Below, in pieces: positions 1 through 64,000 of a DNA stretch of 64,000 nt; the stretch's first letter is position 1; each line of letters opens with the position of its first letter. Source of the stretch: Thioalkalivibrio sulfidiphilus HL-EbGr7 (GTDB taxonomy: Bacteria > Pseudomonadota > Gammaproteobacteria > Ectothiorhodospirales > Ectothiorhodospiraceae); assembly GCF_000021985.1 (NCBI RefSeq), contig NC_011901.1, positions 2,170,001 to 2,234,000 on the forward strand, written 5' to 3'. Position numbers and translations under genes: made by a program. The notes beneath the pieces were generated by a model. It was given only the letters and a program-made list of their open reading frames with translations. It searched no databases and was not told the DNA's origin.

Positions 1-53
1 GCAATCCCTTCATGCAACATCCGGGCGGGTGTTCCTGACAGGACGCCCGGCCC

Positions 54-542
54 TTATCCCAGCAACGCTGGATTGAGCCGCCAGATCGTATAACTGAGCG
101 CCGTGGCAAAGCTGACCCAGGCCAGGTAAGGCACCAGCAGCAGACCCGCCAGCGGACGAACCCGCCAGAAGACGATCAGCGTCGCCAGCACCAGGCACCA
201 GAGCACCAGGATCTCCAGGAAGGCGAGCAGACCCAGACGCCAGACGAAGAACAGCCAGGTCCAGAGCACGTTGGCGCCCAGCTGCACCAGGAACAGGATC
301 AGCGCCTGGTTGCCCAGGGCATCCCGCCGCTGCCACACCAGCCAGGCGGCAACGCCCATCATCAGGTACAGCAGCGTCCACACCGGCCCGAACAGCCAGC
401 CCGGCGGCGCCCAGGCGGGGCGCTGGAGTTGCTGGTAGAAGCTCCCGGCATCGGCGGAGGCCAAGCCCGCCAGGGCGGCGGCCGCGAAGCTGACCAGCAG
501 CCATGCCATCAGGCCGAGACCATTGCGCCAGGTGGCAGTCAT
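54..542 (-). CDS. tspO: TspO/MBR family membrane protein
   Basis: This 162-residue protein is predicted to be an inner-membrane TspO/MBR (tryptophan-rich sensory) protein, a five-helix family that binds porphyrins and related hydrophobic ligands. Visible family marks are WAPP at residues 44-47, FGPVW at 51-55, the Trp-rich NVLWTWLFF at 91-99 and a C-terminal PYLAWVSFA stretch. The length matches the usual 155-165 residues. Five hydrophobic segments can be traced. It starts with ATG. It stands alone, transcribed in the same direction as mscL but separated from it by a strong terminator. Its ligand and physiological role cannot be read from the sequence. Confidence 0.93.
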   Translation of the reverse strand: MTATWRNGLGLMAWLLVSFAAAALAGLASADAGSFYQQLQRPAWAPPGWLFGPVWTLLYLMMGVAAWLVWQRRDALGNQALILFLVQLGANVLWTWLFFVWRLGLLAFLEILVLWCLVLATLIVFWRVRPLAGLLLVPYLAWVSFATALSYTIWRLNPALLG

Positions 543-565
543 GGGATGTCCGTTGACAGGTCGAA

Positions 566-596
566 AGGAAAAAAGCCCGGAGCAGGCTCCGGGCTT
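566..596 (-). terminator. Rho-independent terminator downstream of mscL
   Basis: On the minus strand a GC-rich stem (GCCCGGAG paired with CTCCGGGC, 4-nt loop) is flanked by A/T pairs and followed by six T residues. It lies 11 bases after the mscL stop codon, the expected position for an intrinsic terminator. Confidence 0.85.
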
Positions 597-606
597 CCGG
601 TCAGGA

Positions 607-1011
607 TCACTTCTGCTTGAGCAGGTCGCGGATCTCGGCGAGCAGCTTCTCCTCGCTGGAAGGCTCGGGCGGGGCCGGCGGCGGGGCCGCCTCTTCCTTC
701 TTCTTCAGGGTATTGATGGCCTTGACCGCAATGAAGATGGCGAAGGCGATGATGATGAAATCGAAGATCGCCTGCAGGAACACGCCGTAGCGCAGCGTCA
801 CCTCCGCCACCCCTTCCCCGGCATGCTGGAGCGTGATGGCCAGATCACTGAAATCCACCCCGCCGATCAGCAGGCCCAGCGGCGGCATGATCACGTCGGA
901 CACGAATGATGACACGATCTTGCCGAACGCCACGCCGATGATGATACCCACCGCCATGTCCACCACATTGCCCTTGACCGCAAACTCTTTGAACTCCTTC
1001 AACATGCCCAT
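607..1011 (-). CDS. mscL: Large-conductance mechanosensitive channel MscL
   Basis: This 134-residue protein is a homopentameric inner-membrane channel that opens under membrane tension to release solutes during hypo-osmotic shock. The N-terminus [16 protein letters not shown] and the pore helix [14 protein letters not shown] (about residues 17-30) are diagnostic. A second transmembrane helix lies at about 77-97 and a charged C-terminal helix at 119-134. A Pro-rich linker ([10 protein letters not shown]) precedes the terminal bundle. An in-frame upstream codon exists, but the ATG at 1011 matches the family N-terminus and is preceded by AAGGGGAG eight bases upstream. It is monocistronic, with its own terminator. 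Confidence 0.97.
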
Positions 1012-1157
1012 TGGACACACTCCCCTTGAGAGATTGAACACCCGTTCGGCCCGCAGACTGACAGGACAAACTTGCCGTGGAACCACTAGAAGCGTAGTTC
1101 AAGAATCAGGGACAGGGAGGCACTCAAGGAACAGCAGGAGGCGATGCCGATGTCGCT

Positions 1158-2324
1158 TCACCCCAGGGCCCGTCGCAGGCGCGCCACCGCCTCCTCCAGC
1201 ACGGCAACCTCCCGCGTATAGGCAAAGCGCACATGGGCCTCGGGCCGGTGATGGCCGAAGTCCAGCCCCGGGGTGATGGCCACACCCGCCTGATCCAGCA
1301 GGCGCTCCGCCAGGCGCTGGCTGTCGGTGTCGAAGGCGCTGCTGTCGGCGTAGATGTAGAAGGCACCCTCGGGCGTCAGCGGGATGCCGAAGCCCAGTGC
1401 ACGCAGCGCGGGCAGCAGAAAATCGCGGCGTTCACGGAAGGCCTCGCGACGGGCCTCCAGGATCTCCAGTGTCTCGGGGCGGAAGGCGGCGAGCGCGGCG
1501 TGCTGGGCCGGGGTGGGCGCGGCCAGGAACAGGTTCTGGGCCAGCTTGTCGATGGGGCGCACGTAGTCTTCGGGTGCCACGATCCAGCCCAGCCGCCAGC
1601 CGGTCATGCCGAAGTACTTGGAGAAGCTGTTGATGACGAACACGTCGTCGGAGATCGACAGGGCCGTGGCGGCGGGCTCGCCGTAGACCAGGCCGTGGTA
1701 GATCTCGTCCACGATCAGGCGCCCGTCGCGCCTGGCGACCAAATCGGCCATGCGCTCAAGCTCCGCGCGGGGCACCAGGGTCCCGGTAGGGTTGGCGGGC
1801 GAGGCCACCAGGGCCGCCACAGTGCGCTCGCCCCAATGTGCTTCCAGGTGTCCGGCATTGAGCTGGTAGGCGGTCTCCGGACCCACCGGCACGGACACCG
1901 GCTCGCCCTCGAAGGTACGCACGAAATGGCGGTTGCAGGGATAACCGGGATCGGCCATGAGCACCTGGTCGCCCGGGTCCAGCAGCACGGCCATGACCAG
2001 CAGCAGGGCGCCGGAGGCACCGGGGGTGATGATGATGCGCTCCGGCGAGACCTCCACCCCGTTACGGTCCTGGTAGAAGCGGGCGATGGCCTCGCGCAGG
2101 GCCGGCAGGCCCACGGCGGGGGTGTAGTGGGTGTGGCCGTCGGCCAGCGCCCGACGCCCAGCCTCCATGATGGGCTCGGGCGTGGCAAAGTCCGGCTCGC
2201 CGATCTCCAGGTGCACGATGCTTCGCCCGGCGGCCTCAAGCCTGCGAGCCCGCGCCAGCAGGTCCATGACGTGGAAGGGTTCGATGTCCGCCATGCGGCG
2301 GGCGATGTGTGCAGGGCGTTTCAT
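1158..2324 (-). CDS. Pyridoxal-phosphate class I/II aminotransferase
   Basis: This 388-residue fold-type I PLP enzyme belongs to the AspC/AAT-like aminotransferases. Visible marks are the substrate-binding IGEPDF near residue 41, YTPAVG near 67, SPANPTG with the PLP-contacting Asn at about 178, VDEIYHGL with the Asp at 206, and SFSKYFGMTGWRLG with the Schiff-base Lys at 236. A conserved Arg for the substrate carboxylate lies near the C-terminus in HVRFAYTR. The length is normal. It is a single gene with no operon partner, so the amino-acid substrate is undetermined. Aspartate, alanine or an aromatic substrate are all possible. Confidence 0.9.
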   Translation of the reverse strand: MKRPAHIARRMADIEPFHVMDLLARARRLEAAGRSIVHLEIGEPDFATPEPIMEAGRRALADGHTHYTPAVGLPALREAIARFYQDRNGVEVSPERIIITPGASGALLLVMAVLLDPGDQVLMADPGYPCNRHFVRTFEGEPVSVPVGPETAYQLNAGHLEAHWGERTVAALVASPANPTGTLVPRAELERMADLVARRDGRLIVDEIYHGLVYGEPAATALSISDDVFVINSFSKYFGMTGWRLGWIVAPEDYVRPIDKLAQNLFLAAPTPAQHAALAAFRPETLEILEARREAFRERRDFLLPALRALGFGIPLTPEGAFYIYADSSAFDTDSQRLAERLLDQAGVAITPGLDFGHHRPEAHVRFAYTREVAVLEEAVARLRRALG

Positions 2325-2380
2325 GGCGCCATGCTAGCACGGGTGTGGTGGGTTCTTTTTACCCGTTCAAAACCAGGAAG

Positions 2381-2573
2381 TTTTGCCACAGAGGGCACAG
2401 AGGGCACAGAGGGCACAGAGAATAAGATCACTGTGCCTCTCTCTGCTGAGAGACTTTCAGCCTGCCGGGCCAATTCGGGAGCAAAACGTCCGTTTCTGAT
2501 GAGCGCCCCTTATCGTTGCCGCACAAAGTAGTGTATTTCGTTCTCTGTGACCTCTGTGACCTCTGTGGCAAAA
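2381..2573. repeat. Inverted pair of GAGGGCACA-type tandem repeats
   Basis: The left arm (2381-2422) reads TTTTGCCACA followed by about four GAGGGCACA-type 9-mers. The right arm (2541-2573) is the reverse complement, with GAGGTCACA units. About 118 bases lie between. The element fills most of the 302-bp gap between the divergent aminotransferase and M23 peptidase genes. No open reading frame with a recognisable product lies inside. Confidence 0.85.
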
Positions 2574-2626
2574 GGGGTCCTTGCCAACCAAAAGGCACAC
2601 AGGGTCGGACACTGCTCCGTGCTAGC

Positions 2627-3445
2627 ATGAGCGCCATGCGCGCGACCCTGTTCTTGATTCTCTTCCTCTGCCCCTCCCTGCTGCTGGCCTTGCCCACCGC
2701 CCTGCCCGCACCGGGCGGCGTGGCGATCCTGGACCTGGGCCCATCGCAAGATGCGCCCCGGGCCGAATTCGACGGTGAACGGGTCGCGGTGGTGCGCACA
2801 GAGAACAGCTGGCGCGCAGTGGTCGGTCTGCCCCTGTCCCTTGAGCCAGGAGACCAGCGCATCGAAGTGACCTGGCCCGACGGGCGTCGCTCGCGGCACG
2901 GCTTCACGGTGCTGCACCGTGACTATGCAGAGAGCCGCATCACCATCCGCGAGGAGCGCATGATAAGCCCGGGACCCGATGATCTAAAACGCATCGAGGC
3001 GGACCGCGTGCGCATCCGTGCAGCCCTGGCCACCTGGTCGGATGCAACGCCCGATTTCGATTTCGCCGTGCCTTCCGAGGGCCGCTTCTCCAGCGGCTTC
3101 GGCCTGCGCCGCTTCATCAACGATCAGCCACGCAATCCCCACAGCGGCCTGGACATCGCCGCGCCCGTGGGCACGCCCATCCACGCGCCCGCACCCGGGC
3201 GGGTGATCCTCACCGGGGATTTCTTCTATGCCGGCAAGGCGGTGATGCTGGACCACGGCCACGGTCTGCTGAGCTTCTACGCGCACCTGGACAGCATCGG
3301 CGTTGAGGAAGGACAACGGCTGGAACGCGGTGCGCGGCTCGGCACCATGGGCATGACCGGACGGGTCACGGGTCCACACCTGCATTGGGGGGTGTATCTC
3401 AATCGCACGCCAGTGGATCCGGAGTTGTTCTTCACGCGCCCGTGA
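2627..3445 (+). CDS. Secreted M23-family metallopeptidase
   Basis: This 272-residue predicted exported zinc peptidase has a LytM/M23 domain of the type that cleaves or regulates cleavage of peptidoglycan cross-bridges. The N-terminus MSAMRATLFLILFLC looks like a signal peptide, with cleavage near residues 22-27. The zinc ligands are visible as HSGLDIA (His172, Asp176) and HLHWGV (His253). The second catalytic His is in YAHLDS (220). The middle of the protein (28-140) is a beta-rich N-terminal region. The ATG at 2627 is chosen because it gives the signal peptide; a longer reading frame would begin inside the upstream repeat. All catalytic residues are present, so it is probably active rather than a degenerate EnvC/NlpD-type activator. 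Confidence 0.92.
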   Translation: MSAMRATLFLILFLCPSLLLALPTALPAPGGVAILDLGPSQDAPRAEFDGERVAVVRTENSWRAVVGLPLSLEPGDQRIEVTWPDGRRSRHGFTVLHRDYAESRITIREERMISPGPDDLKRIEADRVRIRAALATWSDATPDFDFAVPSEGRFSSGFGLRRFINDQPRNPHSGLDIAAPVGTPIHAPAPGRVILTGDFFYAGKAVMLDHGHGLLSFYAHLDSIGVEEGQRLERGARLGTMGMTGRVTGPHLHWGVYLNRTPVDPELFFTRP

Positions 3446-3480
3446 GCCGTAGATCGGAGATGCTCCGGACGGATCTGTAA

Positions 3481-3565
3481 ACGCAGAGGACGCAAAGACG
3501 CGGAGAGCGCAGAGTATTATTCATGAAAACCCTTTGCGCTCTCTGCGTCTTTGCGTCCTCTGCGT
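3481..3565. repeat. Long near-perfect hairpin, ACGCAGAGGACGCAAAGACGC family
   Basis: The arm 3481-3514 pairs with 3536-3565, with about one mismatch over 30 bases and a loop of about 21 bases. It lies between the convergent genes for the M23 peptidase and Der and could end transcription from both sides. It has the same design as the other repeat hairpins in this window but a different sequence. Confidence 0.85.
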
Positions 3566-3594
3566 GATGAGCGCTGCGCCATCGCCTCAGCCGA

Positions 3595-3620
3595 TTCGCG
3601 GCGGGGTCGCCGCTCCTGCA
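3595..3620 (-). repeat. REP-like palindrome GCAGGAGCGGCGACCCCGCC
   Basis: Read on the minus strand this is TGCAGGAGCGGCGACC followed by CCGCCGCGAA, an imperfect palindrome. The same unit recurs at 27157-27180 and 35011-35034. It resembles the GTAGGAGCGGC REP families of gammaproteobacteria. Confidence 0.75.
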
Positions 3621-3695
3621 GGGAAGATCCAGTCGCCGGATGCGCTGCGCTTATCCGGCCTACTTTCCCGCACCTTACGCCTACCTCCTAACGCC

Positions 3696-5090
3696 TCACT
3701 TCTTCTTCGCGTGTCGCATCATGCGCTTGCGCTTGTACTGCTGACGCGGCGTGAGCACGTTGCGCTTGCCGGCGTAGGGGTTTTCGCCGGTCTTGAATTC
3801 CAGGCGGATGGGGGTGCCCACCAGCTTGAGGTGCTGGCGGAAGTGGTTGCTGAGGTAGCGCTTGTAGCTGCCGGGCAGCCGCTCGGTCATGTTGCCGTGG
3901 ATGACGATGATCGGCGGGTTCTGGCCACCCTGGTGGGCGTAGCGCAGCTTCACGCGACGACCGGACACCAGCGGCGGCTGGTGAGCCACCATGGCGCTTT
4001 CCAGCAGCTTGGTGAGATGGTTGGTGGAGACCTTGATGAAGGCGGAATCGTAGGCCCGCTTCACGTGGGCGAAGAGGTCGCCCACCCCGGTGCCGTGCAG
4101 CGCCGAGATGAAGCGCTTCTCGGCGAAGTCCAGGAACGGCAGCTTGAGATCCAGCTCGTGGCGGATGCGGTCACGCTGGTCCGGGTCCAGGCCGTCCCAC
4201 TTGTTGATGGCCACCACCAGGGCGCGGCCGGCGTCCAGCACCACGCCCAGCAGGTGCGCGTCCTGCTCGGAGATGCCCTCCCGGGCATCCAGCACCATCA
4301 CCACCACGTGGGCGGCGTCGATGGCCTGCAGGGTCTTCACCACGCTGAACTTCTCGATGGCCTCGTGCACCCGGGAACGGCGCCGCACGCCGGCCGTGTC
4401 GATCAGGGTGTACTGCTGGCCGTCGCGCTCGAAGGGGATGAAGATGCTGTCCCGGGTGGTGCCGGGGATCTCGGTGGCGACGACCCGCTCCTCGCCCAGG
4501 ATGCGGTTGATCAGCGTCGACTTGCCGGCGTTGGGCCGGCCCACGAAGGCGATGCGGATACCCGGCCAGCGCTCCGCCTCCGCCTGGATCTCCTCCACCT
4601 CCGGCAGCAGCGCGTGCACGGCGTTCATCAGGCCCAGCACGCCGCGTCCATGGGTCGCCGCAATGGGGATCGGGGCACCGAAGCCCAGGGCATGGAACTC
4701 GGCCATGGCCTGGTCGGCGTCCACGCCGTCGGTCTTGTTGACCACCAGCAGCACCTTCTTGCCCTGGGTACGCAGGGACCGCGCGATGGCCTGGTCCGCC
4801 GCCGTGAGTCCCTCGCGGCCGTCCACCAGGAACAGCACCACGTCGGACTCGTCGATGGCCTGCTGGGTCTGGCGGGCCATGAGGTTGTCCAGGGTCTCCG
4901 CCTCGCCGGACAGGCCGCCGGTGTCCACCACCATGTAGGGGAAGCCCCCGACCCGGCCCGGGCCGTACTGACGGTCACGGGTCAGGCCCGGGAAGTCTGC
5001 CACGAGGGCATCCCGGGAACGGGTCAGCTGGTTGAACAGGGTGGACTTGCCCACATTGGGGCGGCCCACCAGGGCGATGACCGGAAGCAT
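3696..5090 (-). CDS. der: Ribosome-associated GTPase Der (EngA)
   Basis: This 464-residue essential GTPase, with tandem G domains, is needed for 50S subunit maturation. G domain 1 shows GRPNVGKST (9-17), DTGG (56-59) and NKTD (118-121). G domain 2 shows GRPNAGKST (184-192), DTAG (231-234) and NKWD (296-299). The remaining C-terminal region is the KH-like domain, ending in a Lys/Arg-rich tail [12 protein letters not shown]. The length is typical of the gammaproteobacterial protein. It is the last gene of the rlmN-pilW-rodZ-hisS-yfgM-bamB-der run, about 60 bases after bamB. The ATG start is clear. Confidence 0.98.
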
Positions 5091-5149
5091 GGCGTTGTCA
5101 GTGGTCCGTTGTCAGTGATCCCCGGGGAAACGGATCCACGGGGAGAAAA

Positions 5150-6352
5150 TCATTCGCTGTCCGACCAGCGGGCGCGTCGGCCACCTTCAGGCACCACGGC
5201 GGAGAGCCTGCCGCCGTTACCCAGTACGTACAGTCGTCCCTCGTGCACGATGGGCCGGGACATGAGGCCGGAGGAATCGGTGCGCAGGCGGCCCACCAGA
5301 CTGCCGTCCTCCCGGGACAGCCAGTGCAGGTAGCCCTCGTAGTCACCCACCACCACGTGATCACCCAGCACCGCCGGCGCAGTCACGCCGCGCAGGCGCA
5401 GCAGTTCCTGCTGCCAGAGGGTGCCGCCGCTGTTGCGGTCCAGGGCCCAGACGTGGCCCTCGGCATCGGTGATGAACACCTGGTTGCCGCCCACGGCCAG
5501 ACCGCGATGGGAGGAGAAGTTGCGCTCCCACAGGATACGGCCATCGGCCAGGCTCAGGGCCGCCACGCGCCCCTGATAGGCGACGGCGTAGACGCGGCCG
5601 TCGGCCACGACGATATGGCCGTCCACGTCCACCATGCGTTCCAGCTCGGAACGGCCGCTGGGCACGGCCAGGGCGGTCTCCCAGAGCACGTTGCCCCGGC
5701 CCAGCCCGAGGCTCAGCACGCGGCCGTTGTCGAAGCCGACGATCACGCGCCCCGGGACCATCACCGGCTGGCCCACGCCGCGCAGGCTCAGCGCCGGGGT
5801 GGTGCGACCCGCCAGCCAGTCCGGCTCGCCGGTGCCGGCGTGCAGCGCGTGCACGCGTCCGTCGTTGGTGCGCGCCACGACCCGATCCTGGCTCACGCTG
5901 GAGATGGCCATCACCTCGCTGGACAGGCGCCGGCTCCACAGCATCTCGCCGCTCTCCATGTCGAGCGCAATGATCTCGCCCTTGGCGGTACCGACCATCA
6001 CCAGGCCGTCGCCGCCACCCACGCCGCCGGTGACCGGCACCGACAGGTTCACGGACCAGCGCTGCCGGCCGTCCTCGGCATTGACCGCCGTGACCCGGCC
6101 CTCGGCATCGGTCACGTAGACGCCGTCCCCGAAGCGCATCGGCACCAGGTAGACATAGAACCGGCCCACACCACCCCCGGTATCGCGATTCCACACGGTG
6201 GAGGGCAACACGGTCCGGGTGTAATCGGGCAGCGGCGCGGGCGGCTCGGTGTTGTCCCGGGAGAATGTGCCGCAGCCGCCCAAGAGCAGCGCCGCGCCCA
6301 GCAGCGCCACCCGCAGGGAGGACCGGGAAGCGAAGATGCTCATGAATCTCAT
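5150..6352 (-). CDS. bamB: Outer membrane assembly lipoprotein BamB
   Basis: This 400-residue lipoprotein of the BAM complex has an eight-bladed PQQ-type beta-propeller that binds BamA during outer-membrane protein insertion. The N-terminus has a signal sequence with the lipobox LLGGC, giving a lipidated Cys at about residue 27. Repeated propeller strands of the form DGRxxWxxxL can be followed along the protein. The ATG at 6352 overlaps the yfgM stop as ATGA, which favours translational coupling; an ATG three codons later is an alternative. Its place between yfgM and der matches the standard gammaproteobacterial order. Confidence 0.95.
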   Translation of the reverse strand: MRFMSIFASRSSLRVALLGAALLLGGCGTFSRDNTEPPAPLPDYTRTVLPSTVWNRDTGGGVGRFYVYLVPMRFGDGVYVTDAEGRVTAVNAEDGRQRWSVNLSVPVTGGVGGGDGLVMVGTAKGEIIALDMESGEMLWSRRLSSEVMAISSVSQDRVVARTNDGRVHALHAGTGEPDWLAGRTTPALSLRGVGQPVMVPGRVIVGFDNGRVLSLGLGRGNVLWETALAVPSGRSELERMVDVDGHIVVADGRVYAVAYQGRVAALSLADGRILWERNFSSHRGLAVGGNQVFITDAEGHVWALDRNSGGTLWQQELLRLRGVTAPAVLGDHVVVGDYEGYLHWLSREDGSLVGRLRTDSSGLMSRPIVHEGRLYVLGNGGRLSAVVPEGGRRARWSDSE

Positions 6353-6978
6353 GCGCCGGGTACCGCCACGTCGTCGCGCTTCATCTGCAGGAACTCGGTG
6401 CCGCCCATGGAGGCGGCGATGGCGCGGTCATAGGCGGCACGGGCCTGATCCCGGTCGCCCTTGGCGCGCCAGGCATCGCCGCGCACCTCTTCCACCAGCG
6501 CCTCGAAGCCCTGGGGATGGCTGCCGGCCACCGTCTCCAGGGCCTCGTCGGCACGCTCCAGGGCGACCAGCACCCGGGCCAGACGCACCCGCGCGGTCCA
6601 GGTCACTTCCTCGCTGCGCCCCTGGCCGATGGCCCAGCGCAGGTTCTCCTCGGCGGAATCCAGTTCGCCTCGGGCGGCCTGCAGGCGGGCCAGTTCCAGG
6701 GCCGCGAGCGGGGCGTAAGGGGTCCTGGCATAGTCGGCGCGCAACAGGTCCGCCTGCTGCCGGGCCTGCTCCAGGTCACCGGCACGGGAGGCGCGATCCA
6801 CCGCCAGGAACAGGTCCGAGGCGCGCTCGGCGCGGGTTTCGTTCAGGTCCACCCAGTAGCGCCAGCCGAACAGGCCGCCCACGCCCAGCACGATGCCGGC
6901 GATCACCGCCTTGCCGTTTTCCTGCCACCATTTTTTGATGGCCTCGACCTTTTCCTCGTCTGTCGTGTACTCGCTCAC
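6349..6978 (-). CDS. yfgM: YfgM family tetratricopeptide protein, ancillary SecYEG subunit
   Basis: This 209-residue inner-membrane protein has a short cytoplasmic N-terminus, one transmembrane helix at about 24-41 (AVIAGIVLGVGGLFGW) and a periplasmic TPR-like helical domain. In Escherichia coli YfgM associates with the SecYEG translocon and PpiD and assists periplasmic folding. The N-terminal pattern TDEEKVEAIKKWWQENGK is typical. The start is GTG at 6978, preceded by GGAGAAGG. It follows hisS by about 240 bases that contain nested repeats, and its stop overlaps the bamB start. Confidence 0.92.
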   Translation of the reverse strand: MSEYTTDEEKVEAIKKWWQENGKAVIAGIVLGVGGLFGWRYWVDLNETRAERASDLFLAVDRASRAGDLEQARQQADLLRADYARTPYAPLAALELARLQAARGELDSAEENLRWAIGQGRSEEVTWTARVRLARVLVALERADEALETVAGSHPQGFEALVEEVRGDAWRAKGDRDQARAAYDRAIAASMGGTEFLQMKRDDVAVPGA

Positions 6979-7044
6979 TGAGCCTTCTCCACTTGCTGCT
7001 GTTGTTTGTCACTGACACGTTTGGCGTCAGGAAGATCCAATGCG

Positions 7045-7207
7045 TTTTTTTGCCACAGAGGGCACAGAGGACACAGAGAACTCAAACATTCTTTCCTCGT
7101 GGGTCGGGCTTCAGCCCGACACAACGGTGTCCTGATCAGACTGCGATAGTCGGCCTGAAGTCCGACCTACAGAGTCTTGTCTCTGTGTCCTCTGTGACCT
7201 CTGCGGC
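7045..7207. repeat. Inverted TTTTGCCACAGAGG repeat arms enclosing a REP pair
   Basis: The left arm 7045-7080 (TTTGCCACAGAGGGCACAGA and onward) has its inverted counterpart at 7181-7207. It is the same family as 2381-2573. Two palindromic units, 7103-7120 and 7149-7170, sit between the arms. The element separates yfgM from hisS. Confidence 0.85.
7103..7170. repeat. REP doublet, GTCGGGCTTCAGCCCGAC type
   Basis: A perfect palindrome GTCGGGCTTCAGCCCGAC (7103-7120) is followed by GTCGGCCTGAAGTCCGAC plus CTAC (7149-7170). The same paired arrangement occurs at 12143-12211, and an ACTGCG segment precedes the second unit in both. This is the layout of a BIME-like REP pair. Confidence 0.8.
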
Positions 7208-7219
7208 TAAACAAGCTTT

Positions 7220-8494
<1,275 letters not shown>

Positions 8495-8534
8495 GGTGTT
8501 CGGGGTCGTGATCCGGGAATGCGTACCCTGAGGC

Positions 8535-9512
8535 TCAGGGTCGTTCGAGGGTGAATCGGGCGGTGTTGTCGGTGCGGGCATGGCGCGCGGCATCGTAGCT
8601 GCTGCCATCGTGCTCGATGCGCACGCCCGGGGCGTTGCCCAGGAACACCCGGTAGGGAGGCACCCCTTCCAGGCGCCGCTCGGTGCCTTCGCGCATCAGC
8701 CCCACCAGCAGGCTTTCACCACGGGCGTCGCTGATCTCCACCCAGGAGTCCTCGGCGAAACGCAGCACGAGCACGCTGCCGTTCGCGGCTGGCGGGGTGG
8801 CCGGCGCCGGGGCGGGTGCAGGCTGAGCCCTCGGTGCTGGCGGGGGTGGCGCGGGTGTCGGGACCGGCAGAGATGCCGCGGGGGGCTCTTCCACGGGCAT
8901 GTGGGTCTCGGGGAGCAAGGGCTCGGCGTCTCCTGCCAGGGGCGGCCGTGTTTCGGGGATCGCTGCATCGGGGATCGCTGCATCAGGTTCCGCGCGCAGG
9001 ACCGGTTCCGGCGGGGCAGGCGTCTGCAGGGCCAGGGGCGCGCGGGTGGTCGGTTCCTCGTCACGGGCACCCGTGAGGACGTCCTGCCCCTCGAACCAGC
9101 CGTAGGCGATCAGGCCCGCCAGCGCCACCAGGATGAGCAGGCCCAGCAGATAAGGCGCCCGGCGGTGCCCCCGGTTCGCCGGCGCCACGCCGGATCGGGC
9201 CACGGCGGGCGGGACGTCGAGTTTGGGCTCGGACAGGCCCTGGGCATCGTAGGCCTCGATCAGGGGTGCGGCGTCGATGTTGAGGGCGCGGGCAGCGGCG
9301 CGCAGATAGCCACGCACGTAGGCCGGCTGGGGCAGGCTGTCGTAACGGTCCCCTTCTAGGTCCTCGATGAGCCCCACGCCCAGGTGCAAACGGCTGGCCA
9401 GTTCCCCGGTGCTGAGGCCCGCGGCCTCGCGGGCGCGGCGCAGTTCCGCGCCGGGTCCGGGTACCCGACGAACAGGTTCCTGGCCGGTGTCTGCGTCGCG
9501 CTCAGCGGCCAC
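8535..9512 (-). CDS. rodZ: Cytoskeleton protein RodZ
   Basis: This 325-residue bitopic inner-membrane protein links MreB filaments to the cell-wall elongation machinery. The order is a cytoplasmic Xre-like helix-turn-helix domain (about 25-90, [20 protein letters not shown]), one transmembrane helix at about 130-150 ([18 protein letters not shown]), a long Pro/Ala-rich periplasmic linker and a C-terminal DUF4115 beta domain ([15 protein letters not shown]). The start is GTG at 9512, overlapping the end of pilW by 11 bases. The linker contains duplicated short units such as two adjacent copies encoding AIPDAAIP. Confidence 0.94.
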
Positions 9513-10278
9513 GTCGTTCCAGCTCCAGCAGCGCTGCGGTCTGGCGGGAATCCGGGAAACGCTCCTTCAGGCGCACGGAACAGTTGCCCGCCGCCTCGTG
9601 GTTGCGCATGGCGGTTTCCGCCTGGTAGCAGAGCCACAGGGTCTCGGCGGTGTGCTCCTGCTCGGCGGTGAAGCGCGACAGGAAGGCGCGGGTCTGCAGG
9701 TAGCGCTCCGCCTGGAAGGTCAGGCGCGCCATCTCCAGCAGGGCCGGGGTGTAGCGCGGGTTGTTGTCCAGGGCGCGGCGCAGGTATTCCTCCGCCTTGG
9801 CGTTATCACCGGTCTCCATTACGCACACGCCGGCATTGGTCAGGGCCTGCTCCGGTGTCCGGTAGAAGGGATTGGCCAGTGCCTTGTCGAAGGCGCGCTG
9901 GGCGTCGGCCTTGCGGCCCTGGGCGCACAGGAAGCTGCCGTAGTTGTTCCAGGTGAAGGAGTCTTCCGCGTCCAGTTCCAGGGCGCGCTTGAAGTGACGC
10001 TCGGCGTTCTCGGGGTTGTTGAGCCGGACCTGCAGCAGCGCGAAGGCGCTGTGGGCCTGGGAATAGCGCGGATCGACCTCCAGCGCCCGGTTCAGGTTGA
10101 TGCGTGCCTGCTCCAGGTTGTTGTTGGACAGGTAGTGCAGGCCCAGGTCCACGTTGATGGCGGCGGCACGCCGGTCACGCTCGCGGCTCTCGGTGGTGGG
10201 CTGTGAGGCGCAGCCGCCCAGCAGCAGGGCAAGCAGCAATCCAAACAGGGTCCAGCGGTGCCACGAGACATGCATCAT
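9502..10278 (-). CDS. pilW: Type IV pilus biogenesis lipoprotein PilW/PilF (TPR)
   Basis: This 258-residue lipoprotein has the lipobox LLGGC (Cys at about 23) and TPR repeats from about 40 to 240. In Pseudomonas, PilF (PilW in Neisseria) is the pilotin that carries the PilQ secretin to the outer membrane. The TPR signatures are clear in [21 protein letters not shown] and in [19 protein letters not shown] begins the gene and overlaps the rlmN stop as ATGA. The gene order rlmN-pilW-rodZ is standard. Confidence 0.93.
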
Positions 10279-11405
10279 GGTGCGGTTCCTCCGGTTCCTT
10301 CGAGACGTGCAAAACGCAGCGCACGGCGGCTGCGGTCGGCCACCTTGCCCACCAGCTGGCCACAGGCGGCGTCGATGTCGTCACCCCGGGTGCGGCGGGT
10401 GATGGTGGTGTAGCCGGCGTTGGCCAGCATCTCCTGGAAGCGCCGGATGGCGGCATCCCCGGAACGACGATAGCGGGTCTCCGGGAAGGGATTGAAGGGG
10501 ATCAGGTTGATCTTGCAGGGCACGTCACGCAGCAGGGCGATCAGCTGCCGGGCGTGCTCCGGGCTGTCGTTGACCCCTTCCAGCATCACGTATTCGAAGG
10601 TGATGCGCTGGTGGTGGCGCTCCTCGCGCACATAGCGCCGGCAGGCGTCCAGCAGTTCGGCGATGGGGTACTTGCGATTGATGGGCACCAGCTCGTCGCG
10701 CAGGGCGTCGTTGGGCGCATGCAGGCTCACCGCCAGGGCTACGTCCAGGGTCTCCTTGAGGCGGTCCATGGCAGGCACGATGCCCGAGGTGCTCAGGGTC
10801 ACCCGGCGCTTGCTCAGGCCGTAGGCGTTGTCGTCGAGCATCAGGCGCATGGCATCAACCACGTTGTCGAAGTTGAGCAGCGGCTCGCCCATGCCCATGA
10901 GCACCACGTTGCTCACCACGCGCTCCGGGGCCTTGCCAGCCACGGTGCGCTCCGGCGCCAAGCGGCGGTTGGCCAGCCACAGCTGGCCGACGATCTCGGC
11001 GCTCGAGAGGTTGCGGTTGAAACCCTGGCGGGCCGTGGAACAGAAGGTGCAGTCCAGGGCGCAGCCCACCTGGGAGGAGACGCACAGGGTGCCGCGGTCC
11101 TTCTCCGGGATGAACACCGTTTCGATGCAGTTGCCGTCGTCCAGGCGCAGCAGCCACTTGTGGGTGCCGTCGGCGGAGGCCTGGTCATAGACCACCTCTG
11201 GGGCACGGATCTCCGCCACCTGGGCCAGACGCTCGCGCAGCGCCTTGGACAGGTCGGTCATGTCCTGGAAGTCTTCCACCCAGTGCTGGTGTATCCATTT
11301 CAGCACCTGTACAGCGCGAAAAGGCTTCTCCCCCATGGCGGTGAAGAAGCCTTCCAGCTGTTGCCGGGTCATGCCCAGCAGATTGGTCTTCGGGCTGTCA
11401 GTCAT
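10275..11405 (-). CDS. rlmN: Dual-specificity rRNA/tRNA adenine-C2 methyltransferase RlmN
   Basis: This 376-residue radical-SAM enzyme methylates C2 of A2503 in 23S rRNA and of A37 in certain tRNAs. The cluster motif CxxxCxxC is at Cys115, Cys119 and Cys122 ([16 protein letters not shown]). SAM-binding [12 protein letters not shown] follows. The methyl-carrying Cys is in [10 protein letters not shown], at about 348. The ATG at 11405 gives the usual length; the open frame extends further upstream without homology. It is coupled by ATGA overlap to pilW and begins 85 bases after ndk. Confidence 0.97.
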
Positions 11406-11490
11406 CGGGTACTCGCTACCTCCGCCCTGCGACATCCTGACCGGAGCACACCGGCGGCTTGCACAGGGCCGCCGCCGGCGTGTCGGGTGC

Positions 11491-11922
11491 TCAGCGCGTG
11501 CGGGCGCAGATCTCTTCGGGCTTGAAGAAGAACGCGATCTCTTTGCCGGCATTCTCCAGGCTGTCGGAACCGTGCACGGCGTTCTCGTCGATGCTCTCGG
11601 CGAAGTCGGCGCGGATGGTGCCGGGAGCGGCGTCCTTGGGGTTGGTGGCGCCCATGATGTCACGATGCAGGGCCACGGCGTTCTCGCCTTCCAGCGCCTG
11701 CACGATCACAGGGCCGCTGATCATGAAGTCCACCAGGTCCTTGAAGAAGGGACGCTCCTTGTGCACGGCGTAGAAGCCTTCGGCCTGCTCGCGGGACAGG
11801 TGCATCATGCGGGCGGCGACGATCTTCAGACCGGCCTTCTCGAAACGGGTGTAGATCTCGCCGATCACGTTCTTGGCGACGGCATCGGGCTTGATGATGG
11901 ACAGGGTGCGTTCAACGGCCAT
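11491..11922 (-). CDS. ndk: Nucleoside diphosphate kinase
   Basis: This 143-residue enzyme transfers the gamma-phosphate of ATP to nucleoside diphosphates through a phospho-histidine. The active site NAVHGSDS places the catalytic His at residue 117. The family start [15 protein letters not shown] and the [14 protein letters not shown] segment are present. The ATG at 11922 is the family start; the upstream in-frame extension runs into a non-coding hairpin region. It lies between iscX and rlmN, as in many gammaproteobacteria. Confidence 0.98.
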
Positions 11923-11960
11923 GGTAAAGACTCCGGACAGAAGTTTTGAAAGTTCAAATG

Positions 11961-11988
11961 ACAAACCCGCGTGGTCGCGCGGGTTTGT
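11961..11988. terminator. Strong hairpin between iscX and ndk
   Basis: A perfect 11-bp stem (ACAAACCCGCG with CGCGGGTTTGT) has a 6-base loop. It lies 39 bases upstream of the ndk start and about 260 bases after iscX. It is shaped like an intrinsic terminator for transcription from the isc operon, but no long T-run follows, so attenuation or a structural role is possible. Confidence 0.55.
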
Positions 11989-12142
11989 CGTGAATCGGCT
12001 CAGGTGACGACGGATGCGGGTACTGGCACCCCAACCCACCACAATCCGGCCATTTTAACCGTCCGGACAGGGGTTTGGCAAAGGGGCTGTGGCTGAGCAG
12101 CAAGCGGAGAGGCCCAAGGGCTGAATGGACGAGGCCCACTTG

Positions 12143-12211
12143 GCAGGTCGGCCTTCAGACCGACAGGCGAGGCTTCGGTGGACTGCGGCGTCGGCCTGAA
12201 GGCCGACCTAC
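12143..12211. repeat. REP doublet, GTCGGCCTGAAGGCCGAC type
   Basis: Two palindromic units, 12143-12166 (GCAGGTCGGCCTTCAGACCG and onward) and 12190-12211 (GTCGGCCTGAAGGCCGAC plus CTAC), are arranged as in the doublet at 7103-7170. With the hairpin at 11961 and the repeat at 12217 it fills the 328-bp gap between ndk and iscX. Confidence 0.8.
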
Positions 12212-12216
12212 GGGTC

Positions 12217-12257
12217 ACACACCTCTCGCCTGACACCTATCCCCTCACGCTCATCCC
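12217..12257. repeat. Degenerate CACCTCTCGCCTGACACC repeat arm at iscX 3' end
   Basis: A tract of degenerate heptamer-like units (CTCGCCTGACACCTATCCCC) spans the iscX stop codon at 12251-12253. A similar tract with both arms is present at 21359-21421. Confidence 0.55.
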
Positions 12258-12445
12258 TTCTCCTCGATCCACGCCATCTGCACCGCTTCCAGGATCCGTT
12301 CGCCGCAGTGGGCGGGATCGTCGTCGAAGCCGTCCAGTTCCATGATCCAGTTGCGCAGGTCCACGAAATTGACCCGGGTGGGGTCCACGTCGGGATGTTC
12401 TTCGTCAAGGGCGATGGCGATGTCGAGGGTGTCGGTCCACTTCAT
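12251..12445 (-). CDS. iscX: Iron-sulfur cluster assembly protein IscX
   Basis: This 64-residue small acidic protein of the ISC system binds IscS and iron and modulates cluster assembly. The sequence MKWTDTLDIAIALDEEHPD and the segment VDLRNWIMELDGFDDD are characteristic of IscX/YfhJ. It is the last gene of the isc operon and follows fdx by 14 bases. Confidence 0.96.
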   Translation of the reverse strand: MKWTDTLDIAIALDEEHPDVDPTRVNFVDLRNWIMELDGFDDDPAHCGERILEAVQMAWIEEKG

Positions 12446-12459
12446 GGCGTGACTCCGGA

Positions 12460-12798
12460 TCAGTGATGTTCGGAGACCTGGTTGATGGTGTACTTGGGCA
12501 GCTCCACCACCAGGTCCTTGTCGTCCACCCGCGCCTGGCAGGAGAGGCGGGAGTCCGGCTCCAGGCCCCAGGCCTTGTCGAGCATGTCCTCCTCGTCCTC
12601 GGTGGGGTCCTCCAGGGACTCACCGCCTTCGCGCACGTACACGTGGCAGGTGGTGCAGGCGCAGGACTTCTCGCAGGCGTGTTCGATCTCGATGCCGTGG
12701 GCGAGCGCGGCGTCGCAGATGGTGGTGCCGGGCTCGACATCGATCACGGCGCCTTCCGGGCAGATGTCCTCGTGGGGCAGAAAGATGATCTGGGGCAT
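12460..12798 (-). CDS. fdx: ISC-system [2Fe-2S] ferredoxin
   Basis: This 112-residue adrenodoxin-type ferredoxin supplies electrons for cluster assembly on IscU. The cluster ligands Cys42, Cys48, Cys51 and Cys87 fall at the same positions as in the Escherichia coli protein (CEKSCACTTC and LSCQAR). It ends in the usual VSEHH tail. It lies between hscA and iscX in the isc operon. Confidence 0.97.
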   Translation of the reverse strand: MPQIIFLPHEDICPEGAVIDVEPGTTICDAALAHGIEIEHACEKSCACTTCHVYVREGGESLEDPTEDEEDMLDKAWGLEPDSRLSCQARVDDKDLVVELPKYTINQVSEHH

Positions 12799-12872
12799 GG
12801 TGATCTCGTTGCTGTCAGTGTCTTGTGCGGCCGGGATGTCTGCGTGCCCCCGGCCACCGATTCATTGGGACC

Positions 12873-14744
<1,872 letters not shown>

Positions 14745-14761
14745 GAATTAAATCTCTAGAG

Positions 14762-14790
14762 ACAAGAGGCAAGTGGCAAGATACAAGTGC
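14762..14790. repeat. Short heptamer tract CAAGAGG-CAAGTGG-CAAGATA
   Basis: Four heptamers of the form CAAGNNN lie in the 74-bp gap between hscB and hscA, inside the isc operon. The same heptamer family forms an inverted pair at 16263-16336 and a tract at the queA end (25847-25881). Confidence 0.7.
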
Positions 14791-14818
14791 CTACACGCCA
14801 CCCGCACCTCGTAGGGTT

Positions 14819-15370
14819 TCAAAGCAATTCGTCTTCGAGGCGCTCGGCGGTGCGCCTGGCCTCGTCGCGCAGCTTGTCGTAGAAGCGCATCTTCAGCACC
14901 AGGGTCTTCGCCTCGTCCACACGATCCGCATCGAGGGCCTCGGCGAACTGCGCCGAGAGGGCCTTGCGGCGGGCAGCGATGTCACCGCTCAGGGCATCCA
15001 GCCGGCCCAGGGGGTCGGCGGCCTCGGGCGCCTCCTCCAGGGCCTCGCGCAGTTCCATCTGCTCCATGAGGAAGACCGGATCACTGGCGGTATCGCGCTC
15101 GTCGTTGAACTCCACGCCCTGGAGGGTCAACAGGTAGCGGGCGCGGCGGGTGTCGTCCTTCAGGGTGGCGTAGGCCTCGTTGACCCAGGCCGCACCCTGC
15201 ACCGCGAGGCGCCGTTCCTGATCACCGGACTGGGCAAAGCGATCCGGGTGCAGCTGCCCCTGGAGTCGCCGGTAGGCGTCCTCCAGGGCGGCCCGGTCAA
15301 GCGCAAAGCCCACCGGCAGACCCATCAGTTCGAAATGGTTCTGACTGAAGTCCAGGTTCACGGGGATCAC
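14819..15370 (-). CDS. hscB: Fe-S assembly co-chaperone HscB
   Basis: This protein of about 183 residues is the J-type co-chaperone that brings IscU to HscA. The N-terminal J domain shows NHFELMGLP and the catalytic LHPDRFA (HPD). The C-terminal helical domain binds IscU. No ATG suits the family N-terminus. GTG at 15370 or GTG at 15361 gives about the expected start, and 15370 is used here; a GTG at 15415 would overlap iscA and add residues without homology. The exact start is therefore uncertain by a few codons. Confidence 0.93.
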   Translation of the reverse strand: MIPVNLDFSQNHFELMGLPVGFALDRAALEDAYRRLQGQLHPDRFAQSGDQERRLAVQGAAWVNEAYATLKDDTRRARYLLTLQGVEFNDERDTASDPVFLMEQMELREALEEAPEAADPLGRLDALSGDIAARRKALSAQFAEALDADRVDEAKTLVLKMRFYDKLRDEARRTAERLEDELL

Positions 15371-15386
15371 CGGCGCGCCATGCGCC

Positions 15387-15710
15387 TCAGACGTTGAAGC
15401 TCTCGCCGCAGCCACAACGGTCCTTCTCGTTGGGGTTGTTGAACTTGAAACCCTCGTTGAGGCCTTCGCGGGCGAAGTCCAGCTCCGTGCCTTCCAGGTA
15501 CACCAGGCTCTTGGGATTGACGATCACCTTGACGCCCTTGTCCTCGAACACGGTATCGCCCTCGTCCAGCTCATCGGCGAACTCGATGACATAGGCCATG
15601 CCGGAGCAACCGGTGGTCCGCACGCCCAGGCGCAGGCCCAGCCCCTTGCCACGCTTGGCAAGGAAGGTCTTGACGCGGTCCGCGGCGCTTTCGGTCAGTG
15701 TGATGGCCAT
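15387..15710 (-). CDS. iscA: A-type iron-sulfur carrier IscA
   Basis: This 107-residue A-type carrier receives and delivers Fe-S clusters. The three metal-binding cysteines Cys35, Cys99 and Cys101 (TTGCSGMAY and CGCGESF) are at the canonical positions. It follows iscU in the isc operon and starts with ATG. Confidence 0.97.
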
Positions 15711-15786
15711 GATGACTCCTAACTCGTCTTGCTACGTCTGGTGTTGATACGCGCTGTTTGTGCTCAGGTCACGCCAGGAAAACCGC

Positions 15787-16194
15787 TCAGGCGGTCTTCT
15801 TGGCGGGCTCCTCGGCGCCGGACTTCTGCTTGAAGTCGGCGATGGCCGCCTTGATGGCGTCCTCGGCCAGCACCGAGCAGTGAATCTTCACCGGCGGCAG
15901 CGCCAGCTCCTCGGCAATCTGCGTGTTCTTGATCGCAGCCGCCTCATCCAGCGTCTTGCCCTTCACCCACTCCGTCAGCAGGCTCGAACTGGCAATCGCC
16001 GAACCGCAGCCGTAGGTCTTGAACTTGGCATCCTCGATCACGCCCTCGGCGTTGACCCTGATCTGCAGCTTCATCACGTCGCCACAGGCCGGCGCGCCCA
16101 CCATGCCCGTGCCCACGCTCGGGTCCGCCTTGTCCAGGGACCCCACGTTGCGGGGATTCTCATAGTGATCCAGCACTTTGTCGCTGTAAGCCAT
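15787..16194 (-). CDS. iscU: Fe-S cluster scaffold IscU
   Basis: This 135-residue scaffold is where IscS-derived sulfur and iron form the [2Fe-2S] cluster. The ligands Cys37, Asp39, Cys63 and Cys106 are present. The HscA-recognition motif LPPVK lies at 99-103. A short Lys/Glu/Ala-rich tail extends beyond the usual end. It is separated from iscS by an inverted repeat pair. Confidence 0.98.
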   Translation of the reverse strand: MAYSDKVLDHYENPRNVGSLDKADPSVGTGMVGAPACGDVMKLQIRVNAEGVIEDAKFKTYGCGSAIASSSLLTEWVKGKTLDEAAAIKNTQIAEELALPPVKIHCSVLAEDAIKAAIADFKQKSGAEEPAKKTA

Positions 16195-16262
16195 ACTTCA
16201 CCTCCAGGTTTGTCTTTGCGTCCTCTCCGCACCTTGGGGAGGACGAACAAGCATCAGTCAGC

Positions 16263-16336
16263 AGAGACAAGTTCCTAGATCCAAGAGGCAAGAAAAAACG
16301 GGGTTACTTGTCTCTTGCCTCTTGTCTCTTGTCTCT
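16263..16336. repeat. Inverted heptamer pair (CTTGTCT/CTTGCCT units) between iscS and iscU
   Basis: The left arm 16263-16292 and the right arm 16307-16336 are near reverse complements made of CTTGNCT heptamers, with a 14-base spacer. It lies inside the isc operon between iscS and iscU, where a stable hairpin could change the relative yield of the two proteins. Confidence 0.8.
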
Positions 16337-16347
16337 ATGGGTGGCGC

Positions 16348-17571
16348 CTAATGCGCCACCCACTGCACACTCTTCAGGTCCACCCCTTCCTGGTACATCT
16401 CCCACAGGGGCGAGAGCTCGCGCAGCTTCGCCACCGCGTTCTTCACCAGGTCGATGGTGTAGTCCACCTCCTCACTCGTGGTGTAGCGGCCCATGGAGAA
16501 GCGGATCGAGCTGTGCGCCAGCTCGTCATCCCGGCCCAGGGCACGCAGCACGTAGCTGGGTTCCAGGCTCGCGCTGGTGCAGGCCGAACCCGAACTCACC
16601 GCGATGTCCTTGAGCGCCATGATCAGGCTCTCGCCCTCCACGAAGTTGAACGAGACGTTGAGGTTGTGCGCCACGCGCCGCTCCAGGTCACCGTTCAGGT
16701 ACACCTCGTCCATGTCCGAGAGGCCCGTCCACAGGCGGTCGCGCAGCATGCGAATGCGCTCCACCTCGGCACCCATCTCCTCGCGGGCGATGCGAAACGC
16801 CTCGCCCATGCCCACGATCTGGTGCGGGGCGAGCGTCCCGGAACGCATGCCGCGCTCGTGACCGCCGCCGTGCATCTGCGCCTCGATGCGCACCCGCGGC
16901 TTCCTGCGCACGTACAGCGCGCCGATGCCCTTGGGGCCGTAGGTCTTGTGGGCCGAGAAGCTCATCAGGTCCACCGGCAGCCTCGACAGGTCGATGGCCA
17001 CCTTGCCGGTGGACTGCGCCGCGTCCACGTGCAGCAGTACGCCACGCTCCCGGGTCAGGTTGCCGATCGCCTCGATGTCCTGGATCACGCCGATCTCGTT
17101 GTTCACGTGCATCACCGACACCAGCACCGTGTCCTCGCGAATGGCGGCTTTCAGCACCTCCAGGTCCATCAGGCCGTTGGACTGCACGTCCAGGTAGGTG
17201 ACCTCGAAACCCTCGCGCTCCAGCTGCCGGCAGGTGTCCAGCACCGCCTTGTGCTCGGTCTTCACGGTGATCAGGTGACGGCCCTTCTTCTGGTAGAAGT
17301 GCGCCGCGCCCTTGATGGCCAGGTTGTTGGCCTCGGTGGCGCCGCTGGTCCAGACGATCTCCCGGGGGTCGGCTCCCACCAGCTCGGCCACCTGCTCACG
17401 GGCGCGCTCCACCGCCTTCTCCGCGTCCCAGCCGAACACGTGGGAACGCGACGCCGGGTTGCCGAAGATGCCGCCGCGGGTCAGGTACTTGGCCATCTCC
17501 TCGGCCACGCGCTCGTCCACCGGCGTGGTCGCGGAATAGTCCAGGTAGATGGGGGTCTTGATATCGCTCAC
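16348..17571 (-). CDS. iscS: Cysteine desulfurase IscS
   Basis: This 407-residue PLP enzyme removes sulfur from cysteine for Fe-S clusters and tRNA thiolation. Seen are the start [17 protein letters not shown], the PLP Lys in [12 protein letters not shown] and the mobile-loop catalytic Cys in [14 protein letters not shown]. The C-terminus [13 protein letters not shown] matches the IscU-binding end. The start is GTG at 17571, preceded by AGAGGAAAG. It follows iscR by about 63 bases. Confidence 0.98.
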
Positions 17572-17634
17572 TGCGCTTTCCTCTCTGGTTCGATACGGTG
17601 CCCGTACACTCCGGGCTGCGTCAGCCGTTCCGGA

Positions 17635-18123
17635 TCACTCGGCCCGGAACGACTCGGCACGCCGGGCGAGCAGCACGCGCTGCCCCACCTGACGGTCCTG
17701 ACGGGCGGCCACTTCCTGGACACCGTTGCGGGCCATGACATCGGCCAGGGTGATGTTGGTGAGAAACTGCCGGATCTGGTCGCTCAGGTCAGACCACAGG
17801 TCGTGGGTCAGGCAGCGCTGGTTGTTCTGGCAGTCGGCGGCGCCACCGCAGCGGGTGGTGTCCACCTTCTCGTCCACCGCCGCGATCACATCGGCGATGG
17901 CGGTCTTGTCCGCGGGACGGCTCAGGGAGTAACCACCGCCGGGGCCCCGGGTGCTCACCACCAGGCCCTGCTTGCGCAGGCGGGCGAACAGTTGCTCCAG
18001 GTAAGACAGTGAGATACCCTGCCGATGTGAAATATCGGCCAGGGAGATCGGTCCCTGTTCGTTATGGATGGCCAGGTCGAGCATCGCCGTTACGGCATAG
18101 CGTCCCTTGGTTGTCAGCCTCAT
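17635..18123 (-). CDS. iscR: Fe-S cluster assembly transcriptional regulator IscR
   Basis: This 162-residue Rrf2-family regulator senses Fe-S status with a [2Fe-2S] cluster and represses the isc operon. The winged helix-turn-helix begins with [18 protein letters not shown]. The cluster ligands Cys92, Cys98, Cys104 and His107 are all present ([16 protein letters not shown]). It is the first gene of the isc operon, with a probable promoter and IscR site just upstream. Confidence 0.97.
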
Positions 18124-18186
18124 GTCCTGTTCCTCTTGCCTGTAATTCCCTGCCTCGAAACCGGGTTCCTCGGCATTGACCTGTGG

Positions 18187-18221
18187 ATCTTAGCAATAAC
18201 CTAGAAAAAAGGTCAAGTATT
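18187..18221 (-). promoter_or_regulatory. iscR promoter with candidate IscR type 1 site
   Basis: On the minus strand the -35 box TTGACC (18211-18216) and -10 box TAAGAT (18187-18192) are 18 bases apart. The segment ATACTTGACC, six T, CTAGGTTATT overlaps the -35 box and resembles the type 1 IscR site of iscR promoters. It begins at the cysE stop codon, giving iscR a start independent of cysE. Confidence 0.6.
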
Positions 18222-19026
18222 ACCCTGCCCCGGATCCGGGTTGCCTGGGTGTCTCTTCCGGATGGCTCTCCACGGTCTCCTCCAGCCCCTCCATGTCCCG
18301 GGCATCCAGTTCCGGGATATGGGAGTCGTCCACGTCCGCGCCCAGCTGCTTCAGGGCATGGCTGGTCTCGTCCACCCGCTGGTCCAGGGTGTGCAGGTGA
18401 TCCAGGATGCGGTTGATGGCATTGGCGATGGGGTCCGGCATCTCCTTGGACAGGCCGTAGGCGTCAAAACCCATGCGCTCGGCCATGACCTCCCGACGGC
18501 GCTCTTCCTCGTCGCGCTTGGAGATCACCCGCCCCGGGATGCCCACCACCGTGGCCCCTTTGGGCACGTCCTTGAGCACCACCGCGTTGGACCCCACCCG
18601 GGCGTCGGCGCCGATGGTGATGGGACCCAGGATCTTGGCCCCTGCACCCACCACCACCCGGTCGCCCAGGGTGGGATGGCGCTTGCCCTTCTCCCAGCTG
18701 GTGCCACCCAGGGTGACGCCGTGGTAAACGGTGCAGTCCTCGCCGATCTCGGCGGTCTCGCCGATCACCACGCCCATGCCATGGTCGATGAAGAAACGCC
18801 GGCCGATGCGGGCGCCGGGATGGATCTCGATGCCCGTGAGCCAGCGCCCCAGGTAGGAGATCCAGCGGGCCAGCCACAGCAGGCGCCGCTGCCACAGGAC
18901 ATGGCTCAGGCGATGCATCCACAGGGCATGGATGCCCGGATAGGTGGTCAGCACCTCGAAGGTGTTGCGGGCGGCCGGATCACGGTCGAAGACGCAGCGG
19001 ATGTCTTCCTTCAGGCGTTCAAACAT
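18220..19026 (-). CDS. cysE: Serine O-acetyltransferase CysE
   Basis: This 268-residue left-handed beta-helix enzyme makes O-acetylserine from serine and acetyl-CoA, the first step of cysteine synthesis. Seen are the N-terminal helical region, [33 protein letters not shown] and hexapeptide repeats. It belongs to the short IscR-linked CysE type, extended here by a charged tail of about 80 residues. The link with iscR makes sense because cysteine is the sulfur donor for IscS. Confidence 0.95.
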
Positions 19027-19072
19027 GGGCGCTTCCCGTCATGGGGATAATTCCTGAGTTGATTAGTAAGAA

Positions 19073-19100
19073 ATTATACAGGTTCATGACGCACCGTCAC
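19073..19100 (-). promoter_or_regulatory. Candidate cysE promoter
   Basis: A perfect -10 hexamer TATAAT lies on the minus strand at 19073-19078, about 47 bases upstream of the cysE ATG. The matching -35 region is weak (GTGACG-like). Confidence 0.45.
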
Positions 19101-19119
19101 AGGGCACAGTAGCGGCTGG

Positions 19120-19863
19120 CTAGCGGCGCGGTCCTTTCTCGGCCGCCGTCAGGATACCCCGCAGGATGTTCACCTCGCTCACAGTGGGCACCGCCCGGCC
19201 GTAGAGCCGGCGCAGCCGGCGTAACAGATGCCGGGGGTTGTTCGGGTCGAGGAAGTCCAGGTGAATCAGGGCGCGCTCCAGGTGGGCGTAGAAATCCTCC
19301 AGGGCCTCGGCGCTGGCGGGCTGGTCTTCCGGGGCCAGGTCCGCGCTGGTGTCCACCGCCGGCGCCTGCCGCTCCAGGGCCGCCATGCGCAACTCGTAAC
19401 TCAGCACCTGCACGGCGGCCGCGAGATTCAGCGAGCTGTAGGCCTCGTTGGCGGGGATGGTCACCAAGGAATGGCAACGGTCCAGTTCCTCGTTGCTCAG
19501 GCCGCTCTGCTCCCGGCCGAACAGCAGCGCCACCGGCCTCTGGGCGGCTGCCTCGATGAGCGCGGCGGCCGCCTCGCGGGGATTGAGCTGGGGCCAGCGC
19601 AGGCTGCGCTGCCGGGCGCTGGTGCCCATCACCAGCCGGCAGCCGGTCAGGGCCTCATCCAGGTCCTCGTAGACGGGCGTGCCAGCCAGCAGGTCGTCGG
19701 CGCCGGAGGCCATGGCGGTGGCCTCCGCGCTGGGATAACGCACCGGACTGACCAGGCGCAGGTCCGAGAGACCCATGGTCTTCATGGCCCGGGCGCTGGC
19801 GCCGATGTTGCCGGGGTGGGAGGTCTGGATCAGGACGATCCGCAGCCGATCGAGTACATTCAT
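19120..19863 (-). CDS. trmJ: tRNA (cytidine/uridine-2'-O-)-methyltransferase TrmJ
   Basis: This 247-residue SPOUT-class enzyme methylates the 2'-O position of tRNA residue 32. The N-terminal start LDRLRIVLIQTSHPGNIGASARAMKTMGL and the trefoil-knot segments LLFGREQSGLSNEEL and ANEAYSSLNLAAAVQVLSYE identify the family. The ATG at 19863 is used; the TTG three codons upstream is less likely. It is divergent from suhB, as in many gammaproteobacteria. Confidence 0.94.
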   Translation of the reverse strand: MNVLDRLRIVLIQTSHPGNIGASARAMKTMGLSDLRLVSPVRYPSAEATAMASGADDLLAGTPVYEDLDEALTGCRLVMGTSARQRSLRWPQLNPREAAAALIEAAAQRPVALLFGREQSGLSNEELDRCHSLVTIPANEAYSSLNLAAAVQVLSYELRMAALERQAPAVDTSADLAPEDQPASAEALEDFYAHLERALIHLDFLDPNNPRHLLRRLRRLYGRAVPTVSEVNILRGILTAAEKGPRR

Positions 19864-19965
19864 CGTATTCAACTTGTTGGGAACTGTGGGCTTGTGTATC
19901 GTTCGCCATCTCGACGCGGCAGCCGCCGCGTCCTTCTTTCATAATCCGTCTCGGGGAACATCCCA

Positions 19966-20745
19966 ATGCAGCCGATGCTCAACATCGCGGTCAAGGCCGC
20001 CCGTGCCGCCGGCCAGGTCATCGTCCGTCACGTCGGGCGCCTGGAAGGCCTCACGGTGCAGAACAAACAGCCCAACGACTTCGTCAGCGAGGTGGATCAT
20101 CTGGCCGAGCGCGAGATTATACGCGTCATCCAGCGCGCCTACCCGGATCACGCCATCCTCGCCGAGGAGAGCGGCGGCCAGGGCAGGAGCGACTACGAGT
20201 GGATCATCGACCCCCTGGACGGCACCACCAACTTCCTGCACGACTTCCCGCAATTCGCGGTCTCCATCGCCCTGCGCCATCAGGGCCGGCTGGAGCAGGC
20301 CGTGGTCTACGATCCGGTCAAGGAAGAGCTGTTCTCCGCCTCCCGGGGCGGTGGCGCGACCCTCAACAACCGGCGGGTTCGGGTCACGACGCTGAAGGAC
20401 CTCAACGGCGCCCTGCTGGGCACCGGCATCCCGTTTCGCGAGGACCAGGACCTGGATGCCTACCTGAAGACGCTGCGCGCCCTGCTGCCGGGCACCGCCG
20501 GCGTGCGCCGCGCCGGTTCCGCCGCCCTGGACCTGGCCTACGTGGCCGCCGGACGCCTGGACGGCTTCTGGGAATATGGCCTCAATCCCTGGGACATGGC
20601 CGCCGGCCTGCTGCTGGTCCAGGAGGCCGGAGGCCTGGTGGGCACGCCCGACGGCGGCCACGACGTGATGGCCCGCGGCGATGTGGTGGCCGCCGGCCCG
20701 AAGGTCTTCAAGGCGATGCTGCAGCGGCTGGCCCAGGCGCGCTGA
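19966..20745 (+). CDS. suhB: Inositol-1-monophosphatase SuhB
   Basis: This 259-residue Mg-dependent phosphatase of the inositol monophosphatase family is also known as an rRNA-transcription accessory factor in enterobacteria. Metal and substrate motifs are DHLAERE, AEESGG, WIIDPLDGTTNFLHDFP and the C-terminal NPWDMAAGLLLVQEAGG. The length is standard. It is divergent from trmJ, and an inverted repeat follows it. Confidence 0.96.
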   Translation: MQPMLNIAVKAARAAGQVIVRHVGRLEGLTVQNKQPNDFVSEVDHLAEREIIRVIQRAYPDHAILAEESGGQGRSDYEWIIDPLDGTTNFLHDFPQFAVSIALRHQGRLEQAVVYDPVKEELFSASRGGGATLNNRRVRVTTLKDLNGALLGTGIPFREDQDLDAYLKTLRALLPGTAGVRRAGSAALDLAYVAAGRLDGFWEYGLNPWDMAAGLLLVQEAGGLVGTPDGGHDVMARGDVVAAGPKVFKAMLQRLAQAR

Positions 20746-20747
20746 AC

Positions 20748-20879
20748 TGCAATTCAAAATTCAAGATTCAAAATTCAAAGGGGGCGGCCTCGGGCCCCCC
20801 TTTGTCTTTCTCTAAGACATATCCATTTGGATTTTTTGGGTTTTTCCCTTTGAATCTTGAATTTTGAATCTTGAATTGC
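20748..20879. repeat. Inverted ATTCAAA/ATTCAAG heptamer arms
   Basis: The left arm (20749-20780) is four ATTCAAR heptamers ending in AAAG. The right arm (20848-20879) is their inverse, identical except that A and G alternate in the opposite order. About 67 bases lie between. It fills half of the 268-bp gap after suhB, starting three bases after the stop codon. Confidence 0.88.
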
Positions 20880-21013
20880 CTTCCCCCTTCCTTGCGCATT
20901 CACAAAACTGTGTTATACAAGAGCAACCCGCAGAAACACTCGGGTTTTCCCGGTGGCGCGCCATACCCATAAACCACAAGCGCCACAACGACGGGACACA
21001 TTGAGGGAGTCCA

Positions 21014-21373
21014 ATGAACAGAATCCTGCTGAGCCTGGCGGCACCGCCCCTTGCGGTGTGCCATTACGGCTGCGCGAGGCGTTGTGCCGCCCCTATCGGG
21101 GCGTTCTGGCTGACCGGCATCGTCGGTCTTGTCTACGGGGGCCTGGGTGGTCCGCTCAACAACGGCTCGGTGGCCTGGTGGGTGGTGGGGATCGGGGTGT
21201 TGCTGTGGGGGGTGGCCGCGATCTGGACCCTGCTCACGGTGCAGGGGGTCGATGACGACCGGAGCCGCGTCAGCGGCAGCAACCGCTTGTGCCAGGCGCT
21301 GGCCGGCTCGGGCAGCCGGCTCGACGAAAGCGATCCCCTGGAAGAGGTGGAACGTTCAAGGCGTGAGGAGTAA
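21014..21373 (+). CDS. Small membrane protein of unknown function
   Basis: This 119-residue protein is not assigned to a family. It has a Cys-containing N-terminus (VCHYGCARRCAAP), two hydrophobic helices at about 28-44 and 54-75 (WWVVGIGVLLWGVAAIW), and a charged Arg/Ser/Glu C-terminal tail. The ATG is preceded by GAGGGAG at good spacing, and codon use is like the neighbours, so it is probably expressed. The stop codon lies inside a degenerate repeat tract. The function is unknown. Confidence 0.65.
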   Translation: MNRILLSLAAPPLAVCHYGCARRCAAPIGAFWLTGIVGLVYGGLGGPLNNGSVAWWVVGIGVLLWGVAAIWTLLTVQGVDDDRSRVSGSNRLCQALAGSGSRLDESDPLEEVERSRREE

Positions 21374-21421
21374 GGCGTCAGGACTGAGGCATTTCACGCC
21401 TATCGCCTATCCCCTCACACC
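21359..21421. repeat. Degenerate inverted AGGCGTGAGG/CCTCACGCC arms
   Basis: The left arm AGGCGTGAGGAGTAAGGCGT continues to 21389. The right arm 21395-21421 is an approximate inverse. It lies between the convergent small membrane gene and secF and contains the stop codon of the former (TAA at 21371). It is related to the tract at 12217. Confidence 0.65.
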
Positions 21422-21425
21422 CCAA

Positions 21426-22367
21426 TCAGGGCCGCCCTTCCTCCGGGGTATCCTCGCCTTCCTTCTTCACCGGCAGCATCACCGTGCGGTCCACGCCCAT
21501 GACCAGGGCCAGTGCAGCGGCGATGTAGATGGATGAGTAGGTACCCACCAGCACGCCGATGATCAGGGCCAGGGCGAAGCCGTTGATCACCGCACCGCCC
21601 AAGAAGAACAGGGCCAGCAGCACCAGCAGCGTGGTCACACCCGTCATGATGGTACGTGAAAGTGTCTGGTTGACTGCCTTGTTCATCACCTGCTCGGCAT
21701 TTTCCTTACGCAGCTTGCGGAAGTTCTCCCGGATACGGTCGTAGACCACGATGGTGTCGTTGAGCGAATAACCGATCACTGCCAGCACGGCGGCCAGGAC
21801 CGAGAGATCAAACTCCTTCTGCAGCAGAGCGAAGATACCCAGGGTGATGATCACGTCATGGGCCAGCGCCAGCACGGCACCCACCGAGAAGCGCCACTCG
21901 AAGCGCAACGCCACGTAGATCAGGATGCCGAACAGGGCATAGAGCATGGCCAGTCCGCCCTGCTCGCGCAGTTCCTCACCCACCTGGGGTCCGACGAACT
22001 CCACCCGGCGCATGTCCACACCGTTGTCAGCACCGGCGCGCAGCAACCTGAGCACCTCGTTGGACAGGTCGGCGGTGTTCTCGCCCTCCCGCGGCGCGAG
22101 ACGGATGAGGACATCCTGAGAAGTGCCAAAGTACTGCACGATGGCACGACCGTAGCCACCGGCATCCAGCTGCTCGCGCACCTGCTCGAGCTCTACCGGT
22201 TCCGGGTACCCCACCTCGATCACCGTGCCACCGGTGAAGTCGATACCGAAATTGAGCCCGCGTGTTGCGATGAGAACGATGGACCCGATGATCAACAGCG
22301 CCGACACGGCCAGCCACAGACGGCGCTGACCCATGAAGTTGATGTTGGCGTTGGCGAAATTCAGCAT
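21426..22367 (-). CDS. secF: Protein translocase subunit SecF
   Basis: This 313-residue six-helix inner-membrane subunit forms the SecDF complex, which uses the proton gradient to assist late steps of Sec export. Seen are FGIDFTGGTVIEVGY in the N-terminal part, GYSLNDTIVVYDRIREN and the repeated hydrophobic helices. The ATG at 22367 fits the family start; the upstream in-frame extension overlaps the secD gap. It follows secD by 16 bases. Confidence 0.96.
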   Translation of the reverse strand: MLNFANANINFMGQRRLWLAVSALLIIGSIVLIATRGLNFGIDFTGGTVIEVGYPEPVELEQVREQLDAGGYGRAIVQYFGTSQDVLIRLAPREGENTADLSNEVLRLLRAGADNGVDMRRVEFVGPQVGEELREQGGLAMLYALFGILIYVALRFEWRFSVGAVLALAHDVIITLGIFALLQKEFDLSVLAAVLAVIGYSLNDTIVVYDRIRENFRKLRKENAEQVMNKAVNQTLSRTIMTGVTTLLVLLALFFLGGAVINGFALALIIGVLVGTYSSIYIAAALALVMGVDRTVMLPVKKEGEDTPEEGRP

Positions 22368-22383
22368 GGAGTGCGCTCCGCGC

Positions 22384-24255
22384 TCAGATGGCCAGCGCCT
22401 TGATGCGGCGCCGGCGACCATAGATGAGGTTGATGATGGCCCGTGTGACCAGGATGGCCGTGAACATGGAGATCACGATACCGATGGACAGGGTGATGGC
22501 GAAGCCCTTGATGGGGCCAGTACCGAACATGAACAGCACCAGGGCCGCGATCAGGGTGGTGATGTTGGCATCCACGATGGTGGAGAAGGCGCGGTCGTAA
22601 CCGGAAGCGATAGCCGCCTGGGGCGAGTTGCCGTTACGCAGCTCTTCACGGATACGTTCGAAGATCAGTACGTTGGCATCCACTGCCATGCCCACGGTGA
22701 GCACGATACCGGCGATGCCCGGCAGGGTCAGGGTCGCCTGCAGCATGGATAGCACCGAGACGATCAGCACCAGGTTGAGCGCCAGGGCCACGTTGGCCAC
22801 CAGGCCGAACACCCGGTAGTAGAGCGCCATGAAGATCAGCACCAGGATGAAGCCGATCACCACGGAGTTAAAACCGCGCTCGATGTTGTCGCGACCCAGG
22901 CTCGGGCCCACGGTGCGCTCCTCGACGATGGTCATGGGCGCGGCCAGGGCACCGGCACGCAGCAGCAGGGCCAGGTTGCGGGCCTCGCGGGTGCTCTCAA
23001 GGCCTGTGATCTGGAAGCGCCGTCCCAGTTGATCCTGGATGCGCGCCACGTTGATGACCTCCTCGGTGCGGGTGGTACGGCGCACCATCTCGCCGTTTTC
23101 CTCCACCGTCTCGGTCTTGGTCTCGATGAACACCGTGCCCATCAGGCGGCCGATGTTCTCGCCGGTCACCCGGCTGAAGATGCGCGCACCCTGGGCATCC
23201 AGGTTGATGAACACCGCAGGGCCGCCACTGTCCTGGGCGATACCGGAAGCGGCATCAACGATGTAATCGCCGGTGAGCATCACCTGGCGGCGCAGCAGCA
23301 CCGGGTTGCCGTTGCGCTCCCGGTACAGGCGCGAGGCGGAGGGCACGCGTCCGGTGGCGGCGGCCTCGAAGGGGTCGTTCTCCTCGTCCACCAGGCGGAA
23401 TTCCAGGGTGGCGGTGGCGCCCAGGATCTCCTTGGCACGCGCGGTGTCCTGCACGCCGGGCAACTGCACGACGATACGATCCTCACCCTGCTGCTGGATG
23501 ATGGGCTCGGCCACGCCCAACTCGTTCACGCGGTTGCGCAGGGTGGTGATGTTCTGCTGCAGGGCCAGGCGGCGCTGGTCCGTGAGGGTGTCCTGGGTCA
23601 GACTGGCGATGAGCAGGAACACTTCGCCGGCCTGATCGCTACGGAAGTCCAGGTCGCCCCGGTACTCCCGGCGCAGGAAATCACCGGCCTGATCCCGTTC
23701 GGCGGCATCGCGGAAACGCACCACCACGCCCTCGCTGGCCCGCTCCACGGACAGGTACCGGATGCGCTCGTCTCGCAGCAGGCTGCGGAACTCGCCTACG
23801 TAGCGTTCATGGGAGGCGGTGACCACCGCCGCCATGTCCACTTCCATGAGGAAGTGCACACCGCCGCGCAGGTCCAGGCCCAGGGACATGGGCCGGGCGT
23901 TGAAGGTCCGCAGCCAGTCGGGCGTGGCCGGCGCCAGGTTCAGGGCCACCACGTTCTGGGTGCCCATGAGCGCGGTGCGCAGGATATCCGCGGCCTGCAG
24001 CTGGTCATCGGTGTTATCGAAGCGCAGCAGCACGTGCTGACCGTCGTACTCCACCCCGGTCTTGGGGTTCAGCCCCCGCCCCGCCAGCACCGCCTCCACC
24101 TGTCGACGGGTGGCCTCATCCACCTCGTCGGTGGTGGTGTTGGAGATCTGCACCGCCGGATCCTCCGGGTAGAGGTTCGGCATGGCATACAGGGCACCCA
24201 CCGCCACGACCACGACGATGAGCAGGTATTTCCACAGGGGGTACTGGTTGATCAT
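22384..24255 (-). CDS. secD: Protein translocase subunit SecD
   Basis: This 623-residue partner of SecF has a large periplasmic domain. Seen are the first transmembrane helix (YLLIVVVVAVGALYAMPNL), LGLDLRGGVHFLMEVD, VVQLPGVQDTARAKEILG and the membrane segment AGIVLTVGMAVDANVLIFERIREE. The length is typical of gammaproteobacteria. It sits between yajC and secF. Confidence 0.97.
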   Translation of the reverse strand: MINQYPLWKYLLIVVVVAVGALYAMPNLYPEDPAVQISNTTTDEVDEATRRQVEAVLAGRGLNPKTGVEYDGQHVLLRFDNTDDQLQAADILRTALMGTQNVVALNLAPATPDWLRTFNARPMSLGLDLRGGVHFLMEVDMAAVVTASHERYVGEFRSLLRDERIRYLSVERASEGVVVRFRDAAERDQAGDFLRREYRGDLDFRSDQAGEVFLLIASLTQDTLTDQRRLALQQNITTLRNRVNELGVAEPIIQQQGEDRIVVQLPGVQDTARAKEILGATATLEFRLVDEENDPFEAAATGRVPSASRLYRERNGNPVLLRRQVMLTGDYIVDAASGIAQDSGGPAVFINLDAQGARIFSRVTGENIGRLMGTVFIETKTETVEENGEMVRRTTRTEEVINVARIQDQLGRRFQITGLESTREARNLALLLRAGALAAPMTIVEERTVGPSLGRDNIERGFNSVVIGFILVLIFMALYYRVFGLVANVALALNLVLIVSVLSMLQATLTLPGIAGIVLTVGMAVDANVLIFERIREELRNGNSPQAAIASGYDRAFSTIVDANITTLIAALVLFMFGTGPIKGFAITLSIGIVISMFTAILVTRAIINLIYGRRRRIKALAI

Positions 24256-24311
24256 GGGGCGTCCGAAAGCGGGTTCTTGACGGGCCGGGGGACCTTATTG
24301 CAGCAGGCCGA

Positions 24312-24641
24312 TCAGGCGTCCTTCATGGTGCCCTTGGGCATCACGGCGGCCACGGCCGTGCGCTGCACGGTCACCTGCACGCCATTGGCCACCTCGATGC
24401 GGATGAAGTTCTCTTCCAGTTCCACGATGCGGCCCAGCAGACCGCCACCGGTCACCACCTCGTCTCCCTTGGACAGGGATTCCACCATGGCGCGGTGTTC
24501 CTTGGCGCGCTTGGTCTGGGGGCGGATGATCAGGAAGTACATGATCGCGAAGAAGATGGCGATCATGATCAGGAATTCGAAACCGCCGCCGCCCTGGGCC
24601 TGGCCGCTCTGGGCTGCCGCATCCGCGATGAAGAAATTCAT
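24312..24641 (-). CDS. yajC: Preprotein translocase accessory protein YajC
   Basis: This 109-residue single-span inner-membrane protein is found with SecDF. Seen are the membrane helix FLIMIAIFFAIMYFLIIRPQ and the downstream KRAKEHRAMVESLSKGDEVVT GG-type beta domain. It is the first gene of yajC-secD-secF and follows tgt by about 60 bases. Confidence 0.96.
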   Translation of the reverse strand: MNFFIADAAAQSGQAQGGGGFEFLIMIAIFFAIMYFLIIRPQTKRAKEHRAMVESLSKGDEVVTGGGLLGRIVELEENFIRIEVANGVQVTVQRTAVAAVMPKGTMKDA

Positions 24642-24701
24642 GCTCGGGACTCCTTAGTTATTAAGTGTTCAGTCGGGTCTGGATGTGCGCAAAGGCCGGT
24701 A

Positions 24702-26901
<2,200 letters not shown>

Positions 26902-26960
26902 GGCGCGCGATGTTATCAGATGATACGGGAGGGTATTGGAGGGAAAGCGGCCCAGGCCAG

Positions 26961-26988
26961 TCCTTGCCACTCGCCACTTGCCACTGCC
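26961..26988. repeat. Short tract of CTTGCCACT-type units beside tRNA-Leu
   Basis: The repeated elements CTTGCCACT, CGCCACTTGCC and ACTGCC lie between the tRNA-Leu 3' end and queA. It is a possible single-arm relative of the CTTGNCT family. Confidence 0.5.
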
Positions 26989-26993
26989 CTAAA

Positions 26994-27080
26994 TGGTGCC
27001 GGGAGCGAGAATCGAACTCGCACTCTGTTGCCAGAACCGGATTTTGAGTCCGGCGCGTCTACCAGTTCCGCCATCCCGGC
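26994..27080 (-). tRNA. tRNA-Leu (anticodon CAA)
   Basis: This is an 87-nt class II tRNA with encoded CCA. The acceptor GCCGGGA pairs with TCCCGGC. The anticodon stem CCGGA/TCCGG carries the loop CTCAAAA, so the anticodon is CAA (UUG codon). The variable arm is TTCTGGCAACAGAGT-like and the T-arm is GAGTTCGATTCTC. It lies between queA and the DsrE-like gene. Confidence 0.95.
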
Positions 27081-27156
27081 AGGGAGGCCTGAATTCAGGA
27101 GGGCCTAGTCTAATGGAATACCACCGGGAGTAAAGCCGCATGGCATGGCACCACCG

Positions 27157-27180
27157 GTAGGAGCGGCGACCTCGCCGCGA
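27157..27180 (+). repeat. REP-like palindrome GTAGGAGCGGCGACCTCGCC
   Basis: A 24-base imperfect palindrome in the 297-bp gap between tRNA-Leu and the DsrE-like gene. It is the same unit as at 3595-3620 and 35011-35034. Nothing else was recognised in this gap. Confidence 0.75.
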
Positions 27181-27377
27181 ACGGCTGAGTCTGTGCGGAC
27201 CACGCCGTTCGGCCCGGGGTCGGGCCTCCTACAAATAAAGGCCAGGGTCTCAAATCATGACCACGGTCATCCCGGCGCCAGTTTCTCCGGGCAGGCTCCG
27301 GGCGGGGCACTATGCTTGAAACCATGGCGACGCCCTCCGGCGTGCCCCGCGATCATTCTCAACCCAAGGAGCCCGTC

Positions 27378-27908
27378 ATGACCCTGAACACCCTGTCACG
27401 CCCTCTGCTGACCGTCCTGTTGCTGGCCGCAACGCTGGCCCTGACACCCGCCCTGGCCGGCGGACATGGCCAGAGCACAGATCAGGGCAAAGGCGGCTAC
27501 GTCTCCCTGGAGGGCCTGGAGGAATTCCGTGGCCTGGTGGACCTGAGCCACGGGGAGCCGCGCACGGTGCTGCGTTACCTGCAACTGGTGGCGCAGATGG
27601 ACGATGATCTCAAGGCCATGGGGCTTGAACGTCGCATCGTGGTGGCCATGCGCGGCGGTTCGGTGCGTTACCTGCGCCGTGACCGCAGCCCCATCGACCT
27701 GGCCGACCAGATCGTGGCCGAGGAGATCGCCAGGGCCATCGCGGACCTGCACGCCAGGGACATCCGCATCGAGGCCTGCAAGGTCGCCATGGACCGCTTC
27801 GAGGTGCCCGCCGACGGCGTGCTGGAGGAGGTGAACGTGGTGAACAACACCTTCATCACCCTGATCGGGTTCCAGCAACAGGGCTATGGGATGGTGGCGA
27901 TACCGTAA
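27378..27908 (+). CDS. Exported DsrE/F-like protein
   Basis: This 176-residue predicted secreted protein has an N-terminal signal peptide (MTLNTLSRPLLTVLLLAATL, cleavage after the Ala-rich LTPALA) and a DsrE/F-like alpha/beta domain. In the domain, RRIVVAMRGGSVRYL and the C-terminal GFQQQGYGMVAIP resemble periplasmic DsrE-family proteins. A single Cys occurs in RIEACKVAM. The ATG at 27378 is preceded by AAGGAG at good spacing. Cytoplasmic DsrE proteins relay sulfur, but the export signal here makes the role uncertain. No sulfur-pathway neighbours are present. Confidence 0.75.
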   Translation: MTLNTLSRPLLTVLLLAATLALTPALAGGHGQSTDQGKGGYVSLEGLEEFRGLVDLSHGEPRTVLRYLQLVAQMDDDLKAMGLERRIVVAMRGGSVRYLRRDRSPIDLADQIVAEEIARAIADLHARDIRIEACKVAMDRFEVPADGVLEEVNVVNNTFITLIGFQQQGYGMVAIP

Positions 27909-28008
27909 GGGAAGTACGAAGGGTGAATTGGGAAGTAGGAAGTAAAGGCCTTAACTTCGCACTTCCCAATTCACACTTCGCACTTCCTCCGCACTTCCTC
28001 CGTGCTTC
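27909..28008. repeat. Inverted GAAGTRN heptamer arms at the malQ 3' end
   Basis: The left arm 27909-27945 (GAAGTAC, GAAGGGT, GAATTGG, GAAGTAG units) and the right arm 27954-28008 (CTTCGCA, CTTCCCA, CTTCCTC units) are approximate inverses with an 8-base centre. It completely fills the gap between the convergent DsrE-like gene and malQ and touches the malQ stop codon. Confidence 0.82.
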
Positions 28009-29494
28009 ATGCCCGTCCATACATCTCCACCATCCCCCGCACCTTCTCCGCCAGACCTTCCTCGAACTGATCCCACGAAAAGCGCCAGTTCCAGTTGCCC
28101 TCGGTGGTGCCGGGGACGTTCATGCGGTGCTCGCCGTCCAGGGCGAGCAGGTCCTGCAGCGGCACCACGGCGAGCCGGGCCACGGAGGACAGCGCGCTGC
28201 GTACCAGGGGCCAGGGCATGGGCTCGGCGGGCTGGCCCAGGTAGTCGAGCACGTGGGCCTGCAGGCCCGGGTTGCAGGCCTCGAACCAACCCAGGGTGGT
28301 GTCGTTGTCGTGGGTGCCGGTGTAGACCACGCAGTTTTCCACGTGGTTGTGAGGCAGGTAGGGATTGTCCGGTCCGCCCTCGAAGGCGAACTGCAGGATC
28401 TTCATGCCCGGCAGGTCGAAGCCGTCCCGCAGGGCCTCCACCTCGGGGGTGATCACGCCCAGATCCTCGGCCACCAGGGGCAGCCTGCCGAAGCGCTGTT
28501 TCAGGGCACGGAACAGGGCCTCGCCGGGGGCCTGCACCCACTGCCCGTTGATGGCCGTGGGCTCTTCGGCGGGAATGGACCAGAAGGCCTCGAAACCACG
28601 GAAATGGTCGATGCGGATCAGGTCCACCAGTTCCAGCTGGGCGGCGATGCGCTCGATCCACCACTGGAAGCCGTCGGCCTCCATGGGCGCCCAGTCATAG
28701 TGGGGATTGCCCCAGCGCTGGCCGGTCTCGGAGAAGTAGTCCGGCGGCACGCCCGCAACGCTCACCGGCTGGCCATCGTGGTCCAGGTCGAACAGGTGGC
28801 GGTGGGCCCAGACATCGGCGCTGTCGTGGGCCACGAAGATGGGCATGTCGCCGAACAGCAGGATGCCCCGCGCCCGGGCGGCCTGCCTGAGCTGCCCCCA
28901 CTGGCGGTAGAACACGAACTGGTCGAAGCGGTACTGATCCAGCACCTCGTCCAGCCGTTCCCGGGTCTGACGCAGCGCGCCCAGGTGCCGGTCGCGCAGG
29001 GGTTCATCCCAGGCCCACCAGGGGGCGCCGCCGTGCTCCTGTTTCAGGGCCAGATAAAGGGCGTAGTCCTCCAGCCAGTGGCCATGGCGCTGGACGAACT
29101 CCCGATATAACTCGTGCTCGGCATCCGTGGCGCGGGCCAGAAAACCCTCACGCGCCAGGCGCAGGGGCTCGCAGTGGAACGGGTTGCGTCGGCCCCGGCT
29201 CTCCGCCACCGCGTCCAGCCAGCCCCAGTCCACCAGGGAACGCTGGCAGATGAGATCGATGTTGCCGGCATTGACCGACATGCACTGGTAAGGGGAGCCG
29301 CCGTCGTGGGGCTGGGACAGGGGCAGCATCTGCCAGACGCTCATGCCGCTGGCAGCGAGGAACTCCAGGAAACGCAGGGCATCCGGGCCCAGGGTGCCCA
29401 CATCGCCCGGACCCGGGAGGGAGGTGGGATGGAGCAGCACGCCGGCGCGACGCTGGTCCAGGGGTGAGCGGCCTTCACTGGGTTCCTGTGACAC
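28007..29494 (-). CDS. malQ: 4-alpha-glucanotransferase (GH77)
   Basis: This 495-residue amylomaltase transfers alpha-1,4-glucan chains between acceptors in glycogen/maltodextrin metabolism. GH77 motifs are the N-terminal GVLLHPTSLPGPGDVG, LIRIDHFRGFEAFW (nucleophile Asp), VAEDLGVITP (acid/base Glu) and TGTHDNDTTLGWF. The start is GTG at 29494, with GGAGG upstream. It forms a probable operon with the GH57 gene, 39 bases away, and glgC. Confidence 0.96.
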   Translation of the reverse strand: MSQEPSEGRSPLDQRRAGVLLHPTSLPGPGDVGTLGPDALRFLEFLAASGMSVWQMLPLSQPHDGGSPYQCMSVNAGNIDLICQRSLVDWGWLDAVAESRGRRNPFHCEPLRLAREGFLARATDAEHELYREFVQRHGHWLEDYALYLALKQEHGGAPWWAWDEPLRDRHLGALRQTRERLDEVLDQYRFDQFVFYRQWGQLRQAARARGILLFGDMPIFVAHDSADVWAHRHLFDLDHDGQPVSVAGVPPDYFSETGQRWGNPHYDWAPMEADGFQWWIERIAAQLELVDLIRIDHFRGFEAFWSIPAEEPTAINGQWVQAPGEALFRALKQRFGRLPLVAEDLGVITPEVEALRDGFDLPGMKILQFAFEGGPDNPYLPHNHVENCVVYTGTHDNDTTLGWFEACNPGLQAHVLDYLGQPAEPMPWPLVRSALSSVARLAVVPLQDLLALDGEHRMNVPGTTEGNWNWRFSWDQFEEGLAEKVRGMVEMYGRA

Positions 29495-29533
29495 ACGACC
29501 TCCAAAGTTGTGAACATCCGTTCCTTGAATGTC

Positions 29534-31267
29534 TCATTGATGACCTTCACTGCCCCGGCGCATGGTGCCGCCCGCAGCGGGATGACCGCCGCCATGGGTC
29601 AATACCCTGGACAGGACCTCGGGCACCGGCTCGCCCATGAGTTCGTAGAGCACCGCCAGGTGATGCCTGTAGAGGCGCTCGAAATCGCTCACCGCGACGG
29701 CCGGGTTGTAGTCGCCGAACCACCAGCACCAGTCCGAGCCCTCGCAGATGGCCAGCTGTTCCAGGGCCTGTTGCAGGCGTTCACCGCCCAGACGCCCTGC
29801 GCGGATCGCCGTGTCCAGGTGCTGCTTGGCCTCGATGAGCAGTTCCCAGCCCCGGTTCTTGTCCTTGTCGCCGATCCAGGTGGAGAAGGTGCCATACACC
29901 CAGCTGCCGGCCACCAGTCTGGACAGGGCGCGGGGCGCGGGAATGGCCTGCACACAGTCGGCAAAGGTGGTCATCTCGATGAGCGGATGATCCGACAGGC
30001 GCGCGTACAGGGCGGTCAGGAAATGATAGCCGTTGGCGGGGTAGTACTCCCAGGCGTTTTCCCCGTCCAGGATCACGGAGACCACCGTGTCGGGCTCGAC
30101 ACCCCGGGCGGCGATGGTCTCCAGGTGGTGCACGAACTCCCCCACGGCGTCGTCCGCGTGCCAGTCGGCGTACTTGAAGCCGATGGCATCCGAGAGGCCA
30201 TCGTCGCGGAAGAAGCAGGCGGTGTCCGACTTTTCCACCCGGTAGGGACGGTGCAGCCAGCGGCGGTCCTCGCCCTCCTCCAGGGCGCCGGCCTCGCGCA
30301 GGCTGTTGGCCAGCACGGTCTCGCCGCTGGCGGTCCAGCGGATGCCGTGCTCGGAGAGCAGGCGCACCGTGGCGGTACTCAGACCACCCTCCGAAGGCCA
30401 GCAACCCAGGGGCTTGCGGCCGAAATAGCGTTCGAAGACCGCCATGCCCCGATCCAGATGCCAGCGCACCCGCTCCTCGCCCCCCGGATAGGCCTTTGCG
30501 GCGGGCAGGGGAGCCTCGGGCAGTGACTCCCGGGCGGCGCGCAGGTCCAGCAGCAGGGGCACGATGGGATGGGCGTAGGGGCTGAAGGCCAGTTCCACGC
30601 GCCCCGCCTCCGCCAGCTTGCGGTAGCGGGGCAGGACCGATGCCAGGATCTCGCCGATCACCGTGAGCAGGGTGCGGCGGTCGTGCAGATCGAACCCCCG
30701 CCCCTTCTCCATCAGGGCACGCACACGCCCGTCTTCCCGGCGCACCGTCTCCCCCAGCCAGGCCAGGTGGTACCAGGTGACCAGGTCGGCGAAAAAGCCC
30801 TCGGACTGGTAGGCAAGCCCCGCCGGATGCTCCCGCAGCCAGTGCACCATCTGGGTGAGCATGCGGTAGTCGGGATAGGGTTCGATCAGGTGTTTCTGGT
30901 TGGCCTTGAGACAGGCCTCGGCAAGCTGCAGGCGCTCGGCCTCGCCGGCGGGCGGGGTCTCGGCGGCGAGCGCCGCGAGCAGCGGGTCACGGATCTCGGC
31001 GCCATGATCGAGGTTGTCATGCACCTGCCGGGCGTAGTCGTCGATCTGTTCCAGCAGCACCGGGGCGAAGTTGACCACCACCCGCGCGCCGGGGGCCGCC
31101 TCCAGGTGGGCGACCATGTCCACGTAGTCCTTGATGGCGTGCAGGTAGGTCCACGGCAGGGCGTAGCGACGTGCCTGCACGTCCCGATACTGAGGCTGGT
31201 GCATGTGCCAGCACAGCACCACCCTGAGCGGCGCGGGCTTGCCTCCCCGCGCGCGCTCAGCGCACAT
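29534..31267 (-). CDS. Glycoside hydrolase family 57 protein
   Basis: This 577-residue GH57 enzyme is of the alpha-amylase/4-alpha-glucanotransferase type and acts on alpha-1,4-glucans. Seen are region 1 ([10 protein letters not shown]), the WPSEGGLS segment holding the likely nucleophile Glu and the DGENAWEYY segment holding the acid/base Asp. A Trp-rich C-terminal part ([11 protein letters not shown]) is characteristic of the bacterial group linked to glycogen genes. The ATG at 31267 overlaps the end of glgC by 11 bases, supporting co-translation. The exact substrate is unresolved. Confidence 0.9.
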
Positions 31268-32522
31268 AGCGCGTGGCGTTGCCGAGCATCTCCGGGGTCA
31301 CCACCACCACGCCGCCGGGGGAGACGTAGAAGCGACGGGCATCTTCTTCCGGGTCCTCGCCGATGACCGTGCCCTCGGGGATCCGGCAGCCCTTGTCGAT
31401 CACCGCCTTGTGGATGCGGCAGTAACGGCCCACCTCCACGTTGGGCAGCACCACGGAATCGTGCACCTCGGCGTAGGAGTTCACGATGACATTGGAGAAC
31501 AACAGGGAGTGACGCACCAGGGAGCCGGAGATGATGCAGCCGCCCGAGACCATGGAATCCACCGCCATGCCGCGGCGGTCCTCGTCGTCGAACACGAACT
31601 TGGCCGGCGGCAGCTGCTCCTGGTAGGTCCAGATGGGCCAGTCCATGTCGTAGAGGTTGAGTTCCGGGGTGACGCCGATCAGCTCCAGGTTCGAGGCCCA
31701 GTAGGCGTCGATGGTCCCCACGTCCCGCCAGTAGGCCTGGCTGCCGGTCTGGGTGTCGCGGAACGGGTAGGCCATCACCCGGTAGCGCTGGATCACGCTG
31801 GGGATGATGTCCTTGCCGAAGTCGTGGCTGGAGCCCGGGGTGTCGGCGTCCTTGATCAGCTGCTCGAACAGGAACTGGGTGTTGAACACGTAGATACCCA
31901 TGGAGGCCAGCGCCGTGTCCGGGCGGCCCGGCATGGGCGCCGGGTTCTCCGGCTTCTCGGCGAACTGGCGCACGCGTCCGTCCGCATCCACGGCCATCAC
32001 GCCGAAGGCCCTGGCGGTATCGAGGCCTACTTCAAGACAGCCCACGGTCATGTCCGCGCCGGACTCCACGTGGTAGGCGATCATGTCGCCGTAGTCCATC
32101 TTGTAGATGTGGTCGCCGGCCAGGATGAGCACGTAGCTGGGCTCGTGCTGGCGGATGATGTCCAGGTTCTGGTAGACCGCGTCCGCGGTGCCCTCGTACC
32201 AGGAGGTCTCGATGCGCTGCTGGGCCGGCAGCAGTTCGATGAACTCGCCGAACTCGCCGCGCAGGAAGCCCCAGCCCCGCTGGATGTGCTGGATCAGGGA
32301 ATGGGCCTTGTACTGGGTCAGCACGCCCACCTGGCGGATGCCCGAATTGATGCAGTTGGAGAGCGGGAAATCGATGATGCGAAACTTGCCGCCGAAGGGC
32401 ACCGCGGGTTTGGCACGCCACATGGTCAGCTGCTTGAGTCGGGAGCCTCGACCGCCGGCGAGGATCAGGGCCAGGGTGTCGCGGGTGATGCGGCTGACGA
32501 AACGCTGGGATTGGGGTTTCAT
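31257..32522 (-). CDS. glgC: Glucose-1-phosphate adenylyltransferase
   Basis: This 421-residue enzyme makes ADP-glucose, the committed step of glycogen synthesis. Seen are the nucleotide-binding [17 protein letters not shown], the [19 protein letters not shown] segment and [12 protein letters not shown]. The C-terminal left-handed beta-helix follows. The ATG at 32522 is chosen; an ATG at 32555 would add 11 residues with a weaker ribosome site. It is divergent from glgB. Confidence 0.96.
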
Positions 32523-32689
32523 GCCTCTTCGATGCTCCTTTGAGTGAGCCGGCATCTTGTCATCGTCGACATGTTAAGCTGACGACAGGAACGAGCCAGA
32601 ACGGCCGGTGCGTGATCGCGCATGATGCACATCCTTTTTTGCGATTCTATTACATTTAACATGAGACGACAGGGTCCTTGGGAGCCAAC

Positions 32690-34867
32690 ATGAAGGTTCA
32701 GGAAAAGTCCATGATCCCATCAGAGATCCGCCGGATTCTTGATGCCCGTCATCATGACCCCTTTTCGGTCCTGGGATACCACGAGATCGGCGGCGAGTTC
32801 CTGGTGCGCAGCTTCCTGCCCCAGGCCGCCGAGGCCTGGGTGGTGGAGGCCGGCGACGCCCCCATGGAACGCCTGGAGGGCACGGACCTGTTCGAATGGC
32901 GCGGCGATGCACTGCCCCGCCCCTATCGAATCCGCTGGAGCGACGGCCACGGCCACGAACACGTGGCCTGGGACCCCTACGGCTTCGAGCCCCTGCTCTC
33001 CGACTTCGACATCCACCTGTTCAACGAGGGTCGTCACTGGCATGCCTGGCGCCTCATGGGGGCCCATGTTCAGTCCGTGGGCGAGGTGGACGGCGTGCGC
33101 TTCACCGTCTGGGCCCCCGGTGCGGAACGGGTCAGCGTGGTGGGCGACTTCAACCGCTGGGACGGACGCTGCCACCCCATGCGGGTGCGCGGCGGCAGCG
33201 GCATCTGGGAGCTGTTCATCCCCGGGCTCGAACCCGGCTGCCTGTACAAGTACGAGATCCGCAACCGCGACAGTGGCGAGATCATGGTCAAGACCGACCC
33301 CTACGGCCAGAACTTCGAACTGCGCCCCAAGACCGCCGGCGTGGTGCCCGCGCCCGCCGACTACGACTGGCAGGACGGCGAGTGGCTTGCCCGGCGCCAC
33401 GGCGACGCCTGGCTGCACCGCCCCATGTCCATCTACGAGGTGCACCTGGGTTCCTGGCGGCGGGGACCGGAGGGGGAGTTTCTCGGCTACCGTGAACTGG
33501 CCCATGCCCTTGTGGACTACGTGAAGCAGCTCGGGTTCACCCACATCGAACTGCTGCCCGTCACCGAGCACCCCTTCGACGCCTCCTGGGGCTATCAGAC
33601 CACCGGCTACTACGCCCCCACCAGCCGCTTCGGCACCCCCGAAGACTTCCGCTATTTCGTGGATCACTGTCACGCCAATGACATTGGCGTGATCCTGGAC
33701 TGGGCCCCCGGCCACTTCCCCAAGGACCGCCACGCCCTGGCCCGCTTCGACGGCACGGCCCTGTACGAACACGAGGACCCGCGCAAGGGCGAGCACCGGG
33801 ACTGGGGCACCCTGATCTTCAACTACGGCCGCAACGAGGTGCGCAACTTCCTGGTGTCCAGCGCCCTGTACTGGGTGGAGGAATTCCACATCGACGGCCT
33901 GCGGGTGGACGCGGTCGCCTCCATGCTCTACCTCGACTACTCGCGCGAACCCGGCGACTGGGAACCCAACCGCTACGGCGGCAACGAGAACCTGGAGGCC
34001 ATCGACTTCATCCGGGAACTCAACAACGTGGTCCAGGGCCAGCACCCCGGCGCCCTGATCATCGCCGAGGAATCCACCTCCTGGCCCCAGGTCACCCGCC
34101 CCACCTGGCTGGGCGGCCTGGGTTTCTCCATGAAGTGGAACATGGGCTGGATGCACGACACCCTGGAGTACTTCAAGAAGGACCCCATCCACCGCCACTA
34201 CCACCACGACCAGCTCACCTTCGGCCTGCTGTACGCCTTCACGGAGAACTTCGTCCTGCCCTTCTCCCACGACGAGGTGGTGCACGGCAAACGCTCCCTG
34301 CTCTACCGCATGCCCGGCGACGAGTGGCAGCGCTTCGCCAACCTGCGCCTGCTGTACACCTACATGTGGGCCTACCCCGGCAAGAAGCTGCTGTTCATGG
34401 GCAGCGAGTTCGGCCAGGGGGATGAATGGGATGCCGCGAACCAGCTGGACTGGTACGTGCTCGACTACCCCCTGCACCAGGGCATGCAGCACCTGGTGGG
34501 CGACCTCAACCGTCTGTACCGGGACCACCCCGCCCTGCACCAGCACGACTTCGACTGGCAGGGCTTCGAGTGGATCGACTGCCACGACGCCGCCCAGTCG
34601 GTGCTGAGCTTCCTGCGCAAGGACGACGATGAACTGATGGTGGTGGCCCTGAGCTTCACCCCCGTGCCCCGGGAGGGCTACCGCCTGGGCGTGCCCCGCC
34701 CCGGCCGCTACCAGGTGGTCCTCAACTCCGACTCCAGCCACTACGGCGGCAGCAACCTGGGCCAGCCCGCCGCCCAGAGCGAGGACATCCCCTGGATGGG
34801 CCACCCCCACTCCATCGTCCTGACCCTGCCGCCCCTGGGGGGGCTGATCCTGCGGCACAGCGGCTGA
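32690..34867 (+). CDS. glgB: 1,4-alpha-glucan branching enzyme
   Basis: This 725-residue GH13 enzyme creates alpha-1,6 branches in glycogen. The N-terminal region is followed by a CBM48 domain ([20 protein letters not shown]) and the catalytic barrel with [17 protein letters not shown] (nucleophile Asp), [10 protein letters not shown] (Glu) and [10 protein letters not shown] (Asp). The ATG at 32690 has GGGAG at good spacing; a TTG four codons earlier is unlikely. It is divergently transcribed from glgC, so the glycogen genes share one control region. Confidence 0.97.
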
Positions 34868-34917
34868 CGCGATATTCACCCCGGGCCTGGCGGAAGGCTC
34901 CTGACCTGCATTCACCC

Positions 34918-34931
34918 AAAGGGCTGAGCCC
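34918..34931. other. Small palindrome after glgB
   Basis: AAGGGCTGAGCCCT forms a short hairpin about 50 bases after the glgB stop. It might terminate glgB transcription, but there is no T-run. The rest of the 264-bp gap holds the REP unit at 35011 and the hicA promoter. Confidence 0.35.
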
Positions 34932-35010
34932 TGCAGGGTATGGGTTTTGCCGGAGCCCGACCCTCCGGTCGAATGCATGCGCCACAACAGGCAGACGGAC
35001 ACAGCCCACG

Positions 35011-35034
35011 GTAGGAGCGGCGACCCCGCCGCGA
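35011..35034 (+). repeat. REP-like palindrome GTAGGAGCGGCGACCCCGCC
   Basis: This is the third copy of the 24-base unit also seen at 3595-3620 (inverse) and 27157-27180. It lies between glgB and hicA. Confidence 0.75.
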
Positions 35035-35095
35035 AAAGCGGAACCTCATCTACCACCACAATTCGACCAGGGATTATCCCAACGCATTCAACACA

Positions 35096-35124
35096 TTGAG
35101 CCATCGACCCATCGGATGTACGAT
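35096..35124 (+). promoter_or_regulatory. hicA promoter, start at or next to the ATG
   Basis: The -35 box TTGAGC (35096-35101) and -10 box TACGAT (35119-35124) are 17 bases apart. Only seven bases separate the -10 box from the hicA ATG, so transcription would begin at or one base before the start codon. Confidence 0.6.
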
Positions 35125-35131
35125 ACACACC

Positions 35132-35317
35132 ATGGACAGCAGGACGCTGATCAAGGAGCTCAAGGAAGCGGGCTGGGTTGAGGTACGCGTACGCGGCAGT
35201 CATCACCAGTTTGCCCACCCCGATCGCCCCGGCGCCGTACTGACCATACCCCACCCCAAGAAAGATCTTGGCAAGGGTCTTGTCATGGCCATCCGCAAAC
35301 AGGCAGGTCTGAGATAA
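35132..35317 (+). CDS. hicA: HicA-family toxin (mRNA interferase)
   Basis: This 61-residue dsRBD-like RNA-binding toxin cleaves mRNA when free of HicB. The start MDSRTLIKELKEAGW, the catalytic-His segment GSHHQF and the C-terminal KDLGKGLVMAIRKQAGL are typical. The ATG at 35132 is the family start. hicB begins four bases after the stop, giving the usual toxin-first order. Confidence 0.93.
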   Translation: MDSRTLIKELKEAGWVEVRVRGSHHQFAHPDRPGAVLTIPHPKKDLGKGLVMAIRKQAGLR

Positions 35318-35321
35318 GTCC

Positions 35322-35750
35322 ATGCGATACCCCATCCTGATCGAACCCGGATCAAATTCCACAGCCTACAGCGTGGTAGTCCCAGATCTTCCTGGGTGCT
35401 ATTCCGCAGGCGATACGCTAGACGAAGCGATCGAGAATGCCGAGGAAGCCATCCTCATGCATCTGGAAGCCCTGATCGATGCCGGCGAGTCCCTGCCCGA
35501 ACCCAGCAGCATTGAGATGCAGCTCAACAACCCCGCCTACAAGGACTGGATCAGGGCCATGGTGGACATCGACATGAGCCGCATTCAGGGCCCTGCCCAG
35601 CGCATCAATATCACTATCCCCAAAAGGGTCCTGCGCGCCATCGACGCAGCTGCCGCCCGCGCCCACGAGACCCGCTCCGGCTTTCTTGCCAGGGCCGGGC
35701 TCAAGGCGGCACAGTTGCAAGAAATGGAGAAAACGACCGGGAGTGAGTAG
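35322..35750 (+). CDS. hicB: HicB-family antitoxin with ribbon-helix-helix domain
   Basis: This 142-residue antitoxin has an N-terminal RNase H-like HicB domain (YSVVVPDLPGCYSAGDTLDEAIENA) that blocks HicA. The C-terminal ribbon-helix-helix segment (about 93-132, RINITIPKRVLRAIDAAA) should bind the hicAB promoter for autorepression. It lies four bases after hicA. Confidence 0.93.
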   Translation: MRYPILIEPGSNSTAYSVVVPDLPGCYSAGDTLDEAIENAEEAILMHLEALIDAGESLPEPSSIEMQLNNPAYKDWIRAMVDIDMSRIQGPAQRINITIPKRVLRAIDAAAARAHETRSGFLARAGLKAAQLQEMEKTTGSE

Positions 35751-35853
35751 GCCCGAAAAGGGTCCAGCGGCCAATTCACGTGCCACAGGCATTGCCACTG
35801 AAAACCCGGGCTAGCCTTGCCCTAGCCCCGCCAGTACAATACGACGCTTGTTC

Positions 35854-35929
35854 GGGGCGGTAGCTCAGTTGGGAGAGCGCAGCAATCGCACTGCTGAGGT
35901 CGTGGGTTCGACTCCCATCCGCTCCACCA
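35854..35929 (+). tRNA. tRNA-Ala (anticodon CGC)
   Basis: This is a 76-nt tRNA with encoded CCA. The acceptor GGGGCGG pairs with CCGCTCC, including one G-U. The D-arm GCTCAGTTGGGAGAGC, the anticodon stem CAGCA/TGCTG with loop ATCGCAC (anticodon CGC, GCG codon) and the T-arm GTGGGTTCGACTCCCAT are all standard. Confidence 0.96.
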
Positions 35930-35934
35930 ATACC

Positions 35935-35966
35935 AAAAGGTCAACAGTTCGCTGTTGGCCTTTTTT
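35935..35966 (+). terminator. Rho-independent terminator after tRNA-Ala
   Basis: The stem AAAAGGTCAACAG pairs with CTGTTGGCCTTTT (one G-T) around the tetraloop TTCG and is followed by T residues. It begins six bases after the tRNA CCA. Confidence 0.9.
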
Positions 35967-35969
35967 ATT

Positions 35970-36300
35970 GCCCGCTCGCGCCGGTTCCCGCGTGTTCGCG
36001 GGGACTCCTGCGGAAGCCTGCGGACTTCACCGATCAGCCCGAGGGCCCGCTCAAGGCCACCTTCCACTCTCTCACGTCTGTTTTTCTCTCCGGCCTCGCC
36101 CCTGGAAACAGGGCCGAAATCCGCAAAGGCCGCGAGGTCAACACTGACAAATCACTGGGTTACGCGCGGACGAATCAAGCGGTTGGATGGCAGCATTGGG
36201 TGGAGAAGGAAACACCGTCGTTGCGTTTCGTCGGTAGTTGTCGACCACTAACGACACATGGCAACGGACGCACGTGCATGGCTGAGGGTCGAGACAAGAA
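35970..36300. other. Gene-free stretch between tRNA-Ala and the TacA-like gene
   Basis: About 330 bases separate the tRNA terminator from the next promoter. No convincing open reading frame, repeat or integrase-type attachment duplication of the tRNA end was seen. The stretch may be degraded mobile sequence. Confidence 0.4.
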
Positions 36301-36305
36301 ACAAC

Positions 36306-36355
36306 TTGTCAGTACACTGTCCGGACAACTACAATGGAGGCATCCAAAGTCCGGA
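36306..36355 (+). promoter_or_regulatory. tacA promoter with TGTCCGGACA operator
   Basis: The -35 box TTGTCA (36306-36311) and -10 box TACAAT (36330-36335) are 18 bases apart. The perfect palindrome TGTCCGGACA (36318-36327) lies between them. Its core TCCGGA recurs at 36350-36355. Position and symmetry suit binding of the ribbon-helix-helix antitoxin encoded downstream. Confidence 0.6.
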
Positions 36356-36365
36356 GGGGCAGTTC

Positions 36366-36644
36366 ATGAGCACGCTGAATCTTCCCAAGACCGAGCGCAT
36401 TGACGTCCGTGCAAGCACGCCGGTCAAGCAACTGCTGCAGGAAGCCGCGCGCGCCTGCCACAAGAACGTCAGCGAGTTCCTGCTCGACGCGGGCGTGACG
36501 GCTGCCGCGCAGACGCTGGCGGACCGTCGCCAGTTCGTACTGGACGAGGCGCAGTGGCAGGCGTTCCAGGAAGCGCTGGATCGTCCGGTGCAAAGCAAGC
36601 CGCGCCTGAAGAAGCTGCTGCGTGAGCCCGGGGTGCTGGGTTGA
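36366..36644 (+). CDS. DUF1778 (TacA-like) antitoxin
   Basis: This 92-residue protein has an N-terminal ribbon-helix-helix domain (TERIDVRASTPVKQLLQEAA) followed by a helical tail ending in KPRLKKLLREP that should wrap the partner acetyltransferase. These are the marks of TacA/AtaR-type antitoxins. The ATG at 36366 fits the domain. The downstream toxin gene begins within about 12 bases. Confidence 0.9.
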   Translation: MSTLNLPKTERIDVRASTPVKQLLQEAARACHKNVSEFLLDAGVTAAAQTLADRRQFVLDEAQWQAFQEALDRPVQSKPRLKKLLREPGVLG

Positions 36645-36655
36645 CCGGCGACGCC

Positions 36656-37159
36656 ATGGCGTCGCCCTATGCACCCGTTCGCAAGCTTGCAGCAACGGAT
36701 CAAGTCGATGCGTTCGACTGCGACCAAGCCGCGCTGAACCAGTTCCTGCAGCGCTACGCGCTCGTCAACCAGAAGGCCAACAGCGCGCAGACCTACGTCT
36801 GCTGCCAAGGTGACGTGGTGGTCGGCCTCTACAGCCTCGCCGTCGGCAGCGTCGATCCGGAAGCCGCTCCGTCGAGGGTGATGAAGGGGCTAGCGCGTCA
36901 CCCAGTACCGGTCATGATCCTGGCCCGGCTCGCGGTGGACAAGGACCATCAACGCAAAGGCCTGGGCCAGGCATTGCTCAAGGATGCGCTGCTGCGCACG
37001 GCGCAGGCCGCCGACATCGCCGGTATCCGCTGCCTGCTGGTACATGCCAAGGACGACGCAGCGCGGCAGTGGTACGAGTCCTGGGAATTCGAGCCCAGTC
37101 CGACCGATCCTTATCACCTCTTCCTGATGCTCAAAGATCTCAAGGGCATGTTGAGCTGA
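36656..37159 (+). CDS. GNAT-family acetyltransferase toxin (TacT-like)
   Basis: This 167-residue GNAT acetyltransferase is of the type that blocks translation by acetylating aminoacyl-tRNA. Seen are the toxin-class start VDAFDCDQAALNQFLQRYAL, the TYVCC strand and the acetyl-CoA-binding QRKGLGQALLKDAL. The ATG at 36656 is used; a TTG at 36641 overlapping the antitoxin stop is possible. It pairs with the DUF1778 antitoxin. Confidence 0.9.
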   Translation: MASPYAPVRKLAATDQVDAFDCDQAALNQFLQRYALVNQKANSAQTYVCCQGDVVVGLYSLAVGSVDPEAAPSRVMKGLARHPVPVMILARLAVDKDHQRKGLGQALLKDALLRTAQAADIAGIRCLLVHAKDDAARQWYESWEFEPSPTDPYHLFLMLKDLKGMLS

Positions 37160-37174
37160 GGTGGTATCTCCACC

Positions 37175-37305
37175 TCAGAGCCCGACTCTCTCGCGCTGCT
37201 CATCCCACAGGGCTGGCGGATCAACTGCCAGATCGAATAGCGTGATGTGATTCGGAAGCGCGTCGTCCAGGATGGCCGCCACATTGATCCCATTACCCTT
37301 GGAGG
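37175..37305 (-). pseudogene. Possible orphan gene remnant
   Basis: On the minus strand this 131-base piece reads as natural-looking protein (NVAAILDDALPNHITLFDLA, then VDPPALWDEQRERVGL and a stop). No good start codon or ribosome site is present, and the frame runs into manC coding sequence. It may be the C-terminus of a lost gene. The family was not recognised. Confidence 0.3.
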
Positions 37306-37314
37306 GCCGGGTTC

Positions 37315-38781
37315 CTAAGAACGCCCGTACGTATCCTCGAAGCGCACGATATCGTCCTCCCCCAGATACGCCCCCGACTGCACCTCGATCAGCTCCAGCG
37401 GGATACGCCCCGGGTTCTCCAGGCGATGCTTGACCCCCAGCGGGATGTAGGTGGACTCGTTCTCGCTGAGCACGAACACCTCCTCCCCCCGGGTGATACG
37501 CGCCGTCCCCCGCACCACCACCCAGTGCTCCGCCCGGTGGTGATGCATCTGCAGCGACAGCTTCTCGCCAGGTTTCACGGTGATGCGCTTGACCTGGAAG
37601 CGGTCGGCCCCGTCGATGCACTCGTAGGTCCCCCAGGGCCTGGCAACACGGCGGTGCACCTGGGCCTCGTCCCGGCCCGCCTCGCGCAGCCGGGCAACGA
37701 TCTGCTTCACGTCCTGGGTGCGGGCCCTGTCCATCACCAGCACCGCATCCCCGGTCTCGACGATCACCAGGTCCTCCAACCCCACCGCGGCCACCAGCCG
37801 CTGCTGGGCGTGGATGTAGGTGTTGCGCACCCCTTCCGTGACCACGTCCCCCTTGAATACGTTGCCCTGGGCATCCCGCTCGCCTACCTCCCAGAGCGAG
37901 TCCCAGGAGCCCACGTCATTCCAGCCCGCGTCCAGGGGCACCACCATGGCGCGGTCCGTGCGCTCCATGACCGCATAGTCAATGGAATCCGAACGACAGT
38001 TGCTGAAGGCCTCCTCGTCCAGACGCAGGAAATCCCGGTCCCGCTGCGCCCCCTTGAGCGCCGCACGGCAGGACTCAAGGATATCCGGCGCGTGACGCTC
38101 CATCTCGGCCAGATAGGCGGAGGCCTTGAACAGGAACATGCCGCTGTTCCAGAAATAATCGCCGGAGGCGAGATAGGATTCGGCGGTGGCCTGGTCGGGT
38201 TTTTCGATAAAGCTGAGAACGGGAAAGGCGGAACTGTCCTTCGTGCTTTGTGCTTTGTGCTTTGTGTTCTTCTCCGAAGCACCAAGCACCAAGGACGAAG
38301 CTCCCGCGCGATCAGCGCGAATATACCCATACCCCGTATGGGCCGACTGGGGCACCACACCAAAGGTCACCAGCGCACCGCTCCGGGCCTGCTCCAGCCC
38401 GATGGACAGGGCCCGGTGAAACGCGGCGATATCCCGGATGACATGGTCCGCCGGCATCACCAGCAACACCGACTCCGGGTCCGGCTGCGACAGCGCCGCC
38501 AGGGCCACCGCCGGTGCGGTATTGCGCCCCACGGGTTCGAGCAGGATCGCCTCGGGCTCAAGCTCCAACTGGCGCATCTGCTCCGCCACCAGGAAGCGGT
38601 GCGCCTCATTGCAGACCACCAGGGGCGCCCGGGCACCGGGAAACCCGGCGATCCGCTCCACCGTCGCCTGCAACAGGCTCAGATCCCCGCCGGTCAGGGG
38701 CAGAAACTGCTTGGGATAGAGCTCACGGGACAAGGGCCAGAGACGGGTACCGGAACCGCCAGAGAGAATCACGGGAATCAC
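37315..38781 (-). CDS. manC: Mannose-1-phosphate guanylyltransferase/mannose-6-phosphate isomerase with in-frame repeat insert
   Basis: This 488-residue bifunctional type II PMI-GMP enzyme makes GDP-mannose. The N-terminal domain has VILSGGSGTRLWPLSRELYP, FIEKPD and DAGWNDVGSW. The C-terminal cupin (RPWGTYECIDGADRFQVKRI, HHHRAEHWVVV) is the isomerase part. GTG at 38781 with AAGGAG upstream is the start. Between HTGYGYIRADR and FPVLSFIEKP lies an Ala/Ser/Lys-rich stretch of about 22 residues ([20 protein letters not shown]) encoded by a CTTTGTG heptamer hairpin, which is not native to the family. It feeds gmd/fcl and mannose-containing glycans. Confidence 0.95.
   Translation of the reverse strand: MIPVILSGGSGTRLWPLSRELYPKQFLPLTGGDLSLLQATVERIAGFPGARAPLVVCNEAHRFLVAEQMRQLELEPEAILLEPVGRNTAPAVALAALSQPDPESVLLVMPADHVIRDIAAFHRALSIGLEQARSGALVTFGVVPQSAHTGYGYIRADRAGASSLVLGASEKNTKHKAQSTKDSSAFPVLSFIEKPDQATAESYLASGDYFWNSGMFLFKASAYLAEMERHAPDILESCRAALKGAQRDRDFLRLDEEAFSNCRSDSIDYAVMERTDRAMVVPLDAGWNDVGSWDSLWEVGERDAQGNVFKGDVVTEGVRNTYIHAQQRLVAAVGLEDLVIVETGDAVLVMDRARTQDVKQIVARLREAGRDEAQVHRRVARPWGTYECIDGADRFQVKRITVKPGEKLSLQMHHHRAEHWVVVRGTARITRGEEVFVLSENESTYIPLGVKHRLENPGRIPLELIEVQSGAYLGEDDIVRFEDTYGRS
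38236..38296. repeat. CTTTGTG heptamer hairpin inside manC
   Basis: A left arm with three CTTTGTG units begins GTCCTTCGTGC. The right arm GAAGCACCAAGCACCAAGGAC-like is its approximate inverse, with a short centre. The insertion keeps the manC reading frame. The same family occurs at 40131, 40869 and 62306. Confidence 0.88.
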
Positions 38782-38890
38782 AAACAACGCTCCTTGTGCA
38801 TCGGTTTGGTTTTGAACCTGCCAAACAGCATACAATCAGCACGTGAAAAATGGTTAATCCAGGCGACAACAAGTCAAACAGACACCGAAA

Positions 38891-40126
38891 ATGACCCACA
38901 CTGCCCATATCCCAGAACACCAGGCCGCCAGTCTGCTTGCCAAGGCCGCCATCGTCCTGATGCCCATCGCCATCATGTTCTCCCGCTCCCTGGCGGAGCT
39001 GGCGGTGGTACTCGTAGGCGTGCTTTTTCTGGTCAGGAGCTACCGGACAAAGGAATGGGCTTGGGTCAAGGAACCCTGGTTCATCGCCGCCCTGGTATTC
39101 ACGGCCTACCTCACCCTGATCTCGGCCCCCATGGCTGTCCACCCCGAGATCGCCCTGCCCCATTCCCTGTTCTTCATCCGCTGGCCCCTGTTCGCCGCCG
39201 CGTTGGCCTACTGGGTGTTCGCAAGCCCGGAACTCAGGCGCTGGTTCGAAGTAACGATCGCAGCGATCGTGGTCTTCATCATTGCCGACAGCCTGCTTCA
39301 GTACTTCACGGGATCCGACATTTTCGGAAAAGCGCCGCACAGCACGACCCGCCTCACGGGGCCCTTTGACCGCCCGGTTCCTGGCACTTATACGCTACGG
39401 ATCATCTTCATCGCTCTGGCCGCACTCTATTTCAGCCAGCACCTGAAAAACGACCTGACAAGGAACATCACGCTGCTGGCCGCACTTTCTATCGGCGCCG
39501 CCTTCATGTTCCTGACAGGAGAGCGTGTGGCCTTCATGAGCTTCCTGCTGGGCAGTGGCATCGTGATCCTGGCCTTGATCATGACCCAGAAACGAGGACG
39601 TCTCTGGATCCTTTTGGGTGGCGCCCTGCTGGCAATCGCCATCGCCGGGGCACTTGCCACACAACCCAAGATGGTCGAGCGGACCATTGGGAGCACCGCG
39701 AGCACGATTGGCAATTTCAACGAATCTCCCTACGGCCTAGTTTACGGCAACGCCCTGATGCTCTGGAGAGACGCCCCCTGGACAGGGGTCGGCATCAAAA
39801 ATTATCGCCCTATCTGCAAAGATGTAACCCAAGACCCAAGCATTGAAGGCTGGTTCTGCTCACACCCGCACAACACCTATGTCGAAATCCTGGCGGAAGG
39901 CGGGCTGATCGGGGTATTGCTCTTCAGCACGATGCTGGCATTGATCTTGTGGCACTTCCTCAAGGCCATCCCACGACAAGCCATGACCGCGGGCTTCGCC
40001 ATAGCCCTCTTCCTGGCCACCTTCTGGCCCATCATGTCGACCATGAGTATCACCAGCGGGTGGATTGCCGCGATTATCTGGATGGGCATGGGATGGGCCA
40101 TTAACGTGACCCGGGGAGAAGGGTAG
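38891..40126 (+). CDS. O-antigen ligase/polymerase (Wzy_C family) membrane protein
   Basis: This 411-residue protein has about ten hydrophobic helices and a large periplasmic loop. The Wzy_C/WaaL signatures are TGERVAFMSFLLGSG, GVGIKNYR and the HPHNTYVEILAEGGLIGV segment, where the His/Asn/Glu residues are typical. It may be the lipid A-core ligase WaaL or a polysaccharide polymerase; the sequence alone does not separate these. It is divergent from manC and followed directly by a heptamer array. Confidence 0.88.
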   Translation: MTHTAHIPEHQAASLLAKAAIVLMPIAIMFSRSLAELAVVLVGVLFLVRSYRTKEWAWVKEPWFIAALVFTAYLTLISAPMAVHPEIALPHSLFFIRWPLFAAALAYWVFASPELRRWFEVTIAAIVVFIIADSLLQYFTGSDIFGKAPHSTTRLTGPFDRPVPGTYTLRIIFIALAALYFSQHLKNDLTRNITLLAALSIGAAFMFLTGERVAFMSFLLGSGIVILALIMTQKRGRLWILLGGALLAIAIAGALATQPKMVERTIGSTASTIGNFNESPYGLVYGNALMLWRDAPWTGVGIKNYRPICKDVTQDPSIEGWFCSHPHNTYVEILAEGGLIGVLLFSTMLALILWHFLKAIPRQAMTAGFAIALFLATFWPIMSTMSITSGWIAAIIWMGMGWAINVTRGEG

Positions 40127-40130
40127 GGTT

Positions 40131-40235
40131 TGTGCTTGGTGCTTGGTGCTTGGTGCTTGGTGCTTGGTGCTTGGTGCTCTGCGAAGGATACAACCCATCA
40201 GCCCACAAAGTACGAAGCACCAAGTACCAAGCACA
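40131..40235. repeat. TGCTTGG heptamer array with inverted arm, left of vapBC
   Basis: Six perfect TGCTTGG units (40133-40174) begin seven bases after the ligase stop codon. After a spacer of about 39 bases an inverted arm (CCAAGCA/CCAAGTA units, 40214-40235) follows. It mirrors the array at 40869-40953, so vapBC lies between two copies in the same orientation. Confidence 0.92.
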
Positions 40236-40279
40236 ACCAACATCTGCTATCGTCATCTGATATCACATCGGAGTTTGCC

Positions 40280-40501
40280 ATGCGCACTGTAGTCGATCTT
40301 CCCGACGAAGAACTCCAGGCCATCAAGGCTCTGGCCAAGCGGGAGAAAATCTCCCAGGCTGAGGCCATCCGGCGCGCCGTCCGGGCATACCTCCACGCCC
40401 GCCCGGCACCCGATAAAGAATCACCCGCATTCGGCCTATGGGAGGGGCGGGAGGAAGGAATTCAGTATCAGGACACACTCAGGGATGAGTGGACTCGATG
40501 A
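40280..40501 (+). CDS. vapB: VapB-type ribbon-helix-helix antitoxin
   Basis: This 73-residue antitoxin has an N-terminal ribbon-helix-helix fold (MRTVVDLPDEELQAIKALAK, then SQAEAIRRAVRAYL) and a C-terminal toxin-binding tail (FGLWEGREEGIQYQD). The ATG at 40280 follows GGAG. Its stop overlaps the vapC start as ATGA. A TGATATCA palindrome lies 15 bases upstream as a possible operator. Confidence 0.92.
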   Translation: MRTVVDLPDEELQAIKALAKREKISQAEAIRRAVRAYLHARPAPDKESPAFGLWEGREEGIQYQDTLRDEWTR

Positions 40502-40863
40502 AGGCGGTCTTCGACACCAACATACTGGTGGACTACCTCAATGGACTTCCCCAGGCTGCCGAGGAATTGAATCGTTACAACCAACGGTTGATCAGCCAGA
40601 TCACCTGGATGGAAGTCATGGCAGGCTGCCGGGACGACCAGGAAGAGCAATTGGTACGCGGCTTCCTTGCCACTTTCGATGTGGTACCGATCGACGCACA
40701 GGTTGCCGAAACAGCGGTCATACTCCGACGCACCAACCGCCTCAGACTCCCGGACGCCATCATCCTCGCCACAGCCGAATGCAGTCACGCGCTCCTGGTG
40801 ACCCGCGACACGAAGGATTTTCCTTCCGACACCCCGGGGATACGGGTGCCGTATAGGTTGTAA
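40498..40863 (+). CDS. vapC: VapC-type PIN-domain toxin ribonuclease
   Basis: This 121-residue PIN ribonuclease has acidic metal-binding residues in AVFDTNILVDYL (Asp6), ITWMEVMAG (Glu) and LRLPDAIILATA (Asp), with TRDTKDF near the end. The ATG at 40498 overlaps the vapB stop; a GTG three codons upstream is less likely. Its stop codon is six bases from the second heptamer array. Confidence 0.93.
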   Translation: MKAVFDTNILVDYLNGLPQAAEELNRYNQRLISQITWMEVMAGCRDDQEEQLVRGFLATFDVVPIDAQVAETAVILRRTNRLRLPDAIILATAECSHALLVTRDTKDFPSDTPGIRVPYRL

Positions 40864-40868
40864 GGTAG

Positions 40869-40953
40869 TGCTTGGTGCTTGGTGCTTGGTGCTTGGTGCT
40901 TGGTGCTTGGTACTTGGCTGTCACAAAGTACAAATCACCAAGCACCAAGCACC
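40869..40953. repeat. TGCTTGG heptamer array with inverted arm, right of vapBC
   Basis: Six TGCTTGG units plus one TACTTGG (40869-40917) are followed by the inverted units CAAAGTA, CAAATCA, CCAAGCA, CCAAGCA (40924-40953). It ends five bases from the wcaJ stop codon. The orientation is the same as the array at 40131. Confidence 0.92.
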
Positions 40954-40957
40954 GCCT

Positions 40958-42376
40958 TCAATATGCATTCCTCCCCACAAACCCCTTAAAAACCGTCAAA
41001 AAAATGATCTTCAAATCAAACCACAACGACCAGTTCTCGATGTAATACAGGTCATACTCCACCCGCTTCTGCATCTTCTCCAGCGTATCCGTCTCACCAC
41101 GGTAGCCGTTGACCTGAGCCCACCCTGTAATGCCGGGCTTCACCTTGTGCCGAAGCATGTAGTAATCAATATGCTCCTTGTAGTACTCGTTATGTGCGAG
41201 CGCATGGGGACGGGGCCCGACAATCGACATCCGGCCCTGGAGCACATTAAAGAACTGGGGTAACTCATCCAGGCTGGTCCGTCGCAAGAAGGCCCCGAAG
41301 CGCGTAACCCGAGGATCCGCCTTGGACGCCTGGGTGACCTGCCCATCCGCCTCCTGGTGCAACACCATGCTGCGGAATTTATACACCCTGATCTCACGGC
41401 CGTCCCAGCCATGGCGTTTCTGCTTGAACAACACAGGCCCCGGCGAACTGAGCTTCACGCCGATGGCAATTGCGACCAGCAAGGGGCTGATCAGAATCAG
41501 GATCAACAGCGAGAGCACCCTGTCTTCAATGGCCTTGACGAATCTGTTTACCCCCTCCATGGGGGAAACCGAGAGATTCATGACGGGCAGGCCAGCTACG
41601 TCTGTGACTGAATGATTCAAGAGACGGAGACCAAACAGATCCGGCACGAATCGGATATCAACGGTTTCATTGCGCAATGAATGTAATACATCCTGAAGAC
41701 GGTCTGCCTCTTGCAAAGGCATCGCAATCCAGATCTGGTCGACATCTTCTTTTCGAACGAATTCGGCCAGTTCTGAAACCCTGCCCAACATGGGGTAGCC
41801 ACAAGGTGAGGTGCCCTTGAGACCCTCTCGATCACAGAAGAACCCGATGATTTTGAGGCCAAGCCATGGCGCTGCCTTGATACGCTCGGCAACCTGCCTA
41901 CCGGCTCCCGTTGCGCCGACGATGACGATGCGCCGATAGTTGTAACCACGAGCACGCAAGCTGTTCAAAATATTCCTAAGGATGAACCGACTCGCGAGCA
42001 AGACAAACCACGTACTCGTCGCCCAGATCAAGGCCCAACCACGGGAATAGCTCTCACCCATCTTGGTAAAAAAGGCGATCGCGACCAAGGCTGTGAAGAC
42101 AAAGACCCAGGCCGCGGTGATAAGTCGCAACTCTTCCCAGAGGGAGGCTCCCCTCCAGGGGCGATAGAGGTTAAATCGCTGAAATACGAGCGCAGCGAGC
42201 AGCGCACCGATAAGCAATGCCGCTTCATAATGATCGTCTAGGGAAGGAACTCCCAAATACAGCCAATGTGATAACCAGCCACAGAATGCGACAATAAACC
42301 AGTCGATCACATGAAGGGTGACATTAAGGAACCCGGCATGCTCCTTGAGCACACCACCGGAGCGCCTGGGACTCAT
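40958..42376 (-). CDS. wcaJ: Undecaprenyl-phosphate glucose phosphotransferase (WcaJ-like)
   Basis: This 472-residue polyisoprenyl-phosphate hexose-1-phosphate transferase starts lipid-linked repeat-unit assembly. It has N-terminal membrane helices (about 15-120), a CoA-binding-like Rossmann domain (RIVIVGATGAGRQVAERI) and the C-terminal transferase domain with KQKRHGWDGREIRVYKFRSM, SLDELPQFFNVLQGRMSIVG and GITGWAQVNGYRGET. It probably acts with gmd, fcl and wcaI-like genes on a colanic-acid-like polymer. Confidence 0.94.
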   Translation of the reverse strand: MSPRRSGGVLKEHAGFLNVTLHVIDWFIVAFCGWLSHWLYLGVPSLDDHYEAALLIGALLAALVFQRFNLYRPWRGASLWEELRLITAAWVFVFTALVAIAFFTKMGESYSRGWALIWATSTWFVLLASRFILRNILNSLRARGYNYRRIVIVGATGAGRQVAERIKAAPWLGLKIIGFFCDREGLKGTSPCGYPMLGRVSELAEFVRKEDVDQIWIAMPLQEADRLQDVLHSLRNETVDIRFVPDLFGLRLLNHSVTDVAGLPVMNLSVSPMEGVNRFVKAIEDRVLSLLILILISPLLVAIAIGVKLSSPGPVLFKQKRHGWDGREIRVYKFRSMVLHQEADGQVTQASKADPRVTRFGAFLRRTSLDELPQFFNVLQGRMSIVGPRPHALAHNEYYKEHIDYYMLRHKVKPGITGWAQVNGYRGETDTLEKMQKRVEYDLYYIENWSLWFDLKIIFLTVFKGFVGRNAY

Positions 42377-42484
42377 GGTTTGGCAGAAACGCCTGGTTTA
42401 CAGGCGTAGGTACAAAGAGAGGATATACAAGGGGGAGTCCATGTATTCATGAATCGTCCATTTTTTATGGTTCAAGCCCGGAAT

Positions 42485-42892
42485 TCAGACCGAAAATGGG
42501 TTTACCACCTGAACGCCAGTTGGCTCAAAGTGGCGAACATTTCGAGTCACTACGGTTAGGCCATATTCATGCGCAGTAGCGCTGATCAGCAATTCAGCTC
42601 CGTCATTGCCCAGCTCCGCGGAGAGCCGGCCCCAACGACGGGCCACCGCTGTGTCAACAGGCAGAATCCGGTCCGAGTAGAACTTCAGAACAATGTCCAG
42701 CCACTCTGCCAAAGCAGAAGCGAACACCGCATTCTTTGTCTGCTGACGCATGATACCGCGCTCGACCTCCCCGATGGTCACAACGCTCAGGAAAAGATCT
42801 GTGGAACGCTGTGCGGCCACCCAGTCGACAACCCCCGGGTCTCTTTCCTTGCGGCGCAACTCGGACAGGACAACCGTATCCAGCAGATACAT
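42485..42892 (-). CDS. FitB/VapC-type PIN-domain toxin
   Basis: This 135-residue PIN ribonuclease shows MYLLDTVVLSELRR (Asp5, Glu11), VTIGEVERGI (Glu) and TRNVRHFEPTGV near the end. At the position where many VapC toxins have Asp before an Ile/Leu-rich helix, this one has GAELLISATA, so a Glu may substitute. Its ATG overlaps the antitoxin stop as ATGA. Confidence 0.9.
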   Translation of the reverse strand: MYLLDTVVLSELRRKERDPGVVDWVAAQRSTDLFLSVVTIGEVERGIMRQQTKNAVFASALAEWLDIVLKFYSDRILPVDTAVARRWGRLSAELGNDGAELLISATAHEYGLTVVTRNVRHFEPTGVQVVNPFSV

Positions 42893-43152
42893 CAGAACTC
42901 CACATCGCGCTGACGTAGCGGGAGGCGCTCGAACGGTTGGTCATCCTGGGGCATGTCCAGAAGTACCGAATTGAACGAGGGCGCAGCCACCTGTTCAAGC
43001 TGCTTCAGCCGCTCGAACATCTCTGCGGACAATACGACACCCACCCGTTTACCACGACGGGTGACCCACTGCGGCTCACCACGCAAAGCCGCATCAACCA
43101 CCGCACTGAAGCGGTTCTTGGCATCATGGAGGGACCAAGTTGAAGAGGCCAT
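42892..43152 (-). CDS. Phd/YefM-type antitoxin
   Basis: This 86-residue Phd-fold antitoxin begins MASSTWSLHDAKNRFSAVVD and continues RGEPQWVTRRGKRVGVVLSA. The C-terminal part (FERLPLRQRDVEF) should bind the PIN toxin. The ATG at 43152 matches the family. The direct repeats at 43163-43184 are a candidate operator. Confidence 0.92.
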   Translation of the reverse strand: MASSTWSLHDAKNRFSAVVDAALRGEPQWVTRRGKRVGVVLSAEMFERLKQLEQVAAPSFNSVLLDMPQDDQPFERLPLRQRDVEF

Positions 43153-43162
43153 TACCCACACC

Positions 43163-43184
43163 TGTCTAGATTACATGTCTAGAT
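43163..43184 (-). promoter_or_regulatory. Direct-repeat operator TGTCTAGAT upstream of the Phd-PIN operon
   Basis: Two identical TGTCTAGAT units (43163-43171 and 43176-43184) are spaced four bases apart just upstream of the antitoxin ATG. Binding of the Phd-type antitoxin here would give autorepression. Confidence 0.55.
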
Positions 43185-43220
43185 GGTATTGTCGGCAGAT
43201 AGAAAAAACAAGCAAACGCG

Positions 43221-44186
43221 TCAAGCCGGGGTCAGGTCTAGTATTATCATGTTTACTCTCTCCCTCAACGCCTCATCCTCAACCATGCGCCGGCGCAAGG
43301 CCCGGACCGCCGACCCGGCGCTGGCATAACTCGCCAACCCGAAGGCAACGGCAATCTCCGAAAGCGTCATCCCGCAGGCCTCCTGGCACACGTACATCAC
43401 CACGGAGCGCGCCGGACTGCCCACGCCCCGCCCCCGCCTCGAAGTCCAGATCTCCTGTTCGTCCACGCCAAACACCTCGCAGGTCACCCGCACCGCGTCA
43501 TCGAGCGTCGGCCGCGGACGGTTGCGTGCCACTTCGGGCACATCAACGCTCGGCATTCGTCCCTCCAGCGCCTGCCGGCGGAACGCTTCATCGCCCAAGA
43601 TGCTGGACGGCCCGCGACCGTCGTAGAAACGGCACAGTGCCTCACCGGAATCCCCCTCCATATAGGCCCGATATCGGGCATGCACACGGCGCTTGCCGAT
43701 GGCCCCAAGCACGTACCCGGTTTGCAACCAGTCAGGTGTCGGATCGAGCCCCACATATGCCCGATAGCTTGACCAGGGGTAATCGGCCAGATCGTCAACC
43801 AGCCCCGCCTGAAGAGGATTGCGGTGGATGTAGCGCGACAGTTCGAGCCAATGGCTCTGTGCATCGACCAGAACGGCCTTGTAACGCCCCCGGAACAACG
43901 GCCCGTCCAGATCTTCGCAGCGATTGAAATACTGGGTGTAGACACCGTTCACGTGCCGCATGATCCGTTGCATGTTAGCTTCCGGCGTGCGCAGCAGCAG
44001 ATGATAGTGGTTGCCCATCAGGCAGTACGCATGCCACTCCGCGTTGAAGCGAGCATGTGTGTCGGCCAGCAGCGACAGGAAATACTTCCGCTCGGCGTCC
44101 GTATTGAATACCGTACGCCGCCCCGCACCCCGGTTCATCACGTGATACCAGGCACCCGGATACTCGATGCGCAGGGGGCGGGCCAT
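43221..44186 (-). CDS. REP-associated tyrosine transposase (RAYT/TnpREP)
   Basis: This 321-residue Y1 HUH nuclease is related to IS200/IS605 transposases. The HUH motif is His60-Tyr61-His62 in GNHYHLLL. The catalytic Tyr is at about 119 in LSRYIHRNPLQAGLV. The C-terminal half has a DnaA-like helix-turn-helix region (MTLSEIAVAFGLASYASAGS). RAYTs nick single-stranded REP hairpins. The last codons (ILDLTPA) are the inverted motif GGGGTCAGGTCTAG itself, and the opposite copy lies 33 bases upstream of the start, so the gene is enclosed by inverted copies. Confidence 0.92.
   Translation of the reverse strand: MARPLRIEYPGAWYHVMNRGAGRRTVFNTDAERKYFLSLLADTHARFNAEWHAYCLMGNHYHLLLRTPEANMQRIMRHVNGVYTQYFNRCEDLDGPLFRGRYKAVLVDAQSHWLELSRYIHRNPLQAGLVDDLADYPWSSYRAYVGLDPTPDWLQTGYVLGAIGKRRVHARYRAYMEGDSGEALCRFYDGRGPSSILGDEAFRRQALEGRMPSVDVPEVARNRPRPTLDDAVRVTCEVFGVDEQEIWTSRRGRGVGSPARSVVMYVCQEACGMTLSEIAVAFGLASYASAGSAVRALRRRMVEDEALRERVNMIILDLTPA
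43228..43241 (-). repeat. REP motif copy 1 (inverted)
   Basis: GGGGTCAGGTCTAG is the reverse complement of CTAGACCTGACCCC. It overlaps the 3' coding end of the transposase gene. Confidence 0.85.
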
Positions 44187-44208
44187 GCGGGCAATCTACG
44201 AGATGTGA

Positions 44209-44232
44209 CTCTATTTTGCTAGACCTGACCCC
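44209..44232 (+). repeat. REP motif copy 2 (CTCTATTTTG then CTAGACCTGACCCC)
   Basis: It lies just upstream of the transposase gene and pairs with copy 1 as a 14-bp inverted repeat. The flanking CTCTATTTT is shared with copy 5 at 47029. Confidence 0.87.
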
Positions 44233-44244
44233 AGCAACTCCTGG

Positions 44245-44619
44245 TCAGGCAGCCCCCTGGTGACGCGAATCTTCGATCAGACTCTCCAGAGGAATGTGCA
44301 ACTCCTTCCAGAGTTTGCGGATCATCCGGATCGAGAGCGGGCGCTGGCGGTGCAGTATCTCGGACACCCGGCCACTGTGCCCGATGTACGGTTCCAGATC
44401 CTTTCGCTCCATGCCCAGTTGCTCCATGCGAAACAAAATGGCCTCGATTGGATCAGGAGTAGCAATGGCGTGGTGTTTGGCCTCGTAGGCCTCCACCAGG
44501 GTGATCAGAACGTCGAGGCGATCACCCTCCGGAGTATCAGCCGTAGCGCCCCACAACGCCTCCACTTCGGCCAACGCGGCTTCGTAATCTGCTTCGGTCT
44601 TGATTGGGCGGATATCCAT
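44245..44619 (-). CDS. higA: HigA-type antitoxin with helix-turn-helix
   Basis: This 124-residue Xre-family antitoxin has an N-terminal toxin-binding helical part (IRPIKTEADYEAALAEVEAL) and a DNA-binding segment MERKDLEPYIGHSGRVSEIL near 73-95. It follows the higB toxin gene by 17 bases, the usual toxin-first order. It begins 13 bases from REP copy 2. Confidence 0.92.
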   Translation of the reverse strand: MDIRPIKTEADYEAALAEVEALWGATADTPEGDRLDVLITLVEAYEAKHHAIATPDPIEAILFRMEQLGMERKDLEPYIGHSGRVSEILHRQRPLSIRMIRKLWKELHIPLESLIEDSRHQGAA

Positions 44620-44636
44620 GCTGTCTTCCTCTCAGG

Positions 44637-44930
44637 TCACTCCAGGTCGAGGTCATCGTACTGCGCATGGGTGCCCACGAACTTCACGTAGAGCGCCTGC
44701 CGGGCGTAGTCCACATCGACCAAAAGCCGGTACTTATTCCCGCCGATATTGAACACCACGCGGGACCTGTCGATAATGCTGGCACTGGCGTACTGCGCCT
44801 TGATCTCGTGCGGTGTCCGCCAAACGGCCCGGCTTGCCTCGGCGTGCCACGCCTCCAGCGGCCCTCGGGCGTCCCGATGGGACGGCTGTTCGTAGAACTC
44901 TCGCAAAGTCCGTTTGGCGATGACCCTCAT
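44637..44930 (-). CDS. higB: HigB-type mRNA interferase toxin
   Basis: This 97-residue RelE-superfamily ribosome-dependent ribonuclease shows MRVIAKRTLREFYEQ, SRVVFNIGGNKYRLLVDVDY and the C-terminal VKFVGTHAQYDDLD, which are diagnostic. The ATG at 44930 is the family start. A promoter ends six bases upstream, so the mRNA may be leaderless. Confidence 0.94.
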   Translation of the reverse strand: MRVIAKRTLREFYEQPSHRDARGPLEAWHAEASRAVWRTPHEIKAQYASASIIDRSRVVFNIGGNKYRLLVDVDYARQALYVKFVGTHAQYDDLDLE

Positions 44931-44936
44931 GGATGA

Positions 44937-44965
44937 ATTGTACAAACCTCCCACAATGGGAGCAA
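44937..44965 (-). promoter_or_regulatory. higB promoter implying a leaderless transcript
   Basis: On the minus strand the -35 box TTGCTC (44960-44965) and the -10 box TACAAT (44937-44942) are 17 bases apart. The higB ATG begins six bases after the -10 box, which puts the expected start nucleotide on the A of the ATG. Confidence 0.6.
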
Positions 44966-45045
44966 CCTCCAGCCGAACTGAACAGACACCCATTCACTTT
45001 GAAGTGGATGCCCATGTCGCCTGGCCCCGAACTGCAACTGTTCGA

Positions 45046-45086
45046 GTCGAACCCCGCCGGCCTCCCCATGACGTTGCGGGTTCGAC
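45046..45086. repeat. Hairpin beside REP copy 3
   Basis: GTCGAACCCCGC (45046-45057) pairs with GCGGGTTCGAC (45076-45086). It precedes the 56-bp repeat at 45080-45135 and could be the foldback part of that element. Confidence 0.5.
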
Positions 45087-45135
45087 CCGACGCTTATGTG
45101 AAAGCGATAAACCATACATTACTAGGCCTGACCCC
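45080..45135 (+). repeat. 56-bp direct repeat, copy A, ending in REP motif copy 3
   Basis: This 56-base segment is about 79 percent identical to 45954-46009 by base-by-base alignment (12 mismatches). It ends in CTAGGCCTGACCCC (45122-45135). The two copies have the same orientation and bracket the Uma2 gene. Confidence 0.85.
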
Positions 45136-45215
45136 ATTGCCTTTTTGCATGGATATCCATATTGAGTAGTTGCTACCCTTGGTAGTACTTGCCACCGGCT
45201 GCGAGATACAATCAG

Positions 45216-45258
45216 CAAAGCACGCAATACAAAGGGCAAAGGACCAAGCACCAGACAC
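45216..45258. repeat. Degenerate CAAAGCA/CCAAGCA heptamers upstream of the Uma2 gene
   Basis: Units such as CAAAGCA, CAAAGGG, CAAAGGA and CCAAGCA lie within 50 bases of the Uma2 start. It looks like a decayed arm of the TGCTTGG family. Confidence 0.45.
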
Positions 45259-45265
45259 TACTTCT

Positions 45266-45862
45266 ATGGCCTTCCCGCAGCGAGACAACGAACGCCACAC
45301 ATACGGCGACTACCTCACCTGGCCCGATGACGTTCGCTACGAACTCCTCGACGGCATCGCCTACCTGATGGCGCCCGCCCCGAGCGTAGATCACCAGACC
45401 ATCGCCTTTGAAGTCGGCCGGCAGCTTGGCAACGCCCTCGAAAACCACTCCTGCCGGGTATTACTCTCCCCTGTCGACGTACTGCTGCCGAAAAGCAAGG
45501 AGTCCGACGAAGAGGTGGACACCGTCGTGCAGCCCGACGTGATACTCGTCTGCGACCCCGCAAAGCTTCGCCCGCAAGGCGTGCGCGGCGCTCCGGACTG
45601 GATCATGGAAGTCATCTCCCCCTCCTCCGCCAGTCACGATCAGATCATCAAACTGGCCGCCTACGAGCACGCCGGCGTCCGCGAATACTGGCTGGCCCAC
45701 CCGGTCGATCGCATCCTGACCATCTACCGTCACGACGGCCAGACCTTCGGCCGTCCCACCATCCATGAACTGGCAGGGGAAACGGCCCTGAGCGTCCTGC
45801 CGGAGATCGCCATCCGCTGGGACCCGATCGTCGAACGCCTACTTGAAAGCCCTAACGCCTGA
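45266..45862 (+). CDS. Uma2 family (DUF820) putative endonuclease
   Basis: This 198-residue PD-(D/E)XK-fold protein of the Uma2 family shows VRYELLDGIAYLMAPAPS, QPDVILVCDP with the catalytic Asp, and DWIMEVISPSSASHD with a Glu. These proteins are abundant in cyanobacteria and other environmental bacteria, and their cellular role is unsettled. The ATG at 45266 fits the family. It stands alone inside a pair of direct repeats. Confidence 0.88.
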   Translation: MAFPQRDNERHTYGDYLTWPDDVRYELLDGIAYLMAPAPSVDHQTIAFEVGRQLGNALENHSCRVLLSPVDVLLPKSKESDEEVDTVVQPDVILVCDPAKLRPQGVRGAPDWIMEVISPSSASHDQIIKLAAYEHAGVREYWLAHPVDRILTIYRHDGQTFGRPTIHELAGETALSVLPEIAIRWDPIVERLLESPNA

Positions 45863-45953
45863 CGGCTGCGCGGGCCAAACCAACAAACCAGACCCAGGCC
45901 CCCACTGTGCTGGCCATGCCCGCCGCATAGATGCCTCCCGCTCGTCGGTTTGG

Positions 45954-46009
45954 GTTTGATCCCACGCTTGTGCGAAACCGATAAACTATTTATTTCTAGA
46001 CTTGACCCC
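45954..46009 (+). repeat. 56-bp direct repeat, copy B, ending in REP motif copy 4
   Basis: This is the counterpart of 45080-45135, ending in CTAGACTTGACCCC (45996-46009). It lies in the 268-bp gap between the Uma2 gene and the DUF433 gene, which otherwise holds nothing recognised. Confidence 0.85.
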
Positions 46010-46130
46010 AGCACTCTGCTGCCCTTGGCCGTTGACCAGCGGCCACAATTGGGTAACCCTTAAGACAAGCTATATCCACCGCTCAGACTTTTCTTTATCT
46101 CGGGCATGACAGCCCTTGGAGGCTTCTTCC

Positions 46131-46358
46131 ATGTCTTATCAAGACATCATCACCATGGAACCCGGAAAGCGGGGAGGGAGGCCTTGCATACGAGGCATGA
46201 GAATTACCGTTTATGATGTTCTCGGCTGGCTGGCCACCGGAATGTCCTGGGATGACATCCTTGCGGAGTACCCGGAGCTCACCCGAGAAGACATCAGGGC
46301 GGTTCTGGAATATGCGGCTGCCCGGGAACACCTGACAGCCCCCATCAGAGCCGCATGA
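46131..46358 (+). CDS. DUF433 domain antitoxin-like protein
   Basis: This 75-residue DUF433 protein has a winged-helix-like fold (MSYQDIITMEPGKRGGRPCI, then VYDVLGWLATGMSWDDILAE and YPELTREDIRAVLEYAA). DUF433 proteins usually act as antitoxins for PIN-like DUF5615 partners. The ATG at 46131 follows GGAGG. The gene overlaps its partner as ATGA. Confidence 0.9.
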   Translation: MSYQDIITMEPGKRGGRPCIRGMRITVYDVLGWLATGMSWDDILAEYPELTREDIRAVLEYAAAREHLTAPIRAA

Positions 46359-46687
46359 AACTGCTTTTGGATCAAAACATATCGCGCCGCATCGTCAACG
46401 AACTGCAGACTCCTTTTCCCGGCACCAATCAAGTTCAATTACTTGGCCTTGAGCATGCGGATGACGCGACAATCTGGCGCTATGCCCGAGATAATGGATT
46501 TGCCATCGTAACCAAGGATGCGGGCTTTCAGGAGATGGCTTTACTGAGAGGACCACCTCCCAAAGTCATCTGGCTCCAGTGCGGCAATGCCACGAACACC
46601 GCCATCCTCCACCTTCTCATATCCCGGACACAGGCAATCAAGGACTTCCTCGACTCCGGAGAAATCGTCTGCCTTGAACTCAGTTAA
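46355..46687 (+). CDS. DUF5615 PIN-like toxin
   Basis: This 110-residue PIN-like protein has MKLLLDQNISRRIVNEL with the first acidic residue (Asp6), VTKDAGFQEMALLRGPPPK with the second acidic site and a C-terminal segment IKDFLDSGEIVCLE. The ATG overlaps the DUF433 stop. Its stop codon falls inside the left inverted repeat of the element at 46683. Confidence 0.9.
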   Translation: MKLLLDQNISRRIVNELQTPFPGTNQVQLLGLEHADDATIWRYARDNGFAIVTKDAGFQEMALLRGPPPKVIWLQCGNATNTAILHLLISRTQAIKDFLDSGEIVCLELS

Positions 46688-46946
46688 CCCGCATATCTCA
46701 CCGGGATCGCGGGAGCAGGCGAAGGATTCGTGTCTGTAGGCGCCGCTCTGGAGCGAAACCCATAGCAATAGCTATGGGTTGAGTGAAGAGCAAGCCTACG
46801 GGCGCGAAGACGAGCCTGAACCGCGATAGGACTCCGGCGGGAACAGACTGTCATGCTGAGGTTGCCGACCTTATCAGAATATTCCACTTGCGTCTCAGCC
46901 TGTTACGCGTCCGCCGGTGTCCGACCGGTGAGATATGCAGGTTAAC
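46683..46946. mobile_element. MITE-like element with 22-bp terminal inverted repeats
   Basis: Left end GTTAACCCGCATATCTCACC (46683-46704 with two more bases) and right end (46925-46946) are inverted with one mismatch over 22 bases. The 264-bp interior codes for nothing recognised and contains the perfect hairpin AACCCATAG/CTATGGGTT (46757-46780). This is the form of a non-autonomous miniature transposable element. Its parent element was not identified. Confidence 0.6.
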
Positions 46947-46958
46947 AGGAACTGCGTA

Positions 46959-46981
46959 CCCCCCCACGGAGAGTGGGGGGG
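46959..46981. other. CCCCCCCAC/GTGGGGGGG hairpin
   Basis: A 9-bp perfect stem with a 5-base loop lies just outside the MITE-like element. It could act as a transcription barrier between the accessory genes and fcl. There is no T-run. Confidence 0.45.
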
Positions 46982-47028
46982 CGTGCGAGAGCGAATGGGA
47001 CATGCGACGCGGATAATCCAAGGCAAAA

Positions 47029-47052
47029 CTCTATTTTACTAGACTTGACCCT
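47029..47052 (+). repeat. REP motif copy 5 (CTCTATTTTA then CTAGACTTGACCCT)
   Basis: It matches copy 2 over 24 bases with three differences. It lies 26 bases from the fcl stop and marks the right end of the REP-delimited stretch. Confidence 0.87.
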
Positions 47053-47077
47053 ATCATTGGGTATCCTGTCGTAGTTG

Positions 47078-48046
47078 TCATCCTCGATACCGCTCCTGGT
47101 TCTTGAGAAACCACTCATAAGTGCTTCGGAGCCCATCTTCAAGACCGATCTGAGCCTGCCAGTCCAGGCTGGTCAGCCTTCTGACATCGAGTAGTTTACG
47201 AGGCGCCCCGTCGGGTTTTGAGGAATCAAAGACAATCTCCCCCTCATACCCCACCACCCGGCCGATCGTCTCCGCCAGTTCGCGGATGGTGCAATCGATG
47301 CCCGTGCCCACGTTGATATGGGACAGCATCGGTTGCGTATGGGCTCGGTAGGTCTCTACGTCCAGCTCCATGACATGTACACAGGCGGCCGCCATGTCAT
47401 CAACGTGTAGGAACTCTCGCATAGGCTGCCCGCTGCCCCAGACCACCACCTGCGGCGCCCTACTCTCACGTGCCTCGTGGAACCGGCGGATCAATGCCGG
47501 AATTACGTGAGAGTTGTCGGGATGGAAGTTGTCGTTGGGACCGTAGAGATTCGTCGGCATCACGCTGCGGTAATCCCGGCTGTACTGGCGGTTGAAGCTC
47601 TCGCACAGCTTGATGCCCGCGATCTTCGCAACAGCGTAGGGCTCATTCGTCGGTTCCAGGCTCCCCTGCAGCAGTGACTCCTCCGCCATCGGCTGCGGAG
47701 CCAGCTTCGGGTAGATACAGGATGAACCCAGAAACAAGAGCTTCTGTACGCCTGCCTGATGTGCAGAGTGAATCACGTTGCACTCAATCATCAGGTTTTC
47801 ATAGATAAACTCAGCCGGATAGGTGTTGTTGGCATAGATACCGCCCACCTTCGCCGCTGCCAGGTAGACATAGTCCACAGCCGTATCCTTGAAAAAACTC
47901 TCCACATCCGCCTGGCGAGTGAGATCCACCGTCTTGCGATCGCAGGTCACCAGATTTCGATATCCCAGCGACTCTAGCCGTCTGACAATTGCTGCCCCGA
48001 CCATCCCCCGATGGCCAGCCACAAAAATCCGCGCATCCCTCGACAT
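47078..48046 (-). CDS. fcl: GDP-L-fucose synthase
   Basis: This 322-residue short-chain dehydrogenase-type epimerase/reductase completes GDP-L-fucose from the product of Gmd. Seen are the nucleotide-binding [29 protein letters not shown] and [19 protein letters not shown] with the Tyr/Lys pair. The ATG at 48046 is chosen; a GTG one codon earlier is less likely. It follows gmd in the same direction. Confidence 0.96.
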
Positions 48047-48130
48047 CACATACCACCCGCTATCTCAATCCAGAAGCCCCATAGGGCGGCCACGAGGCAG
48101 ACCACGTCAAAGTCAGTAACCCTCACGAAA

Positions 48131-49249
48131 TCAGCTTTCACGGGAAACGTTCACTTCATACCCGTGCCTCATCAGCAAGGCATGCTGCCGCGCCTGATCA
48201 AGATCGTAGGCCACCATCTCGCGTACCATCTCTTCAGTGGAGATCTCCGGCACCCAACCCAGTCGTTCCCGTGCGCGTGTAGGATCCCCCAACAGCGTCT
48301 CCACCTCAGTCGGTCTAAAGTATCGAGGATCCACAGCCACAATGATGTCGCCTGGCTTCACTGCAGGCGCCGAATCGCCGGATACGGCTTCCACGATACC
48401 CTTCTCTTCCACTCCGTCTCCCTCGAATCGGACCGTAATCCCCAATTCCTCGGCACTCATACGTACAAAATCACGAACGGAATACTGCACACCTGTTGCG
48501 ATCACGAAGTCTTCTGCCTGATCCTGCTGCAGCATCAGCCACTGCATGCGCACGTAATCCTTGGCATGCCCCCAATCGCGAAGGGCACCCATATTCCCAA
48601 GATAGAGACATTGCTCGATACCCTGGGCGATATTCGACAAGCCTCGCGTAATCTTGCGAGTGACAAAGGTCTCTCCACGGCGCGGGGACTCATGGTTGAA
48701 CAAAATACCGTTGCAGGCATACATACCGTAGGCCTCGCGATAGTTCACCGTGATCCAGTATGCATAGAGCTTTGCGGCGGCATATGGCGAGCGCGGGTAA
48801 AACGGCGTTGTCTCCTTTTGGGGAACTTCCTGGACCAAGCCGTAGAGCTCGGATGTGGAGGCCTGGTAGAAGCGCGTCTCCTTCTCAAGACCAGCGATAC
48901 GAATCGCCTCCAGCAGCCTCAGCGTACCCAGCGCGTCCACATCCGCCGTATATTCCGGTGACTCGAAACTCACTGCCACATGCGACTGGGCGCCAAGGTT
49001 GTAGACTTCGTCGGGCCGGACCTGTTGAATGATACGTATGAGGTTCGACGAGTCCGTCAGATCCCCGTAATGGAGGACCAACTTCCGGTCCCGCTCGTGG
49101 GGATCCTGGTAGAGATGGTCGATTCGCTCCGTATTAAATAGCGACGCGCGGCGTTTGATGCCGTGCACCTCATAGCCCTTCTCCAGCAGGAACTCAGCCA
49201 GGTAAGAACCATCCTGGCCGGTGATCCCCGTAATCAGTGCCTTCTTCAT
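48131..49249 (-). CDS. gmd: GDP-mannose 4,6-dehydratase
   Basis: This 372-residue enzyme converts GDP-mannose to GDP-4-keto-6-deoxymannose. Seen are the N-terminal [55 protein letters not shown] with the catalytic Tyr/Lys and [18 protein letters not shown]. It pairs with fcl for GDP-L-fucose. The stop of the upstream glycosyltransferase gene overlaps its start. Confidence 0.97.
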
Positions 49250-50511
49250 TTCTCCTCCAATACAGGCCGCGCCGAGCCAGAGACAAGGGCGTTCAGCTCC
49301 GCTTCGAATCGCGTCATGATACTGTCATATCCAAGATGTTTCTCAGCATAGGTCCGCGCACGCGCCCCCAATACCTTGCGCTGCGACTCATCACGTGCAA
49401 GCTCGACCACCGCCTCGGCAAGGGCCCGCGGATCGCCGGGAGGTACCCGCACCCCGCATTCATCCATAACCTGCCCGACCTGTGTGCCTTTCGTTGCAGT
49501 TGCCACGGTCGCCCGCCCACTAGCGAGCATACCCGTCAGCTTCGACGGCATGACCAGATCTGCCGCATCCGCCCGCTGTGGGAGCACGTGGATATCCGCT
49601 AAATTCAGCAGTTCGTTGAGTCTTTCCAAGGGCTGAAGCGGCAGCCATCGGACATTAGAGAGCCCCGACGACATGGCCTCCAGCCGGGCACGTGCGCTGC
49701 CCGTTCCGGCAATGACCCAGACCACATTACGCTCGTCGGCGACCAATTTCGCAGCTTCAATGAGCACCTCGAGCCCTTGTTTCTCCCCGAGGTTACCCGA
49801 GTACAGTACAACCACCGCGTCACTCGAAAGGCCCAGTTCATGACGAAAGACGGATGGCTTGTCTAATGGACATATCGCGTGAGTATCCGCCCAGTTCGGG
49901 AACAACACTCTGGCCTCGTCCATAACACCTTTCTCAGCAAAGCGGTCCATCATTCGATCCGATATGGTCGATACCCGGTCGAAGCGACTCAGCAGGGCAC
50001 GCTCCGTCCGCATGGCCTGCCTCTTGAACCACCCGCCTCCTACCAACCCCATGTCGAAAGCGGCGTCGACCTCGAAGTCCTGAACATGAAGCCAGGATTT
50101 TGCGCGCGCGAGGCGGGCAAGCAGTAACGCAGTCGGCGCAACCGCCAAGGTGGGCTCTACAGACATGACAACATCAGGCCGCCACCGTGCATGCGCCAGT
50201 GCTACCGGGAGACTGCTCAGAGCGAAACTTGCCAGATGTATCAGCCGCTTCTTTCCGCTGGGCTTACGCGGCACCCAGATCGGGCAGCGGTGCACTCGAA
50301 CGCGAGACTGATCATCAAAGCACCAGGACTCTCGGCGATACTTCCAGGGAGAGTAACCGCCGAGCACGCGCCAGTCCGGATAGTACGGTGGGGCCGTAAC
50401 GACCTGTACATCATGGCCACGAGCCGCCAGCCACGCGGCCATCTCTCCACTGTACTTGCCAATGCCCGTCAGCTCGGGGGCAAAGTTGATTCCGTAGAGA
50501 AGGATGCGCAT
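49246..50511 (-). CDS. WcaI-like glycosyltransferase, family 4
   Basis: This 421-residue GT-B glycosyltransferase resembles colanic-acid WcaI. Seen are [40 protein letters not shown], a Rossmann segment [20 protein letters not shown] and the sugar-nucleotide region [17 protein letters not shown]. The gmd and wcaJ context supports a colanic-like or fucose-containing polymer. The donor sugar is not determined. Confidence 0.92.
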
Positions 50512-50571
50512 TACGAAACGGAACTCATTCGGACCTTTCCAGATCCAGAGATATTAAGCGGCTGTAATTCC

Positions 50572-51300
50572 TCATGACTTTTTGAACAGAAAATCCGCCT
50601 GAATGGCACGGCCCGCGCGATCGTAACTCATGTTGAACACACCAGTGAGACGAAAGCCTCTCTCCCGAAGCCATGCGATGACCTCATCAGCGAAGGCCTG
50701 CCCGGCATAGAGTTCGACGAATGAACACTCGACATACACCCAATCGAACAGTGGCAACAAGTCTTCACTACCCGCCAGCGCCTGTAACTCGAAGCCCTGC
50801 ACATCCAGCTTCAACAACGAAGGCGCCACGATCTCCTCTGCGGACAACACATCCGCAAGGCGGACAACACTTATCCTTCCCCTTCCGATCTCGGCTGTTC
50901 CTGGGAATAACTCATCCTGGCGGCCTGTGATTGGCAGGAGCGAGGAAGAATCATCCCGTTCGGAAAGATGAATATCCGCCTCTCCCTTCTCCGGTCCCAC
51001 GGCCGCCTCTAACAAGCAAACCCGTACGTCGCTGGCCAGTGTCGCACGATAGCCAGAAGCCGGCGCCGACAGCGGCTCGAAAGAATAAATCTGCGCATCG
51101 GCGAAAGCGGCCCGCGCGGCCAACGCAAATTGGCCTCTGTTCGCACCAATGTCCACCACTGTGCGGCAAGCGCCTAGCTGACGCAACACGGTGATATGCT
51201 CCACACCCGCCGCAACACGGTGCTGCATCAAGGCCTTGCGCCACAGTGAAACGGTTAATATGGAGGCCAGTTTGCGAGCCTGCAGCAACAACCGACTCAT
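50572..51300 (-). CDS. FkbM family methyltransferase
   Basis: This 242-residue SAM methyltransferase has VVDIGANRGQFALAAR as the SAM motif, FEPLSAPASGYR, SLLKLDVQGFELQALAGSE and WVYVECSFVELY. It probably O-methylates a sugar of the surface polymer. It is coupled by ATGA overlap to the next glycosyltransferase. A second FkbM protein lies at 60378-61085. Confidence 0.9.
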   Translation of the reverse strand: MSRLLLQARKLASILTVSLWRKALMQHRVAAGVEHITVLRQLGACRTVVDIGANRGQFALAARAAFADAQIYSFEPLSAPASGYRATLASDVRVCLLEAAVGPEKGEADIHLSERDDSSSLLPITGRQDELFPGTAEIGRGRISVVRLADVLSAEEIVAPSLLKLDVQGFELQALAGSEDLLPLFDWVYVECSFVELYAGQAFADEVIAWLRERGFRLTGVFNMSYDRAGRAIQADFLFKKS

Positions 51301-52544
51301 TGGTCGGACCTATGAATAATCTTGCAGTGAGCGCTTTGCCCTGACGAGTGTCTCTCAATAACCTCCGTGTACTCGTCTGTTAGTGCATCCACAATGGAAG
51401 GCCAAGTGTACTGCGCCTGCACCAACTTCCTGCCCGCGTTACCCATGGTGCGCCGCCGTTCTGGGTCGTGCAGCAATTCATTGATGGCCACCGCCACCTC
51501 ATCCGCGTCACAGCGGGTGACCAGGCCCGCCCCGGCCCGGCTCACCTCGGCATGGATATTCACTTGGTCGGAAATAACCACCGGCAATGCGCAGGCCATG
51601 GCTTCCACTACTGTCATACCAAAGTTTTCAGTGTACGAAGGAAGCACAAATACATCCGAGTCGACATAGGCCTGCACTACATCGGTGCCCTCGAGTGACC
51701 CGGCGAAATGAACCGAGCCTTCCAAGCCGTGTTCGCGAACCCAATCCCGAACGTGTCGACCATAATCATCATTCTCAGGCCCAGCAATCACTAGCTGGGC
51801 TTCGGGTGCCAAGGATCGTAGTTGCGAAAAAGCTGAAATCAAAAGATCTAAGCCTTTTTTGAAATGAAGTCGCCCGAGGAAAAGCACCACTGGCCTCTCA
51901 CCCAATCCCAATCTTATACGTAGCGCGCCGCGCGGCGGTAAGCGCTGGTATTTTGCCCAGTCAACAGCGCTTGATATGACAAAAGATGGAATATCCAAAT
52001 CTAGATAATCCGCAAGACGCCGCTCTTCTTCCGTCACAAAATGTAAAGCGCTTGCGCCACGCAGATTAGGTAAATCGAACAATCTCTCATAAAGCCGCTT
52101 TAGCCACACATGGCCGGCCGAGCTTCGCTCATATAAATATGGGTCTAGAGACCCATGCGGCTTAATGATGTAAGGTATATTTTGTCTTCGCGCCTGCCAT
52201 GCCGCATAGGTCGAAGGGAAGCGATAAAGTCCGTTAATGTGAACAATGTCAAACTGTGATATGTTGCGTTTGAGGTACGCCATGAGATCACGGGAGAACC
52301 GCAATGGCGTAAACTGGACTGACGAATACAGCACGGGCACCAAAGAATCTGACACATTACCCCAGCCGGGATCACACAGCACACCATTCGGATAATTGGT
52401 ATTTGTAGTAGCGATAGTAACCTCATGACCACTCTCGAGCTGCGCCTTCGCAAGAGGAAGCAAAACACTAACCGGACCTCCATATCGCGGGGACAGCGTC
52501 TCAATGACATGAAGGATCTTAAAACGCTGATCGGAATTCACCAT
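51297..52544 (-). CDS. Family 4 glycosyltransferase
   Basis: This 415-residue GT-B enzyme has an N-terminal ILHVIETLSPRYGGPVSVLL, VVLFLGRLHFKKGLDLLISA and the C-terminal ENFGMTVVEAMACALPVVIS. The specificity is unknown. The upstream neighbour is the SQD1-type synthase, so it may transfer the sugar made there; this is inference only. Confidence 0.92.
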   Translation of the reverse strand: MVNSDQRFKILHVIETLSPRYGGPVSVLLPLAKAQLESGHEVTIATTNTNYPNGVLCDPGWGNVSDSLVPVLYSSVQFTPLRFSRDLMAYLKRNISQFDIVHINGLYRFPSTYAAWQARRQNIPYIIKPHGSLDPYLYERSSAGHVWLKRLYERLFDLPNLRGASALHFVTEEERRLADYLDLDIPSFVISSAVDWAKYQRLPPRGALRIRLGLGERPVVLFLGRLHFKKGLDLLISAFSQLRSLAPEAQLVIAGPENDDYGRHVRDWVREHGLEGSVHFAGSLEGTDVVQAYVDSDVFVLPSYTENFGMTVVEAMACALPVVISDQVNIHAEVSRAGAGLVTRCDADEVAVAINELLHDPERRRTMGNAGRKLVQAQYTWPSIVDALTDEYTEVIERHSSGQSAHCKIIHRSDQ

Positions 52545-52619
52545 GAGCCTCGAGATAATACCTGATATTTCAGTAACCGCTGATAGGAACGAATCTAATA
52601 ACGCAAAATTCAGAAATTC

Positions 52620-53780
52620 TTATTTCCACATAGAAACACATGGAATTTTTTCCTTGTCACACCTGTGTGCATATTTCTTGGCAATTTGCGTTACCTCTTC
52701 AAGTAGACCTTCATTCAGCGTGATTGGCTGAAGTCCCAAGCCCAGAAACCTATCATTCATAACATGCAGGTCATTTTCCTCTTCTTCGTTACGAGGATTC
52801 GACACGAAATTAATCTCTGCGCCAGTCTTATCCGACACCAATTTCGCCAACTCCCGAACACGATGGGTTTCCGTCATCTGATTCAGGATGTGTACGCGGT
52901 CACCCTTCTCAGGCGGATTCTGAATTGCTAACAGAACACAATGCACAGTGTCCTGAATATGAATAAAGGCGCGCGTCTGGCCGCCTGTGCCGTGAACCGT
53001 CAACGGATAGCCTATTGCCGCCTGCATCAGAAATCTATTAAGAACAGTTCCATAATCACCGTCATAATCAAATCGATTGATAAGGCGCTCATCCAATCTC
53101 GTCTGGCTCGTCTGGGTGCCCCAGACAATACCCTGATGAAGGTCCCTCACCCTGATGTCATCGTTCTTGTTGTAAAAATAAAACATCAGCTGATCCTGGG
53201 TTTTGGTCATATGGTAAATGCTACCGGGATCAGCTGGATAAAGGATTTCCTTCTCTACCACACCTCCGGCATCGGTCTGCACCTGAACCGTGACATAGCC
53301 TTCGGGTATCTTCATCCCTGCCGTTCCATATCCATAAACACCCATCGTTCCCAGGTGTACGACGTGAATGTCAAGCCCAGATTCGACAATAGCAGCAAGG
53401 AGGTTATGCGTTGCATTGATATTGTTATCAACGGTATACCGCTTTCCATGCGACCCTTTCATGGAATAGGGCGCAGCTCGCTGTTCAGCGAAATGCACTA
53501 CGGCATCTGGTTTCCACGATACCAGTAGATCGAGCAGCCTTTGGTAATTCCTCGCGACATTAAGGTTATGGAACTCGATGGTCTTACCTGACACCTCTTT
53601 CCATGCCCTGATGCGTTCACCCATTGGAGCTACTGGCGTCAGGGAGTCGCACTCAAGTTCGATATCTATCTTTCTTCTCGACAGGTTGTCGACTATGGAT
53701 ACCTCGTAGCCTTCCGCCGAGAGATACAAGGAAGTCGGCCAGCCGCAAAATCCGTCACCACCCAGAACAAGAACCTTCAT
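52620..53780 (-). CDS. SQD1-type UDP-sulfoquinovose synthase-like enzyme
   Basis: This 386-residue NAD-dependent SDR enzyme resembles SQD1, which makes UDP-sulfoquinovose from UDP-glucose and sulfite. Seen are LVLGGDGFCGWPTSLYLSAE, DAVVHFAEQRAAPYSM, HLGTMGVYG with Thr145 and SIYHMTKTQDQ with Tyr189/Lys193, plus RDLHQGIVWGTQT and GGQTRAFIHIQDTV. These are the SQD1-specific segments rather than generic epimerase ones. It lies in the polysaccharide locus rather than with lipid genes. Product specificity is inferred by family only. Confidence 0.87.
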   Translation of the reverse strand: MKVLVLGGDGFCGWPTSLYLSAEGYEVSIVDNLSRRKIDIELECDSLTPVAPMGERIRAWKEVSGKTIEFHNLNVARNYQRLLDLLVSWKPDAVVHFAEQRAAPYSMKGSHGKRYTVDNNINATHNLLAAIVESGLDIHVVHLGTMGVYGYGTAGMKIPEGYVTVQVQTDAGGVVEKEILYPADPGSIYHMTKTQDQLMFYFYNKNDDIRVRDLHQGIVWGTQTSQTRLDERLINRFDYDGDYGTVLNRFLMQAAIGYPLTVHGTGGQTRAFIHIQDTVHCVLLAIQNPPEKGDRVHILNQMTETHRVRELAKLVSDKTGAEINFVSNPRNEEEENDLHVMNDRFLGLGLQPITLNEGLLEEVTQIAKKYAHRCDKEKIPCVSMWK

Positions 53781-53895
53781 CTATCACCTCATTCGCCCAT
53801 ATCTGTGTGTATTATACCTACAGAACATAAACATCACGCGCTAATCTTTTAACCAAATAAATGCCAAACCACACGATAAATATGGACACCATATT

Positions 53896-54573
53896 CTAAC
53901 TAACATGGCCTCTGCTACGTGAAAAATATCGTGAATCTTTAGAAATCACTTTTTTACATTCTGCAGGCGCACCCGCATATAGCGCCCACGACTTATTATT
54001 TTCACCAACCAGCACCGCTCCAGCACCAACAATACAAAAATCTGCTAAAGAAGCCTTCGGGACAATAATTACACCAGAACCAACTAAGCAATAACTACCG
54101 ATAGTTACAGGGCCGCAGTCCTGCCTATTCTCAATATAATCTATCCCATGAGTCAGTATCTGCGAATCGTACCCAGCTATAGTCGTATACGAGCCAATTA
54201 TCACAGAATCAGTACAATCAATTAAATGAGATTTAGTAATTGACGATTCATCACCAAGTAACAACCGAGAATTGCGTTCATGTCGGTGAGAAAAGTGAGC
54301 TGAAGACTCCCCTGAGAATCCTGTTATCCAATTACCCCTCCCAATTGTCGAACCCGTACCCATCTCGAGCAAATCAAGATTCACAGCAACAGTTAACGGA
54401 CCGATTCTCGCGCCCCTTTTCAATATTAGTTTCCTAGGCATAACGAACGCCATACGTGAGATTCTGGCAGAGGGGTCTATTTGATAACCAAACGCAATAC
54501 TCAATGCCCGCCTTCTCATCGACCACGGAAGAACGCAAAACGCAAGATACAGGGCAACTTTAAGCCACTGCAT
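53896..54573 (-). CDS. Left-handed beta-helix acyltransferase
   Basis: This 225-residue hexapeptide-repeat acyltransferase has a hydrophobic N-terminal stretch (LYLAFCVLPWSM) and repeats such as VTIGSYCLVGSGVIIVPKAS and FCIVGAGAVLVG, typical of colanic-acid WcaF/WcaB relatives. It probably acetylates a sugar of the repeat unit. The GT2 stop codon overlaps its start by one base (TAATG). The sequence is AT-rich compared with the core, suggesting transfer. Confidence 0.87.
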   Translation of the reverse strand: MQWLKVALYLAFCVLPWSMRRRALSIAFGYQIDPSARISRMAFVMPRKLILKRGARIGPLTVAVNLDLLEMGTGSTIGRGNWITGFSGESSAHFSHRHERNSRLLLGDESSITKSHLIDCTDSVIIGSYTTIAGYDSQILTHGIDYIENRQDCGPVTIGSYCLVGSGVIIVPKASLADFCIVGAGAVLVGENNKSWALYAGAPAECKKVISKDSRYFSRSRGHVS

Positions 54574-55376
54574 TATTTTGAAGCACCAAACACGGGGCCA
54601 TACATAATCCGTTCAAAGGTATCACGTGGATTTAGAATCTTTCTTAAATGAACAAGAAGGAACCCCATCACCTTATCAGGAAAAGTCTTCTGCCTGCCCA
54701 ATAGCCTTTTAAAGATTCTCTCTCTGTATTCTGAATGCGCATCATGCAATCGAGCTGATCCGGTTATGCTTTCAGGATGGACTCTATATTGACTAAATAT
54801 GGAATTCACAACCTTAAAAACGGCACCTTTGAGCGCCATATCAATGAAGAGCTCTGCGTCCCAATTGGATTTGTTATCAACATTAAAACCACCCACTGAA
54901 CTGAATTTTGAGCCCTTAAAAAAAGTTGATGGCTGAATGAGAATACAGGCGCCATATGCCGCCATGTAAATATGGAATCTATCCGAAAAAAGTCGACGGG
55001 CAACATTACCATGTTCATCGACCACAAGCGCACCACCTGATACAACGTCTACACATGGAAAATGTTCAAATACTTTTGCCGCTGCCGAAAAAGCACCCGG
55101 CATAAATACATCGTCGGAATTCAAGAACCCATAAATATCACCAGTCGCCTGCGTAAATCCCTTGTTAAGGCCGTCGGCTGGCCCTAGATCTGTCTCGTAG
55201 ATAATCTTATCAATACGGTCCCGGTAACGCTCGATGATGTCACGACTACCGTCAGTGGAACCGGGATCGACCACAATGTATTCGACGTCTGGATAATCCT
55301 GGTCGAGCACCGACAGTATGGCCTGCTCAAGAAACTCAGCCTGATTGAAGGAGATGGTAACGATCGAAAATTTCAT
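54573..55376 (-). CDS. Family 2 glycosyltransferase
   Basis: This 267-residue GT-A enzyme has the N-terminal FSIVTISFNQAEFLEQAI and the metal-binding FLNSDDVFMPG. The segment YIVVDPGSTDGSRDII is typical of the WcaA/WcaE class. The specificity is unknown. It lies in the AT-rich part of the locus and is coupled to the acyltransferase gene. Confidence 0.93.
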   Translation of the reverse strand: MKFSIVTISFNQAEFLEQAILSVLDQDYPDVEYIVVDPGSTDGSRDIIERYRDRIDKIIYETDLGPADGLNKGFTQATGDIYGFLNSDDVFMPGAFSAAAKVFEHFPCVDVVSGGALVVDEHGNVARRLFSDRFHIYMAAYGACILIQPSTFFKGSKFSSVGGFNVDNKSNWDAELFIDMALKGAVFKVVNSIFSQYRVHPESITGSARLHDAHSEYRERIFKRLLGRQKTFPDKVMGFLLVHLRKILNPRDTFERIMYGPVFGASK

Positions 55377-56226
55377 TCAGCACTCCTCTCGGCGACACCG
55401 CAAGCACCACTTATTAACGAACATCGCAACACCCTGCCCTTTCAGGTCGCGGCGGCATGTAACTCATCATAACTATGACAAAAAAGGGCACCATAAATCT
55501 CGCCCATGCGGCATACGGCGAGAACAGCACATCCCAAATTAGAACGAGAGCTGCGAAAACCACAAGCGGCGCCATGCGCTGCGCCACAAGGTGACGATAA
55601 AGCAGAAGTCGCACCGGAAGACTGAGGACCCAGAGCCAGAAAATCAATCCCATTACTCCTGCCTCCACCCAAGCACCCATCAGGTAGGAATGCGACGGAA
55701 TCAGGCATTCCTGATTCATTGTACCCGGGTAATAACCGGCTCGCTCCTTGAGCTCAAGCAGTAACGCGGCGTATTCGCAGTCCTTCGCCCACGAACCATG
55801 ACCCAACCAAGGCGACTCAAGTACCGCACGACTCGATACCATGAGCTCACTTCGCCCCCCGAGAAGCAGGCCGAATTCACCATCTGCCTGCATGTCATAA
55901 CGCATCAGCGCAGTTTCTCCAAGCCATCCCTTCTGGACACTGTACTCATATACCTGAACGAGAATCAGAGACGCCCCCAATCCCAATGCAGCCAGCGTCA
56001 CCACCTGCCTTATGGTGATCCGATTCAGAGCACGTTGTGGTGAACGAAACGCCTGCAGGGCAAGATAGCAAGCCGCCAAGAAAGCCAGCCCACCCAACGA
56101 ACGGAAGTCCATGTACACATTGAGTGCAGCCGCCAACAGAAGAACCCCCGCTGGCAATAGCCGACCAAAGCTGCGGAAGTTCGACAGCATAACGGCAAGC
56201 AAGACCAGCAGCCAGGTGACACCTAA

Positions 56227-57417
56227 GGAAACTCTGAAAAAGACTTTCTGATTTGGCAAAATACCGCGACCCCACCCACCGAGTTTCCCGATGAAGCAGA
56301 TGACCTTCGCCGACGCCGAGTACGCTGGCAAGCGCAAGCAAACCCGCAAGGAGTTGTTCCTGATCGAGATGGATCGGGTGGTGCCGTGGAAGGGCTTGAT
56401 TGCTTTGATCGAGCCACATTATCCGAAGGGTGAAGGTGGCCGTCCGGCCTACCCGTTGATGGCGATGCTGCGTGTGCATCTGCTGCAGAACTGGTTCGGC
56501 TACAGCGATCCAGCGATGGAGGAAGCGCTGTACGAAACCACGATCCTGCGCCAGTTTGCCGGGCTGAACCTGGAGCGCATCCCCGACGAAACCACCATTC
56601 TCAACTTCCGCCGCTTGCTGGAGAAACACGAGCTGGCGGCCGGCATCCTCGCTGTCATCAATGGCTATCTGGGCGACCGCGGCCTGTCGCTGCGCCAGGG
56701 CACCATCGTCGATGCAACGCTGATCAATGCGCCCAGTTCGACCAAGAACAAGGACGGCAAGCGCGACCCGGAAATGCACCAGACCAAGAAGGGAAACCAG
56801 TATTATTTTGGCATGAAGGCCCACATCGGCGCCGATGACGAATCGGGTCTGGTGCACAGCGTAGTGGGCACGGCGGCCAATGTGGCGGATGTCACCCAGG
56901 TGGACAAATTGCTGCATGGCGACGAAAACGTGGTCTGCGCCGATGCAGGCTACACCGGTGTCGAAAAGCGGCCCGAGCATGAAGGACGTGAAGTTATCTG
57001 GCAGGTGGCGGCACGCCGCAGCACCTACAAAAAACTCGATAAGCGCAGCGTGCTGTACAAAGCCAAGCGCAAGATTGAAAAGGCCAAGGCTCAGGTGCGC
57101 GCCAAGGTCGAGCATCCGTTCCGGGTAATCAAGCGCCAGTTCGGTTACACCAAGGTGCGCTTTCGCGGCTTGGCCAAAAACACGGCGCAACTGGTGACAC
57201 TGTTCGCTCTGTCGAACCTGTGGATGGCGCGCCGACATTTACTGGCGAATGCAGGAGAGGTGCGCCTGTAATGTGGAAAATGGCTGCCGCGAGGTGCTCG
57301 CGGCGGCTAAAAACACAGAAATAAGCGGGTGATCTGAGCGTTTTTGATCGATTTGCCGCTTTTAAAATCGGCAGGGGCTGAAGTCAGCCAGAAATACACA
57401 ACTACTTCAGACCATCC
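56227..57417 (+). mobile_element. IS5-family insertion sequence
   Basis: The 1191-bp element has imperfect inverted ends (GGAAACTCTGAAAAAG on the left, GGATGGTCTGAAGTAG on the right) and is flanked by the duplicated target CTAA (56223-56226 and 57418-57421). The YTAR target fits the IS5 subgroup. One transposase gene fills most of it. Confidence 0.93.
56291..57271 (+). CDS. IS5-family DDE transposase
   Basis: This 326-residue DDE transposase is of the IS5 group. It has the N-terminal domain EGGRPAYPLMAMLRVHLLQNW, IPDETTILNFRRLLE and the catalytic residues in IVDATLINAPSS (Asp), VCADAGYTGVEKR (Asp) and KAKVEHPFRVIKRQFG (Glu). The frame is intact, so the element may still be active. Confidence 0.95.
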   Translation: MKQMTFADAEYAGKRKQTRKELFLIEMDRVVPWKGLIALIEPHYPKGEGGRPAYPLMAMLRVHLLQNWFGYSDPAMEEALYETTILRQFAGLNLERIPDETTILNFRRLLEKHELAAGILAVINGYLGDRGLSLRQGTIVDATLINAPSSTKNKDGKRDPEMHQTKKGNQYYFGMKAHIGADDESGLVHSVVGTAANVADVTQVDKLLHGDENVVCADAGYTGVEKRPEHEGREVIWQVAARRSTYKKLDKRSVLYKAKRKIEKAKAQVRAKVEHPFRVIKRQFGYTKVRFRGLAKNTAQLVTLFALSNLWMARRHLLANAGEVRL

Positions 57418-57976
57418 CTAAGCCATAGCCGAACTTCCAGGGGTATGTAACGCCGTGATGGCTTGGCGCCACGTAATACATGATGATGTCCCCCAATGCC
57501 GCACCTGCAATAAATAGCAATAGCCGCTTGGGCTTGCCATACAACAGCAGATAGAGGACACAGAAATTAATCAACGTAAAGACGATCTTCGACCATCCTC
57601 TCGAAAAGTCGTCAAACGGGATCAACCGCACCAGATCGCTCACCACCTGGGCAGTAAGCCAAAGTATCAATAGTGAAATAAAGGCTAATGGCATGCGTTT
57701 GGAAAGACGCTGCCCGCTGGTGGCCAGTAGTGGAAACAGCAGCAGTGCCAGCAGTATCTCTGTCAGATAGAGTCTTCCGACAACCTCTATCTGCACAAAG
57801 CGCAGCAAGGGGATGATGAAGACCACTACGTCAAGAAAACCCAAACGTATCGGGCTGAAGACCATCCTTTCGGCTACGACCTGTTGGGTGTTAGAACCCC
57901 TTTCAGGTGATGTGACGCTCACACGCAGTCCTCGATCAATACTCGCCGAATACCCACGACATTTTTATGTAAAATT

Positions 57977-59470
57977 TCACGCTTCACGAGCGCACTTCAC
58001 GACGCCAAACATTTGCATTAACTGTCGGCGTCCCGGGTGAAGCCAAGCCGCTATTCCCAGTGCCAGGGGCGGCAGGAGAATCCCTGCCATTAGCTCCTGC
58101 GTCGTACCATTCATTGGCTGCAACGGCACAAGCCAGGCGACGACCGCCACCAGCAAGGAGACCACCACAAGCAGGTACTGTGCCGGAGTTCCCGTACACG
58201 CGTGTGCATACTCGTGACGCATCACAAATGCCAGGATTAGAACACCGCTGCCAATCAGCACAGCAATGGCATAACCCAGCACAACACCAACCCACCCATA
58301 TATGCCCCCCAGAAGCCAACCTAGACTAGCATTACAAACGCCCATCGCAATATGCGACAGCGTATTCCAGCCCACGCGGCCGCTGCCCAGATTGAAGAAG
58401 TAGGCTGGCACCGTGAGCGTGTTAGCTGCCCAAGCGATGGTCAGTACGAGCATCATCGCGACGAAGTCCTCTTGATAACTACCTGTCAGCAGCCAGGAAA
58501 CGCCGCCTGCCCATGCGACGAGCAAAGAAAATACCGGCAGGGTGATAAACACGATCAGCCGCATGTTCATCCGGTAAAACTGGCTGAGCTGACCGGGCGC
58601 GCCTTCCGTCAAAGCGGCCACTCTCGGCACTACGGCCTGGTTGGCTGCAACGATCATCGCCCGCCCCCGCTGCACCACCTGGCTGGCCATCTCGAAATAA
58701 CCCGCCGCCGCGGCGCCCCCTAAGCCCGCCATCATGGCCTTGGCCACAGGGTCCAGCAGCAGCATGAATACGGTGGCCGCCTGAACATTCGCACCATAGC
58801 CAAGCATCTCGCGCAGAACTTGCCAACGCCAGCGCATCGGAAATATCGGAAGAACATTCAATGTGTGCACCAGCATCAGACGTCCGGCCACGACAAGAAA
58901 CAGCCCCTGGCCGACCTGAGCCCAAGCCAGACCAATCAGGCCATGCTGCGGAACCAGCCAGAACGCCAGTGCCAGAAGCAATACCTGGCCGCTGACCACC
59001 AGTGCGCTACGCAGATCCATGCGCTCACAACCATCGAGGCCGCCCTGGAAGACGGTCGCTATAATTGTCAACCACAATGAAAGCAGCGCATATGGAAGTA
59101 TCTGCTGAGACATCTGCAGGTACTGGTCATCGAACAAGTACGGTAAAAGCCCGTGGATGATAGGGTATGCCAGCGGCAATATCAGGCCTACCGTGACCAT
59201 AAGGGTCAAGGCGGTGGTGTCCAGCACTTTCCCAGCACGCCTCGCATTATCACGCGCCCGGTCCCGAGCCACGAAGCGCGTCACCCCCACGCTAAGACCT
59301 AGATCAGCCAGTCGCGATGCTGAGGCGGCTGCGAGCACTACGGACCACACGCCGAGTTGTTCTACCCCCAGCGTGTCATTGATGTAGCGGTACAGCGCAA
59401 ACAGCAAACCAGCACCAAGGACGGCCTGAAGAAGGTTGGCCACGACGTTGCGAACGAGTCGTTTTCTCAT
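57977..59470 (-). CDS. Polysaccharide flippase (Wzx/MATE-MVF superfamily)
   Basis: This 497-residue integral membrane protein has about twelve to fourteen hydrophobic helices, an N-terminal RKRLVRNVVANLLQAVLGAG and positively charged loops such as VARDRARDNARRAG. It probably exports lipid-linked repeat units across the inner membrane. It overlaps the methyltransferase stop as ATGA. Sequence-based assignment to Wzx is by family only. Confidence 0.88.
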   Translation of the reverse strand: MRKRLVRNVVANLLQAVLGAGLLFALYRYINDTLGVEQLGVWSVVLAAASASRLADLGLSVGVTRFVARDRARDNARRAGKVLDTTALTLMVTVGLILPLAYPIIHGLLPYLFDDQYLQMSQQILPYALLSLWLTIIATVFQGGLDGCERMDLRSALVVSGQVLLLALAFWLVPQHGLIGLAWAQVGQGLFLVVAGRLMLVHTLNVLPIFPMRWRWQVLREMLGYGANVQAATVFMLLLDPVAKAMMAGLGGAAAAGYFEMASQVVQRGRAMIVAANQAVVPRVAALTEGAPGQLSQFYRMNMRLIVFITLPVFSLLVAWAGGVSWLLTGSYQEDFVAMMLVLTIAWAANTLTVPAYFFNLGSGRVGWNTLSHIAMGVCNASLGWLLGGIYGWVGVVLGYAIAVLIGSGVLILAFVMRHEYAHACTGTPAQYLLVVVSLLVAVVAWLVPLQPMNGTTQELMAGILLPPLALGIAAWLHPGRRQLMQMFGVVKCAREA

Positions 59471-60381
59471 TGCTTCTTCAACAGGACCATATAATGGTCA
59501 TGCGCACTCTCCCAGCCCGGTGGATGATCCGCCAGTTCTGGATGTTTTGTTACATCTTTGCCGCCCATGCCGAGCTTTCGCAGAAGCCGGAATCCAGTCG
59601 GATTGATGCGGTACAGTAGATTGTTCACGGCTTGCCTAATGCGCCGTGACATTGTGGAATTGCTATGGGAAAAGTTCTTCTGCATTACGACTTGAAAGCC
59701 AAGAGCGTCGGCAAGCCCGGAAAACCACGCTGGGCTGACGAACGAGATATGCTCTGCGATAGAGCAGTACCAGTACCTGCTGCCCATCAAGCGAAAGGTA
59801 AAGGCGTCCAAATTGCCTGTTGAGATAAGAACCCAGCCGCCTGGTCTGACCGCCGCAATGCAATCACGGAGAAAAGACTTTGGTCTCTCCACGTGCTCAA
59901 TAACATCAAACGCAGTGACGCAATCGAAAGTACCCGCAACTGCGGAGAAGTCCGTCCCAATCACATCGATGCCTTTTTTGACCGCTCGATCGCGCGCCGC
60001 GGCATGTATTTCTATTCCAAAACAACGGTATGAGCCTCTGAGGGGCTCCAGGAACCCGCCATCAAAACAACCCACATCTAGAATGCGACTTTCGGTGGGC
60101 AGTAATTGATTCAACCAACCGCGTGCGGCAAACCAATCCTGGCGGGAGTCTGCCAGCGCCGTCCAGGTCAGTTCGCCTCCTTGCTCGTACATGGAATCAA
60201 GCTCGTCTTTTCCCAGCCGCGGCCAGCGAAAACCCAGTGAGCATTGCCGACAGCGGTACAACGCCCCGCCCGAAAGCGGACGTTCACACACTTGACCGGC
60301 GAATACATCAGTTGCGGGAATTGGCCCAATTATTATCGCCTCACCTTCGCAATCTGGGCATTGAACAAATGGTGTGGTCAT
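59467..60381 (-). CDS. Class I SAM methyltransferase with N-terminal zinc-ribbon
   Basis: This 304-residue SAM methyltransferase has an N-terminal zinc-ribbon (CPDCEGEA and YRCRQCSLGF) and the SAM motif ILDVGCFDGGFLEPLRG, followed by DCVTAFDVIEHVERP. Such CxxC-headed methyltransferases are frequent in polysaccharide loci. It overlaps the FkbM gene as ATGA. The substrate is unknown. Confidence 0.9.
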   Translation of the reverse strand: MTTPFVQCPDCEGEAIIIGPIPATDVFAGQVCERPLSGGALYRCRQCSLGFRWPRLGKDELDSMYEQGGELTWTALADSRQDWFAARGWLNQLLPTESRILDVGCFDGGFLEPLRGSYRCFGIEIHAAARDRAVKKGIDVIGTDFSAVAGTFDCVTAFDVIEHVERPKSFLRDCIAAVRPGGWVLISTGNLDAFTFRLMGSRYWYCSIAEHISFVSPAWFSGLADALGFQVVMQKNFSHSNSTMSRRIRQAVNNLLYRINPTGFRLLRKLGMGGKDVTKHPELADHPPGWESAHDHYMVLLKKQ

Positions 60382-61085
60382 CTCACGAACATCGCATCCA
60401 GAAACACCACCCGACCATCCGCACCGTAGGACTGGTCGAGATTACCTGCATAGCCGAAACCTTGTTCTCGGAGTAAGTGCGCCAACTCGTAAAAACTCGC
60501 TTGCCCTTGGTAAAGTGGGTCAACACAGACCTCCAACAGTACCGCCCGACACTGGGAGAGCACGTTCCCTCCCCCCCGGAGCACACGATCTTCAAAACCC
60601 TGCACGTCCAGTTTGAGCAAGATTTCCCGCGGCATCCGATCTAGCGAACCTTTTAGCACCTCATCCAACGTAGAGATCCGAATGCGTTCCATGCGCTCCA
60701 CCCGTGTTTGTGGGTAGAGACGGTGACAGTTGTCGGTGGCAGAAAGCAGTGATGATGAAGGAGTGTGCTGCTCATGCAAGTGAATTTCAGCCTCTCCTTC
60801 CTGTTCGCCCAGTGCAAACTGGAAGCAATGCACCCGGTCACCCTGGGTCTCCGCCCAGGCATTGAGCTCGCGAAACGGTTCTTCCAGTGGCTCGAAACAG
60901 TACAGTTCGGCGTTTGGGAAAAATGTCGATACCAGACGCGCAAATTGGCCGCGATTTGCCCCGACGTCGATAACAGAACCGATGTTCATCCGGGACAGTC
61001 CCAGCAACGTGCGCTTTGGTGATCGATGAAGGCGAATCACATCAAAACCAAGTCTATTGACAATCCCACGAATAAACTGCTTCAC
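60378..61085 (-). CDS. FkbM family methyltransferase, second copy
   Basis: This 235-residue FkbM enzyme shows SVIDVGANRGQFARLV, CFEPLEEPFRELNAW, ILLKLDVQGFEDRVLRGG and AVLLEVCVDPLYQGQ. It starts at GTG 61085 after a GGAGATGG-type ribosome site. It is a paralogue-like relative of 50572-51300, separated by about ten kilobases, so the polymer may carry more than one O-methyl group. Confidence 0.9.
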   Translation of the reverse strand: MKQFIRGIVNRLGFDVIRLHRSPKRTLLGLSRMNIGSVIDVGANRGQFARLVSTFFPNAELYCFEPLEEPFRELNAWAETQGDRVHCFQFALGEQEGEAEIHLHEQHTPSSSLLSATDNCHRLYPQTRVERMERIRISTLDEVLKGSLDRMPREILLKLDVQGFEDRVLRGGGNVLSQCRAVLLEVCVDPLYQGQASFYELAHLLREQGFGYAGNLDQSYGADGRVVFLDAMFVR

Positions 61086-61249
61086 ACTCTTCCATCTCCT
61101 GTCGTCTGTTTGGTAAAAGAAATAAAGGAAAGGCGTCGGGTTTAAATTTCTTTGGATCAGGGACAGTGATTTCTCATCGGTTCTTAATCACTGAGACTAT
61201 GTGCATGCTCAACACACTGAATTAACTAGCATCTCGGCCACCACAGCAA
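61086..61249. other. Gap between FkbM and rfbB
   Basis: This 164-base stretch is AT-richer than its surroundings. It contains GTGATT and AATCAC arms around a short centre (about 61168-61193) that could form a hairpin. No coding function was seen. Confidence 0.35.
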
Positions 61250-62302
61250 TCATGCCACCATCCGTATCGCGGTTTCGCGACCGACCGCACCTCTTACCCA
61301 CGGACCATTCTCCAAATACCAATTCACTGTCATTTTGAGGCCAGCTTCGAACTCCCATTCCGGTCTCCAGCCTAGTTCCTGTCGAACCTTGTTGATATCC
61401 ATGCCGTACCGCCTGTCATGCCCCGGCCTGTCCTTGACAAAGCTGATCAGCTTTCGGTGCGGACGATGGACTGATTCTGGGAGCAACTCATTCAGCAGAT
61501 CACACAGGGTGTTGACCACTTCCAGGTTGGTGCGCTCGTTGTGACCGCCGACGTTGTAGTTCTCCCCCAGCCTGCCGCGCTCGAAGATTCTCACCAGCGC
61601 CCGGACATGATCGTCCACATAGAGCCAGTCGCGGATGTTGCTGCCATCGCCGTAGATGGGCAAAGGCTTGCCATCCAGGGCGTTGAGGATCATGTGGGGA
61701 ATGAGCTTTTCCGGGAACTGGTACGGGCCGTAGTTATTGGAGCAATTGCTGGTGACTACGGGCAATCCATAGGTATGGTGCCAGGCTCGGACCAGGTGGT
61801 CGGACGCGGCCTTGCTGGCGGAATAGGGTGAATTTGGGGCGTAGGGTGTTTCTTCCGTGAAGAGCCCCGTCTCGCCAAGGCTACCGTACACCTCATCGGT
61901 GGAGATGTGATGGTAACGGAAATCCGCCTTGGACTGCCCTTCCAGCTCGTTCCAGTACGCGCGACTGGCTTCGAGCAACGTGTAGGTGCCGACGATGTTG
62001 GTGTCGATGAAGTCCGCGGGCCCTTCGATGGAGCGGTCCACGTGGGATTCCGCCGCCAAGTGCATGACACCAGCAGGGCGGTGTTCACGGAAGACCCGAT
62101 CCAACTCCCGACGGTCTCGGATATCCACCTGTTCGAAGGCGTATCGGGAGGAATTGGATACCTCAGCCACCGAATCCAGGTTGCCGGCATAGGTGAGCCG
62201 GTCCAGGTTGACGACCCGGTAGTCGGTGTTGTGGATGAGGTGCCGGACAACGGCTGAGCCGATGAAGCCGGCGCCGCCAGTGATGAGGAGGGATTTAGAC
62301 AT
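61250..62302 (-). CDS. rfbB: dTDP-glucose 4,6-dehydratase
   Basis: This 350-residue SDR enzyme forms dTDP-4-keto-6-deoxyglucose. Seen are [38 protein letters not shown] and [19 protein letters not shown] with the Tyr/Lys pair. The ATG at 62302 starts with the family N-terminus, but it lies only three bases from a heptamer array. A GTG at 62365 would add 21 residues encoded by that array. No rfbA, rfbC or rfbD is in view. Confidence 0.95.
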
Positions 62303-62305
62303 TTC

Positions 62306-62333
62306 CTTTGTGCTTTGTGCTTTGTGCTTTGTG
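62306..62333. repeat. CTTTGTG heptamer array at the rfbB start
   Basis: Four perfect CTTTGTG units lie from 62306 to 62333, three bases from the rfbB ATG. Together with CTTCGAGACACAAA next to it, the array has the composition of the element inside manC at 38236. Confidence 0.87.
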
Positions 62334-62468
62334 CTTCGAGACACAAATGTTCTCGCGCCAAACACAGGTTATCCGTGCAGTTCCCCGCAAATTCAGGCAA
62401 TTAGGCACCAACAGCCCTACAAGATCAAGGCTTGATTCAGACGAGCGTCTGAGATGGGGCGATTGATG

Positions 62469-62496
62469 GTCAGGGGTCAGGGGTCAGGGGTCAGGG
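62469..62496. repeat. GTCAGGG heptamer array at the hepT 3' end
   Basis: Four GTCAGGG units are tandem at 62469-62496 and include the hepT stop codon at 62491. Related GTCAGTG units lie on the other side of mntA at 63295. Confidence 0.87.
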
Positions 62497-62907
62497 GTCG
62501 GTTTTCCATTGCGCCCACTTGGCATATCGGCCATAGACATCAATCGCTGGCTCGACTGCGGCGACAACCCTGTCCAGATCGATCACATCGTAGAGATGGG
62601 TAAGCACATTGCGCATGGCGCAGGCATCCATCAAGGAGTCGGCCAAATCATCTGGGAGTCCAAGGCGATCACGCATGACCTGGAATACTTCCCGGTAGCT
62701 GGAAGCCAGTTTATATCCATCAGCACGTAGCAATTGCAAACCTATATCGGCCGCAGATTCACAGAGTAACTGCAGTAAACGTTCAATGGCGTAGTGCTCC
62801 CGCCTGCGGGTTGGCGTATCCAAATGGCTATAGTGCGCCAGATCCGCCAGGAATTGCTGGAGCATGCCAAGTTTTCTTTCCAGGACTTCTCGGTGATCAG
62901 GCGACAT
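62491..62907 (-). CDS. hepT: HepT-type HEPN toxin
   Basis: This 138-residue HEPN-fold RNase-like toxin has the catalytic motif RNVLTHLY (Arg99, His104, Tyr106). The surrounding helices (EHYAIERLLQLLCESAADIG) fit the DUF86/HepT family. The stop is provided by the heptamer array at 62469. It lies three bases from mntA, which is the antitoxin. Confidence 0.93.
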   Translation of the reverse strand: MSPDHREVLERKLGMLQQFLADLAHYSHLDTPTRRREHYAIERLLQLLCESAADIGLQLLRADGYKLASSYREVFQVMRDRLGLPDDLADSLMDACAMRNVLTHLYDVIDLDRVVAAVEPAIDVYGRYAKWAQWKTDP

Positions 62908-62910
62908 GAC

Positions 62911-63288
62911 TCATGCCCTGGCCTTGGCGTTTAGGAAGGCTGCATCGGCATGCAGGAAGAAGGCTCGATCCTGCTCACGCGCGAACTTGCCCGGCAGGGA
63001 CTCATGCAGACACACACCGTCCCGAAAGACCTGAAAACGGGTAAGAGGCGAGGTGCCGTCCTGAAGCACCAGCAGATCGACAGGCTGGGGTTTGAGGATG
63101 TCTTCCAGTTCACGAAGCCATCGCCCTTGGGTCATGAGGCCTGGTACTTCCCCAGGAACGACGGCTAGGTCTATATCCCTCCCCTGCCCTTCCCGTGCCA
63201 CGGACCCGAACAGCACGAGTAGCTGCCAGCCATGATATGCCGCCAGGGTCTTGAGGGCTTCCAGTTGATGAGGTGAAAGAGCGGGCAT
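62911..63288 (-). CDS. mntA: MntA-type nucleotidyltransferase antitoxin
   Basis: This 125-residue minimal nucleotidyltransferase has the catalytic GS-x8-DxD motif (Gly28-Ser29, Asp38, Asp40 in FGSVAREGQGRDIDLAV). MntA neutralises HepT by AMPylating its tyrosine. The ATG at 63288 is six bases from the GTCAGTG array. It precedes hepT in the operon. Confidence 0.93.
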   Translation of the reverse strand: MPALSPHQLEALKTLAAYHGWQLLVLFGSVAREGQGRDIDLAVVPGEVPGLMTQGRWLRELEDILKPQPVDLLVLQDGTSPLTRFQVFRDGVCLHESLPGKFAREQDRAFFLHADAAFLNAKARA

Positions 63289-63294
63289 TTCTTC

Positions 63295-63389
63295 GTCAGT
63301 GGTCAGTGGTCAGTGGTCAGTGGTCAGTGGTCAGTGGTCAGTGGTCAGTGGTCAGTGGTCAAGAATATTAAACAACTTACCACTGACTA
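63295..63389. repeat. GTCAGTG heptamer array with short inverted arm
   Basis: About nine and a half perfect GTCAGTG units (63295-63361) are followed by CACTGAC near 63381. The inverted arm contains the phosphomannomutase stop codon, and the array reaches within six bases of the mntA ATG. Confidence 0.92.
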
Positions 63390-64000
63390 GCCTCCAATCA
63401 AACGACTCAATTCCTGCGTTTTCTCCCTCATCAATCCCTCATCCCCCCGGGTTTCCACATTCAAACGAATCACGGGTTCGGTGTTTGAACCACGCAGGTT
63501 GAAGCGCCAGGTGCTGAATTCCATGCTCAGGCCGTCGGTACGGTCGATGGAGGGCTGCTTTGGGGTGAAATGCGCCTCGATGCGGGCGATGGTGTCGGGC
63601 ACGCTACCCACCAGGAAGTTGATCTCACCGCTGCAGGGATAGGCGGCCATGCGCGCGTTGACGAGATCAGCCAGGGGGGTGATCCCGTCAGAAACCACCC
63701 TCACCCCTCCCCCTGGGGGGGAGAGGTGATTGAGATGGCCCTTGCACATGAGTTCGGCGATCAGCAGCCAGGGGATCATGCCGGAGTCGCAGCAGGCGAA
63801 GTCCCTGAAGTAGTGGTGGGCGCTCATCTCGCCACCATAGACAGCATCCTCCAGGCGCATGCGCTCCTTGATGAAGGCGTGCCCCGTCTTACTCATGATG
63901 GGCATGCCACCTGCGGCGGTAACCTGCTCGATGGTGTTCCAGGTGAGCCGGGGGTCATGGATGATCATGCCGCCGGGATACTTGGCGAGCATCACCTCCG
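63387..64000 (-). CDS. Phosphomannomutase/phosphoglucomutase, C-terminal part
   Basis: The gene runs off the right edge on its 5' side; about 204 codons are in view. It is an alpha-D-phosphohexomutase, with [31 protein letters not shown] and the phosphate-binding loop [15 protein letters not shown], acting in mannose-1-phosphate supply to ManC. A stretch of about 20 residues ([18 protein letters not shown]) interrupts the usual link between MCKG and [10 protein letters not shown] and is encoded by a palindrome at 63702-63728. Confidence 0.94.
63702..63728. repeat. CACCCCTCCCCC palindrome inside the phosphohexomutase gene
   Basis: CACCCCTCCCCC and GGGGGGAGAGGTG are near inverses around a T. 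The element lies in frame inside the coding sequence. It is not a heptamer array, but a comparable case of repeat insertion in a gene. Confidence 0.7.

Follow-up and report, generated by a model that had tools for sequence, protein, structure and literature searches.

Why should a toxin–antitoxin (TA) operon be bracketed by two arrays of the same heptamer? In Thioalkalivibrio sulfidiphilus HL-EbGr7 the vapBC module occupies such a position in the window that we analysed, a stretch of 64,000 nucleotides (positions 2170001–2234000 of one 3,464,554-bp contig; coordinates refer to the window unless given as genome positions). A sequence-only reading of this DNA had proposed that the arrays provide a direct repeat through which the module could be inserted or lost by recombination. 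Our analysis favours a different answer: both arrays are likely to belong to a genus-specific class of dyad-symmetric short tandem repeats found across the genome, the bracketing being a product of gene-end placement and of homogenisation among neighbouring elements.

The interval between the arrays holds only vapB and vapC (40280–40863), as had been claimed. On the plus strand, vapB (40280–40501) encodes a ribbon–helix–helix (RHH) antitoxin with an RHH_1 match and vapC (40498–40863) a toxin with a PIN-domain match, its best orthologue, 88% identical, being found in the congener G003; the pair is a predicted type II VapBC operon of RHH antitoxin and PIN toxin. Upstream lies an O-antigen ligase gene (38891–40126, plus strand; Wzy_C match), whose stop codon precedes the left array by 6 nt. 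The right array begins 5 nt past the vapC stop codon, and 5 nt separate its inverted arm from the stop codon of wcaJ (40958–42376, minus strand), which encodes a WcaJ-type sugar transferase with a Bac_transf match. Both arrays thus adjoin gene ends, as the earlier reading held. There are no promoter-like or terminator-like matches at 40000–41000. Searches of plasmid and viral contigs returned no vapBC relative, and a simple scan of the viral contigs with three TGCTTGG units revealed no matching inverted arm. The ligase query found no relative in genome contigs, and that with wcaJ gave, outside the genus, only homologues of 38–76% identity. A second TA module, with a Phd/YefM antitoxin and a PIN toxin (42485–43161, minus strand), lies between wcaJ and a RAYT-like gene.

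The left element (40132–40234) consists of GTGCTTG heptamers and an inverted arm. Its 5' arm (40132–40178, plus strand) comprises six GTGCTTG units followed by GTGCT, and is separated by a 25-nt spacer from a degenerate inverted arm, CACAAAGTACGAAGCACCAAGTACCAAGCAC (40204–40234, minus strand); the plus-strand hairpin has a predicted energy of -65.3 kcal/mol (z -7.4). The right element (40868–40953) is similarly built, with a 5' arm of six GTGCTTG units and GTACTTG (40868–40917, plus strand), a degenerate inverted arm (40922–40953, minus strand) and a plus-strand hairpin of -52.4 kcal/mol (z -6.4). Read in the register of the earlier description, the six TGCTTGG units and inverted arm reported on the left are present (units starting at 40133, 40140 and so on to 40168), as are the six plus one on the right (starting at 40869 to 40904), the seventh being the variant TACTTGG at 40911. 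TGCTTGG occurs 23 times in the window, against 11.65 ± 3.3 expected, a number reached by no shuffle, and 15 of these 23 matches fall inside the two elements. Pure TGCTTGG doublets are confined, in the whole genome, to these two elements, and all 11 genome-wide occurrences of TGCTTGGTGCTTGG lie within them; the reversed control pattern of TGCTTGGTGCTTGG has none genome-wide. The arrays do form a direct repeat, the longest exact match being 44 bp (40132–40175 and 40868–40911) at an offset of 736 bp. They had been described as having the same orientation, but each element is a dyad, and its left arm would read TGCTTGG even in a copy turned the other way round, so that the shared orientation is weak evidence. 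Polarity lies solely in which side of an element carries the longer, perfect arm.

The two elements are far from alone. In 414 kb of sampled sequence we found 32 tandem arrays of period 7, seven of period 8 and eight of period 9, together with 17 of period 14, which are multiples of 7; other periods were rare, and an order-2 Markov shuffle of the same 414 kb yielded no array. Heptamers are therefore over-represented relative to other periods, in tandem and dispersed, as expected of inverted heptameric SSRs, and they likewise pair convergently into hairpins, with fold z values from -4.5 to -7.4. Among 36 paired period-7 elements, 34 are intergenic (13 in convergent, 17 in tandem and four in divergent gaps) and two lie within genes. 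Where an element edge faces a gene 3' end it is at most 12 nt from the stop codon in 72% of cases. Between tandem gene pairs, 13 elements abut the stop codon where uniform placement within the spacer would give 9.3, so the 3'-end preference is moderate; the gene calls were made within this analysis and start sites are uncertain. Both vapBC-flanking elements conform to such placement, one following the ligase stop codon and the other filling the convergent gap between vapC and wcaJ. The window also contains a GTGCTTT/GTGCTTG element (38235–38301) in frame within manC (37315–38835, minus strand).

Bracketing by arrays of one type is not peculiar to vapBC either. Spans of up to 3 kb are bracketed in this way 11 times in 814 kb, their contents including archease, pfkB, dUTPase with an amino-acid kinase, and RDD/PilZ genes. 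Three of the 11 contain TA modules (vapBC, mqsRA and hepT/mntA), which is possibly an excess. The mqsRA pair (genome positions 2105154–2105880) is flanked on both sides by 8-mer arrays of the same type (CGCGGAGG). The hepT/mntA-type pair (HepT-like and Polbeta; 62491–63288, minus strand) sits between tandem heptamer arrays of GGTCAGG (62468–62499) and GTCAGTG (63295–63361), and a sibling GTGCTTT array ending in GTGCTTC is found at 62306–62338 on the plus strand.

Neighbouring elements tend to resemble each other. Units were compared by direct distance, since single-link typing lumped unrelated heptamers together; by unit distance 22 of 108 pairs of elements no more than 5 kb apart have a common unit (at most one mismatch), against 8.6 ± 2.8 after permutation (p 0.0002). 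With 7-mers alone the trend is weaker (20 adjacent same-unit pairs against 12.6, p 0.015). Of the eight GTGCTTB doublet loci in the genome, four fall within 25 kb (p about 1e-4, with the window size chosen post hoc). The class is also narrowly distributed. Triplet arrays of GTGCTTB and GTCMGTK are confined, among 47 genomes of the family, to the genus of T. sulfidiphilus, and across the phylum three TGCTTGG units in tandem occur in one of 299 genomes and three GTCMGTK units in two of 398.

If the arrays were traces of vapBC movement, relatives might be expected to display a single array between the ligase and wcaJ genes, a check that the sequence-only reading had itself put forward. No such empty site, nor any other excised or single-array state of the vapBC site, was found among four congeners (G001–G004). 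In G001 and G002 both vapBC and the ligase gene are absent here and manC is followed directly by wcaJ, the stop codon of which is abutted by an inverted element of GTCAGTT/GTCCGTT units. Relatives lacking vapBC do therefore bear an element at the position where a trace of an array had been sought, though one built from a different heptamer, and the slot at the wcaJ 3' end is independent of vapBC. The nearest relative, G004, is about 96% identical at 29760–35009 and lacks the entire segment that starts with the ligase gene and runs to about 63.4 kb, which is more than vapBC alone.

G003 presents a different picture. Its vapBC orthologue (VapC 88% identical) lies in another gene neighbourhood, with manC about 3 kb away, and directly upstream of vapB is an element holding the one GTGCTTB doublet of the whole 3.6-Mb genome. 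Homology to the window stops at the outer edge of that element, which sits between two 5' ends and not at a 3' end; on the right of vapBC the sequence is broken by a MITE-like repeat of a different kind, which includes a run of N. Since the sole doublet of this type adjoins vapB in a new location, the left element and vapBC have probably moved together.

Comparison of conserved sites indicates that the elements change quickly. Of 19 HL-EbGr7 sites located in G004, the unit is the same at 11 and different at five, and three have no array; at one of the 11 (genome position 2082799) the units, CAAGATG and TTGAATC, are one-step relatives and not identical. Unit number differs at orthologous sites of HL-EbGr7 and G004 (10 against 7, and 16 against 6), and unit type differs at sites with conserved flanks, for example at genome positions 2257625, 2259532, 2304819 and 2309188. 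GTCAGTG-type elements occupy the codon site of the window's manC element in G001 and G003 and, in two copies, in G002; G004 has no element there. At genome position 2264605 the G004 loop is the reverse complement of that in HL-EbGr7 (15 of 17 nt, by eye) with flanks 99% identical, the signature expected of recombination between inverted arms, and such an event is suggested. The flanks of sites at which copy number, heptamer or loop has changed are about 88–99% identical. At 2262555 and 2264605 the relatives carry 13–17 kb more DNA, of which just one border has an element, and a simple direct-repeat deletion at these two sites is accordingly unsupported. Distinct from the arrays are two MITE-like inserts with inverted ends, at genome positions 2298898–2299159 (about 260 bp) and 2311139–2311380 (about 240 bp), each with a clean empty site in G004, and a repeat of about 260 bp at 46685–46946 of the window, which is present dozens of times in G003 and G004.

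These observations can be accommodated in a simple scheme. An element comprises a 7-mer array, sometimes of 8-mers or 9-mers, a short loop and a degenerate inverted array, which together can form a long hairpin or cruciform, and it usually abuts a stop codon. As the site comparisons show, unit number changes and one heptamer type is exchanged wholesale for another; elements would also recombine between their own inverted arms and be homogenised with their neighbours, and homogenisation might have given both sides of vapBC their pure TGCTTGG units. The operon would be bracketed because it is small and lies between two occupied gene-end slots, that after the ligase stop codon and that in the vapC/wcaJ gap, and the left element probably travelled with it. 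The most likely account of the bracket is thus the general gene-end rule combined with local homogenisation. Homogenisation, or arrival within one acquired segment, can explain matching units with no duplicated scar. A counterpoint is the G003 doublet, placed exactly at vapB, which is more specific than the gene-end rule predicts. More tentatively, gene ends in this genus may constitute persistent hairpin slots that are repeatedly refilled by interchangeable heptamers, the slots being kept while their sequences are exchanged between close species and homogenised among neighbours. Homologous recombination could then shuffle small modules, TA pairs among them, that lie between two slots of the same type.

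How well does the original proposal, that vapBC was inserted between, or can be excised across, two direct arrays with one left behind on loss, compare with this? The exact 44-bp repeat, its copies 736 bp apart, would be a plausible substrate for recombination, two further TA modules lie between arrays of the same type, and in G003 a GTGCTT element has stayed beside vapBC in other surroundings. Against these stand the missing single-array site in the four congeners, the different heptamer at the wcaJ end in G001 and G002, and the absence from G004 of the whole segment from the ligase onwards, not just of vapBC. The inverted arms of the two elements are not mutually closest: that of the left element matches an element at 3242.6 kb, about 1.03 Mb away, at 30 of 31 positions and that of the right element at 28 of 31, which is unlike a duplicated scar pair. 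We regard the proposal as rather unlikely. Insertion or loss of vapBC through the array pair may occur, but since the arrays belong to a large and fast-changing class that occupies gene ends genome-wide and also brackets housekeeping genes, they are probably not insertion scars. Slightly better placed, though still less probable than our preferred reading, is the idea that the elements act as gene-end RNA structures, whether transcription attenuators, stabilisers of mRNA 3' ends or insulators. Any stable hairpin would then serve, so that sequence would be interchangeable and position kept, and the very stable hairpins, the edges near stop codons and the retention of sites while their sequence is replaced are all in keeping with this. 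The region around vapBC (40000–41000) has no T-tract or terminator-like match, however, elements are also present within manC and, in G003, upstream of vapB, and three of the 19 sites have no array in the nearest relative.

Two mobile-element interpretations fare less well. The elements might be miniature, REPIN-like ones that a RAYT (Y1) transposase mobilises; the gene at 43221–44186 would be an example, its RAYT-like product matching Y1_Tnp and Bac_DnaA_C, and this very strain is known for RAYTs with REPINs (PMC3116915) as well as for GTAG-5 REPs (PMC3733652). Y1_Tnp genes are nevertheless present in 43 of the 47 family genomes, whereas the two heptamer types searched are confined to the genus, and the element feet carry no consistent GTAG/CGTC tag: GTAG stands just outside both vapBC elements, once in the region of the ligase stop codon, and is absent from the feet of the elements at 2097 kb and 3242 kb and of that in G003. 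With neither the hairpin-foot tag nor a RAYT-linked distribution, identity with REPs was rejected, and mobilisation of this kind appears improbable. The RAYT-like gene itself has orthologous DNA in G001 and G002. Still more remote is the suggestion that vapBC is an integron cassette and the arrays attC-like sites. The attC sites of integrons are also imperfect palindromes after stop codons, and the genome encodes an integron integrase scoring above the curated family cut-off (genome positions 2845117–2846055). That gene is about 635 kb from vapBC (2210280), which is not in an array adjacent to intI; the elements adjoin housekeeping genes genome-wide, and heptamer arrays do not resemble attC architecture, no R'/R'' core being seen by eye. 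On distance, architecture and placement, identity with attC was likewise rejected.

The lesson for the locus is one of caution, namely that matching arrays around a gene module need not mean an insertion scar. The turnover of heptamer type at fixed sites is a more interesting result than the vapBC bracket. Tandem heptamer repeats have been noted in several bacteria and their dynamics little explored; close relatives with differing length, loop or heptamer at shared sites make the spread and role of the arrays directly testable.

The VapBC proteins themselves are ordinary, the genes for the RHH antitoxin and the PIN-domain toxin overlapping as in other type II VapBC modules, and only the flanking elements stand out. 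REPs and REPINs with their RAYTs, known from the same strain, are comparable in being short dispersed palindromes that sometimes lie in genes, with a RAYT present; they are palindromes of 20–40 bp with a GTAG/CGTC tag, as opposed to the heptamer arrays seen here, which the consulted passages of these papers do not describe (PMC3116915; PMC3733652). The GTCAGTT heptamer that is abundant in G002 equals csR1.1 (ttgtcagttgtcagttgtca) of Nostoc PCC 7120, an intergenic heptamer repeat grouped with the cyanobacterial STRRs; it belongs to another phylum and is listed as hairpin-free, unlike the elements here (PMC2408588). Similar in form are the heptanucleotide multicopy elements of Geobacter metallireducens, in which four or five tandem heptamers occur between and within genes and several sets are drawn as paired, looped elements. 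Their units differ (GGGACCG, MTYCTGA) and are interpreted there as regulatory sites, and the available part of that account does not report unit turnover at orthologous sites (PMC2700814). The best reading is that inverted heptameric repeats are already known and that the vapBC-flanking elements are a variant of these. The GGGAATC repeats of Xanthomonas and the GGGGA(T/C)T repeats of Nostoc (Rehm, 2015; PMC4692102) are a close parallel, being mostly intergenic heptamer arrays of which many form inverted pairs (70 in Xcc and 75 in Xac; PMC4692102). The GTGCTTG unit has no GGG tract and so lacks the G-quadruplex-type feature particular to the Xanthomonas/Nostoc type. In those organisms one G-rich unit characterizes each genome group, whereas in Thioalkalivibrio many types coexist and are replaced site for site between close relatives.
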